Source of the DNA: Halobacterium jilantaiense
GTDB lineage: Archaea; Halobacteriota; Halobacteria; Halobacteriales; Halobacteriaceae
NCBI RefSeq assembly: GCF_900110535.1
Contig: NZ_FOJA01000001.1
Coordinates: 1,895,393-1,959,392, forward strand
DNA: 64,000 nt
Direction: 5' to 3'
Position numbers and translations under genes: made by a program. The notes below the pieces were generated by a model that did not search any database, was not told where the DNA came from, and was given only the letters and a program-made list of their open reading frames with translations. Each line of letters begins with the position of its first letter. Position 1 is the stretch's first letter. Below, piece by piece: positions 1 through 64,000 of the stretch.

Positions 1-601
1 TCGCGGTCGTCGTCGCCGTCTGGTTGTCCGCGTCGGCGGTCACGTCGACGGTGACGTTCTGCTCGGGGGCCGGGAGGCCGACGGTGCCGTTCTCGTCGGC
101 CGCGTAGTTGCCCTCGCCGGCGTAGCTGACGTTGTCCTGTGCGGCGACCGCGACCGAGGCGTTCGGAACGCCCGTCCCGTTCGTCGTCACGGAGACGGCC
201 GCCGACCCGTCGTCGGCCTGCGTGACGCCGACTGCCAGCTCGTCGCTGGTGTCGTCAGTCGATGCCACGAGGTCGAGCGTGGTCGTCGCCGTCGTGTTGT
301 TCGCCTCGGCGGTCACGTCGACGGTGACGTTCTGCTCGGGGGCTGCGAGGTCGACGGTGCCGTTCTCCCCCGTCTCGTAGCTCCCAGCGCCGGCGTACGT
401 GGAGTTGTTCAGTGCCTCGACGGTGACGGACGCGTTCGCCACCGCAGTGCTGTTCTCGGTCACGGTCACGGTGACCGTGCCGTCGTCTGCCTGCTCGCCG
501 GTCACGGCGAGCCCGTCGGCCGCCACCGCCCCGCCCGGGACGACGGCGACCGCCGCGACGAACAGCGCCGCGACCAGTACTGCGTGCCCTGTCTTGCCCA
601 T
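1..601 (-). CDS. Secreted repeat protein, N-terminal part (runs off left edge)
   Basis: About 200 codons are visible; the C-terminus lies beyond the left edge. The protein opens with a Sec-type signal peptide (MGKTGHA, a hydrophobic core, probable cleavage after AVA near residue 28). Two copies of a roughly 80-95 residue beta-sandwich-like repeat follow. Each starts near QADDG and carries a TYAGAGSY or SYAGEGNY segment, ENGTV and then PEQNVTVDVTA. Asn-X-Ser/Thr sequons are dense, so it is probably a glycosylated cell-surface or secreted protein. A TATA-like TTATTGTA at 627-634 lies about 26 bases before the ATG, which suggests a leaderless transcript. No catalytic motif is visible and no function is assigned. 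Confidence 0.8.
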   Translation of the reverse strand, partial: MGKTGHAVLVAALFVAAVAVVPGGAVAADGLAVTGEQADDGTVTVTVTENSTAVANASVTVEALNNSTYAGAGSYETGENGTVDLAAPEQNVTVDVTAEANNTTATTTLDLVASTDDTSDELAVGVTQADDGSAAVSVTTNGTGVPNASVAVAAQDNVSYAGEGNYAADENGTVGLPAPEQNVTVDVTADADNQTATTTA

Positions 602-694
602 GGTCGTCACTTCGTTACCGCGTTCGTACAATAAGGCTGCTGGCCGTTCTACAGCTCGTATTTCAGGGTTTTGGCCGTCGTGTTGACGGGTCCG

Positions 695-1987
695 TCAGTC
701 GCCGGCGCGCTCGGTGAGCGCCGCGGCGCGCTGCTCGGCACGCTCCCGGACCGCGGTCTCGTCGAACGGCAGCACCTCGCGGTCGCGCATCAGCACCTCG
801 CCGTCACAGACCGTGTGCCGGACGTCCTGCCCGGTCGCGGCGTACGCGAGGTGCGAGACGTGGTCGTGGACGGGCGTTAGGTGCGGGGCCGAGAAGTCGA
901 CGACCGCGAGGTCGGCGTTCGCGCCCGCCTCGATTCGGCCGGCGTCGAAGCCGAGGGCGTCCGCGCCGCCCGCGGTCGCCATCTCGACCGCAGCCTCGGC
1001 GGGCACGGCGTCGGCCGCGCCGGTCTGGAGTTTCCCGAGCATCGCGGCGTCCCGGAGCTCGTCGAAGACGTCGAGGTCGTTGTTCGACGCCGCGCCGTCC
1101 GTGCCGAGCGCGACGGTCACGCCGGCCTCGCGCATCGCCTGCACGGGGGCCATCCCCGAAGCGAGTTTCATGTTCGACGCCGGGCAGTGGACGACGCTCG
1201 CGCCCGACTCCGCGAGCAACTCGATTTCGGTCTCGTCGCTGTGGACGCCGTGCGCGAGGAAGTCCCCGTCTTCGAGGAGGCCCACGTCCTCGGCGTACTC
1301 CAGCGGGCGGACGCCGCGCTTGTCGACGATTGGCTCGACCTCGTCGGCCGTCTCGTTGGCGTGGAAGTGGACGGGGACGCCGGCCTCGCGGGCCTGAAAG
1401 ACGAACTCACGGAGGTACTCCTCGCCGACGGTCGTGAGGCTGTGGGGCATGTACGCCGTCCTGATTCGGCCGTCGGCGGTGCCGTCGAACTCGCGGGCGA
1501 CCTCCAGGCTCTCCTCGTTGTCCGCGATGGCCTGCTCGTCGTCTTTCCCGACCGTGACGACGCCGTGACCGAGCCGGGCCCGCAGGCCCGCCGTCTCGAC
1601 GGCGTCGACGACCTCGGGGACTTGGAAGTACATGTCCGCGAACGCCGTGGTCCCCGAGCGAATCAGCTCCACGAGCGCGAGTTCGGTGCCGGCGCGGACG
1701 TCCCCGGTGTCGAGTTCGGCCTCGGCCGGCCAGATGTCCTCCTGTAGCCACGCGTCCAGCGGCTTGTCGTCGGCGTATCCCCGCAGCAGGGTCATCGCCG
1801 CGTGGCAGTGCGCGTTCACCAGCCCGGGCATCACCAGACAGCCCTCGGCGTCCAGCCGCTCGTCGCCGCCCTCGACGTCGCCGACCGCGAGAATCTCGCC
1901 CGACTCCCGGTCGACCAGCACGTCGCCCTCGGTCACGGAGAAGTCCGATCGGAGAACCGACCCGCCCGCGATTCGCAGCGTACTCAT
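695..1987 (-). CDS. mtaD: 5-methylthioadenosine/S-adenosylhomocysteine deaminase (amidohydrolase)
   Basis: Metal-dependent amidohydrolase of the MTA/SAH deaminase family, 430 residues, which is the usual length. Such enzymes deaminate S-adenosylhomocysteine or methylthioadenosine and recycle the by-products of SAM-dependent reactions. Visible signature: NAHCH at residues 59-63 (metal ligands H60 and H62), HFHANE at 207-212, AHGVHSDE at 245-252 and LGTDGAASNN at 294-303 with the metal-binding Asp. The LLRGYADD segment after the first His pair is typical of this subfamily rather than of cytosine or guanine deaminases. The next gene upstream on the same strand is only about 40 bases away and might be co-transcribed. 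Substrate preference between MTA, SAH and 5'-deoxyadenosine cannot be read from the sequence. Confidence 0.88.
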   Translation of the reverse strand: MSTLRIAGGSVLRSDFSVTEGDVLVDRESGEILAVGDVEGGDERLDAEGCLVMPGLVNAHCHAAMTLLRGYADDKPLDAWLQEDIWPAEAELDTGDVRAGTELALVELIRSGTTAFADMYFQVPEVVDAVETAGLRARLGHGVVTVGKDDEQAIADNEESLEVAREFDGTADGRIRTAYMPHSLTTVGEEYLREFVFQAREAGVPVHFHANETADEVEPIVDKRGVRPLEYAEDVGLLEDGDFLAHGVHSDETEIELLAESGASVVHCPASNMKLASGMAPVQAMREAGVTVALGTDGAASNNDLDVFDELRDAAMLGKLQTGAADAVPAEAAVEMATAGGADALGFDAGRIEAGANADLAVVDFSAPHLTPVHDHVSHLAYAATGQDVRHTVCDGEVLMRDREVLPFDETAVRERAEQRAAALTERAGD

Positions 1988-2029
1988 GGCCCGGACTTCG
2001 CCCGACCCGGGCGTGAATCTGTCGGGACG

Positions 2030-2560
2030 CTACGAGCCCTGTCGGGCGGCCGCTGCGATGCTCGCAGTCTGCCCGACGCCGGTCACGGCGATGCCGGCGA
2101 GGACGACCCAGCCCGCCGCTGGCACCCGCGACGCGAGGCCGACGACCGCCAGCGCGGCACCCGCGACGGACGCCACCGCCGCGCCGAGGTAGACGCGAGC
2201 GAACGCCGGCCTCGTCGTCCTTCGCGCCGTGTCCGCCAGCCCCCACGCCGGCAGCAGCATCCAGCCGACGACGGCGGCCGCGCGGAGCACGCCCGCGGGC
2301 TCCGCTGGCACCCGGAACGACGCGAGTCCGAGCGCCGTCACGCCGACGCCAGCGGTGACGACGGTCCGCCACGCCCGCAGCGCGCCCGCCCGCATCTCCG
2401 TCCACGACAGCGCGGCGAACGCGGCCAGCAGGACGACCATGACGACGTGCGCGACGAACAGCGGATGCTCACTGACGTACCCGAGGTGGGCGGCGGCCGC
2501 GAACGTCCACGCCAGCGGCACCAGCCCGACCGGTCCGTACTCGCGAGCGCGCTCCAGCAT
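2030..2560 (-). CDS. Hypothetical integral membrane protein
   Basis: A 176-residue protein with about six hydrophobic segments, for example VGLVPLAWTFAAAAHLGYV, a stretch around VVMVVLLAAFAALS, VVTAGVGVTALGLAS and a C-terminal AAGWVVLAGIAVTGVG. Charged residues are confined to short loops such as TARRTTRP. I recognise no family motif. It lies upstream of the MTA/SAH deaminase on the same strand and is divergent from hisG, whose start is 105 bases away. Possible roles are not assignable; a small haloarchaea-specific membrane protein family is the most likely identity. Confidence 0.75.
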   Translation of the reverse strand: MLERAREYGPVGLVPLAWTFAAAAHLGYVSEHPLFVAHVVMVVLLAAFAALSWTEMRAGALRAWRTVVTAGVGVTALGLASFRVPAEPAGVLRAAAVVGWMLLPAWGLADTARRTTRPAFARVYLGAAVASVAGAALAVVGLASRVPAAGWVVLAGIAVTGVGQTASIAAAARQGS

Positions 2561-2664
2561 ACGCGTCGACTCCGGCCCCCGACCGCTTCAAACCACTGTC
2601 GCGGCCGCTGCCGGCGACGCCCGCTTCCCAAAGGTAGTTCTGGACTCCCGGCGAAGCCGACAGC

Positions 2665-3513
2665 ATGCGAATCGCCGTACCCAACAAGGGACGCCTGCAC
2701 GACCCCACGCTGGAGCTCCTGGACCGGGCCGGCATCGGCGTCGAGAACGGTGCCGACCGCCAGCTGTACGCCGACACCGTCGACCCGGAGATTACCGTGC
2801 TGTACGCGCGCGCCGCCGACATCCCGGAGTACGTCGCGGACGGCGCTGCCGACGTCGGCATCACGGGCTACGACCAGGTCCGGGAGTCCGGCGTCGACGA
2901 CGTCGCCGAACTCCTCGACCTCGACTTCGGGAAGTGCCGGCTCGTGCTCGCTGCCCCGGAGGACGGCGACATCGCCGAGCCCGGCGACCTCGACGGGAAG
3001 ACGGTCGCCACCGAGTTCCCGACGGTCACCCGGGAGTACTTCGACGGCCTCGGCGTCGACCCCGAAATCGTGGAGGTCACGGGCGCGACCGAGCTCACGC
3101 CGCACGTCGAGATGGCCGACGCCATCGTCGACATCACGTCGACGGGCACGACGCTGCGCGTGAACCGGCTCGGAATCGTCGACGAGGTCCTCCAGAGTTC
3201 GGTGCGGCTGTTCGCCCGCGAGGACGTCCGCGACGACCCGAAGGTCCGGCAGGTCGAGACCGCGCTCCGGTCGGTGCTGGACGCCAGTGGCAAGCGCTAC
3301 CTGATGTTGAACGCGCCCGAGGACCGCCTCGACGACGTGAAAGACGTGCTGCCGGGGCTCGGCGGCCCGACGGTCCTGGACGTCGACGAACCCGGGACGG
3401 TCGCCGTCCACGCTGTCGTCGAGGAGCGCGCGGTCTTCGAGGCCGTCAACGACCTGAAAGACGTGGGGGCGTCGGGCATCCTCGTCACCGAAATCGAGCG
3501 CCTCGTCGAGTAA
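2665..3513 (+). CDS. hisG: ATP phosphoribosyltransferase (HisG), long form
   Basis: Catalyses the first step of histidine synthesis, joining ATP and PRPP to give N1-(5'-phosphoribosyl)-ATP. The start [20 protein letters not shown] and the PRPP-binding segment [14 protein letters not shown] (about residues 152-165) are diagnostic. At 282 residues it is the long, HisZ-independent form. The last 70 or so residues (from about [11 protein letters not shown], ending in [15 protein letters not shown]) are the ACT-like regulatory domain that mediates histidine feedback inhibition in this family. The gene stands alone here, with no other his gene nearby, and is convergent with the following membrane-protein gene. 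The ATG lies just downstream of a weak TATA-like stretch in the 105-base divergent spacer. Confidence 0.96.
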
Positions 3514-3531
3514 CGCGTCAGTCCGGGCTAC

Positions 3532-3903
3532 TCACTGGTCGCTCGCGTTGCGGAGCTGTCGTCTCGCGCGGGCGGCGATGCGCGCCACTGTCCCCGCCAT
3601 CGGGTAGGCGACGATGCCCACGACGCTCACTGCCGCGAGGCCGAGCGCGGCGAGCCGCATCTGGTGGGGCGTCTCTGCAGCCAGCGACACGAGGATGCCG
3701 GCGGTCGGCGCGACCCAGACGGCGGCCAGCGCGTTCGGTTCGTCGAGGAAGTAGTAGGTCGCGAGCGCCAGCACGGCCGCGATGGCGAAGACGGCGGCGA
3801 CGTCGGGGCCGGGGTCGTGGACGTAAGCGGCGGCGTACGCCAGGATGGCGGCCGCGAGCGTCAGCGCACTCGCGCGAAGAGCTTGTCTGTCGTACTCGTC
3901 CAT
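3532..3903 (-). CDS. Hypothetical four-helix membrane protein
   Basis: A 123-residue protein beginning MDEYDRQALR with four hydrophobic segments: LTLAAAILAYAAAYV, VAAVFAIAAVLALATYYFL, ALAAVWVAPTAGILVSLA and LAALGLAAVSVVGIVAYP. A basic tail (RIAARARRQLR) follows and is probably cytoplasmic. I chose ATG 3903 over the in-frame GTG at 3915 because a T-rich TATA-like element (near 3926-3935) lies about 27 bases before it, so the transcript would be leaderless. The gene converges on hisG with 18 bases between stops. No recognised family or catalytic residue. Confidence 0.75.
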   Translation of the reverse strand: MDEYDRQALRASALTLAAAILAYAAAYVHDPGPDVAAVFAIAAVLALATYYFLDEPNALAAVWVAPTAGILVSLAAETPHQMRLAALGLAAVSVVGIVAYPMAGTVARIAARARRQLRNASDQ

Positions 3904-3961
3904 GTGCGTAGCCACGACACACCCGACAAAAAACGGGGATGGGTGTTCTCTCTGACTGCGA

Positions 3962-4384
3962 CTACCCGGGCGCGGTGCCGAGCAGCGCCAGCAGGTTCGC
4001 CCCGAGCAACACGAGCGCCAGCGACACCGTGTAGTGCATCACGACGACGAACGCCGTCGTGCGGTAGCGCACGCGGTACACGGCGTGGACGGCAGCGAAG
4101 TCGGCCGCGAGCCCGATTGCGACGATGAGCAGCGGGCTGAAGCGGACGAGCGCGACCGTCACCACGGCGGGCGCGAGGCCGACGAGGAACCCCCGCTTCC
4201 AGGGGACGTCCCCGAGGACGAACGTGGCGGCGGCGTGCGCGGTGAACCCGAACAGCAGCCAGCCGCCGACGAACGTCGCGACGTACTGGAGGAGCGTGCC
4301 CGTGGCCGGTTCGACGATGGCGTCGGTCGCGGCGACGCCGGCTGTGGCTGCTGCCGCCGGCACCGCTGTGGCTGCTGGGGTCAC
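3962..4384 (-). CDS. Hypothetical membrane protein downstream of tbp
   Basis: A 140-residue protein with four or five hydrophobic segments, including TLLQYVATFVGGWLLFGFT, GFLVGLAPAVVTVALV, LLIVAIGLAADFAAVHAVY and FVVVMHYTVSLALVLLGANL. The start is a GTG only six bases after the tbp stop codon, so it is almost certainly transcribed with tbp. I do not recognise the family. The pairing with a general transcription factor may be positional rather than functional. Confidence 0.75.
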   Translation of the reverse strand: MTPAATAVPAAAATAGVAATDAIVEPATGTLLQYVATFVGGWLLFGFTAHAAATFVLGDVPWKRGFLVGLAPAVVTVALVRFSPLLIVAIGLAADFAAVHAVYRVRYRTTAFVVVMHYTVSLALVLLGANLLALLGTAPG

Positions 4385-4390
4385 GGCCGG

Positions 4391-4951
4391 TTACTCGAGC
4401 AGGCCGAGTTCTTCGAGCCGGGACGTGATCTTGTCGACGGCGTGCTCGGCGTCCTTGGGCTTCTTGCCGCCCGTGATGACGAGCTTCCCGGAGCCGAACA
4501 GCAGCGCGACGACCTCGGGCTCGTCGAGGCGGTAGACGAGACCGGGGAACTGCTCGGGCTCGTACTCGATGTTCTCGAGGCCGAGGCCGATGGCGATGGC
4601 GTTGAGGTTGAGCTGGCGGCCGAGGTCGGCCGAGGTGACGATGTTCTGGACGACGATTTCGGGGTCGTCCTCGACCTTGATGGAGAGCTCGCGGAGCTTG
4701 TCGAAGACGATGCGGAGGCTCTCGTGGACGTCGTCGGTCGACTTCGCGCCGGTGCAGACGATCTTGCCGGAGCGGAAGATGAGTGCGGCGCTCTTGGGGT
4801 CCTGAGTGCGGTAGACGAGCCCGGGGAACTGCTCGGGGTCGTAGTCCGCGCCCTCGAGGTCCATCGCGACGCTCTGGAGGTCGAGCTCCTGGCCGATTCC
4901 GGTGGAGGCGACCACGTTTTCAATGTTGATGGTTTCCTTGGGGTCGGTCAT
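4391..4951 (-). CDS. tbp: TATA-binding protein (TBP)
   Basis: General transcription factor that binds the TATA box and, with TFB, recruits archaeal RNA polymerase. The 186 residues are two direct repeats forming the saddle. EQFPGLVYR followed by FRSGKIVCTGAK marks repeat 1, and EQFPGLVYR followed by FGSGKLVITGGK marks repeat 2. The N-terminus carries the usual INIENVVAST segment. Length and repeat structure match archaeal TBPs. Haloarchaea often carry several tbp genes; this copy is intact and has all the core segments, so it could be the housekeeping one, but that is an inference. Its own promoter is a near-consensus TTTATAAA, and a small membrane-protein gene follows six bases after the stop. 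Confidence 0.97.
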   Translation of the reverse strand: MTDPKETINIENVVASTGIGQELDLQSVAMDLEGADYDPEQFPGLVYRTQDPKSAALIFRSGKIVCTGAKSTDDVHESLRIVFDKLRELSIKVEDDPEIVVQNIVTSADLGRQLNLNAIAIGLGLENIEYEPEQFPGLVYRLDEPEVVALLFGSGKLVITGGKKPKDAEHAVDKITSRLEELGLLE

Positions 4952-4978
4952 CGTTCGACTTAAACCATGTATTTAAGG

Positions 4979-4986
4979 TTTATAAA
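4979..4986. promoter_or_regulatory. Palindromic TATA box between tbp and trmG10
   Basis: TTTATAAA is self-complementary and can serve both divergent genes. For tbp, its centre lies about 31 bases before the ATG, predicting a leader of about five bases. For trmG10, it predicts a leader of roughly 55 bases. The surrounding 50 bases are conspicuously AT-rich (TTTAAGG, CTTAAACC) compared with the flanking genes. Confidence 0.7.
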
Positions 4987-5065
4987 GGTTCGTGGTCCGG
5001 GGAGTGGTGCCTCAAATACCTGCAGGCACCGGCAGCCTGATTGCCAGCGGGCGTCCAGTTCACCC

Positions 5066-6040
5066 GTGTTCGTGCTCGAACTCGGCGGCGACGACGACGC
5101 CTTCGCCGCCGCCGAAGCCCGCGCCGCAGCCCCGGACGCCGACGTGGTCGCACCCGGCGTCGCCACCGCGAGCAGCCTCGACGCCGACCGCTTCCGGGGG
5201 CTGGCGTACGCGCACCGCGCGGGCGAGCACGTCGCCACCGCGGACGCCGACACCGCCGCCGCCGCGGACGCGCTCCGGGCGGCCATTCAGGACTCGCCCA
5301 CCGACCGCGACGGCACGGTCGCGGTCCGCGCCCGGAACGTCCGCAACACCACCGACGTCGACACGCAGGCCGCCGAACGCGAACTCGGTGGCGTGCTCGT
5401 CGACGCCGGCTTCGCGGTCGACCTCGACGACCCGGACCACGAACTGCGCGCACTATTCTCGGGTGACTCCTGTTTCGTCGCGTGGCTCGCCGCCGAGTCC
5501 GTCCGAGACTACGGCGACCGCAAGCCCACCGACCGGCCGTTCTTCCAGCCGGGCAGCATGGACCCGCTGCTCGCGCGCGCCGTCTGCAACCTCGCCCGCG
5601 TCGAGGCCGGCGACCGCGTCCTCGACCCGATGTGTGGCACCGGCGGTGTCCTCATCGAAGCAGGACTGCTCGGTGCGCGACCCGTCGGCACCGACGCCCA
5701 GGCGAAGATGGTCAGTGGCGCGCGACAGAACCTCGCCCACTTCCTCGACGACTTCGAGGTGGCGCGCGCGGACGCCACCAGCCTCCCGCTCGGAGACGAC
5801 AGCGTGACTGCTGCAGTCTTCGACGCGCCCTACGGCCGCCAGTCGAAAATCGAGACCCACGACCTCGCAGACCTCGTCGGCGGCGCGCTCGCGGAGGTCC
5901 GGCGGGTCGCCGACCGCTGCGTGCTCGTCGCCGACCGCGACTGGCGCGAGGAAGCCGAAGCCGCGGGCTGGACGGTCGAATCACGCTTCGAGCGCCGCGT
6001 CCACCGGTCGCTCGTCAGGTACGTCCTCGTGCTCTCGTAG
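5066..6040 (+). CDS. trmG10: tRNA (guanine(10)-N2)-dimethyltransferase Trm-G10
   Basis: SAM-dependent methyltransferase that modifies G10 of tRNA in archaea. The 324 residues split into an N-terminal THUMP-type RNA-binding region (to about residue 130) and a Rossmann methyltransferase domain. The SAM-binding motif is DPMCGTGG, and the amino-methylating motif is DAPYGR, the family version of (D/N)PPY. FFQPGSMDPLLARA before motif I is typical of the Trm-G10/RlmL superfamily. I start at GTG 5066 (VFVLELGGDDD): upstream in-frame codons read as non-coding leader with Cys, His and Arg, unlike the acidic protein. The stop directly abuts the stop of the convergent gene. Confidence 0.88.
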   Translation: MFVLELGGDDDAFAAAEARAAAPDADVVAPGVATASSLDADRFRGLAYAHRAGEHVATADADTAAAADALRAAIQDSPTDRDGTVAVRARNVRNTTDVDTQAAERELGGVLVDAGFAVDLDDPDHELRALFSGDSCFVAWLAAESVRDYGDRKPTDRPFFQPGSMDPLLARAVCNLARVEAGDRVLDPMCGTGGVLIEAGLLGARPVGTDAQAKMVSGARQNLAHFLDDFEVARADATSLPLGDDSVTAAVFDAPYGRQSKIETHDLADLVGGALAEVRRVADRCVLVADRDWREEAEAAGWTVESRFERRVHRSLVRYVLVLS

Positions 6041-6394
6041 TCAGTCCCGCCACCAGTAGCGCACGCCGGCCGCGAGGAGGTAGGCCGCGACCCCGACCGC
6101 GAGCACCGCGAGCCCACCGTCGTCGTCGACGCTCACGCCGGAGACGGCGAGTCCGGCGACGGTCAGGAGGTAGCCGAGCAGGCAGACGAACCACACGTCG
6201 TCGTAGTCGAAGCTCGGGCGGTCGTGCGCGAGCGCCCACCCGAGCACGAACGCCGGCGCGAGCACCACGAGCGGCCCCCACCACGGCGTCCCCCGGCTGT
6301 CGACGGCGGTCACGAGGATGGAGCCGGGGAGCGCCGACAGCACCATCGTCCCGACGACGACGCCGGCGCGCTCCAGGGAGTCGGCGAGTGACAC
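6041..6394 (-). CDS. Hypothetical membrane protein
   Basis: A 117-residue protein from a GTG start with four hydrophobic segments: AGVVVGTMVLSALPGSIL, WGPLVVLAPAFVLGWAL, VWFVCLLGYLLTVAGLAV and LAVLAVGVAAYLLAAGV. A short basic end (RYWWRD) follows. It sits between convergent trmG10 (stops adjacent) and the upstream RFC-like gene, which ends 30 bases before it on the same strand, so co-transcription with the RFC-like gene is likely. I do not recognise the family. Confidence 0.72.
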   Translation of the reverse strand: MSLADSLERAGVVVGTMVLSALPGSILVTAVDSRGTPWWGPLVVLAPAFVLGWALAHDRPSFDYDDVWFVCLLGYLLTVAGLAVSGVSVDDDGGLAVLAVGVAAYLLAAGVRYWWRD

Positions 6395-6424
6395 AGGTGG
6401 ACTCTGCGACGGGCCGACGAAAAG

Positions 6425-7429
6425 CTACCGGCCGAGTTCCGCGAGCAGCCGCCCGAGTTGCACGCGGTCGCTGTTGCCTTGTGCGAGGTCGAACTCCACG
6501 TCGCCCGCCATCGCGTACAGTTCGGCGAGCTCGTCACCCGAGTACCGGGACCGGGCGACCGACAGCAGGTCGTCCAGCACCTCGCCGCCGCTCATCCCCT
6601 CGTCGACGAGCAGGTCGTCGAGCGTCGAGCGCGCGTCCGTGAAGTCGCCGGCTTCCGCGTCGTCGAGCATCGACTCGACGGCGTCGTCGCTGCCGACGTC
6701 CTGGAGGGTCTCGTAGGCGGCGTTCGTCGTCACCTCGCCCTCCTGTTCGGCGGTCGTCTGCGCGCTCAACACGGCCTCCCGGAGGTCGCCGTCGGCGTAC
6801 CCGGCGACGAACTCTACGCCGTCCGCGTCGTAGTCGACGCCCTCGGCTTCGACGATGTCTTCGAGGACGCTCGTCGTCTCGCCGACGGTCGGCGCTCGCA
6901 CGGAGACCGGGAAACACCGCGACTGAATCGGCGGAATCAGCTTCGAGGGCTGGCGGGTCGCGATGACGAACTGCGTCGCCTCGTGGTGGCGCTCCATCAC
7001 GCGCCGCAGCGCCTGCTGGAAGTCCTCCCGAATCGCCTCGGCGTTGTCCAGCAGAATCGTGTTGTAGCCGCCGGAGACCGGCGAGTAGCTCGCTGTCTCC
7101 TTCAGCACGTGGTTGACGAGGTCGGCCTTCGAGGAGTTCCGGCGGCGCTTCGAGTCGATGAACGGCGCGAACCGCGGGTCCTCGCTGATCTCCTTCTTCG
7201 TCATCCCGAAGAAGTCCGCGACGTTCAGCTCCACGAGGTCGTTGTCGGGGTCCTCGTGGGCGGCTTCCGCGAGCGCGCGCACCGCCGCCGTCTTCCCGGC
7301 TCCCGGCGGCCCGTACACGACGAGGTTCACGGGCTCGTCGACGGCGTCGCGCAGCCGGTCCCGCACGCTCTCCTGCGGGAGGTCGGCCAGCGACGGCGCG
7401 TGCTCGTCGATCCAGAGCGGTTCGTCCAT
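6425..7429 (-). CDS. rfcC: Replication factor C small-subunit paralogue (AAA+ clamp loader)
   Basis: AAA+ ATPase of the RFC family, which loads the PCNA sliding clamp onto primed DNA. With the ATG at 7429 the protein has 334 residues, the usual small-subunit length. Walker A is GPPGAGKT at residues 40-47 and the trans-acting arginine-finger SRC motif is at 170-172. The Walker B region reads LLDNAE at 126-131 instead of the usual DEAD/DEAN-type box, so Asn occupies the position of the catalytic Glu. Haloarchaea carry two RFC small subunits, and this divergent one fits the accessory copy (RfcC). The 7429 start is preferred over 7456 because a T-rich TATA-like element sits about 30 bases before it. 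The symbol is inferred, not proven. Confidence 0.8.
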   Translation of the reverse strand: MDEPLWIDEHAPSLADLPQESVRDRLRDAVDEPVNLVVYGPPGAGKTAAVRALAEAAHEDPDNDLVELNVADFFGMTKKEISEDPRFAPFIDSKRRRNSSKADLVNHVLKETASYSPVSGGYNTILLDNAEAIREDFQQALRRVMERHHEATQFVIATRQPSKLIPPIQSRCFPVSVRAPTVGETTSVLEDIVEAEGVDYDADGVEFVAGYADGDLREAVLSAQTTAEQEGEVTTNAAYETLQDVGSDDAVESMLDDAEAGDFTDARSTLDDLLVDEGMSGGEVLDDLLSVARSRYSGDELAELYAMAGDVEFDLAQGNSDRVQLGRLLAELGR

Positions 7430-7488
7430 CACTCGCGGGTAGCCGCCACGGGGCAAAGAAAGAGTCGGTTGGGGTGTGTCGCTGCTCG

Positions 7489-9126
7489 TCAGTTGTCGCT
7501 CGCGTCCTCGTCGCCGCCGCTCGGCGCGCCCTCGCCGGTGACAGTGAGGTTCCCGACGGCGACGACGGCTGCATCGTCGACGACGTAGGGACCGTCGTCC
7601 TCGCCCTCACTGCTGACGAAGTCGTAGGTCTCGTCGCCAGTGGTCTCCTGGTGGGGCATCGCGACGAGCGTGGTGTTGTCCGCAGCGGCCGCGTCGTCCG
7701 CGAACTCCGCGCCCTCGACGCCCTCGTACAGCGTCACCGAGACGTTCTCGTGGACGCCGGCGTCGAGGTACTCGGAGACGCCGACGACGCTGCCGACGGC
7801 GTCGCCGTCGAGCAGCGAGTCGTTGTGGACGGCGACGTAGCCGCCCTCGGGCACGTAGACACTCTCGACGGTGACGTTCTCACCGTCGCCTTCCTGGTCG
7901 CCGAACGTCACCTGCGCGTCGCCCGTGACCTCGATGGTCGCGAACGCGCTGGAGTTCTCCGTGGTGACGCCGTGGATGTACTCGCCCTCGCCGACGTCCG
8001 AGGCGTTCACCTCGAACGTGACGGTCTCGTTCCCGCCGGCGTCGACGCTGACGTCCTGGTGGACGACGACGTCGGCGTCGTCACCCGCCAGCCGGAACGC
8101 GACGTCTTCCGTGGCGTCCCCGTCCGCGGTGTTCGAGACGGTGGCGTTCACCGTGATGGTCGCGTTCGGGGCGGCGAGCGCGGGTGCCTCGATGGACTCG
8201 ACGACGAACGAGCTGCCGGCCTGCATCTCGGTCTCGTTCGTCTCGGTGTCGTCGGGCGCGCCGGCACCCCCGCCGTCGTCAGTCTCCGGTGCCGAGAAAT
8301 CGACCTCGGCCGAGTCCGTCACGACCGCGCCGTCGACCGTGTACGGGCCGTCTTCCCGGCCGTCGGTCACGACGAAGTCGTAGGTCTGGTTCGCCTGCGT
8401 CTGCTGGGCGTTCGCGGTCTGCGTGTCGTTCTCCTCGCTCGTCGTCTCCCCGACGCCGCCGGTGGTGGTTTCGTTGTCACCAGCGCCGGCGGTCGTCGTG
8501 GTGTCGTTCGCGCCACCGTCGGTGGTGGTCTCGGTGTCGTTGGCCTCGTCGTCAGTGGTGGTCTCGGTGTCGTTGGCCTCGTCGTCAGTGGTGGTCTCGG
8601 TGTCGTTGGTCCCGTCGTCAGTGGTGGTCTCAGTTTCGTTGTCACCGACGCCGTCGCCGGTAGTGGTGGTCGTCTCGTTGTCCGCCATCTGCTCGCTGGT
8701 CTCCATGTGCGGCATGGCGAACAGCGTCTCCGTTCCGTTCGGCTGGCTGCCGACCTCGAAGTTCGCACCGCGGACGTCCTCGTACAGCATCACGGTGACG
8801 TTCTCGTGCGTACCCGGCTCGAGATACTCGGAGACGCCGACGACACTGCCGGTTGCGTCCCCGTCGCGCAGGGAGTCGTCGTGGATGGTCACGTAGCCGC
8901 CGTCGGGCACCGTGACGCTCGCGACTGTCACGGTCCCGTTCTCGGCGGTCTGGTTCTCGAACGTGACCGACGCGTTCTCTTCCTGCTGCTGTTGTACCTG
9001 TGCCGTGCTCGCCGTATCGACGGCCCCGCCGCTCGCGGAGAGCGACGTTGTCGCCGCCGCGGCACCCCCCCAGAGGAGGAGTGTCCCCACGACGAGAAGG
9101 ACGCCGATGGTTCGTGTACGTGCCAT
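7489..9126 (-). CDS. Cell-surface protein with two DUF7282-like domains and Thr/Asn repeat insertion
   Basis: A 545-residue exported protein with a signal peptide (MARTRTIGVLLVVGTLLLWG). Domain 1 starts at residue 53 (VTFENQT) and runs to MPHMET. It is interrupted by about 100 residues of Thr/Asp/Asn-rich sequence before resuming at TYDFVVTDGREDGPY near 248. Residues about 305-401 resemble a CARDB/Ig-like domain (NATITVNATVSNTADGDATE). Domain 2 (about 405-525) repeats the first motif uninterrupted: GDAVGSVVGVSEYLDAGVHE, then MPHQETTGDETYDFV. There are more than ten N-glycosylation sequons. No transmembrane C-terminus or archaeosortase motif is visible, so it may be secreted. A TTTATT element at about 9153-9162 places transcription close to the ATG. 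Confidence 0.85.
   Translation of the reverse strand: MARTRTIGVLLVVGTLLLWGGAAAATTSLSASGGAVDTASTAQVQQQQEENASVTFENQTAENGTVTVASVTVPDGGYVTIHDDSLRDGDATGSVVGVSEYLEPGTHENVTVMLYEDVRGANFEVGSQPNGTETLFAMPHMETSEQMADNETTTTTGDGVGDNETETTTDDGTNDTETTTDDEANDTETTTDDEANDTETTTDGGANDTTTTAGAGDNETTTGGVGETTSEENDTQTANAQQTQANQTYDFVVTDGREDGPYTVDGAVVTDSAEVDFSAPETDDGGGAGAPDDTETNETEMQAGSSFVVESIEAPALAAPNATITVNATVSNTADGDATEDVAFRLAGDDADVVVHQDVSVDAGGNETVTFEVNASDVGEGEYIHGVTTENSSAFATIEVTGDAQVTFGDQEGDGENVTVESVYVPEGGYVAVHNDSLLDGDAVGSVVGVSEYLDAGVHENVSVTLYEGVEGAEFADDAAAADNTTLVAMPHQETTGDETYDFVSSEGEDDGPYVVDDAAVVAVGNLTVTGEGAPSGGDEDASDN
8522..8653 (-). repeat. 33-bp coding tandem repeat, four copies
   Basis: Four head-to-tail 33-base units start at 8522, 8555, 8588 and 8621. 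The first two are nearly identical and the last two carry a few substitutions; degenerate relatives extend to about 8461. The unit is in frame (11 codons) and encodes NDTETTTDDEA-type peptides with one N-glycosylation sequon and a Thr run per copy. They form the insertion in the first DUF7282-like domain of the surface protein. Confidence 0.93.
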
Positions 9127-9209
9127 GCAGCCCGAACAGTCGGCCGCGACCCGAATAAACCGGACAGATAGTTAATCCAGATTACGAACTATACAGGGTT
9201 GCTACTCCC

Positions 9210-9240
9210 CGAAACCTCGGCGTACGCCGGAGAGGTTTCG
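9210..9240. other. Strong dyad in the spacer between the surface-protein gene and rnz
   Basis: Nine-base perfect arms, CGAAACCTC (9210-9218) and GAGGTTTCG (9232-9240), flank an inner palindrome GGCGTACGCC. An AT-rich CTATACAG lies just upstream at about 9188-9195. The remaining spacer to rnz (9241-9416) holds no supported ORF. The dyad could be an operator, the base of an rnz leader, or a small RNA hairpin. Confidence 0.6.
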
Positions 9241-9416
9241 CGGTCGAATCGGGGATCGTGGACAGTCCGGGAGCGGTCGCTCGACAAGCCGAACGTACTC
9301 GGTGATAGCGTCGGCGTACGCGGACCGAGCGCCGCTCTCGCGGCAGCCCAGCCGGTCCCGGGGCGTTCAGTCGCAGTATCGGTGTCGTTTTGCGCGCGGC
9401 CGCCTCAGGAGACCGT

Positions 9417-10343
9417 ATGACTCTCAGTGTCACCTTCCTCGGGACGAGTGGCGCAGTCCCGACGACGGAACGCAACCCCAGTTCGGTGTTCGTGCGCCGG
9501 AACGGGGACGCGTTCCTCTTCGACGCCGGGGAGGCGACCCAGCGCCAGATGATGCGGTTCAACACGGGCTTCGACGTCTCGGACGTGTTCGTCACGCACG
9601 GCCACGGCGACCACGTCTTCGGGCTGCCGGGGCTCGTCCACACGTGGGATTTCAACGACCGAACGGACCCGCTAACCATCCACGTTCCCCGGGGGCTCGG
9701 CGCGGGCGTCGAGGACCTCGTGTTCTCCGTGGGCGGTGACGTCGGCTACCCGGTGCGCGTCAGCGAGGTGAGCGCCGGCGAGACCGTCCTGGACTTCCCG
9801 GAGTTCGAGGTGCGGGCGTTCACGACCGACCACCGCACCGCCTCCGTCGGGTACGCGCTCGTCGAGGACGATCGGAAGGGGCGCTTCGACCGGGACCGCG
9901 CGGAGGAACTGGGCGTGCCGGTCGGTCCGAAGTTCTCGAAGCTCCACGACGGCCAGCCGGTCGAACTCGACGACGGCACGGTCGTCCGACCCGAGCAGGT
10001 CGTCGGCGACCCCCGGCCGGGCCGCAAACTGGTCTACACCGGCGACACGCGGCCCCACGACGCCGTGGTGTCGGCCGCGGAGGACGCGGACCTCCTGATT
10101 CACGACGCGACGTTCGCGAACGACGCCAGCGAGCGCGCCGCGGAGACCGGCCACTCGACGGCCGGCGAGGCCGCAGACGTGGCGTCACGGGCTGGCGCGA
10201 GGGCGCTCGCGCTCACGCACGTCTCCTCGCGGTACGCGGGCGACGCCAGAGAAATCAGCGAGGGGGCGTCGGGCTTCGGCGGCGACGCGTTCGTCGCCCA
10301 CGACGGCCTCGAGTACGAGGTCCCGTTCCCGGACGACGAGTAG
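9417..10343 (+). CDS. rnz: Ribonuclease Z (tRNA 3' processing endonuclease)
   Basis: Metallo-beta-lactamase-fold endonuclease that removes 3' trailers from tRNA precursors. The start MTLSVTFLGTSGAVPTTERN and the zinc motif THGHGDH (H61, H63, D65, H66) are textbook. Other metal-site elements are HSTAGEAADVA, the late LTHVSSRY and YTGDTRP. The 308-residue length is that of the short tRNase Z form. I start at ATG 9417 rather than the in-frame site at 9390, because family proteins begin at exactly this motif and AGGAGAC just precedes it. The long spacer upstream contains a strong dyad. Confidence 0.95.
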   Translation: MTLSVTFLGTSGAVPTTERNPSSVFVRRNGDAFLFDAGEATQRQMMRFNTGFDVSDVFVTHGHGDHVFGLPGLVHTWDFNDRTDPLTIHVPRGLGAGVEDLVFSVGGDVGYPVRVSEVSAGETVLDFPEFEVRAFTTDHRTASVGYALVEDDRKGRFDRDRAEELGVPVGPKFSKLHDGQPVELDDGTVVRPEQVVGDPRPGRKLVYTGDTRPHDAVVSAAEDADLLIHDATFANDASERAAETGHSTAGEAADVASRAGARALALTHVSSRYAGDAREISEGASGFGGDAFVAHDGLEYEVPFPDDE

Positions 10344-10347
10344 CCCG

Positions 10348-10554
10348 TCAGTCCGCGTCCGCGCCCTTGACTTTCTCGACCAGCTCGGTGGCTTCCGTCC
10401 GTTTCTCCCCGATGGTGGCACCGGCGAGCGCCCCGATGCCGCCGCCCGTGCTGGCGGCGTTCCGGCTCAGGAGGCCCCCGACGGCGGCCCCGACCGCCGC
10501 GCCGACGGCCGCGTACTTCGCTCTCGTGACCGCGGTGGTGACTCGGTTCTTCAT
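10348..10554 (-). CDS. Small glycine-zipper protein, hypothetical
   Basis: A 68-residue protein beginning MKNRVTTAVTRAKYAAVGAA. It has Gly/Ala-rich helices with GxxxG-type spacing (AAVGAAVGAAVGG, GGGIGALAGATIG), then a charged tail ending VEKVKGADAD. The pattern suggests a membrane-associated or self-packing glycine zipper. It converges on rnz, with only a few bases between the stops. Function unknown. Confidence 0.7.
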   Translation of the reverse strand: MKNRVTTAVTRAKYAAVGAAVGAAVGGLLSRNAASTGGGIGALAGATIGEKRTEATELVEKVKGADAD

Positions 10555-10626
10555 ATCTGACCTTTCGCAGGCAACTGGTAAAAAGCTGTCTGCAGTTCCG
10601 ACAGGTCGGACACGCGGTCGGTGTCG

Positions 10627-11319
10627 CTACGCGCCGGCCGTCACGTCTTCGAGGACGCCCGCGACGAGGTCCGGGTCGTACGTCCACGCGCCCTCGTAGT
10701 CGTTCTCGTCGCGCTGCTCGGCGACGAGCGCACACTGGCTGTCGTCGGGCCCGTCGAACGCCACGAACCAGTAGTCGGCAGCGCACTCGCTGTCCTCGTG
10801 GACCGTGATGTCGTCCAGGTCGACGCTGTCGCCCGTGAAGTGGACGTGGACGTCGAGGTCGGTCTCGGCGGCGAGCCTGCGGTACAGCGCGCGCTGCGGT
10901 TCGAGGGCCTCGGTGGTCTGGAAGCCGACGTGCAGGAGACCGTCGCCCGCCCGCCACGCCCGGTCCTCGAACTCTCTGGTCGTGGCGAGGAGCTGGCGGC
11001 GCGAGAGCGACGCGAACACGGTGTCGTCGAGCAGCTCCAGCAGCGCGCCGTACGTGGGCGAGACGTCGTCGTGGTCGAACGCCGATGCGTGCGGGGGCGC
11101 GAGCAGGACCTCCAGACTCTCGACGCTGACCGCGCCCTGGAAGTCGTCGTCCTCTCGGACCGTCACGAACGGCCCGGGGCCGCCCGGCGGGAGTTCGCGG
11201 AACGTCACGTCGACGTTCCGGGCGACGAACCGCTCGGAGAGGTCGCCGGGGTCGGGCGCGTAGTGCACGAGCGTCTTCCGGCGCTCGATCGCCGCTTCGA
11301 TGACGCCGCCGGGACTCAT
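10627..11319 (-). CDS. DICT sensory-domain protein
   Basis: A 230-residue protein starting MSPGGVIEAAIERRKTLVHY. The layout matches haloarchaeal DICT-domain proteins: an N-terminal segment ending in short strands, then SRRQLLATTREFEDRAWRAG, the strand-rich LLHVGFQTTEAL and WFVAFDGPDD. DICT domains are thought to sense light or small molecules in two-component and transcription-regulator contexts. No HTH is visible in this chain. Its ATG overlaps the stop of the upstream winged-helix gene (ATGA), so the two are translationally coupled and probably act as one regulator pair. The family name is from memory of the pattern, and the ligand is unknown. Confidence 0.65.
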   Translation of the reverse strand: MSPGGVIEAAIERRKTLVHYAPDPGDLSERFVARNVDVTFRELPPGGPGPFVTVREDDDFQGAVSVESLEVLLAPPHASAFDHDDVSPTYGALLELLDDTVFASLSRRQLLATTREFEDRAWRAGDGLLHVGFQTTEALEPQRALYRRLAAETDLDVHVHFTGDSVDLDDITVHEDSECAADYWFVAFDGPDDSQCALVAEQRDENDYEGAWTYDPDLVAGVLEDVTAGA

Positions 11320-11729
11320 CGTCGCCCCGTGAACGCGGCGTCGTACGCACACGCGAAGCGGACCGTGTCCTCGACGACGGGGGCCAGCGGCGTCGCCGCC
11401 GCCGTGGTATCGTCGTCGTCGTAGTCGACGAGACCGGCGTCGTTCAGAATCGGGAGGTGGGTGTGGTGGAGCGCGGCGACGACACTGTCGTGTTCGTCGG
11501 GGCCGACCGTGTGCTGGTCGCCGAGCCGCCAGCCGGCGAGCACGTCGGCGAGCTCGTCGACGGCGGCCGGCGACTCGTCGAGGAGGTACCAGAGCACGCG
11601 GCGTCTCGTGGCGTCTGCGAGCGCACCGAAGAGGGCGTCCGGGGGCGGCGCTACGTCCCCGGAGCCGCTGCTCGGGCGCCAGTCGTCGGCATCCGGGAGC
11701 GAGTAGACGGGGCTGTCGTCACCACCCAT
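11316..11729 (-). CDS. Winged-helix regulator (DUF7344-like)
   Basis: From ATG 11729 the protein has 137 residues. The HTH core is ALFGALADATRRRVLWYLLD, then AAVDELADVLAG, with the recognition-wing part LPILNDAGLVDYDDDD. This is the ArsR-like arrangement common in haloarchaeal DUF7344 proteins. Earlier in-frame starts (11756, 11849) would add a Cys/His-rich extension unlike the family, so they are not used. The stop overlaps the ATG of the DICT-domain gene, indicating a coupled two-gene operon. It is divergent from the DUF460 gene, so autoregulation at the shared spacer is plausible. The target genes are unknown. Confidence 0.72.
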   Translation of the reverse strand: MGGDDSPVYSLPDADDWRPSSGSGDVAPPPDALFGALADATRRRVLWYLLDESPAAVDELADVLAGWRLGDQHTVGPDEHDSVVAALHHTHLPILNDAGLVDYDDDDTTAAATPLAPVVEDTVRFACAYDAAFTGRR

Positions 11730-11878
11730 AGCTGCCGGTACGGTAACGAGGTACATAGTCGTAGTGGCTCTCGTGCAACCCGAACAGGGGGTTCCCCAGC
11801 AGCGGTCCGGATGTCGGTGCGTCTGTCGCATCTCCGGGCCGCCATGCACTTATGGTCGGTCGCTCCCTACCTCCGGAC

Positions 11879-13846
11879 GTGAGTACACGCACGAGCGCCC
11901 TCGACGCTCTCGTCTTCGGGGTCGACGTGCAGAGCGGCGACGTGCGCGGCGACGCGCCCTCCTACGCGCTGGTCGTCTTCGACGGCGAGACGATAGAGCG
12001 CGACGTCGTCACGCGACGCAAGCTGCTGCGGCTGGTCCACGACCGCGAGCCCGCCATTCTCGCGACCGACAACATGTACGAGCTGGCCGCCGACAAGGAC
12101 CAGCTCGTCCACCTGCTCCGGCGGCTGCCCGAGACGACGAAGCTCGTGCAGGTGACCGGCGACGAGCGCCCCGAACCCCTCTCCCGGGTGGCGAAACGCC
12201 ACGGCGTCCCGTACGGCAAGCCCGCGATGGAAGAGGCGGAGGCCGCCGCCCGGCTGGCCGCCCGGAACGTCGGCTACGAGGTGTCGGCGTTCACCGACGA
12301 GACCGAAATCAAGGTCTCGCGCGGGCGGTCGACGGGCGGCGGTGGCGGCTGGAGCGAGGACCGCTTCACGCGCCGCATCCACGGCGCTGTCAAGCGGGAG
12401 TCGCGGAACGTCGAGTCGAAGCTCGACGACGCCGGCCTCGACTACGACCGGGAGGTCACGGAGAAGTACGGCGGGTACGCCAACGCCGTCTTCACCGTGC
12501 AGGCGCGCCCCGAGGACATCCCGGTGGGCGAGCACCGCGCCGGCGACACCCGCGTGGAGGTCGAGCCGGTGCGGCGGGACGGCATCGATTTCCGGCCGCT
12601 CGCCCGCCGCCGGGACCGCGTGCTCGTCGGCGTCGACCCCGGCACGACGACGGCCGTCGCCCTCGTCGGTCTCGACGGCCACGTGCTCGACGTGATGAGC
12701 ACCCGGACGGCGGACACCGCCGAGGTCATCGAGTGGATCATCGAGCGCGGCCGTCCCGCGCTCGTCGCGGCCGATGTCACCCCGATGCCGAACACCGTCG
12801 AGAAGATCGCGGCGAGCTTCGACGCCCCGGGCTGGGTGCCCGACTCGGACCTCCCGGTCGACGAGAAACAGCACCGCACCCGCGAGGAGGGGTACGACGA
12901 CGACCACCAGCGGGACGCGATGGCCGCCGCCCTCTACGCCTACGACCACTACCGGGAGACCATCGAGCGCGCCACCCGGGAGACGCCCCACGACCTCGAC
13001 GAGGGCGAGGTCGCCGCGCGCGTGCTCGCCGGCGAGTCCCTCCAGGGCGTCCTCTCGGACCTCACCGAGACCGACGAGCCCGAGCCCGAGGAGTCCACCC
13101 ACGAACCCCGCGAACTCACGGACGACGAGCGTCGCATCAGGGACCTCGAAGCGCAGGTCGAACGCCTCCAGACCCACGTCTCCGACCTCGAAGCCGAACT
13201 CGACGAGAAAGACGACAAACTCGAAGAGTACGAGGAAGAGCTCTCGGAGGCCCGCCGCGAGGAACGTCAGGAAGCCCGCGAGCGCCGCGAAGTCACCCAA
13301 CTGGAGTGGGAGAACGACCGACTGGAGACCGAACTCGAAGAGCAGCGCGAGCGCGCCGACAGCCTCGAAGCCAAACTGGAGCGCCTGAAAGACCTCTGGA
13401 AGCTCGACCACTCGAACCTCGGCGACGTCGGCGGCGAGGGCCGCGACCTCGTCGCCGTCAAGCCCGTCGACCAGTTCACGGTCGACGCCATCGAGACGGC
13501 CGACGACGAGTATGGCATCGCCAGCGGCGACGTCGTCTACCTCCGCGACGCCTCCGGCGCGGGCCGCCGCACTGCCGAACTCCTCGCCGGCTTCGACCCC
13601 CGCGTCGTCCTGCGGTCGGGCGGCCTCTCTGACGCCGCCGACGAGGTGCTGTTCGACCACGAGATTCCCGTCGGCCCCGCCGACGCCGTCACCATCCGCG
13701 AAGTCGACGAACTCGCCATCGCCAACGAGTCCGAGGTCGAGTCCGTCGTCGAGGACTGGAAGCAGCGGAAGGCCGAGCGCGAACGCGAGCAGAAGGAGAC
13801 GATGGTCGACTCCATTATCTCTGAACACCGCGCGGATAGGGACTGA
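11879..13846 (+). CDS. DUF460 protein: RNase H-like domain plus coiled coil
   Basis: About 655 residues from GTG 11879, or 664 from ATG 11852. The GTG is favoured because CTTATGG at 11849-11855 looks like a TATA element at leaderless distance. The N-terminal region (FGVDVQSGDVRGD) and the middle (VLVGVDPGTTTAVALVGLDG) resemble RNase H/YqgF-type folds with the acidic first-strand Asp. EGYDDDHQRDAMAAALYAY supplies further acidic residues. Residues about 415-530 are a long Glu/Arg heptad coiled coil, followed by a compact C-terminal domain. DUF460 is conserved across archaea, and its nuclease-like fold suggests nucleic-acid work, but no activity is established from sequence alone. Confidence 0.8.
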   Translation: MSTRTSALDALVFGVDVQSGDVRGDAPSYALVVFDGETIERDVVTRRKLLRLVHDREPAILATDNMYELAADKDQLVHLLRRLPETTKLVQVTGDERPEPLSRVAKRHGVPYGKPAMEEAEAAARLAARNVGYEVSAFTDETEIKVSRGRSTGGGGGWSEDRFTRRIHGAVKRESRNVESKLDDAGLDYDREVTEKYGGYANAVFTVQARPEDIPVGEHRAGDTRVEVEPVRRDGIDFRPLARRRDRVLVGVDPGTTTAVALVGLDGHVLDVMSTRTADTAEVIEWIIERGRPALVAADVTPMPNTVEKIAASFDAPGWVPDSDLPVDEKQHRTREEGYDDDHQRDAMAAALYAYDHYRETIERATRETPHDLDEGEVAARVLAGESLQGVLSDLTETDEPEPEESTHEPRELTDDERRIRDLEAQVERLQTHVSDLEAELDEKDDKLEEYEEELSEARREERQEARERREVTQLEWENDRLETELEEQRERADSLEAKLERLKDLWKLDHSNLGDVGGEGRDLVAVKPVDQFTVDAIETADDEYGIASGDVVYLRDASGAGRRTAELLAGFDPRVVLRSGGLSDAADEVLFDHEIPVGPADAVTIREVDELAIANESEVESVVEDWKQRKAEREREQKETMVDSIISEHRADRD

Positions 13847-13882
13847 CTGTCTCGGCTCGACCGCAACGCTCCGCTCACAGAC

Positions 13883-14836
13883 TCACTGCCTGCCTAGTTC
13901 TCGGCTCGCCCGTCCAACCGCGTTCTGGAGGCGTTCGGCGTAGAAATCCCGCTCGTACGCGGATAGCTCGTCGAGCGCGAGCATGCCCGCGACGAGTCGA
14001 GCGAGCGTCGCCGCCCGGTACAGCGGCTCGCAGCGGTCGAAAGACCCGGCGACCGGCCGCACCGCCCGGTACCCCTCGTAGAATGTCTCCCTGACGCACC
14101 AGTCGGCGGTCGGGTCGTGCATCCAGAACGCGTTCGCGGCCGCCGCGAGGTCCCACCCGGCACGACCCGCGTGGGCACGGTCGAAGTCCAGCACTCCGAC
14201 CACCTCGTCGCCGCGGAACAGCACGTTGTCCGGCGAGAAGTCGCCGTGGCAGAGCACCGGGCCGAACGACTCCGGGAGGCGGTCGGCGAACTCGTCGAGA
14301 ACGCCCTCCAAGCCGTCGGCAATCGACCCCAGTCCGGCGTCCCTGAGGTGTCCGGCGCTCTCTGAAACCTCGCGCTGGACCCGCTCGCGGAACGTCGCGT
14401 CGCCGCACGCTCGGACGGACAGCTTGCTTCCCTCTCCCACCAGCGCGCCGGCGGTGTCGAACGCGGCGTGGTCGTGAACCGTCGCGAGGGTGGCGGCCGC
14501 GTTCCGCGTGCGTGCCGGGGAGACGTCCCGCTCGCCGGTCGTCCCCGGAAGCTTCTCGACGAGCACGTACCGCCGGCCGTCGAACTCGGCGACGCGCTCG
14601 CTGACCACTCGCGGGACCGGAATATCGGTCTCCCGGAGTGCGACGTACCAGTGGAGTCCACGGGCGAGCGAGTCCACGTCTCGCCCGTCTTCGGACGCCG
14701 CGAACTGGAGCACGTAGCCTCGACTGTCGACCGTGAGGACGTACGTCTCGTGCTGGAGGCCTTCGGCGACCGGTGCAACGTCGTCCGGCGGTGCGCCGAG
14801 GTCGCGTTCCGCAATCGCAGCGACCGTGTCGTCCAT
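13883..14836 (-). CDS. Aminoglycoside phosphotransferase-family kinase
   Basis: A 317-residue small-molecule kinase of the APH/choline-kinase superfamily, starting MDDTVAAIAERDLG. The catalytic loop is HGDFSPDNVLF, followed by the metal-binding GVLDFDRA. The nucleotide-binding strand region YVLQFA and EKLPGT lies in the N-lobe. These enzymes phosphorylate hydroxyls of sugars, amino alcohols or antibiotics, and the substrate here cannot be told. The ATG at 14836 is used because family alignment begins there; the longer reading frame is Arg/Pro-rich and not protein-like. It converges on the DUF460 gene and is divergent from tyrS with a 131-base spacer. Confidence 0.8.
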   Translation of the reverse strand: MDDTVAAIAERDLGAPPDDVAPVAEGLQHETYVLTVDSRGYVLQFAASEDGRDVDSLARGLHWYVALRETDIPVPRVVSERVAEFDGRRYVLVEKLPGTTGERDVSPARTRNAAATLATVHDHAAFDTAGALVGEGSKLSVRACGDATFRERVQREVSESAGHLRDAGLGSIADGLEGVLDEFADRLPESFGPVLCHGDFSPDNVLFRGDEVVGVLDFDRAHAGRAGWDLAAAANAFWMHDPTADWCVRETFYEGYRAVRPVAGSFDRCEPLYRAATLARLVAGMLALDELSAYERDFYAERLQNAVGRASRELGRQ

Positions 14837-14967
14837 CGGCTCGCGGTTCGGGAACCGACCGGTTACGGCTTTCGGGGGTTCGGTCCACTGCCGTGTCGGG
14901 ACTCGTCCGTTCGAACCGTTCACAGACTTCCGCACCGCTTAACCCCGCGGCCCGAGTCTCCGGGCGT

Positions 14968-15951
14968 ATGGACGCTTACGAGCGCATCACTCGGAACACG
15001 GCGGAGGTCGTGACCGAGGAGGAGGTGCGGGAACTGGCCGAGGACCCCGAGGGCGAGCGGGTGTACGTCGGCTACGAGCCCTCCGGCGTGCTCCACCTCG
15101 GACACCTGCTGACGGCGAACAAGCTGATGGACCTCCAGGACGCGGGGATGGAGGTCGTGGTGCTGCTGGCGGACGTCCACGCCTACCTCAACGACAAGGG
15201 GAGCTTCGAGGAGATTCGGGCGACGGCCGACCAGATGAAAGAGCAGTTCCTCGCGTACGGCCTCGACGAGGACCAGACCGAGTTCGTCCTCGGGTCGTCG
15301 TTCCAGCTCGACGAGGACTACGAACTCGACCTGCACGCGATGCAGGTCGAGACCTCCCTGAAGCGCGCGCAGCGAGCGATGGCCGAGATTCAGAGCGGGG
15401 AGACGCCGAAGGTCAGTCACGTCGTCTACCCGCTGATGCAGGCCCTCGACATCGAGTACCTCGACCTCGACCTCGCCATCGGCGGGATGGACCAGCGGAA
15501 GGTCCACATGCTCGCCCGCGAGGAGCTGCCGAGCGTCGGCTACGAGAAGCGCCCGGTGTTGCACACGCCCATCATCGGCGACCTGGGCTCCGGCGAGGGG
15601 AAGATGAGTTCCAGCGAGGGCGTCACAATCTCCATGGAGGACTCCACCGAGGACCTCGAAGAGAAGGTGAATCAGGCGTTCTGCCCGCCGACTCGCGACC
15701 CCGAGGGCGAGAAAGTGCATCCGGTGCTGGAGCTGTTCCAGTACCACGTCTTCCCGCGGTTCGAGGAGGTCGTGGTGGAGCGCCCCGACGAGTACGGCGG
15801 CGACCTCGTCTACGAGGCGTACGAGGCGCTGGCCGCGGACCTCGAATCCGGCGAACTCCACCCGGCGGACGCGAAGGGCGCGCTGGCGTCGGCCCTCGAC
15901 GAACTCATCGAACCGGGTCGCGAGCGACTCCGCGAGATTCGCGGCGAGTGA
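14968..15951 (+). CDS. tyrS: Tyrosyl-tRNA synthetase
   Basis: Class I aminoacyl-tRNA synthetase charging tRNA-Tyr, 327 residues, the compact archaeal/eukaryotic form without the bacterial S4 domain. The HIGH signature reads HLGH in YEPSGVLHLGHLLTANKL, and the KMSKS loop is KMSSS in GSGEGKMSSSEG. The tyrosine-recognition segment YPLMQALDIEYLDLDLAIGG and GGMDQRKVHMLARE are in place. The ATG is preceded by GGGCGT and follows a short spacer shared with the divergent kinase gene. After the stop, a different frame stays open for about 30 codons (see findings). Confidence 0.96.
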   Translation: MDAYERITRNTAEVVTEEEVRELAEDPEGERVYVGYEPSGVLHLGHLLTANKLMDLQDAGMEVVVLLADVHAYLNDKGSFEEIRATADQMKEQFLAYGLDEDQTEFVLGSSFQLDEDYELDLHAMQVETSLKRAQRAMAEIQSGETPKVSHVVYPLMQALDIEYLDLDLAIGGMDQRKVHMLAREELPSVGYEKRPVLHTPIIGDLGSGEGKMSSSEGVTISMEDSTEDLEEKVNQAFCPPTRDPEGEKVHPVLELFQYHVFPRFEEVVVERPDEYGGDLVYEAYEALAADLESGELHPADAKGALASALDELIEPGRERLREIRGE

Positions 15952-16332
15952 CGACTCCACCGGGGGTGCCGAGACGGCGCTCCGCGTGACCGTCGACGAG
16001 GACGGCGAGGTGACGGAGACCGAACGGGTCGCCGCCGCAGACCTGTAAGCAAAACCGGAAAAAGCCATTTGTGCACGGGCCGAGTATTATCAATAACTGA
16101 AGCAGCTGTAATTAAATCAGTGCTTTCTTCTAACAGTTTCGTGTAGCTGCTGCTCCGGCTCCGAGCCGGGCGGATTCGAGCGCGGCGAGGTCCGGACGTC
16201 ACCGTGGTCGCTCCAGACAGCGACGGCGATTGCACTGTCGACTGTCGGTCACCTCGCTGCCGTCCGAGTACCGCCGCTCGACCCACAGACGGCTCTCCGC
16301 ACCGCTGGCGGCTCCGGAGACTCCGACCACCC
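15952..16332. other. Spacer with out-of-frame coding-like tail and AT-rich islet
   Basis: The first 100 bases, read in the frame shifted from tyrS, encode an acidic tail ending VTETERVAAADL before a TAA. No start codon gives it a plausible length, so it looks like a gene remnant. From about 16050 to 16145 the sequence is strikingly AT-rich for this genome, with AATTAAAT and TATTATCAATAA. Imperfect dyads follow: AGCAGCT at 16101-16107 with AGCTGCT at 16145-16151, and a CCGGCTC-C-GAGCCGG palindrome at 16155-16169. No complete gene, tRNA or insertion-sequence end is recognised. Confidence 0.55.
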
Positions 16333-17351
16333 ATGACTGGCCCTGACTCACTCGTCCACATCGACTCGCTGTCCGACCTCGAATCGCTGCTCGACCATCC
16401 CGACCTCGCCGTCGAGACTCGCACCGAACCAATCGACGCTGCGGACTTCGACGCCGCCGAGGCGTGGACCGACCGGGTCGTCGTCGGCGTCGCGGACGGC
16501 CGCGGCGTCCTCCTCTACGACGACGGCCACCACGGCTGGACGCCGCCCGCCTTCGAGGTGCCAGACGACGAGGACGCCCTCGCCGTCGCCGACCGCGAGT
16601 TCGCGGCACTGACCGGGACACACCTCTCCATCTCGGGCGTCCTGCACGCCCGCCGGCGCACCTTCACCGTCGCCGACGACGACCGCGAGACGGCGGTCTG
16701 GAACGTCCTCCTGTGGGCCACTCCCGACACCCGAATCCCGGACGACCCCGAGAGCGAGGCTGACGACGCCGACCTCGCGTGGCGCGACGCCGCGCCAGAC
16801 GACGCCCCGAGGTCGTCGCAGCCGACATCGAACGCATCGCGGCCACGGCGTCGACTAGCGCCGACCCGACCGAGTCGCTCACCGACCCGGCCGCGTTCGC
16901 CGACGCCGAGGGCGTGGACTACCAGGCGGTCGAGGACGACTCGCACTTCGAGATGAACCGTGACCACGCCGGCGTCGCCGCCGTCGCAGTCACGAACGAC
17001 GACGGCGCGGTCGCGTTCGCCGAGTTCGACCACGGACCGATGCTCCCGTGGTTCCCGGTGGAACCCGACGGCGACTTCGCCGGCGGCGCAAACACCGCCG
17101 CGGAGGCGCTGCTCGGTATCGACGTCGAACTCGACGCGCTCGTCCGCATACGCCGGAAAGACTCCACCAGCGACGACGGTGAGCAGGCCGTCGCTTACGA
17201 CGTTGTGTACGCCGCGTCACCCACCGGGGACGGGACGCTCCCGGCGGAGGTGCCGAACCGCGAGGCCGAGACCGCCGACTGGTACGCGGAGGTCCCCGAC
17301 GGCGTGACGGATGGGAATATGCGCGCAGACGCCGAACTGTTCCTCGACTAG
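16333..17351 (+). pseudogene. Nudix-like tandem-domain protein, frameshifted
   Basis: Reading from ATG 16333 gives a good haloarchaeal protein for about 160 codons, up to AWRDAAPDDAP. The frame then turns Arg/Ser-rich. The +1-shifted frame from about 16810 continues seamlessly with EVVAADIERIAATAS to a natural stop at 17351. Restoring one base within 16804-16812 (a CCCC run followed by GAGG) yields a single 339-residue protein. The two halves resemble each other (LLYDDGHHGWTPP... and FAEFDHGPMLPWFPV) and look like tandem Nudix-fold domains. In the first, the Nudix box is degenerate: ADREFAALTG has REF but lacks the catalytic EE pair. The frameshift may be a true mutation or a sequencing error. 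Confidence 0.75.
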
Positions 17352-17485
17352 CGAGACCCGAGCGGTCGCCGACGACTACCTGCGATTGCCGCGCGCTCGC
17401 GGCTCGCCGGCCGCGACCGGCGAGCGAGGGGCGCACTTTGCGTCCTGCCGCGGGCCTGCGTTCTCGCTGCGTGCGGCGGACGCGA

Positions 17486-17665
17486 TTACGCCATCCCGAA
17501 CATGCCCATCACCGACTGCACAGCGCCGCGCGCGACGAGCGCGAGCCCGACGAGGACGGCCGTGAGACCGGCCGCGACGACGGGCGCTTTCCAGGCGACG
17601 ACGGCGACGCCCGCGACCATCAACACCAGTCCGAAGACTCCCGACAGCCCGAGTTTGTCGAACAT
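17486..17665 (-). CDS. Small two-helix membrane protein (59 aa)
   Basis: A short gene starting MFDKLGLSGVFGLVLMVAGV and ending QSVMGMFGMA with a TAA. It encodes two transmembrane helices (VFGLVLMVAGVAVVAW and APVVAAGLTAVLVGLALVA) separated by a Lys-Ala-Pro turn. The ATG lies close to the divergent aIF1A promoter. Codon use, the clean stop and the hydrophobic pattern argue for a real gene. It resembles small haloarchaeal membrane proteins of the LGxxGxxGxVLxxxG type (DUF7470-like, by memory). Function unknown. Confidence 0.75.
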   Translation of the reverse strand: MFDKLGLSGVFGLVLMVAGVAVVAWKAPVVAAGLTAVLVGLALVARGAVQSVMGMFGMA

Positions 17666-17733
17666 ACCTCAGGCACGCCCAGCGGCGGTGGTAAGCCTGC
17701 TGGTCGGCGGTCGAATGCCGCGGAGTGGTGGGG

Positions 17734-17740
17734 TTTAAAT
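17734..17740 (+). promoter_or_regulatory. TATA box of the aIF1A gene
   Basis: TTTAAAT is centred 27 bases before the aIF1A ATG, so the transcript should start at or next to the start codon, the usual leaderless arrangement in haloarchaea. Confidence 0.75.
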
Positions 17741-17763
17741 CACTCGCTGTCCAACCGCGGCCT

Positions 17764-18051
17764 ATGAGCGAGGACGACGGCGGACGCAAGAATCTCCGAA
17801 TGCCCGAGGACGACGAAGTCTTCGCGGAGGTCACGGACATGCTCGGCGCGAACCGCGTCCAGGTGCGGTGTGCGGACGGAAAGGAGCGGACGGCGCGCAT
17901 CCCGGGGCGGATGCAGAAGCGAATCTGGATTCGCGAGGACGACGTGGTGCTCGTGGAGCCGTGGGACTGGCAGGACGACAAAGCGGACGTGACGTGGCGC
18001 TACGAGAAGAGCGACGCTGACCAGCTCCGCGAAGAAGGCCACATCGAGTAA
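17764..18051 (+). CDS. eif1A: Translation initiation factor aIF1A
   Basis: Archaeal homologue of eIF1A/bacterial IF1, which binds the A site of the small subunit during initiation. The 95 residues form an OB fold: [57 protein letters not shown] and an acidic C-terminal tail. Length and core match the family. The ATG is leaderless downstream of TTTAAAT. RIO1 and Dim2 genes lie nearby on the same strand; aIF1A, RIO1 and Dim2 are a recurrent archaeal ribosome-biogenesis grouping, here interrupted by satD-DUF3307 and trpS2. Confidence 0.96.
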
Positions 18052-18054
18052 CTT

Positions 18055-18432
18055 CTAGACGGCGTTTGCGACGGCGACTGCGACGGTCCCCAGTAGCGTC
18101 GCCCACGTGAAGTTCGCCAGCGTACCAGTGAGGTAGTACGTGGAGTCCTCCGTGCCGGTGTCCTCGATGCGTACCAGGGACTTCGCGGCGAACAGGACGG
18201 CGAGCGCGGTGTAGGCCCCGGCGAAGATGAGTGTGAGCACGAGGACGTTCTCGAGTTTCCCGATGACCGTCCCGGTGTCGCGCCGCCCGTCGTCGTCCTC
18301 GAGGGCTTCGTCGGCGTTCGCGTGTTCGAGCGCCCGCTCGACGACCCACGTGCTGGTCGCGAGCGTGAGGACGTACGTGTACCCGTACACCACTGGCGTC
18401 CAGAGCCAGAACAGGACCGTTTCGAGCGTCAC
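18055..18432 (-). CDS. Membrane protein with DUF3307-like C-terminus
   Basis: A 125-residue protein from GTG 18432, overlapping the satD stop (GTGA), hence translationally coupled to it. The N-terminal helix is LFWLWTPVVYGYTYVLTLAT. The C-terminal half reads IGKLENVLVLTLIFAGAYTA, then LFAAKSLVRIED, then YYLTGTLANFTWATLLG. That series (a Leu-rich helix after a Gly-Leu-Glu turn, AAKS-R, and Y-L-GTL-F) matches the C-terminal region of bacterial DUF3307 proteins, which are the standard partner of SatD. The N-terminal DUF3307 half is shortened or diverged. The function of the pair is not established. Confidence 0.72.
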   Translation of the reverse strand: MTLETVLFWLWTPVVYGYTYVLTLATSTWVVERALEHANADEALEDDDGRRDTGTVIGKLENVLVLTLIFAGAYTALAVLFAAKSLVRIEDTGTEDSTYYLTGTLANFTWATLLGTVAVAVANAV

Positions 18433-19082
18433 GAGCCGTCCTCGTAGCCCGCCAGGATTTCGCGCACCGTGTCCTCGGCCTGCGTCACGCGATTCCAGTG
18501 GGCGCGCTGGAGCCTGTCCGAGACCGTCTGCTGGCCGATGTCGAGTTGGTCGGCAGCCTCCTGTTGCGAGGACGCGCGTTCTCTGGCCCGGACGGCCTCG
18601 AACTGGGGGTCGGTCCAGTCCTCCCGCAGCGTCAGAATCAGGTTGACGGTGCTGGACACGAGTCCGTCCACGGCCGGATACCGTCCCTCGAACGCGAACA
18701 GGCTGCCGCGGCGTTCGACCCACTCCAGCAGTTCGTTCGCGTGGTGGAACGCCGGCCCGTCCATCGTCGTGACGTCCGCGCTGTCGGGGTTGACGTCGAT
18801 TGCGCCGTGAGCGACGCCGAACCGAACCTGGTCGGGGTGTATCTCGTCGTGGACGGTCTTGACGACGCCGTAGACGTCGCGGGGGTGGTCGAGGACACCG
18901 GCGACCTCGTCGACGCCTTTCACCGTGACGACGTCGGCGCGCACGCTGCCGGCGTACTGGTGGTTGACGGTCGCGAGCGCGTCGTCGAGCGCTCGACCGA
19001 ACGTATCCCGGTCGTCGATAGCCCGGGAGCCGACGACGTCGCCGACGACGACGTACGACCCCGATGATTCCGAAGGACTCAT
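18429..19082 (-). CDS. SatD-family protein with C-terminal HTH
   Basis: A 217-residue SatD-family protein. The N-terminal signature YVVVGDVVGSRAIDDR matches SatD (usually Y-x-(V/A)-x-x-GD-(I/V)-x-x-SR). An Asp/Gly-rich catalytic-looking middle follows: VRFGVAHGAI, DVTTMDGPAFHHANEL. The C-terminus has a helix-turn-helix, EAADQLDIGQQTVSDRLQRA, near residues 174-193, so it could bind DNA and autoregulate. It is coupled by overlap to the DUF3307-like gene. SatD pairs are known mainly from bacteria, where their role is unclear. The spacer with the divergent rio1 contains several dyads suited to a dimeric regulator. Start ATG 19082. Confidence 0.85.
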   Translation of the reverse strand: MSPSESSGSYVVVGDVVGSRAIDDRDTFGRALDDALATVNHQYAGSVRADVVTVKGVDEVAGVLDHPRDVYGVVKTVHDEIHPDQVRFGVAHGAIDVNPDSADVTTMDGPAFHHANELLEWVERRGSLFAFEGRYPAVDGLVSSTVNLILTLREDWTDPQFEAVRARERASSQQEAADQLDIGQQTVSDRLQRAHWNRVTQAEDTVREILAGYEDGS

Positions 19083-19099
19083 ATACTATATTCGGGTTC

Positions 19100-19147
19100 G
19101 TACCGTGCTCTGGTACTGTATTCTGAAATACAGTGTCTCAACACTGT
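19100..19147. promoter_or_regulatory. Three overlapping dyads between satD and rio1
   Basis: GTACC/GGTAC (19100-19104, 19112-19116), ACTGTATT/AATACAGT (19115-19122, 19127-19134) and ACAGTGT/ACACTGT (19130-19136, 19141-19147) follow each other in 48 bases. The last two have a four-base spacer and share their middle arm. The block lies upstream of the rio1 TATA box and just before the satD start. It resembles a cluster of operator half-sites for a dimeric repressor; the HTH-bearing SatD protein is an obvious but untested candidate. Confidence 0.6.
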
Positions 19148-19164
19148 GCTCTGTCCGTCGCTGG

Positions 19165-19172
19165 TATAAATA
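19165..19172 (+). promoter_or_regulatory. TATA box of rio1
   Basis: TATAAATA is centred about 52 bases before the rio1 ATG. Transcription would start near 19195 and leave a leader of about 26 bases, unlike the leaderless neighbours. The dyad cluster sits immediately upstream. Confidence 0.7.
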
Positions 19173-19220
19173 CGTTCGGGACCGAATGCGTCTTTGGGCT
19201 GGGGGCCGTTCGCCCGACAA

Positions 19221-20132
19221 ATGAGCGGGGACTACGGGCTGACCGAGGAGACCGAGGGAGCGCCCGGCGACGAGTTCGAGGAGATTGACGTCCGGGACAC
19301 CGAGGCCGACCGTATCGCCCGCGAGCAGGACCGCGAGTTCGCCGAGTTCCGGAAGCGGCTGAAGGACACCGAACAGTTCAAACTCGACGACGGCGCGTTC
19401 GACGACGCGACGTACGCGGCCATCTACAAGCTCGTGCAGGACGGCCACCTGGGAGCGATGGGCGGCCCAATCTCCACGGGGAAGGAGGCGAACGTCTACG
19501 AGGCGTTGGACGGCGAGGGCGGCGACGTGGCGACGAAGGTCTACCGCATCAACGCCTCGAACTTCAAGCAGATGCGGGACTATCTGGAGGGCGACCCGCG
19601 CTTCGAGGGGCTGCGCGGCGACAAGAAGGCGGTCGTGCTGTCGTGGACGCGCAAGGAGTTCTCGAATCTCCAGCGCGCGAAGACGGCGGGCGTGCGGGTT
19701 CCCGAGCCGCTGGCGGTCCAGCGGAACGTCCTCGTGATGGAGCTCATCGGCAGGGAGGGCGACGCCGCGTCGAAGCTCAGCGACGTGACGGTCGAGAACC
19801 CCCAGATGGCGTACGAGGTTGTCCGCGAGTACGTGCGGCGGCTGTACGACGCGGGGCTGGTCCACGGCGACCTCTCGGAGTACAACGTCGTCGTCTACGA
19901 GGGCGAACTGGTCGTCATCGATGTCGGGCAAGCGGTGACCGTCCACCACCCGAGCAGCGCCGACCTGCTGGAGCGGGACTGCCGGAACGTCGCGAACTTC
20001 TTCGCGCGGCAGGGCGCGGACGCCGACCCCGACGACCTCCTGACGTACGTCCGCGAGCACGCGAACCCGCGCTCGGAGGAGGACACGGAGGCCGGCGAAC
20101 GGGACGGTATGGCACCGGACGACGAGGCCTGA
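19221..20132 (+). CDS. rio1: RIO1 family atypical protein kinase
   Basis: RIO-type serine kinase/ATPase acting in late maturation of the small ribosomal subunit. In 303 residues the N-terminal helix region is acidic. It is followed by the flexible nucleotide loop STGKEANVYEAL, the lysine region VATKVYRI, the hinge VLVMELIG, the catalytic loop VHGDLSEYN and the metal-binding VIDVGQA. The end is disordered and acidic (EAGERDGMAPDDEA). The ATG at 19221 follows a TATAAATA promoter. Nearby aIF1A and Dim2 fit the same pathway. Confidence 0.95.
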   Translation: MSGDYGLTEETEGAPGDEFEEIDVRDTEADRIAREQDREFAEFRKRLKDTEQFKLDDGAFDDATYAAIYKLVQDGHLGAMGGPISTGKEANVYEALDGEGGDVATKVYRINASNFKQMRDYLEGDPRFEGLRGDKKAVVLSWTRKEFSNLQRAKTAGVRVPEPLAVQRNVLVMELIGREGDAASKLSDVTVENPQMAYEVVREYVRRLYDAGLVHGDLSEYNVVVYEGELVVIDVGQAVTVHHPSSADLLERDCRNVANFFARQGADADPDDLLTYVREHANPRSEEDTEAGERDGMAPDDEA

Positions 20133-20190
20133 CTCGGGCGCGCCGAGCCCCACCGAAACCATTTTTGGCGTGCTGCCCGCAGTCCGGAGT

Positions 20191-20259
20191 ATGCAGACCG
20201 CTCCCTGCGGCTGGCGCTGGCGTCCCCGGGGAGCGGACAGTCTCGCCGCCGCGGCCTGA
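20191..20259 (+). CDS. Trp-containing leader peptide before trpS2
   Basis: A 22-codon mini-ORF starting MQTAPCGWRW (Trp at positions 8 and 10), then Arg, Pro and an Ala-rich end, closed by TGA at 20257-20259. CATTTTTGG at about 20158-20166 lies 25-29 bases upstream, so a leaderless transcript starting at this ATG is plausible. The next gene in the direction of transcription is a tryptophanyl-tRNA synthetase whose ATG is 96 bases after the stop. Two near-adjacent Trp codons in such a short ORF in front of trpS suggest a leader that senses charged tRNA-Trp. It was recognised by composition and position only; no homologue was consulted. Confidence 0.65.
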   Translation: MQTAPCGWRWRPRGADSLAAAA

Positions 20260-20355
20260 CGGGCGTCACCCGCTCGGGCACGGGGCGTGGCTCACTTCGT
20301 TCTCTCCGTCTCGCGCACTGTCTTCCGACCACCAGCCACGCCACGACACCCACAC
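20260..20355 (+). promoter_or_regulatory. trpS2 leader with alternative hairpins
   Basis: Directly after the leader stop, CGGG (20260-20263) can pair with CCCG (20269-20272) around CGTCA. Further on, CACG (20279-20282) can pair with CGTG (20286-20289) around GGG. GAGCGG inside the mini-ORF can alternatively pair with CCGCTC at 20270-20275, which would compete with the first hairpin. The remaining bases to the ATG are pyrimidine-rich. No typical U-run terminator is seen, so any control could act on translation rather than on termination. Confidence 0.5.
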
Positions 20356-21492
20356 ATGACAGACGACGACACGGTGACGCCGCACAGCGTCGCGGGCGAC
20401 CTCGACTACGAGAAGCTGCTCGCCCGCTTCGGCGCGGACGAACTGACCGACGACCAGCGCGCCCGGTTCCCCGACCACCCTCTGGTTCGCCGGGGGCTGT
20501 TCTACGCGGGCCGGGGCGTCTCCGACTTCCTCGCGGCCGACACGCAGTCTATCGTGACCGGCGTCGGTCCCTCTGGGCCGATGCACCTCGGGCACGCGAT
20601 GGTGTTCTACTTCGCGAAACGCCTGCAGGACGACCTCGGCGCGCGGGTCTACATTCCGATCTCCGACGACGAGAAGTACTGGTTCAAAGACCAGACGCCG
20701 ACGGAGACCGGCGACTACCTCCGGGAGAACCTCCGTGACCTGCTCGCGGTCGGCTTCGACCCCGAACTCACGCGAATTGTCGTCGACACCCGGGACGCCG
20801 ACGTGGTCTATCCGCTGGCGACGGCGTTCGCGAAGAACGTCACGGGGTCGACGCTGGAGAGCGTCTACGGTGCCCCCGAGAACATCGGGCAGGCGTTCTA
20901 CCCAGCCGTCCAGACCGCCCACCTCCTGCTCCCGCAGCTGGTCCACGGCGACCACGAGACGCTGGTCCCCATCGCCGTCGACCAGGACCCCCACGTCCGG
21001 GTGAGCCGGGACGTGGCAGCGAAGGCCCGCTACCCGGTGGGGAAGCCCGGCGCGCTCCTGATGCAGTTCCTGCCGTCGCTCGCGGGCCCGGGGAAGATGA
21101 GTAGCTCCGAGGGCGTCTCGATTCGGCTCACAGACGACCCCGACACCGTCCGCGAGAAGGTCCGGAAGCACGCCTACACGGGCGGCCGCGCGAGCGTCGA
21201 GGCACACCGCGAGCAGGGCGGCGTCCCCGAGGAGGACGTGCCATTCCAGTACTTGTCGGCGTTCTTCGAGCCCGACGACGAGGAACTCGCGCGCATCGAA
21301 TGCGAGTACCGGGCGGGCGAGTTGCTCTCGGGCGAACTCAAGGAACTCGCCGCCGACCGCATCGTCGACTTCCTCGCCGACCACCAGTCCCGTCGCGACG
21401 CGCTCGTGGACGTCGACGCGGAACTGGCCCCGTTCCGTCTCACCGACGCCGAGCGCGAGCGCGCCCGCGGGGCCGTCGGGTTCGGGTACTGA
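20356..21492 (+). CDS. trpS2: Tryptophanyl-tRNA synthetase, short paralogue
   Basis: Class I synthetase charging tRNA-Trp, 378 residues, the usual archaeal length. HIGH reads HLGH in GPSGPMHLGHAMVFYFAKRL, and KMSKS is KMSSS in GPGKMSSSEGVS. The characteristic DDEKYWFKDQTPTETGDYLR and IAVDQDPHVRVSRDVA are present. The ATG at 20356 is preferred; the frame is open back to the leader-peptide stop, so a longer form from GTG 20287 cannot be excluded but reads unlike a protein. A second, 514-residue TrpRS lies at 45721-47265. The Trp-codon leader suggests that this copy is the regulated one, which is an inference. Confidence 0.93.
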   Translation: MTDDDTVTPHSVAGDLDYEKLLARFGADELTDDQRARFPDHPLVRRGLFYAGRGVSDFLAADTQSIVTGVGPSGPMHLGHAMVFYFAKRLQDDLGARVYIPISDDEKYWFKDQTPTETGDYLRENLRDLLAVGFDPELTRIVVDTRDADVVYPLATAFAKNVTGSTLESVYGAPENIGQAFYPAVQTAHLLLPQLVHGDHETLVPIAVDQDPHVRVSRDVAAKARYPVGKPGALLMQFLPSLAGPGKMSSSEGVSIRLTDDPDTVREKVRKHAYTGGRASVEAHREQGGVPEEDVPFQYLSAFFEPDDEELARIECEYRAGELLSGELKELAADRIVDFLADHQSRRDALVDVDAELAPFRLTDAERERARGAVGFGY

Positions 21493-21543
21493 GACGGAGA
21501 CGACGGCCCCACCTCTAAGGCCCCTGCTGCCGACCACGGAGCC

Positions 21544-22380
21544 ATGACCGACGACGCAGAGGAGGCATTCGCTGCGGTCGCGGACGAACTCCGGGTCCGC
21601 ATCCTCCGCGAACTCTGGGACGCCGACAGCCCGCTGTCGTTCTCGGCGCTCCGGGAGCGCGTCGGCGTTCGGGACTCCGGGCGGTTCAACTACCACCTCG
21701 GCGAGCTCCGGGGACGGTTCGTGGAACAAGCCGACGCCGGCGGCTACGACCTCCGGTTCGCGGGCCGGAAACTCGTCGGCAGCCTCCACTCCGGGGTGTA
21801 CACGGAGGCCGCCGAGTCGGTCGGCCCCCAGCCGGTCGACGGGTCGTGTGTCGCCTGCGGCGGCAGCCTCGAGGCGGTCTACGAGGACGAAGCGGGCAAG
21901 GTCGACTGCACGGACTGCGAGGTGACGCTCATCCAGACCGGGGTCCCGCCGGCGTTCGTCGACGGCCGGGAGGACGACCTCGCGGCCGCCATCGACGGCT
22001 ACGTGCGAACGACGTCCCGGTCGTTCCTCGACGGCTTCTGTCCCACCTGTAGTGGACCGACTACCGGCCGCCTGCGGGACAGCGAGTACGGCCCGCAGGC
22101 GGTCGTCGAGTGCGAGCGCTGCGGGGCGACGTTCAACGGACTCGCGGCGTGGGTCGGCGTGGACCACCCCGCCGTCGTCTCGTTCTACGACGACCACGAC
22201 CGCAGCGTCCGGGACACGGCGCTCTGGCACATCGACTGGCTGGCGGACGCCGAGTGGGTCGGTGACGGGAACGCCGCTGACCGCGCGGCCGTCACCGTCG
22301 AACTCGACGACGAGCAGGTCCGGCTAACTGTCGACGCGAACCTCGCTGCCACGGCCGTGGAACGGACGGAGACCGACTGA
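21544..22380 (+). CDS. Winged-helix transcription regulator with zinc ribbons
   Basis: A 278-residue protein with an ArsR-like N-terminus: AAVADELRVRILRELWD, then FSALRERVGVRDSGRFNYHL and the wing VEQADAGGYDLRFAG. Two Cys4 units follow: CVACGG with CTDC (about residues 101-125) and CPTC with CERC (about 167-200). The layout matches the haloarchaeal HTH-plus-zinc-ribbon regulator families (DUF7351/DUF7347-like by memory). It lies 51 bases after trpS2 on the same strand and 45 bases before dim2, so it may be co-transcribed with either. Ligand and targets are unknown. Confidence 0.78.
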   Translation: MTDDAEEAFAAVADELRVRILRELWDADSPLSFSALRERVGVRDSGRFNYHLGELRGRFVEQADAGGYDLRFAGRKLVGSLHSGVYTEAAESVGPQPVDGSCVACGGSLEAVYEDEAGKVDCTDCEVTLIQTGVPPAFVDGREDDLAAAIDGYVRTTSRSFLDGFCPTCSGPTTGRLRDSEYGPQAVVECERCGATFNGLAAWVGVDHPAVVSFYDDHDRSVRDTALWHIDWLADAEWVGDGNAADRAAVTVELDDEQVRLTVDANLAATAVERTETD

Positions 22381-22425
22381 CACAGGTGACGAAGGCTTTT
22401 ACGCGAGCGACAAGTACATCGCGTC

Positions 22426-22977
22426 ATGAAACACGTGAAGATTCCCAACGACCGAATCGGGGCACTCATCGGCGACGGGGGTGAGACGCTCCGACGCATC
22501 GAGGCCGCCGCCGAGGTCGACATCGACGTCGACTCGCAGGACGGCGCGGTCGCCATCGAGCGCACGGGCGACCCCGTGCGGGGGATGAAAGCGCCGGAGA
22601 TCGTGCAGGCCATCGGTCGCGGCTTCAAGCCCGACGAGGCGCTGACGCTGCTGGACGACGACATGCGGATGTTCGACACCATCGACATCGAGCGCGCCGC
22701 CCGCAACGACAACGACCTCCGCCGGAAGAAGGGCCGACTCATCGGCGAGAACGGCCGGACTCGCGAACTGATGGAGGAGCTCACCGGCGCGTCGGTCGTC
22801 ATCTACGGGTCGACGTTCGGCGTCATCGGGCAGCCGAAGGAAGTCGACATCGCGCGTTCGGCCGCCGAGATGCTGCTGGACGGCGCACCCCACGGCTCCG
22901 TCTACTCGTTCCTCGAACGCAAGCGCAGCGAGGAGCTGAAACAGCAGGGCATGGACTACCACGAGTTCCCGGGCTGA
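22426..22977 (+). CDS. KH-domain ribosome biogenesis protein (Dim2/Pno1-like)
   Basis: A 183-residue protein with two KH domains, homologous to the eukaryotic 40S assembly factor Dim2/Pno1. KH1 has IPNDRIGALIGDGGETLRRI, and KH2 carries KKGRLIGENGRTRELMEELT with its GxxG motif (IGENG). The linker EALTLLDDDMRMFDTIDIE is typical. It binds pre-rRNA near the 3' end of 16S. The neighbouring RIO1 and aIF1A belong to the same process. A TTTTACG stretch about 25 bases upstream of the ATG suggests its own leaderless promoter. Confidence 0.93.
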   Translation: MKHVKIPNDRIGALIGDGGETLRRIEAAAEVDIDVDSQDGAVAIERTGDPVRGMKAPEIVQAIGRGFKPDEALTLLDDDMRMFDTIDIERAARNDNDLRRKKGRLIGENGRTRELMEELTGASVVIYGSTFGVIGQPKEVDIARSAAEMLLDGAPHGSVYSFLERKRSEELKQQGMDYHEFPG

Positions 22978-23072
22978 CGGCTCGGAACCGCTGACGAGCT
23001 GATTCTATTGAACTCCGCAGGTAGTTACTGACTCACACTGGTCTGACCGGATGGACTGCCGGTCTTGTGGGA

Positions 23073-23231
23073 CTATCCCGTGTTCCCAGTCAGGATTGGA
23101 TGGACAGCGACGGCGCAGACGAGGAGGAACGCCGCGAGCAGCACGACGTTCAGACCTTCGTAGTCTCCGCGAACAATCTGGAACAGATTCGCAATCGCGC
23201 CGATCGCTCCCGCTGCTGCTGTCACGGCCAT
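23073..23231 (-). CDS. Small membrane protein or gene remnant (52 aa)
   Basis: From ATG 23231 the frame encodes [18 protein letters not shown], a short charged turn RGDYEGLN, a hydrophobic helix ([17 protein letters not shown]) and a TAG. Upstream the same frame stays open for 25 more codons of protein-like sequence ([19 protein letters not shown]) but has no start codon before a TAA. So the visible gene may be a 3' remnant of a longer membrane protein that lost its 5' end, or a genuine small protein. No family recognised. Confidence 0.45.
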
Positions 23232-23565
23232 CTGCCACCGGCTGACCTCGATCGAATCGGCAATCCCACGTACTGTTTCCCCGCTGTCAGATATGCCTAT
23301 AGATTAGCTGACTGCGGAACACGCACACCCATCGAGCGACTGTTCCAGCGAGGCGCGTGTTCCCGTAATCGGAGTTCGCCGGAGCCGACGCTCTCGTTTT
23401 CGCGGTGTTTCCCTCGCAGCCAGCGGTCGTCGCTGATAGCACCCACTCCGCCGGCATCCGTGACAGCTATTGGCGTATATAAACACTGGCGGTCCGGTTC
23501 GCTGTTCTGCCGTGGGCTGGCGGCTCGGCGCGTCTCCTCGGGTGTGTTATTGTCTTGCGCACAAG

Positions 23566-23574
23566 TTTTAAATA
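23566..23574 (+). promoter_or_regulatory. TATA box of the thermosome gene
   Basis: TTTTAAATA is centred about 31 bases before the ATG at 23601, giving a leader of about five bases. The region between TATA and ATG is purine/AT-rich, as expected for a strong, heat-inducible haloarchaeal promoter. Confidence 0.75.
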
Positions 23575-23600
23575 GAATCGCATTCAATCAAAGAGTGATT

Positions 23601-25280
<1,680 letters not shown>

Positions 25281-25451
25281 CGTCGGCCACGTAACACCAG
25301 CCACCCACCCCAGCCGGTCCGCACCGCTCGCTCACCACCCGACGAATTTCTTTCGACGCCGCGCCGACCAGCGGCAGCGCCGCCGTCCCGGTACCGCAGT
25401 ACGCCCGCCGCCACCGCGGTGATTGATGTGGCTGGGCGTGGACACTCGCCC

Positions 25452-26153
25452 GTGACCCCTCCAGACGACCGAACGCCCGCCGAGGCCTACGACGAACTGG
25501 CGGCGGGCTACGAGGACGTCGAGGCGGGCGCGTACAACGCCCACCTCGAGTTCCCCGGAACGACCAGCCTGCTTCCGGGCGTAGACGGGACGCGCGTGCT
25601 CGACGCCGGTTGTGGCGCGGGCCGGTACACCGAGTGGCTGCTCGACCGGGGTGCCGACGTGGTCGGCGTCGACGCCAGCGAGGCGATGCTCGACCGCGCG
25701 GCCGACCGCGTCGGCGGCCGGGCGACGCTGCACCGCGGCGACCTCGCGGAGCCGCTGTCGTTCGCGGCCGACAGCGAGTTCGACGGCGTCGTCAGCGCGC
25801 TCGCGCTCGACTACGTCGCGGACTGGGAGGCGACGTTCGCGGAGTTCGAGCGCGTCCTCGCACCGGGCGGCTTCCTCGTGTTCTCCGTCCGCCACCCCGT
25901 CGACGAGTTCGACCCGGACGGCGACGCGAACTACTTCGAGACCGAGCGCCGGACGGCCGACTGGGCCGCCGACGCACCGTACTACCGGCGGCCGTTCTCG
26001 GCGATGTTCGACCCGCTGCTCGACGCCGGCTTCCGAACCGACGCGGTCCACGAGCCCCAGCCGACCGAGGCGTTCGCCGAACAGCGCCCGGAGCGCTACG
26101 AGACGGAGTCCCGGGAGCCGGTGTTCCTCTGTGTGCGCGCAGTCGCGCCGTGA
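25452..26153 (+). CDS. SAM-dependent class I methyltransferase
   Basis: About 233 residues from GTG 25452 (VTPPDDRTPAEAYDELA); in-frame GTGs at 25419 and 25428 are less likely starts. Rossmann motif I is VLDAGCGAGRYTEWLLD, motif II has GVDASEAML, and motif IV-like FDGVVSALALDYVADWE is followed by LAPGGFLVFSVRHP. The C-terminal lid has YYRRPFSAMFDPLLDAGF. This is the generic UbiE/SmtA-like type acting on small molecules; the substrate is unknown. It follows the thermosome gene by about 170 bases. Confidence 0.8.
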   Translation: MTPPDDRTPAEAYDELAAGYEDVEAGAYNAHLEFPGTTSLLPGVDGTRVLDAGCGAGRYTEWLLDRGADVVGVDASEAMLDRAADRVGGRATLHRGDLAEPLSFAADSEFDGVVSALALDYVADWEATFAEFERVLAPGGFLVFSVRHPVDEFDPDGDANYFETERRTADWAADAPYYRRPFSAMFDPLLDAGFRTDAVHEPQPTEAFAEQRPERYETESREPVFLCVRAVAP

Positions 26154-26214
26154 CCGCTCTGTCCGTCGTCCCGTAAAAGGAGGTTCTAAGTGCCGCGGAT
26201 GCAAGATTTGCGGC

Positions 26215-27201
26215 ATGGAGACGCTTCTGCTCAACAAGGACGACGTCGACGAGAACACGCCGATGGCCGAACTCATCTCGGCCATCGAGGACGCGTTCGC
26301 GGCCTACGAGACCGGCGACGCCCAGATGCCCGCGAAGTCCTACATCGACCTCCCGCAGTACAACGGCGACTTCCGCTCGATGCCCGCGTACATGGACGCC
26401 GGCGACTGGGACGCCGCCGGCATCAAGTGGGTGAACGTACACCCCGACAACCCCGAGGACCACGACCTGCCGACCGTCATGGGGACGATGGTGTACTCGG
26501 ACCCCGAGACCGCGTTCCCGCTCGCGCTCATGGACGGCACCGAACTCACGATGAAGCGCACTGGCGCGGCGGCAGCAGTCGCCACCGACCACCTCGCAGT
26601 CGAGGACGCCACCAGCTTCGGCGTCGTCGGCGCTGGTGTTCAGGCCTACACCCAGCTCGAAGCCATCTCGGAGGTCCGCGACATCGAGGAGGTCGTCGTC
26701 AGCGACGTCAACGACGACGCCGTCGCCGAGTACGTCGACCACTTCTCGGCCCGCTTCGACGTCCGCGCGGGCTCCATCAGCGAGGCCGGCCACTGTGACA
26801 TCCTCTCCACGGTCACGCCGGTCGAAGACCCCATCGTCTCCGCCGACGACCTCGCCGACCACACCCACGTCAACGCCATGGGTGCCGACGCCGAAGGCAA
26901 ACACGAACTCGCCGACGAGATTCTGCTCGCCGGCAAGCTCGTCATCGACGACCACGCCCAGACCACGCACTCCGGCGAAATCAACGTCCCCTACCACGAC
27001 GGCACCCTGACCGACGACGACATCGACGCCGAAATCGGCCAGATCGTCACCGGGAAGGCCGACGGGCGCACCGACGACGACGGTGTGACGGTCTTCGACT
27101 CCACCGGCCTCGCCATTCAGGACGTCGCCGCCGCCCACGTCGTCTACGAACACGCCGACGACCACGACAACGGCTACGAGTTCGACCTGCTCGGCGTCTA
27201 G
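26215..27201 (+). CDS. Ornithine cyclodeaminase / alanine dehydrogenase family protein
   Basis: A 328-residue member of the OCD/mu-crystallin family, NAD(P)-dependent. The substrate-facing N-terminal part has QMPAKSYIDLPQYNGDFRSM and GIKWVNVHPDNP. The nucleotide fold begins with FGVVGAGVQAYTQLEAI, and STVTPVEDPIVSADD with HVNAMGADAEGKHEL follows. Archaeal members include an alanine dehydrogenase and ornithine cyclodeaminases; sequence alone does not decide between them. The ATG at 26215 follows the methyltransferase stop by 61 bases. Confidence 0.88.
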   Translation: METLLLNKDDVDENTPMAELISAIEDAFAAYETGDAQMPAKSYIDLPQYNGDFRSMPAYMDAGDWDAAGIKWVNVHPDNPEDHDLPTVMGTMVYSDPETAFPLALMDGTELTMKRTGAAAAVATDHLAVEDATSFGVVGAGVQAYTQLEAISEVRDIEEVVVSDVNDDAVAEYVDHFSARFDVRAGSISEAGHCDILSTVTPVEDPIVSADDLADHTHVNAMGADAEGKHELADEILLAGKLVIDDHAQTTHSGEINVPYHDGTLTDDDIDAEIGQIVTGKADGRTDDDGVTVFDSTGLAIQDVAAAHVVYEHADDHDNGYEFDLLGV

Positions 27202-27442
27202 CGAGGACCTTTTGCGCTGCGCTCGCGGCGCTTCGCGCCGCTCGCTCGGCAAAAGCTACGCTAAAAGCACTCCTCCTTCGGTTCGCTCGCTACACTCGCT
27301 CCCCTCAGTCGTCGGCCTGCACTCACTCGCTACGCTCGTTCGTGCAGTGAACCGGCGACCTTCCGGGTCCTTCGGACCACTCGGTCGCCGGACGCTCGCT
27401 GTCGGTCGTGTTGTTCGCTGACTCCGCCGGCTGCGTCCCGAG
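27202..27442. repeat. Nested stem-loops between convergent genes
   Basis: After the dehydrogenase stop, arms CTTTTGC (27209-27215) and GCAAAAG (27249-27255) enclose GCGGCGC-TTC-GCGCCGC (27225-27241). Further on, CTGCAC/GTGCAG (27317-27322, 27342-27347) encloses a CTCGCTACGCTCG loop. CCGGCGACC/GGTCGCCGG (27352-27360, 27383-27391) encloses GGTCC-TTC-GGACC. T-tracts on both strands near 27210 and 27255 suit bidirectional termination between the convergent genes. Confidence 0.75.
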
Positions 27443-27655
27443 TCACATGCCGCCTCTAGTCTGCCGAGTGAGGAACTTCGCGGCCTTCGAGAGCAGCCAG
27501 ACGGCGGCGATGACGGGCGCGAACGGGACGACGAGGAACAGCAGGGCGACGGCCATCAGCCAGCCGACGGTCGACATCTCGGCGTTGGGGCCGCCCTTCG
27601 ACGACTTGCTCACGGTGCGGACGAGGCGTTCGACGGGCTCGGGGGCGGAACTCAT
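27443..27655 (-). CDS. Small membrane protein (70 aa)
   Basis: Starts MSSAPEPVERLVRTVSKSSK, then a polar segment with PNAEMSTVG and two membrane helices (WLMAVALLFLVVPFAPVIAA and VWLLSKAAKFL) ending QTRGGM. It resembles widespread small haloarchaeal membrane proteins (DUF7535-like by memory). It is convergent with the dehydrogenase and divergent from leuS. Function unknown. Confidence 0.7.
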   Translation of the reverse strand: MSSAPEPVERLVRTVSKSSKGGPNAEMSTVGWLMAVALLFLVVPFAPVIAAVWLLSKAAKFLTRQTRGGM

Positions 27656-27805
27656 GGACGAACTACGCGCCGACGGCGAAAAAACGTTCCTGCGGTGACA
27701 CTCCGGGGGCGGGCGTGTCTCCCGCGGTGAGCGTCTCGACAGCCGGGACTGTCGGAATGAAAGGCATTTGGCCCTCGGTCACGCACTGTCGGCCAAGACC
27801 AACGC

Positions 27806-30466
27806 ATGGGCCAGCAAGAAGCCACCTACGACCACCGAGCTATCGAGGAGCGCTGGCAGCGAGAGTGGGACGACGCCGACGTCTTCCGGGTCCCCGACGA
27901 TGCTGAGGACCCCGAGTACGTGCTGGCGATGTTCCCGTACACGTCCGGCCAGCTCCACATGGGCCACGTCCGGAACTACGCCATCACGGACGCGTTCGCC
28001 CGGTATCGCCGGATGGACGGCGAGGAAGTCCTCCACCCGATGGGGTGGGACTCGTTCGGGCTGCCCGCCGAGAACGCCGCCGAGGAGCGCGACACCAACC
28101 CCCGGGAGTGGACCGAGCGCTGCATCGAGCAGATGCGCGACCAGTTCGAGTCCCTGGGCTTCGGCTACGACTGGGAGCGCGAGGTCACGACCTGCGACCC
28201 CGACTACTACAAGTGGAACCAGTGGCTGTTCACCGAGTTCCGCGAGAACGATCTGGTCGAGCGGCAGGCCGCGACCGTGAACTGGTGTCCGTCCTGCGAG
28301 ACGGTGCTGGCCGACGAACAGGTCGAGGGCGACGACGAGCTGTGCTGGCGGTGTGACACGCCGGTCACCGAGCGCGACCTCGACCAGTGGTTCTTCAAGA
28401 CCACCGAGTACGCCGACGACCTGCTGGAGTCCATCGACGACTTGGACGGCTGGCCGACGAACGTCCGGGACATGCAGCGCAACTGGATTGGCCGCACCGA
28501 CGGCGCGGAGGTGCCGTTCACGCTGCACACGCCCGACGGCGACGAGGACGTGGTCGCGTTCACGACCCGACTGGACACCATCCACGGCGCGACGTACTTC
28601 GCGCTGGCTCCCGACCATCCGCTGGCCGAGGCGGCGGCCGAGCGCGACGACGACGTGGCGCACTTCGTCGAGGAGGTCGCGGACCCCGACGGCGACGAGC
28701 CACAGGGCGTCCGAACCGACATTACCGCCACCAATCCCGCGACCGGCGAGGAGATTCCCGTCGTCGTCGCGGACTTCGTGCTGTCGGACGTCGGCACGGG
28801 CGCGCTGATGGCGGTGCCCGCCCACGACGAGCGCGACCACGAGTTCGCACAGAGCCACGACCTCCCGATTCGGCAGGTCGTCGAGCCCGAGGACGAGGCC
28901 GACGCCGACGCGGTCGACGTTCAGGAAGCAGCCTACACCGAGGACGGCGTACTCGTCGACTCCGGCGACTACTCGGGGCTGGACAGCGAAACGGCCCGCG
29001 AGGAGCTGACCGCGGACATCGGCGGCGCGGAGTCCGCCGTCCAGTACCAGCTACGGGACTGGGGCGTCTCCCGGCAGCGCTACTGGGGCACGCCGATTCC
29101 CATCGTCCACTGCGAGGACTGCGGTCCGGTCTCCGTCCCCGACGAGGACCTGCCCGTCGAACTGCCGGAGTTCGTCCACACGACGGGCAACCCACTGGAC
29201 GCCGCCGAGGACTGGAAGCACACCGAGTGCCCCGAGTGCGGCGAGCCCGCCGTCCGGGAGACCGACACGATGGACACGTTCGTCGACTCCTCGTGGTACT
29301 TCCTGCGGTTCACGTCACCCGACCTCGACGACGCGCCGTTCGACGTCGACCGCGCGAACGACTGGATGCCCGTCGACGAGTACGTCGGCGGCATCGAGCA
29401 CGCCGTCATGCACCTGCTGTACTCTCGGTTCGTGACGAAGGCGTTCGCGGACCTCGACATGCTCGACCACCGCGAGCCCTTCGAGGCGCTGACCACGCAG
29501 GGCATGGTGCTCGGCGAGGACGGCACGAAGATGTCCAAGTCGAAGGGCAACGGCGTCTCCCCCGAGCGCATCACCGAGGAGTACGGTGCCGACACCGCGC
29601 GGCTGTTCACGCTGCGCGCGGCCCGCCCGGACAAGGACTTCCCGTGGAGCGAGGAGGGCGTCCGGTCCAGCCGGGCGTTCCTCGAACGCCTGCTGTCGAT
29701 GGCCCGCGAGGTCGACGCCGGTGCGACCACCAGCGACCTCGACCCCGCCGGCGAGTACGTCGCCCGGGAGACCGCCGCGACCGTCGCGGACGCGACCGAG
29801 TACTTCGACGAGATGGAGTTCAACCGCGCGGTGCAGGCGGTCGACGAACTGGTGTCGCTGCTGGTCCGGTACCGCGACCGCGACAGCGTCGACGAGTCGG
29901 TCGTCGCCCGCGGCGTCGAGGTCGCCGTGAAGCTGCTGGCTCCCGTCGCTCCCCACGTCACCGAGGAGTGCTGGACGACCATGGGCGGCGACGGCTTCGT
30001 CGCGGAGGCCGACTGGCCGACGCCCGACCGCGACGTCAGCGACCACGACAAGGCGACCCGGCTGGTCGAGCAGACCCGCGAGGACGTCCGGGACATCGTC
30101 GACACCGCCGGCATCGAGGACCCGACCGGCGTCGACGTCGTCACCGCGCCCGAGTGGATGTACGACGTCCTCGAACTGGCGAAAGACGCCGACGGGAACG
30201 TCGTCGGCTCCGTGATGAGCGACGAGAGCCTCCAGCGCCACGGCGAGGACGCCGCCGACTACGCGAAGGACCTCGCCGCGCAGGCACCCGCGTTCCCGGA
30301 CGTCCTCGGACCGGACGCGGAGCGCGCGACGCTGGAGCGCGCGGCGTGGCTCGTCGAGTCGGAGTTCGACGCGCCGGTCCGCGTGCTCGCCGCCGACGAG
30401 GCCGACGACGACGTGGCGAGCAAGGCGGAACCGGGTCGCCCCGCCATCCACGTCCACGAAGGCTGA
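27806..30466 (+). CDS. leuS: Leucyl-tRNA synthetase, bacterial-type
   Basis: Class I synthetase charging tRNA-Leu, 886 residues. HIGH is HMGH in MFPYTSGQLHMGHVRNY, and KMSKS is intact in EDGTKMSKSKGNG. The text around HPMGWDSFGLPAENAAEE, NWCPSCETVLADEQV, CWRCDTPV and DQWFFKTTEYADDLL matches the bacterial LeuRS subfamily rather than the archaeal/eukaryotic one. The CP1 editing domain carries the Thr-rich TTRLDTIHG and AHDERDHEFA. This implies ancient transfer from bacteria, a known situation for haloarchaeal LeuRS. C-terminal anticodon and tail domains are complete. Confidence 0.95.
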   Translation: MGQQEATYDHRAIEERWQREWDDADVFRVPDDAEDPEYVLAMFPYTSGQLHMGHVRNYAITDAFARYRRMDGEEVLHPMGWDSFGLPAENAAEERDTNPREWTERCIEQMRDQFESLGFGYDWEREVTTCDPDYYKWNQWLFTEFRENDLVERQAATVNWCPSCETVLADEQVEGDDELCWRCDTPVTERDLDQWFFKTTEYADDLLESIDDLDGWPTNVRDMQRNWIGRTDGAEVPFTLHTPDGDEDVVAFTTRLDTIHGATYFALAPDHPLAEAAAERDDDVAHFVEEVADPDGDEPQGVRTDITATNPATGEEIPVVVADFVLSDVGTGALMAVPAHDERDHEFAQSHDLPIRQVVEPEDEADADAVDVQEAAYTEDGVLVDSGDYSGLDSETAREELTADIGGAESAVQYQLRDWGVSRQRYWGTPIPIVHCEDCGPVSVPDEDLPVELPEFVHTTGNPLDAAEDWKHTECPECGEPAVRETDTMDTFVDSSWYFLRFTSPDLDDAPFDVDRANDWMPVDEYVGGIEHAVMHLLYSRFVTKAFADLDMLDHREPFEALTTQGMVLGEDGTKMSKSKGNGVSPERITEEYGADTARLFTLRAARPDKDFPWSEEGVRSSRAFLERLLSMAREVDAGATTSDLDPAGEYVARETAATVADATEYFDEMEFNRAVQAVDELVSLLVRYRDRDSVDESVVARGVEVAVKLLAPVAPHVTEECWTTMGGDGFVAEADWPTPDRDVSDHDKATRLVEQTREDVRDIVDTAGIEDPTGVDVVTAPEWMYDVLELAKDADGNVVGSVMSDESLQRHGEDAADYAKDLAAQAPAFPDVLGPDAERATLERAAWLVESEFDAPVRVLAADEADDDVASKAEPGRPAIHVHEG

Positions 30467-30491
30467 AGTAGGCCCGGGACTCCGGCAGCTC

Positions 30492-30842
30492 GTGGGCGCG
30501 TTCGCCGACGACCCGGACGCGCCTCTCGTTCTGGTGGAAGTCGAAGTCCGGCGCGCGGACCCCGCGAACAACCCCGTGAAGCTCGCGCGGTACGCCGACG
30601 CGGGCGACTTCGACCGGCCCGTGCGGCTCGCGCACGTCTTCACCGACTACTACGACCTCGCCGACGGCGTCTCCTCGAAGCGCGAGAACGCCGAGTTCGT
30701 CGGCGACCTCGCGGCGCGCTCGCTCGACGGCTTCGACTACGAGCCGTACTCGCTGCCCGTCTCCCCGCCGAAGCGCGGCAGCGACCCGCCCGAGGGCTGG
30801 CGGGACGCCGTCGACGCGCTAGCCGCAGAAATCCCGCGCTGA
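30492..30842 (+). CDS. Hypothetical protein after leuS
   Basis: A 116-residue soluble protein, from GTG 30492, 25 bases after the leuS stop. Text includes VLVEVEVRRADPANNPVKLA, FDRPVRLAHVFTDYYDLADG, SSKRENAEFVGDLAARSL and an end DAVDALAAEIPR. The frame is open backwards into leuS, so the exact start is uncertain. I recognise no domain; the Arg/Asp-rich middle suggests nucleotide or nucleic-acid binding only weakly. It converges on hsp20 with adjacent stops. Confidence 0.65.
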   Translation: MGAFADDPDAPLVLVEVEVRRADPANNPVKLARYADAGDFDRPVRLAHVFTDYYDLADGVSSKRENAEFVGDLAARSLDGFDYEPYSLPVSPPKRGSDPPEGWRDAVDALAAEIPR

Positions 30843-31235
30843 TTACTCCACGTCGATGCTCGTCGACGCCTCGTCGGCGTGGGCCTTCGGCAGCGTCACC
30901 GTCAACACGCCGTTCGAGAAGTCCGCCGTCGCCTCGGACTCGTCGACGTCCTCCGGGAGCGTGAGCCCCCGGCTGACCGACCGCTTGTTGCGCTCCTGTC
31001 GCACGTAGTCTGCGCCCGTCGCCTCCGCGGACTCCCGGTGGGTCGCGTCGATGCGGACGGTCCGCTCCCGCGCCTCCACCTCGATGTCGTCGCTCTCGTA
31101 GCCGGGCAGGTCGACGACCACCTCGAACGACTCGCCAGTGTCTCGAATGTCAGCGTCGGGCTCACCCATGCTCTGTGCGGCGTCTATGCGTTCGAGCAGC
31201 GACTCCAGTTCGTCGAAGGGGCTCCGTCGGTCCAT
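30843..31235 (-). CDS. Hsp20/alpha-crystallin small heat-shock protein
   Basis: A 130-residue ATP-independent holdase. The alpha-crystallin domain starts at about DIRDTGESFEVVVDLPGYES and continues with VEARERTVRIDATH. It includes the conserved RGLTLPEDVD (family R-x-x-x-LP) and closes with the signature FSNGVLTVTLPK (A-x-x-x-n-GVL). The N-terminal arm is short. It converges on the gene after leuS. No obvious heat-shock operator is visible upstream. Confidence 0.92.
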   Translation of the reverse strand: MDRRSPFDELESLLERIDAAQSMGEPDADIRDTGESFEVVVDLPGYESDDIEVEARERTVRIDATHRESAEATGADYVRQERNKRSVSRGLTLPEDVDESEATADFSNGVLTVTLPKAHADEASTSIDVE

Positions 31236-31424
31236 ATGCGTCCGTTCGGCGGTGACAGAGGAAAAGGCATCGGCCAGCTGAACAGTCGCTCGGTGCGTCG
31301 GCGCTCACGGCTCGCTCTGGTCGCCGTTCGCCTTCTCCGAGACGTCTCGCTCGTCTCACGGGTCACTTCGCTCCCCGCTCGACTGTTCGGAGAACCGCCG
31401 CTCGCTGTGCTCGCGCCGCTTCTC
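31236..31424. repeat. Spacer with long inverted repeat between hsp20 and pheA
   Basis: GAACAGTCG (31280-31288) and CGACTGTTC (31380-31388) are perfect nine-base arms about 90 bases apart. They enclose CTCGCTC/GTCTCGCTCGTC-type stem-loop text like that at 27.3, 40.2 and 53.0 kb. There is no coding potential. It could fold as a large cruciform and serve as an hsp20 upstream element and a pheA terminator. Confidence 0.55.
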
Positions 31425-32231
31425 CTACGCCACGTGCTCGGTGTCGTACGACCCGAGCCGCCGGACCCAGCCCTCCGATGCGATGGCTTCGAGGTCGGCG
31501 ACGGCCTCCTTCGTGCGCTGCTCGTAGAGCCCGCCCGCGACGTCGATGTGGAAGACGTAGTCGCCGAGGCGCTCGCCGGACGGCCGGGACTCCACGCGCG
31601 AGAGGTTGATGTCGCGGTCCGCGAACGGTTCGAGCAGTTCCAGCAGCAGCCCGGGGTAGTTCGCGTTCGGGTAGACGACGAACGACGACTTCCCGCCCGC
31701 CTCCGAGCGCTCGCTGGCCGGCGCGACGACGAAAAAGCGCGTCGCGTTGCTCGTTCGGTCCTGAACGCCCTCCGCGAGCACGCGCAGGTCATCGTCCGCA
31801 TTATCGGGGTGCGCGATGGCCGCCACCGAGCTGTCCTCTCGGGCGAGCTCGACGCCGCGGGCCGTCGACGCGACCGACTTCCGCGTCGCCTCGGGGCGGC
31901 GTTCGTCGAGGTACTCCCGGCACTGCGCGAGCGCCTGCGAGTGACTCGCCACCACGTCGAAACTCGACTCTCGGGCGAGCAAGGCGTGCCGAATCGGCGT
32001 CACGACCTCGCGGACCACCGCGAGCTCCGTGTCCGCGACCGCGTCCAGTGTCTCCGTCACCGACCCCTCGATGCTGTTCTCGATGGGGACGACGCCCCGG
32101 TCGGCGCGACCCTCGGCCACCGCGTCCACGATGCCCCGCACGGACTCCGCGAACGAGATGTCGCCGTCGGCTACTGCCGTCGCCGCCCGGTGCGAGTACG
32201 TCCCTGCCGGCCCCAGCGTCACCGTCTCCAT
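31425..32231 (-). CDS. pheA: Prephenate dehydratase
   Basis: Converts prephenate to phenylpyruvate in phenylalanine synthesis. The 268 residues consist of a PDT domain (start TVTLGPAGTYSHRAA; GVVPIENSIEGSVTETLD; the catalytic TRF in SNATRFFVVAP) and a C-terminal ACT domain (SFVVYPNANYPGLLLELLEP, with the ESRP motif in SRVESRPSGE) that binds phenylalanine for feedback. There is no chorismate mutase fusion. The gene stands alone and faces left. ATG 32231 is preceded by a weak T-rich element. Confidence 0.95.
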   Translation of the reverse strand: METVTLGPAGTYSHRAATAVADGDISFAESVRGIVDAVAEGRADRGVVPIENSIEGSVTETLDAVADTELAVVREVVTPIRHALLARESSFDVVASHSQALAQCREYLDERRPEATRKSVASTARGVELAREDSSVAAIAHPDNADDDLRVLAEGVQDRTSNATRFFVVAPASERSEAGGKSSFVVYPNANYPGLLLELLEPFADRDINLSRVESRPSGERLGDYVFHIDVAGGLYEQRTKEAVADLEAIASEGWVRRLGSYDTEHVA

Positions 32232-32347
32232 GCCACCGGGTACCCGGGGCTGGGGGAAAAGCGCGTCGGGGGTGTGTCAGTCGAACCGGTAGCCGCCGAG
32301 CACGAAGCACGTCCCGACCGCGACGAGAGAAAAACGTGAGGGACCGC

Positions 32348-33772
32348 TTACCGATTCAGCGTGTGGATGGCGTGGCCGAGCGCGTGCTCGGCGGCCTCCA
32401 TCGTCGCTTCGGCGAGCGTCGGGTGGGTGTGGATGGTGGAGGCGACGTCCTCCAGCGTGGCACCCATCTCGATGGCGAGCCCGAACTCCGCGATGAGTTC
32501 GCTCGCTTCCGGGCCGACAATCTGCGCGCCGAGGATGAAGCCGCTCTCCTCGTCGGCGACGACCTGCACGAAGCCGTCGGACTCGCCGGTGGTGAGCGCG
32601 CGGCCGCTGGCGTTGAACGGGAACTTCCCGACCGCGGGCTCGAAGCCCTGTTCGGCGGCCTCGTCCTCGGTGAGGCCGACGGTCGCGACCTCGGGGTCGG
32701 TGAAGACGGCGGCCGGCACGGCCTGGTAGTCCATCGCGGCGGGCTCGCCGGCGATGACCTCGGCGACGACTTCGCCCTCCTTGCTCGCCTTGTGCGCGAG
32801 CATCGGGCCGGGCGCGACGTCACCGATTGCGAAGACGTTCTCCACGTCGGTGCGGCCCTCGTGGTCGGTCTCCAGCCGGCCGTCCTCGTTCGGTTCGAGG
32901 TCGACGGCGTCGAGGTTCAGGGTGTCTGTGACTGGCTGACGGCCGACTGCCACGAGTACCTTGTCGGTCTCGAACTCGGTGAGGTCGCCGTCCTCGTCCT
33001 CGGCGGCGACGACGATGCCGTCGCCGGACTCCTCCCAGTGGTCGGCGGCGAGGCCGTAGTGGACGTCGATGCCGAGTTCCTCCGCGCGCTTCGCGACCGG
33101 GCGCGTGAGGTCGTCGCCGTACTGCGGCAGCATCTCGTCGAGCATCTCGACGACGGTGACGTCGACGCCGAGCTTCGCGAACACGGTCGAGAGCTCCATG
33201 CCGATGTAGCCCGCGCCGACGACCACGATGGAGTCGGGCAAGTCGTCCATCGCGAGCGCCTGCCGCGAGTCCAGCACGGGGTCGTCGCCGAAGTCGAAGC
33301 CCGGCACCTGAATCGGCCGGGAGCCAGTCGACACGATCGCGTGCTCGTACTCGATGGTCTCCGAGCCCTGGCCGTCACCACCGTGGACGACCCGGAGCTT
33401 GTCGCCGCCCGCGAACTCCGCGCGGCCCTCGACGAGGTTCACGCCGTTGGCCTTGCAGAGCTTCTCCACGCCGCCCGTGAGCTGGTCGACGACGCCGTCC
33501 TTCCAGTCGACCATCTCCGCCACGTCGACCTCGGGGTCGGCGTACACGCCCATCTCCTCGGCGTTGCCGGCGTCGTGGGCCACGTCGCTGGCCGTGATCA
33601 TCGCCTTCGACGGGATGCAGCCGTAGTTCAGGCAGGTGCCACCGTAGGCGTCCTTCTCAACGAGCGTCACGTCGAGGCCGAGCTGTCCCGCGCGAATCGC
33701 CGCGACGTAGCCACCGGGGCCCGCGCCGACGACCGCGACTTCCGTCCCAGTCGAGATGTCTCCGACAACCAT
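32348..33772 (-). CDS. lpdA: Dihydrolipoyl dehydrogenase (E3)
   Basis: FAD-dependent E3 component that re-oxidises dihydrolipoamide on the E2 arm using NAD+. The 474 residues start with the FAD fold VAVVGAGPGGYVAAIRAGQL. The redox disulphide is GGTCLNYGCIPSK and the NAD fold is IVVVGAGYIGMELST. The C-terminal interface contributes the His-Glu couple in HTHPTLAEA. It is the last gene of the 2-oxoacid dehydrogenase operon and its ATG overlaps the E2 stop (TAATG). Confidence 0.96.
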   Translation of the reverse strand: MVVGDISTGTEVAVVGAGPGGYVAAIRAGQLGLDVTLVEKDAYGGTCLNYGCIPSKAMITASDVAHDAGNAEEMGVYADPEVDVAEMVDWKDGVVDQLTGGVEKLCKANGVNLVEGRAEFAGGDKLRVVHGGDGQGSETIEYEHAIVSTGSRPIQVPGFDFGDDPVLDSRQALAMDDLPDSIVVVGAGYIGMELSTVFAKLGVDVTVVEMLDEMLPQYGDDLTRPVAKRAEELGIDVHYGLAADHWEESGDGIVVAAEDEDGDLTEFETDKVLVAVGRQPVTDTLNLDAVDLEPNEDGRLETDHEGRTDVENVFAIGDVAPGPMLAHKASKEGEVVAEVIAGEPAAMDYQAVPAAVFTDPEVATVGLTEDEAAEQGFEPAVGKFPFNASGRALTTGESDGFVQVVADEESGFILGAQIVGPEASELIAEFGLAIEMGATLEDVASTIHTHPTLAEATMEAAEHALGHAIHTLNR

Positions 33773-35241
33773 TATTCGAGTAGCAGCAGTTCGGGGTCAG
33801 TCAGGTACTCCATGACGCGGTTCGTGAACTGCGCGGCCTCCGCGCCGTCGATGACGCGGTGGTCGATGGACAGCGACAGCGGCATCGTCTCCGCCGCGCG
33901 CACGTCGCCGTCCTCCGCGACGGGCCGCTTGTCGATGGCACCCAGCCCGAGAATCGCTGTCTCGGGGTAGTTGATGATGGGCGTCGCGTACTCGCCGCCG
34001 ATGGCACCGAAGTTCGTGATGGTGAACGTCCCGCCCTGCATCTCCTCGCGGGAGATGGAGCGGTCCCGGGCCTTCTCGACGAGTTCGTTCATCTCCTCGG
34101 AGATTTCGAGCATCGACTTCTGGTCGACGTGCTTCACGACGGGGACCATCAGACCAGCGTCGGTCGCGACGGCCACGCCGATGTTGTAGTCCTGCTTCAG
34201 CGCGATTTCCTCGTCTTCCTCGCGGAGCTCCGAGTTCAGCACCGGGAACTCCTTCAGCGCCGCGACGACCGCCTTCATCACGAACGGCATGTACGTCAGT
34301 TTCACGTCCTCGGCCTCGGCGCGCGCCTTCAGCTTCGAGCGCGTCTCCACGAGGCTGTCGATGACGGCGGTGTCGTGGTGCGTGACGTGCGGGGCCGTGT
34401 ACTTCGACTCGGCCATCTGCTCGCCGATGGTGCGGCGGATGCCCCGGTAGGGCTCCGTCGTCTCGCCGCCCTCGACGAACTCGCGGCTGGCACCGCCGGC
34501 TGCGGCGTCGCCCTGCGCGGCCTGCCCGCCCTCGGCGTACGCCTGCACTGCTTCTGCGGTGACGAACGCCTCGCCGTCGCGCTGCTCGACCGCGGGCACG
34601 TCGTCGATGTCGACGCCGAGTTCGCGAGCGACGCCGCGAGTCGCGGGTGCCGCGAGCGTCGTCTCGCGGCCCGCCGGCTCCTGCCCGCCGGCAGCCGCGC
34701 CGCCGGCGCTCGCCGGCTCGTCGTCGCTCACGCGCTTCGTCGCGGACTGCGACTCGGTGGCGGGCTCCGCAGCCGCCCCGTCGTCGCCGTCCTCCGCGGC
34801 GGCGCGCACGTCGCCCTCGGTGACGCGTCCGGACGGCCCGGTGCCCTCGACGGTGTCGAGGTCGACGTCCAGTTCACGAGCGAGCTTGCGCACGCTCGGC
34901 GGCGCGAACGTCCGCCCGCTCGCCTCGCTGGTCGCCGACGCGGCCTCGTCGGTCGCCTCGGCGTCGTCGCCGGCGTCCTCGCTCTCGGGCTCCGGTGCCT
35001 CGCCCTCCACGTCGAACGTGACGAAGAGGTCGCCGACCGGCACCACGTCGCCCTCGTCCCAGTGCAGCGTCCGGACCGTGCCGTTCACGGGCGCGGGCAC
35101 TTCCACCTGGGCCTTGTCCGTCTCGACCTCCGCGACCGGCTGGTCCTCGCCGACGGTGTCGCCCTCGGAGACCAGCCAGCGAACCAGCTCGCCCTCGGCG
35201 ACGCCCTCGCCGACGTCCGGGAGTTTGAATTCGCGAGCCAT
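33772..35241 (-). CDS. pdhC: Lipoamide acyltransferase (E2)
   Basis: Core E2 component, 489 residues. The N-terminal lipoyl domain (residues 1-80) has the modification site VETDKAQVEV. A peripheral-subunit-binding domain at about 110-150 (PSVRKLARELDVDLDTVEGT) lies between acidic Ala/Glu linkers. A second PSBD-like element, ATRGVARELGVDIDDVPAVE, comes at about 195-215, and the catalytic domain ends with the active-site SIDHRVIDGA (HxxxDG). The double PSBD-like arrangement is unusual. The substrate (pyruvate or branched-chain/other 2-oxoacid) is not settled for haloarchaeal complexes. Start MAREFKLPDVGEG; E1 beta lies one base upstream. Confidence 0.94.
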   Translation of the reverse strand: MAREFKLPDVGEGVAEGELVRWLVSEGDTVGEDQPVAEVETDKAQVEVPAPVNGTVRTLHWDEGDVVPVGDLFVTFDVEGEAPEPESEDAGDDAEATDEAASATSEASGRTFAPPSVRKLARELDVDLDTVEGTGPSGRVTEGDVRAAAEDGDDGAAAEPATESQSATKRVSDDEPASAGGAAAGGQEPAGRETTLAAPATRGVARELGVDIDDVPAVEQRDGEAFVTAEAVQAYAEGGQAAQGDAAAGGASREFVEGGETTEPYRGIRRTIGEQMAESKYTAPHVTHHDTAVIDSLVETRSKLKARAEAEDVKLTYMPFVMKAVVAALKEFPVLNSELREEDEEIALKQDYNIGVAVATDAGLMVPVVKHVDQKSMLEISEEMNELVEKARDRSISREEMQGGTFTITNFGAIGGEYATPIINYPETAILGLGAIDKRPVAEDGDVRAAETMPLSLSIDHRVIDGAEAAQFTNRVMEYLTDPELLLLE

Positions 35242-35242
35242 C

Positions 35243-36217
35243 TTAGAAGTCGAACGCCTCCTCGATACCGGCCGCGATGCGCGCGGGCTCCGGCAGGTAG
35301 TAGTCTTCGAGCGCCGCCAGCGGGAACGGCACGTCGAACCCGGTGATGCGCTCGATGGGTGCCTCCTGGTAGAGCAGCGCCTCCTCCTGGATGGTCGCCG
35401 CAATCTCGGCTCCCAGCCCGCCCGTGTTCGGGGCCTCGTGGACGATGGCCGCCCGGCCCGTCTTCTTGAACGACTCGACGATGGTGTCGAAGTCGATGGG
35501 GGACAGCGTCCGCAGGTCCACGACCTCCACGTCGACGCGCTCCATCTGTTCCGCGGCCTCGATGGTCGGCCGCGTCATCGCACCCCACGTGAACACGGAG
35601 ACGTCGGTGCCCTCCTTCCGGACGGCGGCCTCCCCGAGTTCGACCTCGTAGGGGTCGTCCGGGACCTCCTCGCGGAACGCCCGGTAGATCTTCTTCGGCT
35701 CCAGGAACACGACGGGGTCTGGGTCGCGAATCGACGCGATGAGCATCCCCTTCGCGTCGTGGGGCGTGCTCGGCATCGCCACCTTCAGCCCGGCCTCGTG
35801 CGCGTAGAACGCCTCCTTCGACTCGGAGTGGTGTTCCGGCGCGCGGATGCCGCCACCCATCGGGGCGCGCAGCACCATCGGCAGCGTGTACCGGCCCCGA
35901 GACCGCGTGCGGAGCCGCGACATGTGGCTCACAATCTGGTCGAAGCCCGGGTACATGAACCCGGAGAACTGAATCTCCGGCACCGGCTTCAGGCCGTAGG
36001 CGGCCATCCCGACTGCGGAGCCGATGATGCCGGACTCCGCGAGCGGCGTGTCGATGACGCGCTGGTCGCCGAACTCGTCGTGGAGTCCCTCGGTCGCGCG
36101 GAACACGCCGCCGTTCTTCCCGACGTCCTGGCCCATCACCAGCACGTCGTCGTCTTCGGCCAACCCTGCTCGGAGGCCGTCCCGTACCGCCTGCACTAGC
36201 GTCAGATTCTCGCTCAT
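35243..36217 (-). CDS. pdhB: 2-oxoacid dehydrogenase E1 beta subunit
   Basis: Beta subunit of the thiamine-diphosphate E1 decarboxylase, 324 residues. Diagnostic text: VLVMGQDVGKNGGVFRATEG, IDTPLAESGIIGSAVGMA, PEIQFSGFMYPGFDQIVSH, RAPMGGGIRAPEHHSE and the C-terminal VDLRTLSPIDFDTI with the GGLGAEIA loop. It forms an alpha2-beta2 heterotetramer with PdhA. Its start lies three bases after the pdhA stop, and pdhC begins one base after its own stop, so the operon is tightly coupled. Confidence 0.95.
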   Translation of the reverse strand: MSENLTLVQAVRDGLRAGLAEDDDVLVMGQDVGKNGGVFRATEGLHDEFGDQRVIDTPLAESGIIGSAVGMAAYGLKPVPEIQFSGFMYPGFDQIVSHMSRLRTRSRGRYTLPMVLRAPMGGGIRAPEHHSESKEAFYAHEAGLKVAMPSTPHDAKGMLIASIRDPDPVVFLEPKKIYRAFREEVPDDPYEVELGEAAVRKEGTDVSVFTWGAMTRPTIEAAEQMERVDVEVVDLRTLSPIDFDTIVESFKKTGRAAIVHEAPNTGGLGAEIAATIQEEALLYQEAPIERITGFDVPFPLAALEDYYLPEPARIAAGIEEAFDF

Positions 36218-36220
36218 GTC

Positions 36221-37336
36221 TTAGTCCTCCAGTAGCGCTTCGTCGCCGTACTCCTCGCGAATCGACTGGAAGTACTCGAGTTGCTGTTCCAGCCGCTTCG
36301 GCATCTCCGCGTACACGTTCTCGAACATCGACGCCGGGTCCGGCCGCGGGGTCTCCTCGGCCGCCTCGATGGCGTCGGCGACGTCGTCCTCGACGTCGGC
36401 CTCGATGGCCTCGATGTCGTCGTCGTCCAGCCTGTCGGTGTTCTTGAGGAACGCCTCCAGGCGCGGAATCGGGTCCTTGGCCTTCCACTTCTCGACCTCC
36501 GCCTCGTCGCGGTAGACCGAGGGGTCGTCCGCCGTCGTGTGCGCGCCGAAGCGGTACTGCACCGCTTCGATCATCGTCGGCCGCAGCTCGTCCTCGTCGG
36601 GGTCCTTGGCCTTCTCGATGGCGTCTCTCGTCACTTGGTAGACGGCCAGCGGGTCCATGCCGTCGACCTGGACGCCCTCGAAGCCGTACGCCTCGGCCTT
36701 CTGGGCGAGCGTCGCGGAGGCGGTCTGGCGCTCGCGGGGCACCGAAATCGCCCACTGGTTGTTGTTACAGAAGAAGACGTTCGGCGTGTCGAAGACGCCA
36801 GCGAAGTTCATGCCCTCGTGGAAGTCACCCTCCGAGGTCGCGCCGTCGCCGAAGTAACAGAGGAACGCCTTGTCCTGTTCGTCTTTGAGCTTCGACGCCC
36901 ACGCCATCCCGGTCGCGTGCGGGAGCTGACTGGCGATGGGGACGGCGACCGTGAAGATGTTCTCGTCTTCCGGAATCTGGTTGCCGCGCTCGTCGCCCAT
37001 CCAGTACAGCAGGGTGTCTTTCAGCGGGAGGCCGCGGACGAGGCCGGCACCGTGCTCTCGGTAGCTCGGCACCATCCAGTCGTCCTCGTCGAGCGCCATC
37101 GCGGAGCCGATTTGCGCTCCTTCCTGCCCGGACAGCGGCGGGTAGGTCCCGATGCGGCCCTGGCGCTGGAGGCTCACCGCGCGCTCGTCGAAGCGCCGCG
37201 CGAGCTTCATGTGGCGGTACATCTCGACGAACTCGTCGTCGGAGAGGTCCGGTACCTCTGCGCCGTCGACCAGCTCGCCGTCCTCGTCGAGGACCCGATA
37301 CATGTCGTCGGGTTCTCGGTGAACGGTCTCGGTCAC
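36221..37336 (-). CDS. pdhA: 2-oxoacid dehydrogenase E1 alpha subunit
   Basis: Alpha subunit of the E1 decarboxylase, 371 residues from GTG 37336. The thiamine-diphosphate motif is [20 protein letters not shown]...NNNQWAIS. Other markers are [38 protein letters not shown] and the phosphorylation-loop region [22 protein letters not shown] 37336 is used because the next upstream reading is blocked by the promoter and because family proteins carry 10-15 residues before VLDEDGE. A TATAT element at 37381-37385 predicts transcription from about 37357. It starts the operon pdhABC-lpdA downstream of lipA. A seven-codon mini-ORF overlaps its GTG. Confidence 0.93.
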
Positions 37337-37356
37337 GGGTACCCCCGTCCTGACAT
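37333..37356 (-). CDS. Seven-codon leaderless mini-ORF coupled to pdhA
   Basis: ATG at 37356 opens MSGRGYP followed by TGA, whose bases overlap the pdhA GTG (GTGA, 37336-37333). The TATAT element at 37381-37385 is centred 27 bases before this ATG, exactly the leaderless distance. Ribosomes would therefore meet the mini-ORF first and reach pdhA by termination-reinitiation. Its small size means coding can only be inferred from geometry. Confidence 0.5.
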
Positions 37357-37380
37357 GTGCGAACCGTCTACCCCGGCGAC

Positions 37381-37385
37381 TATAT
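37381..37385 (-). promoter_or_regulatory. TATA element of the pdh operon
   Basis: The minus strand reads CCATATAGT at this point, in the spacer downstream of lipA. The rest of the spacer (37386-37630) holds no gene. It contains A-rich text near 37490-37515 and a TAAAAGTTC stretch near 37575-37583 that may end the lipA transcript. Confidence 0.6.
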
Positions 37386-37630
37386 GGTTTTCGTAACAAT
37401 CTTTGCCAAGGGTCTGCGAGGCAACGAATTCCCGGACTCACGTCCAGAATCGGGCCGGTAAACCGAGCAAGCGACCAGCGAGACGCCGACGAAAACTCGG
37501 AAACGAAATAAACACCGAGTGAAACAGGCCGGTGTTGGACGCCCGTCCACCCCACCCGCCGGCGGTAGGCCATCCGAACTTTTAGGTGCTGGCGACCGCT
37601 GCGACGGCGCTCAGCGAACTGCGCGCTCGC

Positions 37631-38569
37631 TCAGTCCGAGGCGCTCCGCTGTCGCGCCTCGCTGCGCGCCTCTTCGACGCTCTTGCCCTCCCGCAGCACG
37701 GCGTCGACGAACAGCTCGCCCGCCTTGTACGACGACCGGACCATCGGCCCGGACGCACAGTACAGGAAGTCGAACTCCTCCTCCGCGACCCGCCGCCACG
37801 TCTCGAACTTCTGCGGGTGGACGTAGTCGTCGACGTTCAGGTGCGAGCGCGACGGCTGGAGGTACTGACCGAGCGTCACCACGTCGACGCCGACCTCCCG
37901 GAGGTCACCGAGCGTCTGGTAGACCTCGTGGTCGTACTCCCCCACCCCGAGCATCAGACTCGTCTTCGTGTAGATGTCGGACTCCCGGTTCACCTGGTCG
38001 AGCACCGAGAGGGACTGCTCGTAGCCCGCGCGGCGGTCCCGCACCGGGAACTGCCGGCGTTCGACGGTCTCCACGTTGTGCGCGATGACGTCCGGTCCTG
38101 CGTCGATGATCTTCCGCACCAGGTCCTCCTCGCCCTGGAAGTCCGGAATCAGGACCTCCACGAGGATGCCGGGGTCGCGGTCCTTGATCTCCCGAATCGT
38201 CTGCGCGAAGTGTTCGGCTCCCTGGTCGTCGAGGTCGTCGCGGTCGACCGACGTGAGCACCACGTAGTCCAGGCCGATTTTGGCGACCGAATCGGCCACG
38301 TTCGCCGGCTCGTCGGGGTCCAGAGGCTCCATGCCTCCGGTCTCGACGTCACAGAAGTTACAGCCGCGCGAGCACCGGTGCCCCATCAGCATGAACGTCG
38401 CCGTCCCCGGGCCGTTCCGGCCGCTCCAGCACTCCCCCATGTTCGGACAGGACGCCTCCTCGCAGACCGTGTTGAGGTCGTGCTCGCGGAGCGTCTCCTT
38501 GATGTCCGCGAACCGCTCCCCGGACGGCGGCCGCATCTTCAGCCAATCCGGCTTCCGGCGGCTACTCAT
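37631..38569 (-). CDS. lipA: Lipoyl synthase
   Basis: Radical-SAM enzyme inserting two sulphurs into octanoyl-E2 to make lipoyl cofactor; it serves the pdhC lipoyl domain encoded downstream. The 312 residues contain the radical-SAM cluster motif CSRGCNFC and the auxiliary-cluster cysteines in CEEASCPNMGEC. The ending RSSYKAGELF supplies the family's C-terminal Ser. TFMLMGHRCSRGC is the family signature. It lies just upstream of the oxoacid dehydrogenase operon on the same strand but has its own T-rich promoter (minus-strand CCGTTTTTGCG near 38595). Confidence 0.96.
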   Translation of the reverse strand: MSSRRKPDWLKMRPPSGERFADIKETLREHDLNTVCEEASCPNMGECWSGRNGPGTATFMLMGHRCSRGCNFCDVETGGMEPLDPDEPANVADSVAKIGLDYVVLTSVDRDDLDDQGAEHFAQTIREIKDRDPGILVEVLIPDFQGEEDLVRKIIDAGPDVIAHNVETVERRQFPVRDRRAGYEQSLSVLDQVNRESDIYTKTSLMLGVGEYDHEVYQTLGDLREVGVDVVTLGQYLQPSRSHLNVDDYVHPQKFETWRRVAEEEFDFLYCASGPMVRSSYKAGELFVDAVLREGKSVEEARSEARQRSASD

Positions 38570-38712
38570 AGACGGTCCTTCGGAAGCCAGCGCAAAAACG
38601 GTGCGGATTGCGGCCCCCGACCGGACTCGCGCCCCGCCGAGAGACGCGCGCCAATGTACCCCGTATGTTAAAGAGGGGCGAGTAAATAATTAACGAGACA
38701 ACAACTGAGAAA

Positions 38713-40122
38713 ATGTTTGACGTGTCCAGCGAGGAGATAACCGAAGGGCCGCTTTCCCGGGCGCTGCTGTTCCTCAGCACCCCGCTCGTCGTTCAGCAGT
38801 ACGTCGTAGTCCTCCAGCAGATTGTAGACGTGTTCTGGCTCGGCCGCGTCAGCGGTGACGCCGTCGCCGCGGTCGGTCTCGTCGCACCGCTTGTCGGTCT
38901 GCTTGGGCTCGTGACACACGCCGGCGTCATCGGCGGCCGGGTGCTCGTCGCGCAGAACGTCGGCGCCGACGACGAAGCCGAAGCGCGACGGGCCGGGTTC
39001 CACGCGACGGCGCTGGTCGGTGTCGCGAACACAGTTCTCGCGGTGCTCGTCTACTTCCTCGCAGCCGACGTCATCGGTCTCCTGAACCCCGGTCAGGCCG
39101 TACTCCCGCTGGCCGCCACCTACCTCACGGTGACCACGTTCGGCCGCATCTTCGGCGGCATGAGCGACGCCATCGAGTCCGGCTTCGTCGGCTGGGGTGA
39201 CTCCCGCGCCTCGATGGTCATCAATGTCGCCGCCGTCCTCACGAATGTCGTCCTTGACCCCTTCCTCGTGGTGGGCTGGGGCATCTCCGGCTTCACCGGG
39301 TACGGTATCTTCGGCGCCGCGGCCGCGACCGCAATCGGCTACGTCGTCGGGTTCGGCGTCGCGGTCGCCGGCTTGCGCGTCGCCCGCACGAGCTTCACCA
39401 TCCACTGGCGGGACGTGGGGTTCGACCCCGACACCGCCCGCAGTCTCCTCGAAGTCGGCGTGCCGAAAGTCGGCCAGGAGGGCGGGCGGCAGGTCGCACG
39501 CCTCGTCATCATCGCCATCGTCACTGCCGTCGGTGGCAGCGCCGGGCTGGCTGCCTACACCGTCGGTGCCCGCATCTCGACGGTGGCGTTCGTGCCCGCC
39601 GCCGCCGTCGGGAGCGCGGTATCCAGCATCGTTGGGCAGAACGTCGGCGCCGGGAAGGCGTCGCGTGCGACCCGCGCGACGTGGCTGGCGACAGCCGCCA
39701 CGACTGGTGGCATGGTCGTTCTCGGGGTCGTCCAGTTCTTCGTGCCGGGCGTCATCGTCGACGTGTTCGCGCCGACGCTCACCCGGGACGCGTTCGCGTA
39801 CACGGTCACGTACCTCGAAATCCTCGCCCTCGGGTACTGGGCGTTCGGCGTCATCTATCCGGTGCAGGGCGGATTCAACGGCGCTGGGAAGACGCAGGTG
39901 TCGATGGTCGCGACGCTCCTCCAGTACTGGACGGTGCGGCTCCCCATCGCCGTGCTGGGCGCGTTCGTCTTCGTGCTCGCGGTCCCGGTCCACGCCGTGT
40001 TCTGGGCCATCACGCTCTCGAACGTCGTCGCGGCGGTCGGCGTCGCGGCCTACTTCTGGTACGAGACCAGCGGCAGCGGCGGCCTCATCGAGCGCGCGGC
40101 GACGGCGGCCGCAGCGGACTGA
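38713..40122 (+). CDS. MATE family multidrug/drug exporter
   Basis: A 469-residue antiporter of the MATE superfamily with about twelve transmembrane helices in two bundles. It starts MFDVSSEEITEGPLSRALLF. Helix text includes TPLVVQQYVVVLQQIVDVFW and LGRVSGDAVAAVGLVAPLVG. The cytoplasmic loops carry IESGFVGWGDSRASM and IYPVQGGFNGAGKTQ, and the second bundle has GVPKVGQEGGRQVARLV. Export may use H+ or Na+. AT-rich TAAATAATTAAC about 25 bases upstream is a good promoter. It is divergent from lipA. Confidence 0.9.
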   Translation: MFDVSSEEITEGPLSRALLFLSTPLVVQQYVVVLQQIVDVFWLGRVSGDAVAAVGLVAPLVGLLGLVTHAGVIGGRVLVAQNVGADDEAEARRAGFHATALVGVANTVLAVLVYFLAADVIGLLNPGQAVLPLAATYLTVTTFGRIFGGMSDAIESGFVGWGDSRASMVINVAAVLTNVVLDPFLVVGWGISGFTGYGIFGAAAATAIGYVVGFGVAVAGLRVARTSFTIHWRDVGFDPDTARSLLEVGVPKVGQEGGRQVARLVIIAIVTAVGGSAGLAAYTVGARISTVAFVPAAAVGSAVSSIVGQNVGAGKASRATRATWLATAATTGGMVVLGVVQFFVPGVIVDVFAPTLTRDAFAYTVTYLEILALGYWAFGVIYPVQGGFNGAGKTQVSMVATLLQYWTVRLPIAVLGAFVFVLAVPVHAVFWAITLSNVVAAVGVAAYFWYETSGSGGLIERAATAAAAD

Positions 40123-40139
40123 CTGTCACCGTTCCGTGG

Positions 40140-40400
40140 TCCACCGACAGTCAGCCACGCGGCTCGCGGCGCGATAGCGCCGCTCGCACCTCCGTGGCTC
40201 TCGCTCACTTCGTTCGCTCGCGGGTCGCTCCGCTCCTCACGGTTCGCACTGCTCATCGTTCTGACAATCGTGCTCTCCCGCTGGTCGAGCACGCGCTCCC
40301 CGCTCGCAGTTCCGTGGGTCTCACTCGTTCACTCAGTTCACTCGCTCCGACCCACGCACTCGCTCCGACCCACGCGGACTAGAAACGCCTATCCGGACTC
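40140..40400. repeat. Mosaic of stem-loops after the MATE gene
   Basis: The spacer contains GTGCTC/GAGCAC (40270-40275, 40287-40292) and CGTGGGTC (40313-40320), which can pair with either of two GACCCACG copies (40349-40356, 40367-40374). The loops contain CTCGCT/GTTCACTCG-type text. The block at 40269-40298 recurs identically at 52854-52883, and the CCGTGGCTCTCGCTCAC stretch recurs near 53053. No ORF is supported. Confidence 0.8.
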
Positions 40401-40418
40401 CACCCCTCGCACCGCTCG

Positions 40419-42758
40419 ATGGAAGTCGCCGAGGTCGTTCCCGAGTTCGCCGAGGCGTTTCCCTTCGACGAGTTCAACGAGATGCAGCGCGAGGCGGTGC
40501 CCGCGCTGCTGGAGTCGGACGCGAACGTCGTGGCGTCCGCGCCGACCGGCAGCGGAAAGACCGCGCTCGCGGAGCTCGCAATCTGTCAGACGCTCGAAGC
40601 CGGCGGCACGGCACTGTTCGTCGCGCCGCTGCGCGCGCTCACCAACGAGAAAGAGGACGAGTGGGAGCGCTTCGAGGACCTCGGGTACTCCGTGTACGTC
40701 GTGACCGGCGAGCGCGACCTGAACCCCCGGCGCGCCGAGCGCGCGGACGTGCTCGTGATGACGCCGGAGAAGGCGGACTCCGCGACGCGGAAACACGACT
40801 CGCCGCGGTACTCGTTCGTCACCGACGTGGACTGCGTGGTCATCGACGAGGTCCACCTGCTGGACTCCGAGAAGCGCGGGAGCGTCCTCGAAGTCGTGGT
40901 CTCGCGGCTGCGGCGGCTCTGTGACCCCCGCGTGGTCGCGCTGTCCGCGACGATGCCGAACATCGAGGACGTGGCGGACTGGCTGGACGCCACGCCCGAG
41001 ACCACCTTCGAATTCGGCGACGAGTACCGGCCCGTGGACCTCCACGCGGGCGTGCGGACGTACACGCACGGCGACAATCCGTTCGCCGACAAGTACCGGC
41101 GGCTGTTCACCGCGCTCGACCTGGCGGAACCCCACCTTCGCGAGGACGGCCAGTCCCTCGTCTTCGTCTCCTCGCGGCAGGACACCGTGCAGGCCGCGAA
41201 GAAGACCAGAGACGAGATTGCCGAGCGGGACATCCCGGTGAGCTCCCGGGGCGACTACGAGTTCCACACGGCCGCCGAGGAACTCGACAACGCGACCCTC
41301 CGCAAGTCGGTGCTGGACGGCGTGGCGTTCCACCACGCCGGGCTCTCGACGCACGACAAGAACCGCGTCGAGCAGTGGTTCCGCGAGGGCAAGATTCGCG
41401 TGCTGTTCTCCACGTCGACGCTCGCGTGGGGCGTCAATCTGCCGGCGCGCTGCGTCGTCATCCGGGACACGAAGCTCCACGACCCGCTGGAGGGCGAGGT
41501 CGACATGAGTCCGCTGGACGTCCTCCAGATGCTCGGGCGGGCGGGCCGCCCGGGCTACGACGACGTGGGCTACGGCTGGGTCGTCTGTGACACGTCTGAC
41601 GCCGACAAGTACCGCAGCCTGCTCGACGAGGGCCACGAAATCGAGAGCCGGCTGGCGGGCAACCTCGCCGAACACCTGAACGCCGAAATCGCGATGGGCA
41701 CCATCCGCGGGCTCGGGGACGTGATGGACTGGCTGGAGACGACGTTCTACTACCGGCGCGCGCAGTCCGCGCCCGAGGACTACGACTTCCCGAACGTCCG
41801 CGACCGCGTCCGAGACACCCTAGACCACCTCGTCGAAGAGGGATTCGTGGAGACCGACGAGGACCTCGGGCTCTCCGCGACCCGGCTGGGCGTGCTCGCG
41901 TCGACGTACTACCTCCGGCTGGACACGGCCCGGGAGTTCCGGGACGTCGCCGAGGGAGACCTCGACGACCGCGAGATTCTGCGTGCGGTCGCCAGCGCGG
42001 GCGAGTTCGACTCCGTGAGCGCCCGGCAGTCCGAGCAGGACGCCATCCAGAAAGTGCTCGAACACAGCGGCGACGAGATGGAGGACGGTCCGCGGAAGGT
42101 GTACGCCATCCTCCGCGCGGGCATGCGAGGCGCTGTCCCGACTGAACTCCGGTCGGACGCGTGGGTCATCAAGCAGAACGCGCTCCGCCTGCTCGCCGCG
42201 CTCGGCGCGTTCTTCGACCGCTACGACGACCCGGCTGGCGCGAACGCCGCCGCTCGGCTGGAAGCCCGCATCGACACCGGCGTCCCGGAGTCCGCGGTCG
42301 GCCTCACCGCCATCGACGGGGTCGCCGCCGGCCGCGCCCACAAACTCCACGAGGAGGGCATCAGCACCCCCGAGGACGTCCGGGCGGCCGGTGTCTCGGG
42401 ACTCGCGGACGCCGGCCTCTCCGAGGGCGTCGCCGAGAGCGTCCACGAGCAGGCCGACGGCCTCCCGGACGTGACCGTCGACTGGGGCGACTTCCCGGAC
42501 GCGATTCCCGCCGGGGACAACCAGATGTGCGAGGTCACGGTCGAAAACGACGGCGGGAGCGCCAAGGTCGGCGTCGACGTGACTGTCAACGGCGTCGAGA
42601 TGAGCGAGGAGACCGGCTACCTCGGCGGCGACGGCGTCACCGTCCCGGTCGGCGTCTTCGGTGCCGACGCCGACGACCTCACCTACGAGGTCACCGTGAC
42701 GTTCGCGGACCTCCCGCTGCTCCCCGTGACGGAGACGCGGACCGTCGACGTATCGTAG
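40419..42758 (+). CDS. Ski2-like superfamily 2 helicase with Brr2/Sec63-type C-terminus
   Basis: A 779-residue SF2 helicase. Motif I is SAPTGSGKTALAELA, motif II DEVH, motif III SATMPN and motif VI QMLGRAGRPG. The winged-helix and ratchet regions follow (residues about 430-600). A helix-hairpin-helix part, VGLTAIDGVAAGRAHKLHE, and a C-terminal beta-sandwich (VEVTVEN-like CEVTVENDGGSAKVGVDVT) resemble the Sec63 module of Brr2/Mer3-type helicases. It may remodel RNA or DNA; the family ranges from splicing to recombination. The gene follows the repeat-rich spacer and has no close operon partner. Confidence 0.85.
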   Translation: MEVAEVVPEFAEAFPFDEFNEMQREAVPALLESDANVVASAPTGSGKTALAELAICQTLEAGGTALFVAPLRALTNEKEDEWERFEDLGYSVYVVTGERDLNPRRAERADVLVMTPEKADSATRKHDSPRYSFVTDVDCVVIDEVHLLDSEKRGSVLEVVVSRLRRLCDPRVVALSATMPNIEDVADWLDATPETTFEFGDEYRPVDLHAGVRTYTHGDNPFADKYRRLFTALDLAEPHLREDGQSLVFVSSRQDTVQAAKKTRDEIAERDIPVSSRGDYEFHTAAEELDNATLRKSVLDGVAFHHAGLSTHDKNRVEQWFREGKIRVLFSTSTLAWGVNLPARCVVIRDTKLHDPLEGEVDMSPLDVLQMLGRAGRPGYDDVGYGWVVCDTSDADKYRSLLDEGHEIESRLAGNLAEHLNAEIAMGTIRGLGDVMDWLETTFYYRRAQSAPEDYDFPNVRDRVRDTLDHLVEEGFVETDEDLGLSATRLGVLASTYYLRLDTAREFRDVAEGDLDDREILRAVASAGEFDSVSARQSEQDAIQKVLEHSGDEMEDGPRKVYAILRAGMRGAVPTELRSDAWVIKQNALRLLAALGAFFDRYDDPAGANAAARLEARIDTGVPESAVGLTAIDGVAAGRAHKLHEEGISTPEDVRAAGVSGLADAGLSEGVAESVHEQADGLPDVTVDWGDFPDAIPAGDNQMCEVTVENDGGSAKVGVDVTVNGVEMSEETGYLGGDGVTVPVGVFGADADDLTYEVTVTFADLPLLPVTETRTVDVS

Positions 42759-42767
42759 GGGGGCCGG

Positions 42768-43856
42768 TCACCGGAGCGACCGGAACTGCATCGCGACGTC
42801 CGGGAACACGTCCCGGCCGACGACGACGATTGCGATGAGGAGAATGGGACCGAGGAAGACGCCGTACCAGCCGAAAGCGATGGACCCGACGATGTACGCG
42901 AACAGCACCAGCCCCAAGTGGAGGGCGCCCGCCGAGAAGTACGACCGCAGAAAGATGTCGGGAATTACGTCGACGACAATCTGGGTGACGGCGACGAAGA
43001 ACACGGGGAACCACAGGGGCGCGTCGGTGGTGAGGCCGACGGCGAACAGGAACAGCGTCAGGGGGTAGTAGACGATTTTGATGCCGACACCGGGGACGAT
43101 AGTTCCGACGCCGGTCAGCAGACCGAGCAGGAACGGGTACGGGATGGAGTAGACGGCGGGCGCGAAGTAGTCCATGCCGTTGTAGACGGTGACGGCGAAC
43201 ACCGAGAGGACGAGGATGCTGACCACGTTCCCGACGAAGACGGTCTCGAGGTGGTCGTCGATGTCGTCGAGGACCGCCACCACGCGGGCGTCTCCGCCGA
43301 TGCTCCCGCGGAACCAGCCTGCGAGCTTGTGGTCGTCCCGCAGCAGGTAGAACACGAACACGAGCATCAGGAACACGCGGACGAGAACCGAGAAGACGAA
43401 CCCGGCGGCGGTCGTGACCCGGCCGAACGCGCCCGACAGCAGATTCCGGAGCTGCTGGTCGAACGCCTCCTGTGGGTTCTGTCGGAGCTGCTCGACGATG
43501 GGGCCCGGCCCCATCTCCGAGATGTCGACGTACGGCCGCAGAATCGACTGGTACTGTTCGAGGTCCGAGTGCGCGAGCACGTCGCTGATCTCCTTGATAG
43601 CCGTCCACGCGGCGAACCCGACGACTAGCAGTATCGGCAACAACACGAGCAGGACCGTCACCGTCGCCGCGACGTTCGGGTGGCCGATGGCGTCGACCAC
43701 CCGGCGATGCACTCGCCGCGTCGCGTAGTACACCCAGATGGCGAACACGAGCGAGCCGAACACGGGCTGCACCGCCACAGCGAGAACGACGATAGCCGCG
43801 ACGACGACGGCGATCCAGCCGGCTGTCCGCCACTCCTCGGACCACGGCAGATTCAT
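42768..43856 (-). CDS. AI-2E family membrane protein
   Basis: A 362-residue integral membrane protein with about seven or eight helices and a long soluble insertion (residues about 95-165). Characteristic segments: AIWVYYATRRVHRRV, LVFVFYLLRDDHKLAGWF, VGNVVSILVLSVFAVTVY and the C-terminal GLLTGVGTIVPGVGIKIVYY with GWYGVFLGPIL. The family was named for an autoinducer exporter in bacteria, but archaeal members are generic permease-like proteins, some Na+/H+-linked. I start at ATG 43856 (MNLPWSEEWRTAGW). Convergent with the helicase. Confidence 0.85.
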   Translation of the reverse strand: MNLPWSEEWRTAGWIAVVVAAIVVLAVAVQPVFGSLVFAIWVYYATRRVHRRVVDAIGHPNVAATVTVLLVLLPILLVVGFAAWTAIKEISDVLAHSDLEQYQSILRPYVDISEMGPGPIVEQLRQNPQEAFDQQLRNLLSGAFGRVTTAAGFVFSVLVRVFLMLVFVFYLLRDDHKLAGWFRGSIGGDARVVAVLDDIDDHLETVFVGNVVSILVLSVFAVTVYNGMDYFAPAVYSIPYPFLLGLLTGVGTIVPGVGIKIVYYPLTLFLFAVGLTTDAPLWFPVFFVAVTQIVVDVIPDIFLRSYFSAGALHLGLVLFAYIVGSIAFGWYGVFLGPILLIAIVVVGRDVFPDVAMQFRSLR

Positions 43857-43940
43857 GTCGGAACGTGGACGCGTATCTGTAAAAGGCCCGGGCTGGCCGT
43901 GGCCAAGGGTTGAAACCGGAGCGCGGGACCAACCGCCGGT

Positions 43941-44669
43941 ATGCAGGACGCGATACGCGTGCTGGCCGGCGAGTGCGCCGTGCGCTACGAGAGCGACGGG
44001 ACGACCGAGCGAGTGCTGCGGGGGGACGTGGTGGTCGTCGTGAAACCCGACGACACCGTGCTCGTCCACGACGCTGACGGCTACCAGCCGGCGGCGTGGC
44101 TCACCAGACCCGGGGTCGTCCGGTACACTCGGGACGCGGGCGGCTTCCGAATCGACGCGGCCGACGGCGACGAACGACTCGTCGTGGAGAGCGCGACCGA
44201 ACACGGGGACGCCCACTACCCGGCGTCGCCCGCTGGCCCGCCGGTCGGCACCTGTGACTGCGGCGGCGCGTTCGTGCGGGACGGTGGCCGCGTGGTCTGC
44301 GTGGACTGCCGCGCCCAGTACGCCGTCCCGCGGGACGCCGCCGTCATCGACGAGACCTGCGGGGACTGCGGGCTGCCCCGCATCCGCGTCGAGCGCGGCG
44401 TCGTCGTGACCGCCTGCCTCGACCGGGACTGCGAGCCCCTCGCCGAGGTCGCTCGCGCGGCGCTCGACTGGACGTGCCGGTGCGGAGACGCGCTGACCGT
44501 CGAAGCCGAACGCGGCCTGCACGCCGTCTGCGAGGGCTGTGGGAGCCGATTCCGGCTCCCGGTCGGGACTCGGGACGGCGACTGCGACTGCGGGCTGCCG
44601 GCCGTCCGGACCACGGAGGGTCGGCGGTGTCTGGACGCCGACTGCGAGCGCGCACCGCAGTCGCTTTGA
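43941..44669 (+). CDS. NucS-like N-terminal domain with four zinc ribbons
   Basis: A 242-residue protein. Residues 1-80 (IRVLAGECAVRYESDGTTER, VVVVVKPDDTVLVHDADGYQ, PAAWLTRPGV) match the N-terminal ssDNA-binding domain of NucS/EndoMS. No RecB-type nuclease motifs follow. Instead there are Cys4 units at CDCGG...CVDC, CGDCGLPRIR...CLDRDC, CRCGDALT...CEGC and CDCGLPAVR...CLDADC, the second and fourth resembling topoisomerase C4 fingers. So it may bind nucleic acid without cleaving it. It is followed 23 bases later by endA, suggesting a shared transcript with the tRNA-splicing and TrpRS genes. Confidence 0.75.
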   Translation: MQDAIRVLAGECAVRYESDGTTERVLRGDVVVVVKPDDTVLVHDADGYQPAAWLTRPGVVRYTRDAGGFRIDAADGDERLVVESATEHGDAHYPASPAGPPVGTCDCGGAFVRDGGRVVCVDCRAQYAVPRDAAVIDETCGDCGLPRIRVERGVVVTACLDRDCEPLAEVARAALDWTCRCGDALTVEAERGLHAVCEGCGSRFRLPVGTRDGDCDCGLPAVRTTEGRRCLDADCERAPQSL

Positions 44670-44692
44670 GTGTCCGCGCGCGTCGGTGACGT

Positions 44693-45724
44693 ATGAACGG
44701 CGACCTTCGCGGGGACGAGGTGCACGTCGGCGGGGACGCCCGCCAGCGGTTCCACGACGCCCGCGGGTACGGCTACCCGCTGGGCGGCAACGACATCGCG
44801 CTGTCGCTCGTGGAGGCCGCCCACCTCCTGTTCCGCGGGGACCTCGAGGCGGTCGACGGTCAGGGGTTCCGTGCGTTCCTCGCGGACCGCGAGGCGGGGT
44901 TCGTCGCGCGCTTCCTCGTCTACGTCGACCTCCGTGACCGGGGGTTCTACCTCGTGCCCGACCAGAAGCCGTGGTGGCACGAACCGGGCGACGGCGACTT
45001 CGTGGTGTTCCCGCGCGGGAACACGCGACGGGACGGCGTCGTGAAACACCGGATTCGCGTGGTCGACGAACGGACGACGCTGCCCGCCAGCGGCCTCACC
45101 GACGAGGTGCTGGCGGTCGTCGACGAGGAGAGCGAACTCACGTACCTCGATGTCTCCCCCGAGACCCCCGAGGGCGACACGGAGTTCGACCGGCCCGCAG
45201 ACGTGCCGGCCGTGCTGTTCGACGACCGCGTGCTCGTCTGGGAGCCGCCCGCGGAACTCCACGAGTCCGGGTTCTACGGCCAGCCGCTGGGCGGCCGCGC
45301 CGCCGACCACGACGCCCTCCAGCTGTCCCTGCTCGAAGCGGCCTACCTCACGGACGCCGGCGTGCTGTCGTTCGCGGACGCCGGCGTCGCGGACGTGCTG
45401 GCCCGCGGCCGCGTCGGCGAGGGCGAGCGGTTCGACCGCCGGCTGGCGGTCTACCGCGCGCTCCGGGACGCCGCCATGGTCCCGAAGACCGGGTTCAAGT
45501 TCGGTGCCGACTTCCGGGTGTACTCCGGCGTGGAGTCGGTCGACGACCTCGGGCACTCCGAACTCCTGGTTCGGGTCGTCGAGACGGACCACGACTTCGT
45601 CCCACGGGACCTCTCGCTGGACGTGCGGCTGGCGCACGGCGTCCGCAAGCGAATGGTTTTTGCAATCACCGACGACACGAATGACACGATTCGCTGGCTC
45701 TCCGTCAGTCGACTGACGCCATGA
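44693..45724 (+). CDS. endA: tRNA-splicing endonuclease
   Basis: Removes introns from archaeal pre-tRNA at bulge-helix-bulge motifs. The 343-residue chain is a fusion of two endonuclease-fold repeats: GYPLGG...LSLVEAAHLLFRGD and FYGQPLGGRA...QLSLLEAAYLTDAG. This is the epsilon/alpha2-type architecture found in Halobacteria. Catalytic residues are expected in the second half: Tyr in FRVYSG, His in LGHSELLVR and Lys in GVRKRMVFA. The last TGA overlaps the trpS1 ATG (ATGA). Haloarchaeal tRNA-Trp contains an intron, so the pairing is functionally sensible. Confidence 0.93.
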   Translation: MNGDLRGDEVHVGGDARQRFHDARGYGYPLGGNDIALSLVEAAHLLFRGDLEAVDGQGFRAFLADREAGFVARFLVYVDLRDRGFYLVPDQKPWWHEPGDGDFVVFPRGNTRRDGVVKHRIRVVDERTTLPASGLTDEVLAVVDEESELTYLDVSPETPEGDTEFDRPADVPAVLFDDRVLVWEPPAELHESGFYGQPLGGRAADHDALQLSLLEAAYLTDAGVLSFADAGVADVLARGRVGEGERFDRRLAVYRALRDAAMVPKTGFKFGADFRVYSGVESVDDLGHSELLVRVVETDHDFVPRDLSLDVRLAHGVRKRMVFAITDDTNDTIRWLSVSRLTP

Positions 45725-47265
45725 CCGACGACAACACATCCACGGCCGGTGCGGACGACCTGGCACTCGACCCCTGGGGTTCGACGACCGTCTCCGACTA
45801 CCGCAAACTCTTCGAGGAGTTCGGTATCGAAGCCTTCGAGGACGTTCTCGACGAGGTGCCCGCGCCCCACTACCTGATGCGGCGCGCCATCATCTTCGGC
45901 CACCGCGATTACCGCCGGGTGGCGTCGGCGATGCGCAACGACGAGCCGTTCGCTGCGCTCTCCGGGTTCATGCCGACCGGCGACCCGCACATCGGCCACA
46001 AGATGGTGTTCGACGAGATCATCTGGCACCAGCAGCAGGGCGGCGACGCGTACGCGCTCATCGCCGACCTCGAAGCCCACTCCGCTCGCGGTCTGGACTG
46101 GGACGAAATCGACGAGCACGCCAAAGACTACTTGCTCTCGCTGCTCGCGCTCGGCTTCGACGCCGAGGCGGGCGAGCTCTATCGGCAGTCCACGAACCGC
46201 GAACTCCAGGACCTCGCGTTCGAACTCGGTATCGAGGCGAACTTCTCGGAGTTCGAGGCCATCTACGGGTTCGGTGGCGACACCGACGTGTCCCACATGC
46301 AGAGTGTCGTCACCCAGATGGCGGACATTCTCTACCCCCAGCTGGACGAGCCGAAGCCGACCGTCATCCCGGTCGGCCCCGACCAGGACCCCCACGTGCG
46401 GTTCGCTCGCGACCTCGCAGAGCGCACGCGGTACTTCAAGGTCACAGAGGCGTTCGCGAGCGTCGCGTTCGACGACGACGAGCGCCCGCTCGTCCGCGCG
46501 GCCTACGACGCCCGCGGCGAGTACGCGGAAGACGCCGACCAGCCCCGGTGCACGGAGGCCGCCGACTGGCTCGAAGCGGGGCCGGAGGCGGCTGCGGGCT
46601 TCGACGCCGAGACCGTAGACGCGGTCGTCCAGAAACTGGAGAACGCCGGGATGGAGCCGCTCCGCCCGCGGATTCGGTTCTTCGACCGGCAGGCGACCGA
46701 CGAGGCCTTCGAAGCCCTGATAGGCGAGATTGCCGGCGAGAAGCGCGTCTTCGACGGCCACGTCGACGCCTTCGACATGGAGATGGAGACCGCCGAGGAC
46801 CTCGCGCTCGCCGTCGAGGTCGACCACGGCGGCTACGGCTTCGTCCCGCCGTCGTCGGTCTACCACCGCTTCATGACCGGGCTGACGGGTGGGAAGATGT
46901 CCTCCTCGATTCCCGCGAGTCACATCAGCCTGCTCGACGACCCCGAGGACGGCTACGACAAGGTCAAGTCCGCGACGACCGGCGGCCGCGAGACCGCCGA
47001 GAAGCAGCGCGAACTCGGCGGTGAGGCCGACGAGTGCCCGGTCTACGAGCTGTACGCCTACCTGCTCGCGGGCGACGACGACGGGCTCGCCGAAGACGTG
47101 TACTCGGAGTGCGTGAACGGCGAACGGCTCTGTGGCGGCTGCAAGGAGCAGGCCGCCGAACTGATGCAGGAGTTCCTCGAAGACCATCAGAAGAAACGTG
47201 AGGAAGCCCGCGAGGTGCTCGCCGACCTCGACATCGAGCTGGACGCGGCGGGCTCTCGGGCCTGA
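45721..47265 (+). CDS. trpS1: Tryptophanyl-tRNA synthetase, long paralogue
   Basis: Class I synthetase charging tRNA-Trp, 514 residues, far longer than the 378-residue paralogue at 20356. HIGH is HIGH in SGFMPTGDPHIGHKMVFDE, and KMSKS is KMSSS in TGGKMSSSIPASH. The N-terminal extension carries LDPWGSTTVSDYRKLFEEFG, the archaeal/eukaryotic TrpRS start. An insertion lies between the fold and the KMSSS loop (residues about 255-350). The C-terminal CVNGERLCGGCKEQ with CPVYELYAYLL is typical. It is translationally coupled to endA. Probably the housekeeping enzyme. Confidence 0.93.
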   Translation: MTDDNTSTAGADDLALDPWGSTTVSDYRKLFEEFGIEAFEDVLDEVPAPHYLMRRAIIFGHRDYRRVASAMRNDEPFAALSGFMPTGDPHIGHKMVFDEIIWHQQQGGDAYALIADLEAHSARGLDWDEIDEHAKDYLLSLLALGFDAEAGELYRQSTNRELQDLAFELGIEANFSEFEAIYGFGGDTDVSHMQSVVTQMADILYPQLDEPKPTVIPVGPDQDPHVRFARDLAERTRYFKVTEAFASVAFDDDERPLVRAAYDARGEYAEDADQPRCTEAADWLEAGPEAAAGFDAETVDAVVQKLENAGMEPLRPRIRFFDRQATDEAFEALIGEIAGEKRVFDGHVDAFDMEMETAEDLALAVEVDHGGYGFVPPSSVYHRFMTGLTGGKMSSSIPASHISLLDDPEDGYDKVKSATTGGRETAEKQRELGGEADECPVYELYAYLLAGDDDGLAEDVYSECVNGERLCGGCKEQAAELMQEFLEDHQKKREEAREVLADLDIELDAAGSRA

Positions 47266-47326
47266 CCACGGCGAGCAACAGTCGGCGGCGCTACACTTTT
47301 TGCGGTGTGTGGTCTCTGTCTGGCGG

Positions 47327-48022
47327 ATGGACCTCGACCGGTTCGAGTTCTACACGGCGTGGCACGAGTTCGTCAACGAACGTCGGTACGACGCACCCGC
47401 GGACCCGTACCGGCTCGTTCACGTCGACCCCGGAGATGTCCAGTACTACCACTCGGGGCTGCGGCTGAACTGGGGGCTCGGTCGCGTCCGCGGCGGGGAC
47501 TGGGACCGGTCCGAGGACCTCGACCGGCTCCGGGAAACGACGACGTACCGGGGGCTCCATCAGCGATTCGTCGACGGCCGCGACTGGGAGGACACGACAC
47601 TCTTCGAGCGTGTGCGCTCCCAGTTCGAGACCTGCGAGACGGTCCGCGGGTACGGCAGTCCAGCGGCGTTCCGGGACGTCCGATTGTCACACGTCGACGA
47701 CCTCTACGAGTCGATTCGCGACAACGGCTACCGACCGAACCGGGACGCAGGCCACGACCCGCCGACCGAGGAGAACGCCTTCGAGACGGCGTACGCGAAC
47801 CGCCTCGAACCGCTCGTCGCCATCACTCGACGCGGTGAAGTCGTCTGGCTGGAAGGCTTCCATCGGTTCTCGATTGCGGACATCCTCGGTATCGACAGTA
47901 TTCCGGTCCAGATTCTCGTCCGGCACGCAGAGTGGCAAGCAATCCGGGACCAGTTCGCGGATCCCCGGCCGGACCCTGACGACTACCGCGAACACCCCGA
48001 CGTGCAGGACCTCGCCGCGTAA
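47327..48022 (+). CDS. Hypothetical protein with ParB/Srx-like core
   Basis: A 231-residue protein beginning MDLDRFEFYTAWHEFVNERR. The middle is Trp/Arg-rich (LNWGLGRVRGGDW). The C-terminal third reads LVAITRRGEVVWLEGFHRFS, then IADILGIDSIPVQILVRH. The G-x-HR-(x)n-A-x-x-LG core resembles the ParB/sulfiredoxin fold used by nucleotide-dependent DNA-binding or kinase proteins. TTTTTGCGG about 30 bases upstream is a plausible promoter. No toxin or partition partner lies nearby. Function unknown; the fold call is an inference. Confidence 0.6.
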   Translation: MDLDRFEFYTAWHEFVNERRYDAPADPYRLVHVDPGDVQYYHSGLRLNWGLGRVRGGDWDRSEDLDRLRETTTYRGLHQRFVDGRDWEDTTLFERVRSQFETCETVRGYGSPAAFRDVRLSHVDDLYESIRDNGYRPNRDAGHDPPTEENAFETAYANRLEPLVAITRRGEVVWLEGFHRFSIADILGIDSIPVQILVRHAEWQAIRDQFADPRPDPDDYREHPDVQDLAA

Positions 48023-48129
48023 CTCCGGCCGCTCGTCGGCCGGTACGGAGATGGAACACTCGTGGCTCACCGTCTCGATTCCCGCAGTCCGACAGAAGGC
48101 CTATGCGGGTGTCCGACCACCCTTGTCGT

Positions 48130-49269
48130 ATGTCCGACGCGCAGGCCGGTCAGGTCCGCGACCGCGACCCCGACGCGCTCGTCGCCGCGCTCCGAGACGC
48201 CCGCGAGGCCGTCGGCGACGCCGAGGCCGCCGTCGACGAGCACGGCGCGGACAGCCTGGAGGCGCTCCGGGCGGCGCTCCGCGACCTCGACGTCCTGTTC
48301 GAGCAGTACGAGGACGACGCCACGGGCACTGGCGACTTCCAGGCCTACCTCTCCTTTCAGGACGATATCGTGGCGCTCGTCGAGGGCTTCGACGACGACC
48401 TGCCCGAGCGCGACGCCTTCGAGTCGCTGCTCGACCTGTTCAAGCAACGCCGGCTCTCGGAGGCGGACTTCGACGAGGCGCGTGACCGCCTCCGGGACGC
48501 CCGAGACCTCGTCGAGCGCCTCGACACCCTCGACGAAGCACGCGAGGAGTACCGGCAGACCCGCAGCCGCGTCGCCGACGCCGCAGACGAGTACGCCGAC
48601 GAAGTCGCGTCCCTCGAACGCCTCCAGCGCCTCGGGAACGCCGACCTGGATGCGCCGGTCGCGGACCTCCGGGACCCCATCGAGGCGTACGACGACGCTG
48701 TGACCGACGCCTTCGAGACGTTCCGGCGAGAGGCCCCCGCCCGCGAGTTCCTGGACTTCGTCGAGACGACGGAAGCCTACCCGCTCGTCGGCTTCGAACC
48801 GGTACCCGAGGACCTCGCGGACTTCGTCGCGAATCAGCCGGCCGGCGAAGAGCCGATTCCGACGCTCCTCGATTATGCCGAGTACTCGCCGTCGAAACTG
48901 GAGCACTACGTCGACGCGCCGCGGACCCTGAAGCGCGCTGTCAGCGGCAACCGCACGTACCTCGACCGCCTCGACGCCGACCCGCTGACCGTGGGCTGGC
49001 CGCCCGCGCCCGCCGAGGAACTCGCCTACCGGCTGGACGAACTCGTCTCGGTCGCCGCGCGGTTCGCGGGCGACGATGTCCTCGAACCCCTCCACGCGGT
49101 CCGGCGGTGGGTGCGCAGCGACGACTACGACCGGCTGCGGGACGCCGCCGTCGCCACGCACGAACTCACCGACGCGGAGAAACGTCGCATCGAGGCCGGC
49201 GTCGAGGACGACCTGCAGCGCGCACGGGAAAACGAGCAGCGGCTGCGGGACGCGCTCGACGAGAACTAA
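48130..49269 (+). CDS. Coiled-coil hypothetical protein (DUF7118-like)
   Basis: A 379-residue, extremely acidic, mostly helical protein from ATG 48130 (MSDAQAGQVRDRDPDAL). Heptad patterns run through about residues 20-150 and the last 40 residues (ELTDAEKRRIEAGVEDDL). A less charged middle has VETTEAYPLVGFEPVPEDL and YAEYSPSKLEHYVDAPRTLK, the latter probably a helical hairpin. No catalytic motif. It resembles a haloarchaea-specific family of unknown function. Confidence 0.7.
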   Translation: MSDAQAGQVRDRDPDALVAALRDAREAVGDAEAAVDEHGADSLEALRAALRDLDVLFEQYEDDATGTGDFQAYLSFQDDIVALVEGFDDDLPERDAFESLLDLFKQRRLSEADFDEARDRLRDARDLVERLDTLDEAREEYRQTRSRVADAADEYADEVASLERLQRLGNADLDAPVADLRDPIEAYDDAVTDAFETFRREAPAREFLDFVETTEAYPLVGFEPVPEDLADFVANQPAGEEPIPTLLDYAEYSPSKLEHYVDAPRTLKRAVSGNRTYLDRLDADPLTVGWPPAPAEELAYRLDELVSVAARFAGDDVLEPLHAVRRWVRSDDYDRLRDAAVATHELTDAEKRRIEAGVEDDLQRARENEQRLRDALDEN

Positions 49270-49302
49270 CTGCTCCGGCGTCGCGCTGTCGGTCCCGAGC
49301 CG

Positions 49303-49722
49303 TCAGCAGTCAGCGGCCTCGGCGTCCATCGGCACGTCGACGGTGCCGTCCGAGCGCACCCGAACGACGACGCCGTAACACCCGGACCCGCGGTTCGGAA
49401 TCGTTCGCGTGACGGTCTCGTCCATCGTCGACGCGTCGACAGTGAGCTCGTACTGTCCCTGTTCGGCCATCCACGGTTCGTCGACGAGCTCCCCGGTCCC
49501 GGACTCGGCTCCGGTGTCGGGTTCGAAGGCGTACGTCTCGTCCAGCAGGACCTCGCCGCCACTGGCAATCTGGACGTCCAGCGTCACCGGTTCGTCAGAT
49601 ATCGACAGAACGGTGAGGTCGGCGATGCGCGCACTCGAATCCGAACTGCTGGGAGAAAGGCATCCCCCGAGTCCGACTGTCGCGAGCGCGACCCCCGACA
49701 GCACGCGTCGTCGTGTCGGCAT
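49303..49722 (-). CDS. Tat-type lipoprotein, hypothetical
   Basis: A 139-residue protein with a twin-arginine start (MPTRRRVLSGVALATVGLGG) and a lipobox LGGC, so it should be exported folded and lipid-anchored outside the membrane. The mature part is a beta-sandwich-like sequence: VLSISDEPVTLDVQIASGGE, then YELTVDASTMDETVTR, with two C-terminal cysteines (GCYGV, AADC). It resembles haloarchaeal lipoproteins of unknown function. Its stop is 33 bases after that of the convergent coiled-coil gene. Confidence 0.8.
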   Translation of the reverse strand: MPTRRRVLSGVALATVGLGGCLSPSSSDSSARIADLTVLSISDEPVTLDVQIASGGEVLLDETYAFEPDTGAESGTGELVDEPWMAEQGQYELTVDASTMDETVTRTIPNRGSGCYGVVVRVRSDGTVDVPMDAEAADC

Positions 49723-49756
49723 GGCCTCCGTTCGTTCGCTTCGCTGATAACTCTCG

Positions 49757-49777
49757 TGGCCTGCCCGGGATTCGAAC
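49757..49777 (-). other. tRNA 3'-end-like remnant
   Basis: On the minus strand the sequence reads GTTCGAATCCCGGGCAGGCC and then A, matching a tRNA T-loop, T-stem 3' strand, acceptor 3' strand and discriminator. The 5' T-stem strand (CAGCG) does not pair properly with CCCGG and no D or anticodon arm precedes it; the glmM stop lies 40 bases away. So this is not a functional tRNA. Such 3' fragments are typical attachment-site scars left by integrating elements. Confidence 0.5.
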
Positions 49778-49816
49778 GCTGCCGGCTGGTGGTGTCGCGG
49801 AGTCCAGCGAGTCCCG

Positions 49817-51187
49817 TTACGCGTTCGCTCGCGCGGCGCGCAGGTCGGCGGCGAACGCCTCGGCGAGTTCCTGTGCGTGCTCGTGGTCGGTGGACTCCGC
49901 GTAGATGCGGACGACCGGCTCCGTGCCCGACGGCCGAACGAGCACCCAGGCGTCGCCGTAGTCGAGCCGGTAGCCGTCGATGGTAGTGCGGTTCGCGTCC
50001 GCGTCCAGCGCCCGGGTCTCGGCCGCTTCGAGGAGCGCGTCGCGCTCGGCGTCGTCCTCGTAGCCGACGTTCACGCGGACGTTGTGGTAGTCGCTGTAGG
50101 GCGCGACGACCTCGCTGGCGGACTGGTCGCTGTCCGCGAGCAGTTCGAGGAAGCGAGCGCCCGTGTACGCGCCGTCTCGCGTGGTGCGGTAGCCCGGGAA
50201 GATGATGCCGCCGTTGCCCTCGCCGGCGACCGGGACGTGCTCGCCCTCGGCTTCGAGCTGACGGATGCGGGTCATAATCTGCGTGGAGCCGATGGGCGTC
50301 AGTTCGAGTTCCGCGCCCGTGCGCTCGCAGACGTCCACGAGGCGCTGGCTGACGTTCACCGCGGAGACGGTGGTGTCGCCCTCGCCGAGTTCGGCCTCCG
50401 CGAGCGCGGCGAGTGCGGCGTCGCCCTCGACGTACTCGCCGGTCTCGTCGAAGAAGATGGCGCGGTCGGCGTCGCCGTCGTGGGCGATGCCGACGTCGGC
50501 GTCCGCCGCCTCGACGAGGCCGCCGAGGTCTTCGAGGTGCTCGCGGACGGGCTCGGGCTCTCGGCCGGGGAAGTGGCCGTCTGGCTGGCTGTTCACGGTG
50601 ACGACCTCGCAGCCGAGTTCGCGGTAGAACTCCGGGCTCGTCAGAGAGCCAGCGCCGTGGCCGGGGTCGAGGGCGACGGTGAGGCCGGCGTCAGCGACGG
50701 CGTCGCGGTCGACGGCGTCGTAGAGCTGGTCGAGGTAGGTGCGAGCAGCGGACTCGACGGCCCGGTCGTCGCCGGTCCCGTCCCAGGCCGCGTCGCTGAA
50801 CTGTTCGGTGGAGAACTTCCGCTCGACGCGCTCCAGGTCGTCGACGGCGAGCTCCACGCCGTCGCTGCCGACGAGCTTGACGCCGTTGTACTCGGCGGGG
50901 TTGTGGCTCGCCGTCACCATCAGCGCCGGCACCCCCTCACGCTCGGCGTACGCCTGCGTCCCCGGCGTCGGGAGCGCGCCGAGCCGGTCCACGTCCGCGC
51001 CGACGCTCTGCAGGCCCGCGACCGCGGCGTTCTCCAGCATCCGGCCCGTGGTCCGGGTGTCGCGAGCGACGGCGACGCGGTCGGCGCGCCACACCGACCC
51101 CGCCGCCTTCGCCACCCGCAACACGAACCCCGGTGTGAGCTCCTCGTTGGCCACGCCCCGCGTCCCACTCGACCCGAAGACCTTCAT
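49817..51187 (-). CDS. glmM: Phosphoglucosamine mutase / phosphohexomutase
   Basis: Alpha-D-phosphohexomutase superfamily, 456 residues, probably interconverting glucosamine-6-P and glucosamine-1-P for surface glycan precursors. Start KVFGSSGTRGVANEELTPGF; the active serine is in VTASHNPAEYNG, the metal site is DGDADRA in GIAHDGDADRAIFF, and the sugar loop is GEGNGGIIFPG. The phosphate-binding end is VRPSGTEPVVRIY. Phosphomannomutase activity cannot be excluded. Its ATG overlaps the stop of the upstream lipoprotein gene (ATGA). Confidence 0.92.
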   Translation of the reverse strand: MKVFGSSGTRGVANEELTPGFVLRVAKAAGSVWRADRVAVARDTRTTGRMLENAAVAGLQSVGADVDRLGALPTPGTQAYAEREGVPALMVTASHNPAEYNGVKLVGSDGVELAVDDLERVERKFSTEQFSDAAWDGTGDDRAVESAARTYLDQLYDAVDRDAVADAGLTVALDPGHGAGSLTSPEFYRELGCEVVTVNSQPDGHFPGREPEPVREHLEDLGGLVEAADADVGIAHDGDADRAIFFDETGEYVEGDAALAALAEAELGEGDTTVSAVNVSQRLVDVCERTGAELELTPIGSTQIMTRIRQLEAEGEHVPVAGEGNGGIIFPGYRTTRDGAYTGARFLELLADSDQSASEVVAPYSDYHNVRVNVGYEDDAERDALLEAAETRALDADANRTTIDGYRLDYGDAWVLVRPSGTEPVVRIYAESTDHEHAQELAEAFAADLRAARANA

Positions 51188-51609
51188 GAGCGTGTGTCGG
51201 GGTGGACGCCCCTAATCGCTTCCGAACCGGTGGTCGTGCCCGGGAACAGCGACTCGCTGCCGTCGGTCACCTCCACCACGAACGCCGTGTCGTCGTAGTG
51301 GTAGACGCCGCCGACCGCGCTGCAGTGCCCGTGGAGGTCCGACGCGAGCGCTCGCCCGGTCTCCGGGTCGACGTCCTCGGTCACCCACTCGTCGCGGGGC
51401 GCGTTCGCCGCCGCCGACGCCACGCGCTCCAGCGTCGGGTGGTCGGTCACGAACCCATCGCCGAGCGCGCACTGGTGGTCCGCGTCGGCGGCGTCCCCCT
51501 CCGGTGGCCGTTTCACCCGAACGCGGACGGTCTCGTCGGCGAGGAGCCTGAAACAGCCCGCAGTCGAGGCCAGTCCGGCGACCCCAGCGAGCACCGTCCG
51601 TCGTCGCAT
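51184..51609 (-). CDS. Lipoprotein, hypothetical, upstream of glmM
   Basis: A 141-residue protein from ATG 51609 with an arginine-rich start (MRRRTVLAGVAGLASTAGC) giving a Tat-like lipobox. The mature part contains VRVRVKRPPEGDAADADHQC, a Cys/His-containing HCSAVGGVYHYDD and a final FPGTTTGSEAIRG. It overlaps the glmM ATG by four bases, so expression is coupled. Function unknown; an in-frame upstream ATG at 51636 is possible but would precede the lipoprotein signal. Confidence 0.75.
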   Translation of the reverse strand: MRRRTVLAGVAGLASTAGCFRLLADETVRVRVKRPPEGDAADADHQCALGDGFVTDHPTLERVASAAANAPRDEWVTEDVDPETGRALASDLHGHCSAVGGVYHYDDTAFVVEVTDGSESLFPGTTTGSEAIRGVHPDTRS

Positions 51610-51690
51610 ACCGTACACGTTCGACGCTCGCGGCAAAGTGTTTTCGAGAGAACCACAACCCCTTAGCCGAGCGCCACCCGCTCTCTACGT

Positions 51691-52524
51691 ATGCCCACCG
51701 TCCGTGAAGACCGCGTGTTCGTCGAACAGGGCGAGACTCTCGTGGCGTACGTCGCCGCCGGTCTCGGCGTCACCGCCGCCCACATCTCGGGCAGCAAGGT
51801 CGGCGAGTTCGCGCTCGAAGTCCGCTGTGACGCTCGCGACGTCGCCGCGACCGGCGAGGGCGTCGCGGTCGCCACCGCCGAGGACGTTTTGCTCTCGGAC
51901 GGCGGCGACTTCGCCGAGACCGGCTTCGGCCCCGCGGTCGCCGTCACTGGCTTCGACGGCGGCGTGCTCGCGGCCGGCGAGGACGGCACTATCGCCCACT
52001 ACGACGGCGACTGGACCGACCGCGGCAGCGTCGACGCCGACGTCCGCGCGCTCGACGCCGACCTCGTCGCCGCCGGCGACGGCGTCCACCGCCTCACCGA
52101 CGACGGCGTCACGCACGCCGGCCTCGACGACGCCCGCGATGTCGCCGCCCCCGGCGTCCCGCAGGCCGCCACCGCCGACGGCCTCTTCTCGCTCGGCAAC
52201 GGCTGGCTGGAGGATGTCGCTGGTGACTTCCGCGCCGTTGCCGCCGACCCCGCCACCGCCACGCCCGGTGAGGTCGGCCTCGCTCACGCCGCCACACCCG
52301 AGGCCTGCTTCGAGCACGCTGACGGCGTCTGGACCGACCGAACCCTCCCGGTCGACGAACCCATCGTCGACGCCACCCACGCCGTCGACACCACCATCCT
52401 CCTCACCGCCACCGGCACCCTCGTCGTCGACAGCGACGACGGCGACACCCGCCACCGCAGCCTCGGCCTCCCCGACGCCGCAGCAATCACCGTCGTCGGC
52501 GGCGAACACGTCGACGCCGCGTGA
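51691..52524 (+). CDS. Beta-propeller-like protein (HVO_0234 family)
   Basis: A 277-residue protein made of repeated short strands, each with Val/Asp-rich turns: FVEQGETLVAYVAAGLGV, GEGVAVATAEDVLLSDGG and GVLAAGEDGTIAHYDGDW. Later repeats are GVHRLTDDGVTHAG, ADGLFSLGNGWLEDVAG and ILLTATGTLVVDSDDGD. The spacing of about 40 residues suggests a six-bladed propeller. It recalls the HVO_0234-type haloarchaeal family. No catalytic residues are visible. The gene is divergent from the upstream lipoprotein and convergent with a small membrane protein. Confidence 0.7.
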   Translation: MPTVREDRVFVEQGETLVAYVAAGLGVTAAHISGSKVGEFALEVRCDARDVAATGEGVAVATAEDVLLSDGGDFAETGFGPAVAVTGFDGGVLAAGEDGTIAHYDGDWTDRGSVDADVRALDADLVAAGDGVHRLTDDGVTHAGLDDARDVAAPGVPQAATADGLFSLGNGWLEDVAGDFRAVAADPATATPGEVGLAHAATPEACFEHADGVWTDRTLPVDEPIVDATHAVDTTILLTATGTLVVDSDDGDTRHRSLGLPDAAAITVVGGEHVDAA

Positions 52525-52546
52525 CGGGGCTGCCGCTGGCCCGTGG

Positions 52547-52753
52547 TCAGCGATACCCCCACACGACCAGCGCGAGTCCGAACAGCACGCCGACAGCGAC
52601 GAACACCCCGCCGCTCAACCCGTAGAGCTCCGCCGTCGAGTACGAGAACTGGTCGCCGTACCGAGTGATGGCCGCGGAGAGCAGCAGTGTCAACCCCGAC
52701 CCGGTCAGCACGGTCGCCACGTCGAATCCAGCAGGGTTCCCGATGTCTGGCAT
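52547..52753 (-). CDS. Small membrane protein (68 aa)
   Basis: Starts MPDIGNPAGFDVATVLTGSG, with a first helix TGSGLTLLLSAAITRY, a polar loop GDQFSYSTAELYG and a second helix GGVFVAVGVLFGLALVVWGY. A short basic end follows. No family recognised. It is convergent with the propeller-like gene and divergent from the repeat-rich spacer. Confidence 0.65.
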   Translation of the reverse strand: MPDIGNPAGFDVATVLTGSGLTLLLSAAITRYGDQFSYSTAELYGLSGGVFVAVGVLFGLALVVWGYR

Positions 52754-52799
52754 GCAACTATCGTCCCGATGTAGCCTGATAGGTACTCACGTTGCCCGA

Positions 52800-53180
52800 G
52801 CAAGCCCCTCTGGACCCCATCACGCGGCTCGCTCGGCTCGCCGTTCGACCAGCCGTGCTCTCCCGCTGGTCGAGCACGCGCTCTCCGCTCACAACAACGT
52901 CGTTCTCACTCGCTGCGCTCGCTCCGAACCGCGCACTCCCTCCGAACCACGCGCGCTGCTCGCGCATCGCTACGCTCCGCGCTCGCCCTGACGTGGTCTC
53001 GCTTCGCTCGACCACGCTGTTCGCGGCTCCCGCCGGTCGCCGCTCACGTTCCCCGTGGCTCTCGCTCACTCCGTTCGCTCACGGGTCGCTTCACTCCCCG
53101 TTCGCATCTGCGGTTCTCACTCGCTGCGCTCGTTCCGAACCGCGCACTCCCTCCGAGCCACGCAAAGGAAACGCGTAAGC
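52800..53180. repeat. Mosaic of stem-loops before prs
   Basis: This block includes GTGCTC/GAGCAC (52855-52860, 52872-52877), CGTGGTC/GACCACG (52992-52998, 53010-53016), CCCGTG/CACGGG (53052-53057, 53080-53085) and GCGGTTC/GAACCGC (53110-53116, 53137-53143). The loops repeatedly contain CTCGCTnCGCTCG or close variants. The arms differ from stem to stem but stay complementary, which suggests that structure is maintained. No ORF is supported. The GTGCTC segment is identical over 30 bases to 40269-40298. Confidence 0.85.
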
Positions 53181-53203
53181 CGCCGGCCCGAGTCCACTCG
53201 CGT

Positions 53204-54049
53204 ATGTTACTCAGCGGGTCCTCGAGTCAGGCGCTCGCGGCCGCGCTCGCCGCCGAGACCGGCGAGCGACTCGGCCGGGTGACCTACGACTCGTTCCCGG
53301 ACGGCGAGCAGCTGGTCACCGTTCCCGAGGGCGTGGCGGGCGAGCGAGCGGTCGTGGTGGCGTCGACGCCGACGAGCGACGCGCACGTCGAAGTGCTCCA
53401 GCTTCAGGACGCCGCCCGCGAGGCCGGCGCGAGCGAGGTCGTTACCGTCCTCCCCTACATGGGGTACGCCCGCCAGGACGAGGCCTTCGAGGCGGGCCAG
53501 CCGGTGTCGGCGCGCGCCGTCGCTCGCGCCATCTCCGCGAGCACTGACCGCGTGATTACGGTCAACCCCCACGAGGACGGCGTGCTCGACTTCTTCGACG
53601 TGCCCGCGGTCGGCGTCGACGCCGCGCCACAGCTCGCCGACCCGCTCCCGGCGGACCTCGCGGACCCGGTCTTCCTCGGGCCAGACCACGGCGCGACCGC
53701 GCTCGCCGAGAGCGTCCGGGACGCCTACGGCTCGGGGGTCACCGACCACTTCGAGAAGGTCCGGCACTCCGGCAGCGAGGTGACCGTCGAACCGAGCGAG
53801 ATCGAGACCGCCGGCCGGGACGTCGTCGTCACGGACGACATCGTCGCCACCGGCACCACGATGAGCGAGGCCATCGCCGCGCTCGACGACCCGAGCCGGG
53901 TGTTCGTCGCCACCGTCCACCCGCTGCTCGCGGGCAACGCCCGGCTGAAGCTCGCGGACGCCGGCGTCGACGCCGTCTACGGCACAGACACCATCGAGCG
54001 CGCCGTCTCCGGGGTGTCGGCCGCGTCCGCCGTCGCCGACGAACTCTGA
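53204..54049 (+). CDS. prs: Ribose-phosphate pyrophosphokinase
   Basis: Makes PRPP from ribose-5-phosphate and ATP; PRPP feeds histidine (hisG in this window), purine, pyrimidine and Trp synthesis. The 281 residues match the compact archaeal class. ATP/R5P loop: VTVLPYMGYARQDEAFEAGQ. PRPP loop: VVVTDDIVATGTTMSEAI. Other text: FPDGEQLVTVPEG and GPDHGATALAESV. The start MLLSGSSSQALAA lies soon after the repeat block, about 25 bases downstream of its last hairpin. Confidence 0.94.
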   Translation: MLLSGSSSQALAAALAAETGERLGRVTYDSFPDGEQLVTVPEGVAGERAVVVASTPTSDAHVEVLQLQDAAREAGASEVVTVLPYMGYARQDEAFEAGQPVSARAVARAISASTDRVITVNPHEDGVLDFFDVPAVGVDAAPQLADPLPADLADPVFLGPDHGATALAESVRDAYGSGVTDHFEKVRHSGSEVTVEPSEIETAGRDVVVTDDIVATGTTMSEAIAALDDPSRVFVATVHPLLAGNARLKLADAGVDAVYGTDTIERAVSGVSAASAVADEL

Positions 54050-54063
54050 GTCCGCGTCCCTTC

Positions 54064-54726
54064 TCAGCGAAGCCGCGCCAGGAGCGCCGCGTCCGGCCGC
54101 CACGCGAGCAGCCCGACGGCCAGCAGGAACACGGCCGTCGAGAGGTCGTAGGACAGCGCGGTCGCCGACCCGAACGCGACCGCGCCGCCCGCCAGCGAGG
54201 AGACGACCGCCGCGAGCAGCGGGAGCGTGCAGCTCACGCAGGCGAACAGTCCGACGAACCCGCCCGCGAGCGACGTCTCTGCGTCGACGAGCGTGGCGTA
54301 CACGAGGTAGGCGAGCGCGAGGTAGCCGACGACCCGGTAGGGCGCGGCGGCGACCCGGACGGGGCCGACGTGGGCGAGCACCATCGGCCCCCAGCCCGGC
54401 GGGAGCGCCCAGTGGACGGTGACGCCGCTACCCGTCGACGCCGCGAGCACGCCGCCGACGGCCGCGAGCACGAGGAAGTACGCGACGCCGACGCCCGCGG
54501 CGAGCCACCGCCGGCGGCCGCTGGCCGGTCGGGGTGTGACCCGCCAGACTGCGAGCGCGCTGGCGTTCAGCCAGACGAACGGGTAGACGACGTACCGGGG
54601 TTCCGTGACCGCCACCGGCATCGCCGTGAGGTAGACGGCGAGCACGGCGAGTTCGGCGAGCGTGAGCGTGGCGAGCACGCCGACAGTCTCGCGCCGGGGC
54701 CGGAGCCGGGCGAGCGCCGCGCTCAC
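54064..54726 (-). CDS. Membrane protein with CxxC-type motif, last gene of the copA operon
   Basis: A 220-residue protein from GTG 54726, which overlaps the copA stop (GTGA). Six or so helices: VGVLATLTLAELAVLAVYLT, WLAAGVGVAYFLVLAAVGGV, VVGYLALAYLVYATLV and GFVGLFACVSCTLPLLAAVV. The CVSC within the third-last helix, followed by TLPLL, is a possible copper or disulphide pair. It resembles haloarchaeal DUF7546-type proteins found beside oxidase-assembly genes. A role in copper handling or haem-copper oxidase assembly is inferred from the operon only. Confidence 0.72.
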   Translation of the reverse strand: MSAALARLRPRRETVGVLATLTLAELAVLAVYLTAMPVAVTEPRYVVYPFVWLNASALAVWRVTPRPASGRRRWLAAGVGVAYFLVLAAVGGVLAASTGSGVTVHWALPPGWGPMVLAHVGPVRVAAAPYRVVGYLALAYLVYATLVDAETSLAGGFVGLFACVSCTLPLLAAVVSSLAGGAVAFGSATALSYDLSTAVFLLAVGLLAWRPDAALLARLR

Positions 54727-57134
54727 GCGTTCTCCACCTCCCCGTGTCCGGGCCCGTCCCAGTCCACCAGCGACCGCGCCGAGTTCCCGACGACGAGCAG
54801 GCTGGAGGCCGTCATCGCGGCCGCCGCGAACAGCGGATTCAGCGCGCCCGCGACGGCCAGCGGCACCGCGACGGCGTTGTAGCAGAACGCCCACACGAGG
54901 TTCTGTCGGATGCGGCCGTTCGTCGCCGCCGTCAGGTCGAACACGCGCGGCACGGCGGCGAGGTCGTCGGTGGTGACGACCGCGTCGGCGGCGTCCGCTG
55001 CGAGCGCGGCGTGGTCGAGCGCCACGCCGATGTCGGCCGCAGCGAGCGCGGGCGCGTCGTTCACGCCGTCGCCGACCATCGCGACGGTGCCCTCGCCCCG
55101 AAGCGACCGCACGACCTCGGTCTTCCCCTCGGGCGGCACGCCCGCGAACACGTCCGAGACGGCGTCGTGGTCGCGGAAGCGCTCGGCGGCCTCGGGGTCG
55201 TCGCCGGTCAGCACGACCACGTCGCGGCCGTCGGCGGCGAGGTCGGAGACCACGGACTGCCACTCCTCGCGGGGCCGGTCACCGGCGACGACCACCCCGC
55301 GGGCTTCGCCGTCCCAGCCGACGAGCACCGGGACGTTCCCGTTCGCTCGCGCGCCGCTCGCCCGCTCGGCGTACTCGTCGGGGACCCGGTAGCCGCGGGC
55401 CGCGAACAGCTCGCGGTTCCCGGCGAGCACCTCCACTCCGGCGGATTCGGGTGATTCGGCCGTCCGCGCTCCGTCGGCTCGGAGGGTGAGCGTGCCGGCG
55501 ACCCCTCGGCCGGGTTCGCGCTCGAAGTCGGCGATATCGCCCGCGGGCGTCGCTCCGTCGGTGATGGCGGCGGCGACCGGGTGGTCGGCGTACTGCTCGA
55601 CGGCGGCCGCCCGGGCGAGCACGCGGTCGTCACCCGCGATGTCCAGCACGCGCATCTCGCCGGTGGTGAGCGTCCCGGTCTTGTCGAAGACGACGGTGTC
55701 GGCCTCCGGCGCGGCCTCGAACGTCGACGCGTCGGTGACGACGACGCCGGCGTCCAGCGCCTCGCGGACGCCCCGAGCGGTCGCCAGCGGGGTCGCCAGC
55801 CCGAGCGCGCACGGACACGACACGACCAGCACCGAGAGCCCGACCAACAGCGCCTCCCGCGCTCCAGCGCCCGTGACGAAGTGCCCGCCCGCAGCCAGCG
55901 CTGCGAGCACGAACACGAGCGGGACGAACACGGCGGCGATGCGGTCGACGAGCCGCTGGACGCCGGGTCGTGCGCTCTGCACGTCCCACAGCACCTCGAC
56001 GACGCGGTCGAGCGTGCTCGCGGCGTCCTCACCGACTTCGACGACGAGTCGACCGTCCGTGACGACCGCGCCGCCGACGGCGTCGTCGCCCGGCTCCTTC
56101 CCGACGGGCGTGGACTCGCCCGTGACGAGTGATTCGTCGACGGTCGCCGCGCCCTCGACGACCGGACCGTTGACCGGGACGCGCTCGCCGGCGGTGACCA
56201 CCACCTCGTCACCGGGCCGGAGGTCCTCGACCGCGACCGATTCGAGGCCGTCGCCGGTGCGCTGCGTCGCCTCGTCGACGCGCTCCTCGGTGAGGTCGGC
56301 GAGCCGGCCGGCCGCCGCGCGTTTCACGCGGCCCTCGTAGTAGTCGCCGACGGTGACCGCGAGCACGACGACGATGGCGACGTCGAAGTACACCTCGCGG
56401 CCGCCGGTCAGCACGACGAACGTGCTGAAGAGGTAGGCCGCGCCCGCCGCGATGCCCACCAGGAGGTCCATGTTCGGGTGGCCGGCGCGCAGACTCACGT
56501 ACGCGCCCCGGAACAGCGGGTAGCCGGTGTACGCCAGCACGACGGTCGCCATCAGCCAGACGTTCGCCAGCAGGTAGCTGCCCGCGAGGCCGCCGAGGTC
56601 CAGCAGCTGGGCGGCCGACGGCAGGTCGAGGTACGCCGGGTAGAGGAAGAGGACGTACCACAGCATCGTCATCATCCCGAAGAAGCCGCCGACGAGCAGC
56701 CGCCCGACCTCGGACTGGTCGTCCTCGTCGTCGGCGTCCCGCGCGCTCGCGGAGTACCCCAAGCCCTCGACGGCGTCCACGAGGTCCCCGCGGTCGGCGA
56801 CCTCGGCGTCGTAGGTGACTTTCAGCGTCTCCGTCGGGTAGCTCGCGGCGGCCGCCTTGACGCCGTCGGCGTCGGTCGCCTGCGCTTCCACGAACGCCTC
56901 GCAGGTCGCGCAGTGCATCCCCGACACGGAGAGGTACGCCGTGTCGCCGTCCACGTCCTCGTCGTCGGGGCCGGTGTCGAGGTCGTCGACCGGGTCCGCG
57001 TCCGCGCTCTCCGGGTCGTCGAGCGTGCGCGCGACCTCCAGACAGCCCCGGCAGCAGTACGTCCCCTCGACGCCGTCGCTGGCGACGGGCGGGTCCGGCG
57101 TCGGCAGGCCACAGAGTGTGCAGTCGTCGGTCAT
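54723..57134 (-). CDS. copA: Copper-transporting P-type ATPase (CopA/FixI-like)
   Basis: P1B-type ATPase of 803 residues. A Cys-rich N-terminus (CTLCGLPTP, YCCRGC) precedes an HMA domain with GMHCATC at 72-78. The membrane CPC is in SCPCALGLATPLATARG, the phosphorylation site is FDKTGTLTTGE and the hinge is GDGVNDAPAL. The YCC-x-GC N-terminus is characteristic of the FixI/CcoI branch, which delivers copper to respiratory oxidases rather than detoxifying the cell. Its position in an oxidase locus supports that. The gene is overlapped by the next one (GTGA), and its ATG lies one base after the upstream stop. Confidence 0.93.
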   Translation of the reverse strand: MTDDCTLCGLPTPDPPVASDGVEGTYCCRGCLEVARTLDDPESADADPVDDLDTGPDDEDVDGDTAYLSVSGMHCATCEAFVEAQATDADGVKAAAASYPTETLKVTYDAEVADRGDLVDAVEGLGYSASARDADDEDDQSEVGRLLVGGFFGMMTMLWYVLFLYPAYLDLPSAAQLLDLGGLAGSYLLANVWLMATVVLAYTGYPLFRGAYVSLRAGHPNMDLLVGIAAGAAYLFSTFVVLTGGREVYFDVAIVVVLAVTVGDYYEGRVKRAAAGRLADLTEERVDEATQRTGDGLESVAVEDLRPGDEVVVTAGERVPVNGPVVEGAATVDESLVTGESTPVGKEPGDDAVGGAVVTDGRLVVEVGEDAASTLDRVVEVLWDVQSARPGVQRLVDRIAAVFVPLVFVLAALAAGGHFVTGAGAREALLVGLSVLVVSCPCALGLATPLATARGVREALDAGVVVTDASTFEAAPEADTVVFDKTGTLTTGEMRVLDIAGDDRVLARAAAVEQYADHPVAAAITDGATPAGDIADFEREPGRGVAGTLTLRADGARTAESPESAGVEVLAGNRELFAARGYRVPDEYAERASGARANGNVPVLVGWDGEARGVVVAGDRPREEWQSVVSDLAADGRDVVVLTGDDPEAAERFRDHDAVSDVFAGVPPEGKTEVVRSLRGEGTVAMVGDGVNDAPALAAADIGVALDHAALAADAADAVVTTDDLAAVPRVFDLTAATNGRIRQNLVWAFCYNAVAVPLAVAGALNPLFAAAAMTASSLLVVGNSARSLVDWDGPGHGEVENA

Positions 57135-57135
57135 G

Positions 57136-57945
57136 TCAGCCTGGCATCGGTGGCATCGGCAGCGGCAGGTGCGGGACCGGGTACCCGAGCGCGGTCGCGC
57201 CCTTCGCCAGCGGGACGGTGCCCGCGACGACGAACGCGACGCCGAGCGCGCGGTGGACGCGCCGGCGGGTCGTCGCGCTCACCGCGTCCACGGCGGTGCC
57301 GTACGCGAACAGCGTCGGGAACGTCCCGAGACCGAGCGCGCCCAGCGCCAGCCCGCCCTCCACTGGCGACCCGGTCGCGAGCGCGTACACGTAGCCCGGG
57401 TACAGTAGCGGACACGGCATGACGCCGTGGGCCGCGCCGAGCACGACGATGCCGGGGCCGGTCGCCCAGTCGTCGGCCCGCGACGCGACCTGTTCGGTGA
57501 GGACGCCGAACGCTCGCCCGAGCCCGGGGACCGCGCCCGCGGCGACCCGCGACTGGCCGCCCGCGGCGTAGCCGACGCCCGCCGCAACGATGACGACGCC
57601 AGCGACGACGCCCGCGACGCCCCGGACGAGGTGGCTCGCTTCGAGGACGCCGCCGGCGTCGACGAGGACGGCACCCACCGCGCCCATCAGCGCGCCGCCG
57701 ACGGCGTAGCTGACGGTGCGACCCGCGTTGAAGAGCGCGTGCTGGCGGAGCGCGCGCGTCGACGGGCCGCGCGCGTCGTCGCCGATGCGGTCGGCGTACA
57801 TCGTCACGAGCGGGCCGCACATGCCGAGACAGTGCGCGCCCCCGAGGAGACCGACCACGAAGAACGCGACGACGCCGGCGTCGGACGCGCTCGCGGCTGC
57901 TGTGGTGACGCCGGACGCTGCGAGCGACACGCCTGATGTGACCAT
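57136..57945 (-). CDS. SafE/DsbD-type membrane protein of the oxidase locus
   Basis: A 269-residue membrane protein of about seven helices with the hallmark GGAHCLGMCGPLVTMY near residues 35-50 and a second cysteine site, HGVMPCPLLYPG. This is the sulfite exporter TauE/SafE (DsbD-like) group that commonly lies beside CcoI-type copper ATPases and helps cytochrome oxidase maturation. Helices include VVAFFVVGLLGG, VRGVAGVVAGVVIVAAGVGY and LALGALGLGTFPTLFAYG. The Met-rich end PLPMPPMPG could bind copper. It is separated from copA by one base and follows the 61-residue protein by seven bases. Confidence 0.85.
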   Translation of the reverse strand: MVTSGVSLAASGVTTAAASASDAGVVAFFVVGLLGGAHCLGMCGPLVTMYADRIGDDARGPSTRALRQHALFNAGRTVSYAVGGALMGAVGAVLVDAGGVLEASHLVRGVAGVVAGVVIVAAGVGYAAGGQSRVAAGAVPGLGRAFGVLTEQVASRADDWATGPGIVVLGAAHGVMPCPLLYPGYVYALATGSPVEGGLALGALGLGTFPTLFAYGTAVDAVSATTRRRVHRALGVAFVVAGTVPLAKGATALGYPVPHLPLPMPPMPG

Positions 57946-57952
57946 CGCGCGA

Positions 57953-58138
57953 CTAGTGCGCGACGGCGTGCTCGTCGCCCTCCGCCTCCGAGAACATGTA
58001 GTAGAGGCAGCCGGCGATGATGAGGACGTTCCCGAGCGCGATGGCTGCGATGGCCTTCTGTCCGTTGGCGTACAGCGCGACCGGCACCAGCGCCAGCAGC
58101 GGCATGATGGTCGCGACGACCTGTGGACGCACGTTCAT
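57953..58138 (-). CDS. Small oxidase-associated membrane protein
   Basis: A 61-residue protein, MNVRPQVVATIMPLLALVPV, with two helices (VATIMPLLALVPVALYA and AIAAIALGNVLIIAGCLYYM) and the acidic end SEAEGDEHAVAH. The size, helix pattern and His-rich end match small subunits accompanying haloarchaeal ba3 oxidases (CbaD-like, by memory). It heads the copper-arm operon and is divergent from the halocyanin gene. AAGGTTTAGG on the minus strand near 58164-58173 suits its promoter. Confidence 0.7.
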   Translation of the reverse strand: MNVRPQVVATIMPLLALVPVALYANGQKAIAAIALGNVLIIAGCLYYMFSEAEGDEHAVAH

Positions 58139-58237
58139 ACCCGGCGGTTGGCCGGTTTCCGCCTAAACCTTTTGACGGATTCCTACAGGCTTGGAATCAG
58201 CGAGGATAGCTATAGGACATCTCGAAAACACGGAGGT

Positions 58238-58314
58238 GTGAACGGCTACGGGCCCCGCTCCGGCACACCGGCGGGCCCGTACCGGCTTCACTCGCAGTGC
58301 CGCCTTCGGGCGGC
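58238..58314 (+). promoter_or_regulatory. Two-hairpin 5' leader of the oxidase operon
   Basis: Hairpin 1: GTGAA (58238-58242) pairs with TTCAC (58287-58291). The core TACGGGCCC (58247-58255) pairs with GGGCCCGTA (58273-58281), with a short CGG/CCG part between and CCGG-CACA-CCGG in the loop. Hairpin 2: GCCGCC-TTCG-GGCGGC (58299-58314) with a UUCG-type tetraloop. TATA at 58211-58214 predicts transcription from about 58239, so the mRNA would begin inside hairpin 1. The halocyanin ATG is at 58341. Confidence 0.7.
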
Positions 58315-58340
58315 AACGAGACCGAAGTGAGGTGTACACG

Positions 58341-59603
58341 ATGACCAGATTGGACACGAACACACTATCGCGCCGCGGTGTCCTCCGCGCCGCTGCCGGG
58401 TCCGCGACCGCGGTCGCGGCCGGCGCGGCGGCGACCGGCACGGCCGCGGCCCAGGACTACGGCGGCTGGTTCACCGGCGACGCCAAGGGTGGCGGCGTCG
58501 GCAACTACGACGGGACGACTGTCGACCAGACGGGACAGGACGAAGTGACTGTGGAGGTCGGCGTGGACGCGAACGGCGGGTCGTTCGGGTTCGGGCCGGC
58601 AGCCGTCCGCGTTTCACCCGGGACGACGGTGACGTTCGAGTGGGTGTCGAACACCCACAACGTCATCGTCGAGGACCAGCCGGAGGGAGCGGACTGGGGC
58701 GGCGAGGAGGAGATCAACAACGAGGGCTACTCGTTCTCGCACACGTTCGAGACCGAGGGCACCTACACGTACTACTGCAAGCCCCACCTCACGGCGGGGA
58801 TGAAAGGCGCAATCGTCGTCGGCGGTGGCGGCGGTGGCGGCAGCGACGCGCCGACCGTCGAGGCCGACTACGGTAACTGGTTCACCGGTGACGCCGACGG
58901 TGGCGCGACCGGCAACTTCGACGGGTCGACCGTCGACCAGACGGGACAGGACGAGGTCACCGTCGAGGTCGGCGCGAACGCGAACGGCGGGTCATTCGGG
59001 TTCGGGCCGGCAGCCGTCCGCGTTTCACCCGGGACGACGGTGACATTCGAGTGGGTGTCGAACACGCACAACGTCGTCGTCCAGAGCCAGCCCGAGGGGG
59101 CGGACTGGAGCGGCGAGGAGGAGATCAACAACGAGGGCTACTCGTTCTCGCACACGTTCGAGACGCCGGGCGTCTACACGTACTACTGCAAGCCCCACCT
59201 CACGGCGGGGATGAAAGGCGCAATCGTCGTCGGCGCGGCACCCGGCGGCAGCGGCGGCGGGGACGACGGCGGCACGGGTCAGCGCGCGATTCCCGGCAGT
59301 ACGCTCTGGACGTCCGTGTTCGCCGGCGGCGTCCTGCTCGCGATGCTCGCGCCCATCCTCTCGAACTACTACCGGAACCGCCCGCCGGCCGGCGACTCCC
59401 ACTCCGGGGACGCCGGCGGCGAGACAATGGACGAAATCCCCGAGGCCGACGAGTTCGAGCCGGAGACCGAGATCGGGCACGACGACTACGACCCGGTCGG
59501 CACGCTCTCGCTCGTCGCCATCTACTTCCTCATCCTGGTCGGGATGTGGGCGCTCACGTACTTCGTCGAGTTCCTCGGGAACGGACCGACCATCGTGGGG
59601 TGA
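58341..59603 (+). CDS. Tandem halocyanin-domain protein with membrane tail
   Basis: A 420-residue blue copper protein. The Tat signal (SRRGVLRAAAG) precedes two halocyanin domains. Copper ligands in domain 1 are H106, C146, H149 and M154; in domain 2 they are H243, C283, H286 and M291 (NTHN, YYCKPH, GMKG). The two domains are almost identical in DNA as well as protein. A Gly-rich linker and two transmembrane helices follow (about 323-343 and 388-410) ending in EFLGNGPTIVG. It probably passes electrons to the adjacent oxidase. The C-terminal helix pair resembles a free-standing small oxidase subunit, so the protein may be a fusion. Confidence 0.88.
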   Translation: MTRLDTNTLSRRGVLRAAAGSATAVAAGAAATGTAAAQDYGGWFTGDAKGGGVGNYDGTTVDQTGQDEVTVEVGVDANGGSFGFGPAAVRVSPGTTVTFEWVSNTHNVIVEDQPEGADWGGEEEINNEGYSFSHTFETEGTYTYYCKPHLTAGMKGAIVVGGGGGGGSDAPTVEADYGNWFTGDADGGATGNFDGSTVDQTGQDEVTVEVGANANGGSFGFGPAAVRVSPGTTVTFEWVSNTHNVVVQSQPEGADWSGEEEINNEGYSFSHTFETPGVYTYYCKPHLTAGMKGAIVVGAAPGGSGGGDDGGTGQRAIPGSTLWTSVFAGGVLLAMLAPILSNYYRNRPPAGDSHSGDAGGETMDEIPEADEFEPETEIGHDDYDPVGTLSLVAIYFLILVGMWALTYFVEFLGNGPTIVG

Positions 59604-59609
59604 CCAAGC

Positions 59610-60134
59610 ATGCGGATACACAGATTCGAGAAACTCTGGCTCGCCGCGGCGTTCGTACTCATCGCCGCGTTCATCGCCACCATCGTCTACGGCTCGCTCG
59701 GCGCGGGCGTCGCGATGGTCGGAGACGAAGGCGGAACGGTCGACCCGGGCGACCCGACCGCCTCGGACAACTTCCGGGAGCCCGGCGTCTACCAGACCGG
59801 TGACGGCGAGTACGCGGTCTACGTCGAAGCCCGGCAGTTCGCGTTCGCGCCCGGCACGAACGAGCCGATTCGCGTGCCCGCCGACGCGGAAGTGACGTTC
59901 CACGTGACGAGCGGTGACGTGACACACGGCTTCGAGCTCGTCGGCACGAACGTGAACACGATGGTGATTCCCGGGCAGGTCGCCGAACTCACAGTCGAGT
60001 TCGACGAAGCCCGCACGCACCACATCGTCTGCCACGAGTACTGCGGCTCCGCCCACCACGCGATGGAGGGCACCGTCGAGGTCGTCCCGCAGGACGAGTT
60101 CGCATCGCAGGACGTTCCGGAGGTGAGTGACTAA
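59610..60134 (+). CDS. cbaB: ba3-type cytochrome oxidase subunit II (CuA)
   Basis: A 174-residue subunit II with one N-terminal helix (LWLAAAFVLIAAFIATIVYG) and a cupredoxin domain. CuA ligands visible: H106 (VTHGF), and C141, E143, C145, H149 and M152 in CHEYCGSAHHAM. The short length and single helix match ba3-type enzymes. Its TAA overlaps the subunit I ATG (TAATG), and its start is only six bases after the halocyanin stop. So three genes are tightly coupled: electron donor, CuA and catalytic subunit. Confidence 0.93.
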   Translation: MRIHRFEKLWLAAAFVLIAAFIATIVYGSLGAGVAMVGDEGGTVDPGDPTASDNFREPGVYQTGDGEYAVYVEARQFAFAPGTNEPIRVPADAEVTFHVTSGDVTHGFELVGTNVNTMVIPGQVAELTVEFDEARTHHIVCHEYCGSAHHAMEGTVEVVPQDEFASQDVPEVSD

Positions 60135-61831
60135 TGGCGTTCGTCGACAAGTTCCCCGAGGAAGCGAAGCTCGTCAGATACCACTTCGGCGTCGGGTTCG
60201 TCGCGCTCGCGCTCGGCGGCCTGTTCGGCCTCGTGCAGGCGCTGTACCGGACCGGCTACTTCCGTGACGCGCTCCCGATCGACGCCTCACAGTACTACAC
60301 GGTGCTGACGGGCCACGGCGTCCTGCTCGCGCTCGTGTTCACGACGTTCCTCATCTGTGGGTTCTTCGTGTGGGCGGTCACGCGCAGCCTCGACCGTCCG
60401 CTCGCCCACCAGCGGGTCGCCTGGGCGGGCTTCCTGTCGATGCTCGTCGGCACGGCGCTGGCCGCGCTCACCATCCTGAACGGCTTCGCGCCCGAACTGC
60501 CGTTCGGGTCCGCGGACGTCCTCTACACGTTCTACGCGCCCCTGCAGGCCCACCCGGCGTTCTACGTCGGCGCGGCGCTGCTCGTCGTCGGGTCGTGGGT
60601 CGTCGGCGCGGAGTACTTCCTCACGTACCGGCAGTGGCGCGCCGACAATCCCGACGAACGCATCCCCCTGCAGACGTTCATGGTGCTGGCGACGTTCGTG
60701 ATGTGGTACCTCTCCTCGCTCGGCGTCGCCGTCGAGGTGGTCGCGTTCCTCATCCCGTGGTCGCTGGGCTGGATCAGCCAGGTCGACCCGCTGCTGACGC
60801 GGACGCTGTTCTGGTACTTCGGCCACCCGGTCGTGTACTTCTGGCTGCTGCCCGCCTACCTCGCGTGGTACACAATCCTCCCGAAGCTCGCGGGCGGCAA
60901 ACTGTTCAGCGACCCGCTGGCCCGCATCGTCTTCGTGCTGTTCGTGCTGCTGTCGACGCCGGTCGGCTTCCACCACCAGTACACCGACCCCGGCGTCGCT
61001 GAAGGGTTCAAGTTCATCGCGATGACGAACACCTTCATGCTGCTGTTGCCGTCGCTGCTGACCGCGTTCACCGTCGTGGCGTCGCTCGAACACGGCGCGC
61101 GGCAGCGCGGCGGCACGGGCTACTTCGGCTGGCTGCGCGCGCTCCCGTGGGGGAACCCCGCGTTCTCCGCGATGGCGCTGGCCGGCCTCGTGTTCGCCGC
61201 CGGTGGGTTCTCCGGCATGATCAACGCCGGGATGAACATCAATTACCTCATTCACAACACCATCTGGGTGCCCGGTCACTTCCACCTCACCGTCGGCACC
61301 GCGTTCGCGCTGACGATGATGGGTGTGTCCTACTGGCTCGTCCCCCAGATTACGGGCAAACAGCTCCAGCACAAGACCATCGCCGCCGTCCAGCCGTTCG
61401 TCTGGGTCATCGGCATGACCCTGATGTCGAATGCGATGCACCGCGGCGGCCTCGCCGGCCTGCCGCGCCGCACCGCGAAGCCGCTGTTCCGCGGCGAGGG
61501 CGCAGCGCCGTTCGACCCCGTGGTGGGCAGCATCTCCGAGATGCAGCTCCAGATTGCGGTCGGCGGCACGCTGCTGTTCGTCGCGCTCGCGATGTTCCTC
61601 GTCGTGATGACGGGGACGTGGCTGTCGCGGTCGGGCGTCGGCCAGCTCTCGGTCAACGGCACGATTCCCGCGCCGCTGTCCGGGCCGGCCGACAGCCCCC
61701 GCATCCTCGACAACCTCAAGGTCTGGACCGCCATCGCCGTCGTGCTGGTCATCATCGCGTACGGCCTCCCGCTGTACAGCATGCTGGCCGACGGCATCCT
61801 CGGTCCCGGTAGCGGCGGCTTCCCGGTGTAA
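60134..61831 (+). CDS. cbaA: ba3-type cytochrome oxidase subunit I
   Basis: Haem-copper catalytic subunit, 565 residues, about thirteen helices. Haem a ligand region: LTGHGVLLALVFTTF. CuB/His-Tyr region: WYFGHPVVYFWLLPAYLAWY. CuB histidines: TPVGFHHQYTDP. Haem ligands: VPGHFHLTVGTAFAL. The K-channel-type pattern and lack of the A-family PDMAFPR region place it in the B family. It reduces O2 and pumps protons. It overlaps cbaB (TAATG). The next gene follows after about 60 bases. Confidence 0.95.
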   Translation: MAFVDKFPEEAKLVRYHFGVGFVALALGGLFGLVQALYRTGYFRDALPIDASQYYTVLTGHGVLLALVFTTFLICGFFVWAVTRSLDRPLAHQRVAWAGFLSMLVGTALAALTILNGFAPELPFGSADVLYTFYAPLQAHPAFYVGAALLVVGSWVVGAEYFLTYRQWRADNPDERIPLQTFMVLATFVMWYLSSLGVAVEVVAFLIPWSLGWISQVDPLLTRTLFWYFGHPVVYFWLLPAYLAWYTILPKLAGGKLFSDPLARIVFVLFVLLSTPVGFHHQYTDPGVAEGFKFIAMTNTFMLLLPSLLTAFTVVASLEHGARQRGGTGYFGWLRALPWGNPAFSAMALAGLVFAAGGFSGMINAGMNINYLIHNTIWVPGHFHLTVGTAFALTMMGVSYWLVPQITGKQLQHKTIAAVQPFVWVIGMTLMSNAMHRGGLAGLPRRTAKPLFRGEGAAPFDPVVGSISEMQLQIAVGGTLLFVALAMFLVVMTGTWLSRSGVGQLSVNGTIPAPLSGPADSPRILDNLKVWTAIAVVLVIIAYGLPLYSMLADGILGPGSGGFPV

Positions 61832-61891
61832 CGCCCACTAATCACCCGCTCGCGTTCGCTCCGCGCAGCAACTGACACACTCCCCACGCTC

Positions 61892-62479
61892 ATGCCCGAC
61901 TCAGACGCCGACGAGACGACCGCGACCGCCGCCAGCGACGACGACAGCGACGTGACGCGTCGCTGGCTGATTCGCGCGGTCGTCGGGCTCGGGCTCGGCA
62001 TCCCGGTCGTCGTCGAGGGCGCGACGCTCGTCGGCCTCGTGGAGTCGTGGCTGTTCGGCGACGGCGAGGGCGACGACGCGGCGGCGTCGACGACCACGGC
62101 ATCCGAGCCGGCGACGGTCGTCGGCGACGACCTGCTGCCGACGACCGACCGCGCCGAGACGCTCGCGGACGCGACCGTCTACGCCCGGGACGACGGCTGG
62201 CGGTTCGAACTCGCCGTCGACGTCGAGAACTCCGGCGACCGGCCGTACGAACTCCGACTGGGCACCGTCACGACGCAGGACGGCGCGCGCGTCGACGGCG
62301 ACGCGGCGACCGACCGGCTCGCCGTCGGCGAGTCCGCGACGCTGTCGGCGAGCTACGACCTGCCGGACGGCGAGACGCCCGCGACGATGGCCGTCGTCGG
62401 CGTCGAGTACGTGGACGGCGGCGGCGAGCGGTTCTTCCAGCAGACCGTCCGATTCGGCAACATCCCCGTACGGGGGTAG
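61892..62479 (+). CDS. Membrane-anchored hypothetical protein after the oxidase genes
   Basis: A 195-residue protein beginning MPDSDADETTATAASDDDSD. It has a single membrane anchor (WLIRAVVGLGLGIPVVVEGA), a Thr/Ala-rich linker and a beta-sandwich outer domain (WRFELAVDVENSGDRPYELR, SATLSASYDLPDGETPA, VVGVEYVDGGGERFF). The CARDB/FxLD-like pattern suggests an Ig-type fold. It follows cbaA by about 60 bases and may be the end of the operon. Role unknown; an assembly or accessory factor is possible. Confidence 0.72.
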   Translation: MPDSDADETTATAASDDDSDVTRRWLIRAVVGLGLGIPVVVEGATLVGLVESWLFGDGEGDDAAASTTTASEPATVVGDDLLPTTDRAETLADATVYARDDGWRFELAVDVENSGDRPYELRLGTVTTQDGARVDGDAATDRLAVGESATLSASYDLPDGETPATMAVVGVEYVDGGGERFFQQTVRFGNIPVRG

Positions 62480-62512
62480 GCGACCTGTCGGCGGTCCCGT
62501 AGCTCTCTGTCG

Positions 62513-62743
62513 TCACGCTGCCTGTCGCCGCCCCGCTCGCCACCCTTCCGCGAACAGCGCTGCGACCAGCGCGACGGCGACGGCGGCGGCCGCGGCCGCC
62601 GCGAACGTCAGCGCGTAGCGACCGTCGGGGAGCGCGCGAACCGCGACGCCGTAGCTCTGCAGCCCCAGAAACGCGAGCAGTACCCCGAGCACGACCCGCT
62701 GGAGGGTTCGGAGAGCCGACTCGAGCGTCGACACTGCGGACAT
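62513..62743 (-). CDS. Small membrane protein (76 aa)
   Basis: From ATG 62743: MSAVSTLESALRTLQRVVLG, then a first helix VVLGVLLAFLGLQSYGVAV, a short charged turn ALPDGRYALTF and a second Ala-rich helix (AAAAAAVAVALVAALFAEGW) ending in basic residues. Convergent with the preceding membrane-anchored gene and downstream of ileS. No family recognised. Confidence 0.65.
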   Translation of the reverse strand: MSAVSTLESALRTLQRVVLGVLLAFLGLQSYGVAVRALPDGRYALTFAAAAAAAVAVALVAALFAEGWRAGRRQAA

Positions 62744-62829
62744 ACGTCCAGTGCGGCCGGCGATAATAAAGAATGCCCGTAGCGCTCGCAGGCGCTGCGA
62801 AGTCTCAGCGAGCCGGCGGCGAGCCGGCC

Positions 62830-64000
62830 TTACAGCTCCTCGATTTCGAGGGCGACCGTGGTGCCCTCGACATCCCACTCCTCGCGGTAGCCGTCCTCGA
62901 CCTCGCCGAGGTCTCGGGCGCGAGTCTCCTCCTTGACGAGGTCCTCGTGGCGCGCGACGAGTTCGCCGACGCGCTCGTCGAACACGAGCACGTCCAGCCG
63001 AATCTCGGCGTCCATCTCGAGGTCCATGTCCTTGCGCATCTCCTGAACGCGGCGCACGACCTCGCGGGCGTACCCCTCGCTCTCCACGTCCTCGTTCAGT
63101 TCGGTGTCGACGTACACCGTCCCGGACTCGAAGTCCGCGCCGGCGACGTGCTCGGGGGTCTCCTCGACGAACTCGACCATCTCGTCGGTGAGTTCGACGT
63201 CCATTCCGAGGTCCTCGGAGACCTGGTCGGCGAGCGCGTCGAGGTCCGTGTCGGTGACGTGGGCGTCGTTGAGCGCGTTCATCACCGCGCCGGCGTCGTC
63301 GCCGAACGCGGGGCCGAGTTCGCTCATGTCGGCGCGGGCGCTGTACGCGAGTTCGCCCCAGGACTCGCCGGGGTCGACGACCTCGACACTGCGGGTGTTG
63401 AGGCGGTCGGCGAGCAGGTCGCCGTGGGCGTCGAGTGCGTCGACGACCGCGTCGTCGTCGGCGTCGACGACGATTCGCGTGACCGGCCACCGGAGCTTCC
63501 GGCCGGCCTGCTGGCGGGCGTGGCTGCCCGCCTCCTCGGCGGCGCGCAGCACGGCGACGTGGGCCTCCAGTCCGGGCTGCCGCAGGGACTCCTCGACCTC
63601 GGGCCAGTCACACATGTGGACGGTGTCGTGGCCGGTGTCGCCCGTGAGGTGGGCGTACAGCTCCTCCGTGACGAAGGGCGCGAACGGCGCGAGCAGCGCG
63701 GTGACTTCGAGGAGGACGCGCTGCATCGTGGCGTAGGCCGCCGTCTTGGACGCCGATTCGCCGTCCTCCCACATGCGCTCGCGGACGACCTGCACGTAGT
63801 ACCGGGAGAGGTCCTCGACGACGAACTCGAGGACCGCGTCGAGCGCGCGGTGCTGCTCGTAGTCCTCCCAGTGCTCGGTGGCGTCGGCCTTCACGGACTG
63901 GAGCGTGGACAGCAGCCACTCGTCGACAGCCTCCAGGTCGACGTCCTCGACGGCGACGCCGCTGCCCTCGCCGCCGAAGGCCTCGGGGACGTTCGCGTCG
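62830..64000 (-). CDS. ileS: Isoleucyl-tRNA synthetase, C-terminal part (runs off right edge)
   Basis: The C-terminal 390 or so residues of IleRS; HIGH, editing and KMSKS parts lie beyond the right edge. The anticodon-binding region is clear: LLSTLQSVKADATEHWEDYE, LDAVLEFVVEDLSRYYVQVV, RERMWEDGESASKTAAYATM and LAPFAPFVTEELYAHL. The C-terminal domain includes GRKLRWPVTRIVVDADD, EDLGMDVELTDEM and GYAREVVRRVQEMRKDMDLE. The ending GTTVALEIEEL with TAA is complete. Length and text match archaeal/eukaryotic-type IleRS. Confidence 0.95.
   Translation of the reverse strand, partial: DANVPEAFGGEGSGVAVEDVDLEAVDEWLLSTLQSVKADATEHWEDYEQHRALDAVLEFVVEDLSRYYVQVVRERMWEDGESASKTAAYATMQRVLLEVTALLAPFAPFVTEELYAHLTGDTGHDTVHMCDWPEVEESLRQPGLEAHVAVLRAAEEAGSHARQQAGRKLRWPVTRIVVDADDDAVVDALDAHGDLLADRLNTRSVEVVDPGESWGELAYSARADMSELGPAFGDDAGAVMNALNDAHVTDTDLDALADQVSEDLGMDVELTDEMVEFVEETPEHVAGADFESGTVYVDTELNEDVESEGYAREVVRRVQEMRKDMDLEMDAEIRLDVLVFDERVGELVARHEDLVKEETRARDLGEVEDGYREEWDVEGTTVALEIEEL

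Follow-up and report, generated by a model that had tools for sequence, protein, structure and literature searches.

Attenuation by leader peptides is known from textbooks as a bacterial mechanism, represented by the E. coli trp operon attenuator (trpL) and the pheST leader (pheM), both of which combine tandem regulatory codons with mutually exclusive hairpins. In Streptomyces, attenuators have been predicted for trpS and leuS, including trpS2 of S. avermitilis (PMC1262725), and the study of Vecchione and Sello (2010; cited in PMC4787780) places, according to its title, a Streptomyces auxiliary tryptophanyl-tRNA synthetase (TrpRS) gene under ribosome-mediated attenuation. No direct description of leader-peptide attenuation in archaea was found in the open literature, subscription journals being mostly outside the search. 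The H. volcanii start-site map reports, in the section that lists both, a 23-aa upstream ORF (uORF) before HVO_A0127 (tryptophan--tRNA ligase) and a 26-aa uORF before pheS, each within a 5'UTR of 150-250 nt and with no additional start at the main gene; the codons of the two uORFs are left undiscussed in that section (PMC4983044). The Haloferax trpS and pheS leaders found here are 23 and 26 aa long, a match to the H. volcanii uORFs that is by length only.

The 165-nt region preceding trpS2 in the 64 kb window (the whole stretch of Halobacterium jilantaiense DNA that was analysed) is, judging from sequence comparison and folding, very probably a ribosome-mediated attenuator that would sense charged tRNA-Trp by ribosome stalling. 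This is the reading put forward in the initial annotation, and it is supported by conserved in-frame Trp codons, by covariation of the helices P1, P2 and P5, and by a predicted switch between them. The region resembles the Streptomyces auxiliary TrpRS attenuator in its short Trp leader peptide, its alternative RNA structures and the accessory, second TrpRS gene that follows. However, the related bacterial attenuators of Streptomyces use a GC-rich terminator hairpin with poly-U, whereas the haloarchaeal leader has a sequestered pyrimidine tract and no poly-U, is archaeal, probably has a leaderless start, and displays its Trp codons within the first hairpin's loop. With E. coli trpL and pheM it shares tandem regulatory codons in a leader ORF and mutually exclusive hairpins, but it differs in architecture, sequence and domain of life, and lacks a 3:4 terminator followed by poly-U. 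A likeness to the T-box riboswitch, in that synthetase genes are under tRNA-charging control and the codon is displayed in a loop, is offset by the lack of an Rfam T-box match and by codons that are in frame with a start and a stop.

The tryptophan-codon leader and its conservation

The initial annotation had described a 22-codon ORF with Trp at positions 8 and 10, ending in TGA behind a TATA-like box and situated directly before a TrpRS gene. All of these elements are present (Table 1), and the downstream product is a genuine TrpRS, matching NCBIfam NF008927 with 522.8 bits against a cut-off of 478. The sequence also confirms that the mini-ORF is in frame with trpS2, which starts 165 nt downstream, and that this frame stays open past the TGA. 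The TATA centre, read from the sequence, lies ca. 27 nt 5' of the leader ATG, and the trpS2 transcript is therefore probably leaderless or nearly so, beginning at the mini-ORF; in H. volcanii, leaderless transcripts make up about 72% of the total (PMC7531240). Among the 86 loci compared, the commonest start of the best AT-rich 8-mer is -33 or -32 from the start codon (36 loci), and no TATA-like box was seen between leader and trpS2 when the window sequence was read.

Table 1. Features of the trpS2 leader region and related genes in the window.
Feature	Positions	Strand	Details	Basis
RIO1 kinase gene	19194-20132		upstream neighbour of the leader region
BRE/TATA-like promoter	20154-20168	+	CGAAAC, then CATTTTTGG (20160-20168)
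Leader ORF MQTAPCGWRWRPRGADSLAAAA	20191-20259	+	22 codons, stop TGA
Strand A	20198-20207	+	5' arm of P1	covariation, fold
Leader Trp codons	20212-20214 and 20218-20220	+	codons 8 and 10 of the leader ORF
Strand B	20227-20238	+	3' side of P1, or pairs with tract F instead (P5)	covariation, fold
Strand C	20239-20251	+	5' side of P2, begins AGT (nearly invariant)	covariation
P3	20260-20278	+	CGGG 20260-20263, CCCG 20269-20272, CGGG 20275-20278	sequence
Strand D	20280-20292	+	3' side of P2, ends in invariant GCT; could pair with 20334-20342 (P4)
GCUC and pyrimidine tract F	20290-20307	+	invariant GCUC (then MCU); 20296-20305 pairs with B in P5
Strand E, AGCCACGCC	20334-20342	+	could pair with D (P4), close upstream of the trpS2 start	weaker support
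trpS2	20356-21492	+	accessory tryptophanyl-tRNA synthetase	NCBIfam match
trpS1	45721-47259 (about)	+	housekeeping long-form TrpRS, same window

A Trp mini-ORF stands before trpS2 far beyond chance, and its conservation is decisive. The mini-ORF is present in nearly all of the collected trpS2 loci that have upstream sequence (80 named loci and about 25 from further relatives), and the 86 aligned haloarchaeal trpS leaders carry one to four Trp codons. By one counting rule for all genes, in which the start codon is not chosen by the UGG frame, mini-ORFs with at least two Trp codons precede 72 of the 80 named trpS2 loci, four further leaders having one Trp, compared with 0/30 trpS1, 1/30 trpD, 2/30 hisS and 1/30 pheS control genes. 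From the start codon to the 3' arm of P1, UGG triplets are distributed 191:16:4 over frames 0, 1 and 2, a count in which frame 0 is somewhat favoured, as the frame of the first UGG pair set the choice of start codon. Between the Trp codons stands a variable triplet (CGC 65, CGT 11, CAG 8, CAC 5, CGA 3, and also CAA, CAT, CGG and TGC), and it is therefore the Trp codons, rather than a DNA word, that are kept. The leader is thus a short, putatively translated ORF in which codons for the regulated amino acid are conserved in frame. Examples are MQSAPIGWRWRAPGADSLAAAA (Halobacterium), MTAALEWQWRWQPRSRADSVLAVADAA (Natrialba) and MESTSSANCWRWHASREVDSVSV (Haloferax prahovense); the extremes are MATALEWQWRWRWQPSSRADSLVAAADAA, with four Trp, and VSTSPETDERRWR, with one, a single Trp codon being found in 4 of the 86 leaders. 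Four closely similar one-Trp leaders before trpS2 read VSTS.ETDERRWR or VFTSPETYERLWR, followed by TAG; two of these loci are plasmid-borne, and the other two are found on separate contigs in Natrialba genomes with another trpS2 locus.

Pairing alternatives in the leader RNA

In the aligned leaders, the start codon adjoins arm A of P1, the Trp codons lie in the P1 loop, and GGACAG forms the end of arm B. Hairpin P2, made up of strands C and D, follows directly after B, and the GCUC motif, invariant in 87/87 sequences, is found 54-58 nt past B in nearly all loci; the adjoining tract F is free of A at six positions (0/87 at q+10 to q+15), and in many loci the trpS2 ATG lies 54-60 nt beyond this GCUC/tract region. 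Both P1 and P2 were found unaided by RNAalifold, and together they show 89.3% paired cells, versus 34-48% when slid and 80.9% when shuffled, as well as 198 double changes versus 71.7 in shuffled alignments, a number reached by 0 of 500 shuffles. The comparison of haloarchaeal upstream regions that had been proposed as a check on the initial annotation was thus strongly positive, for the conserved Trp mini-ORF and for covarying stems alike. The position of the leader stop varies between -24 and +33 nt, counted from the 3' arm of P1, the C-terminal part of the peptide shifting frame or being missing, and in Halorussus the RNA arm GAGCGGACAGT is retained yet read in a different frame; the 3' arm of P1 is therefore conserved as RNA. 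What follows P2 is a mixed U/C tract, the canonical poly-U terminator being absent, and the element would thus work like a classical transcription attenuator without being filed as one. The fold of the single sequence was no more stable than its shuffles (z-score -0.16) and was discarded as uninformative alone.

In addition to its role in P1, strand B has complementarity to F (P5), for the most part in a single register, and P5 stacks on P2. P1 and P5 have strand B in common and are mutually exclusive, and both covary. In the P5 pair columns C-G occurs 61 times, U-G 16, U-A 6 and C-A 0 (Fisher p=2e-4, kinship ignored), the six U-A loci being spread over about four lineages; furthermore, A in B stands opposite U in 15 of 16 cases, there are two C-G changes, and own pairing (0.903) exceeds the permuted maximum (0.885). 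By plain duplex energy, own P5 partners are indistinguishable from foreign or shuffled ones, the G-rich arm B being able to pair with many pyrimidine tracts, and the support for P5 lies in column covariation and constrained folding.

When a ribosome is set on the first Trp codon in the folding, the predicted number of P1 pairs drops from 9.7 to 0.8 and that of P5 pairs goes up from 0.4 to 7.5; when only the RNA downstream of the ribosome is folded, P5 rises from 0.4 to 8.3 pairs and the unpaired value of the tract drops from 0.79 to 0.34. At least five P5 pairs are then predicted in 83/85 loci with the ribosome (downstream RNA only), versus 2/85 without it. The own tract beats a shuffled tract in 79/85 loci, a shuffled tract still giving 6.4 pairs. 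The swap from P1 to P5 is also predicted for short leaders whose stop comes directly after the Trp codons. In these computations, ribosome position selects between mutually exclusive structures, and we hold with some confidence that the P1/P5 switch is the core of the sensor. The hairpin competition of the initial annotation stands in part: the CGGG and CCCG segments after the stop are present (P3), but the main competition is that of P1 with P5, with P2 between them.

Proposed mechanism and alternative explanations

Codon conservation, covariation, the exclusivity of P1 and P5 and the predicted switch come from sequence comparison; the stalling, the output step and whether the effect raises or lowers expression we infer. 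With ample Trp-tRNA, ribosomes would clear the Trp codons and leave, P1 would re-form, tract F after P2 would remain single-stranded and trpS2 would be kept low, the exposed tract most likely permitting factor-dependent termination or cleavage, perhaps aided by P4 near the start codon. With scarce Trp-tRNA, a ribosome stalled at the Trp codons in the P1 loop would keep P1 open, and the freed arm B would pair with F (P5, extending P2), so that the tract is hidden and trpS2 expressed. Points against this reading are the missing poly-U terminator after P2, the ease with which the G-rich arm B pairs with pyrimidine tracts, the four one-Trp leaders, and the leaders before GNAT genes, in which no regulatory codon stands out. 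F can pair only after the polymerase has passed, and hiding it therefore comes too late to block an intrinsic terminator located there. A better fit would be a factor that needs an exposed tract, such as FttA/aCPSF1-like termination, known from archaea, or an RNase. Factor-dependent termination or cleavage is accordingly a tentative choice of output, with a probability that we set somewhat below even. Such a mechanism implies that ribosome position is coupled to mRNA fate in archaea, and the leader offers a natural system for finding the archaeal factor that acts at the exposed tract. Covarying, found across the order and tied to an accessory synthetase, it makes archaeal attenuation directly testable in Haloferax and Halobacterium.

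The same sensor could have a translational output, in which P2 cannot form while a ribosome stands at the leader stop, D pairs with E (P4) and initiation is blocked, while a stall at the Trp codons lets P2 form and frees the start. Strong D-E pairing is indeed seen in many lineages, the end of E lying about 8-16 nt upstream of the ATG; own D-E pairs are better than foreign ones (-14.7 versus -12.9), and in the simulation of locus L001 P2 has 9.9 pairs with the ribosome stalled and 0.1 with it at the stop, P4 going from 0 to 7.5. However, neither the position nor the sequence of P4 is fixed, its mean z is only -0.61, and the scheme is impossible for leaders with a stop directly after the Trp codons. 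P4 as the main switch is thus partly supported and fails for short leaders, and a translational output appears rather unlikely.

Both of these outputs presuppose a translating ribosome. Direct tRNA sensing without one, in the manner of a T-box, would require base pairing between the tRNA-Trp anticodon and UGG in the P1 loop, and UGG codons in a hairpin loop do resemble a specifier loop; yet UGG keeps the frame of the start codon (the 191:16:4 distribution), start and stop codons are always present, up to four Trp codons occur per leader, and no Rfam family, T-box included, is matched, either up to E=1 at positions 20000-20500 or at gathering score in seven loci. We regard this explanation as extremely improbable. 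Little more credence is given to a functional small protein, or a uORF tuning trpS2 through reinitiation, without tryptophan sensing. The uORFs listed for haloarchaeal 5'UTRs (PMC4983044) make such a role conceivable, but the Trp codons are the sole constant of the peptide, whose C-terminal part changes frame or is absent, and the gene behind the leader is cognate to its codon. This last point extends beyond trpS2 under the preferred reading, a ribosome-mediated attenuator: Trp codons precede trpS2, sole-copy trpS and trpD, and Ser codons precede serS.

Distribution of the leader and related elements

TrpS2 is a second TrpRS beside the universal housekeeping TrpS1, the latter being found in 57/59 relatives and the former in 25/59 relatives and in 148/392 genomes of the order. 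Both genes of this genome lie inside the same 64 kb window. No leader of the trpS2 kind was found before its trpS1; Trp leaders are absent before trpS1 and trpD of close relatives, as is a His leader before hisS. A covariance model (R2), which replaced a first model whose automatic structure held only 6 pairs, has matches in 146/243 genomes at E<=0.01, roughly 115 of these matches being strong, and a plain DNA pattern is matched in 53/195 genomes and four times in controls. Weak model matches, under about 30 bits, whether in the order, in genome G000 or elsewhere in the phylum, are mostly coding sequence and were judged to be chance; outside the order, only weak chance matches to the leader model were obtained.

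The leader also occurs before other genes, which we take, from recognising the proteins, to be long-form trpS, trpD, serS and GNAT genes. In several genera without detected TrpS2, it precedes long-form trpS (eleven loci), and the element has therefore moved between trpS paralogues. A Trp leader before trpS thus holds for the accessory trpS2 but is not general, trpS1 having one only in some lineages where trpS2 is not detected. One genome has the leader MLSAFRSWSWRWYRSGKRTVS before trpD (anthranilate phosphoribosyltransferase), and in one haloarchaeal genus a leader with a Ser-rich loop, MESTSRSRSQSSFWEVDS, precedes serS in two intact copies and one broken copy. The chances appear evenly balanced that this is a portable, modular haloarchaeal attenuator, one conserved hairpin switch with its loop codons exchanged to suit the amino acid sensed (Trp in front of trpS and trpD, Ser in front of serS), which would keep a pyrimidine tract out of reach of an archaeal factor for termination or cleavage, unlike the bacterial terminator/antiterminator.

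Leaders of this type, but without an obvious regulatory codon, were observed before GNAT (RimJ/RimL-like) acetyltransferase genes at five loci, and these may have to do with resistance to inhibitors of synthetases or ribosomes. A two-Trp leader of the same architecture, MVSVSYLMRWLTFWEADS, occurs twice in one genome before a SAM-dependent methyltransferase-like gene.

A separate, Phe-rich leader (MASEPHAGRSAREPARSPGFGFFFA and similar peptides), ending GFGFFF(A) at its stop, precedes 25 of 30 pheS genes, compared with 0-1 of 30 in control genes, and is probably an independent, Phe-sensing attenuator; its GFGFFF end resembles a Phe leader. If both the portable element and the independent pheS leaders are what they appear to be, one archaeal order would make wide use of ribosome-mediated attenuation. 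The pheS of this genome (near positions 1633002-1633934 of contig C1) has the Phe leader MASEPSAGRTRREPAARLGFGFFFA.
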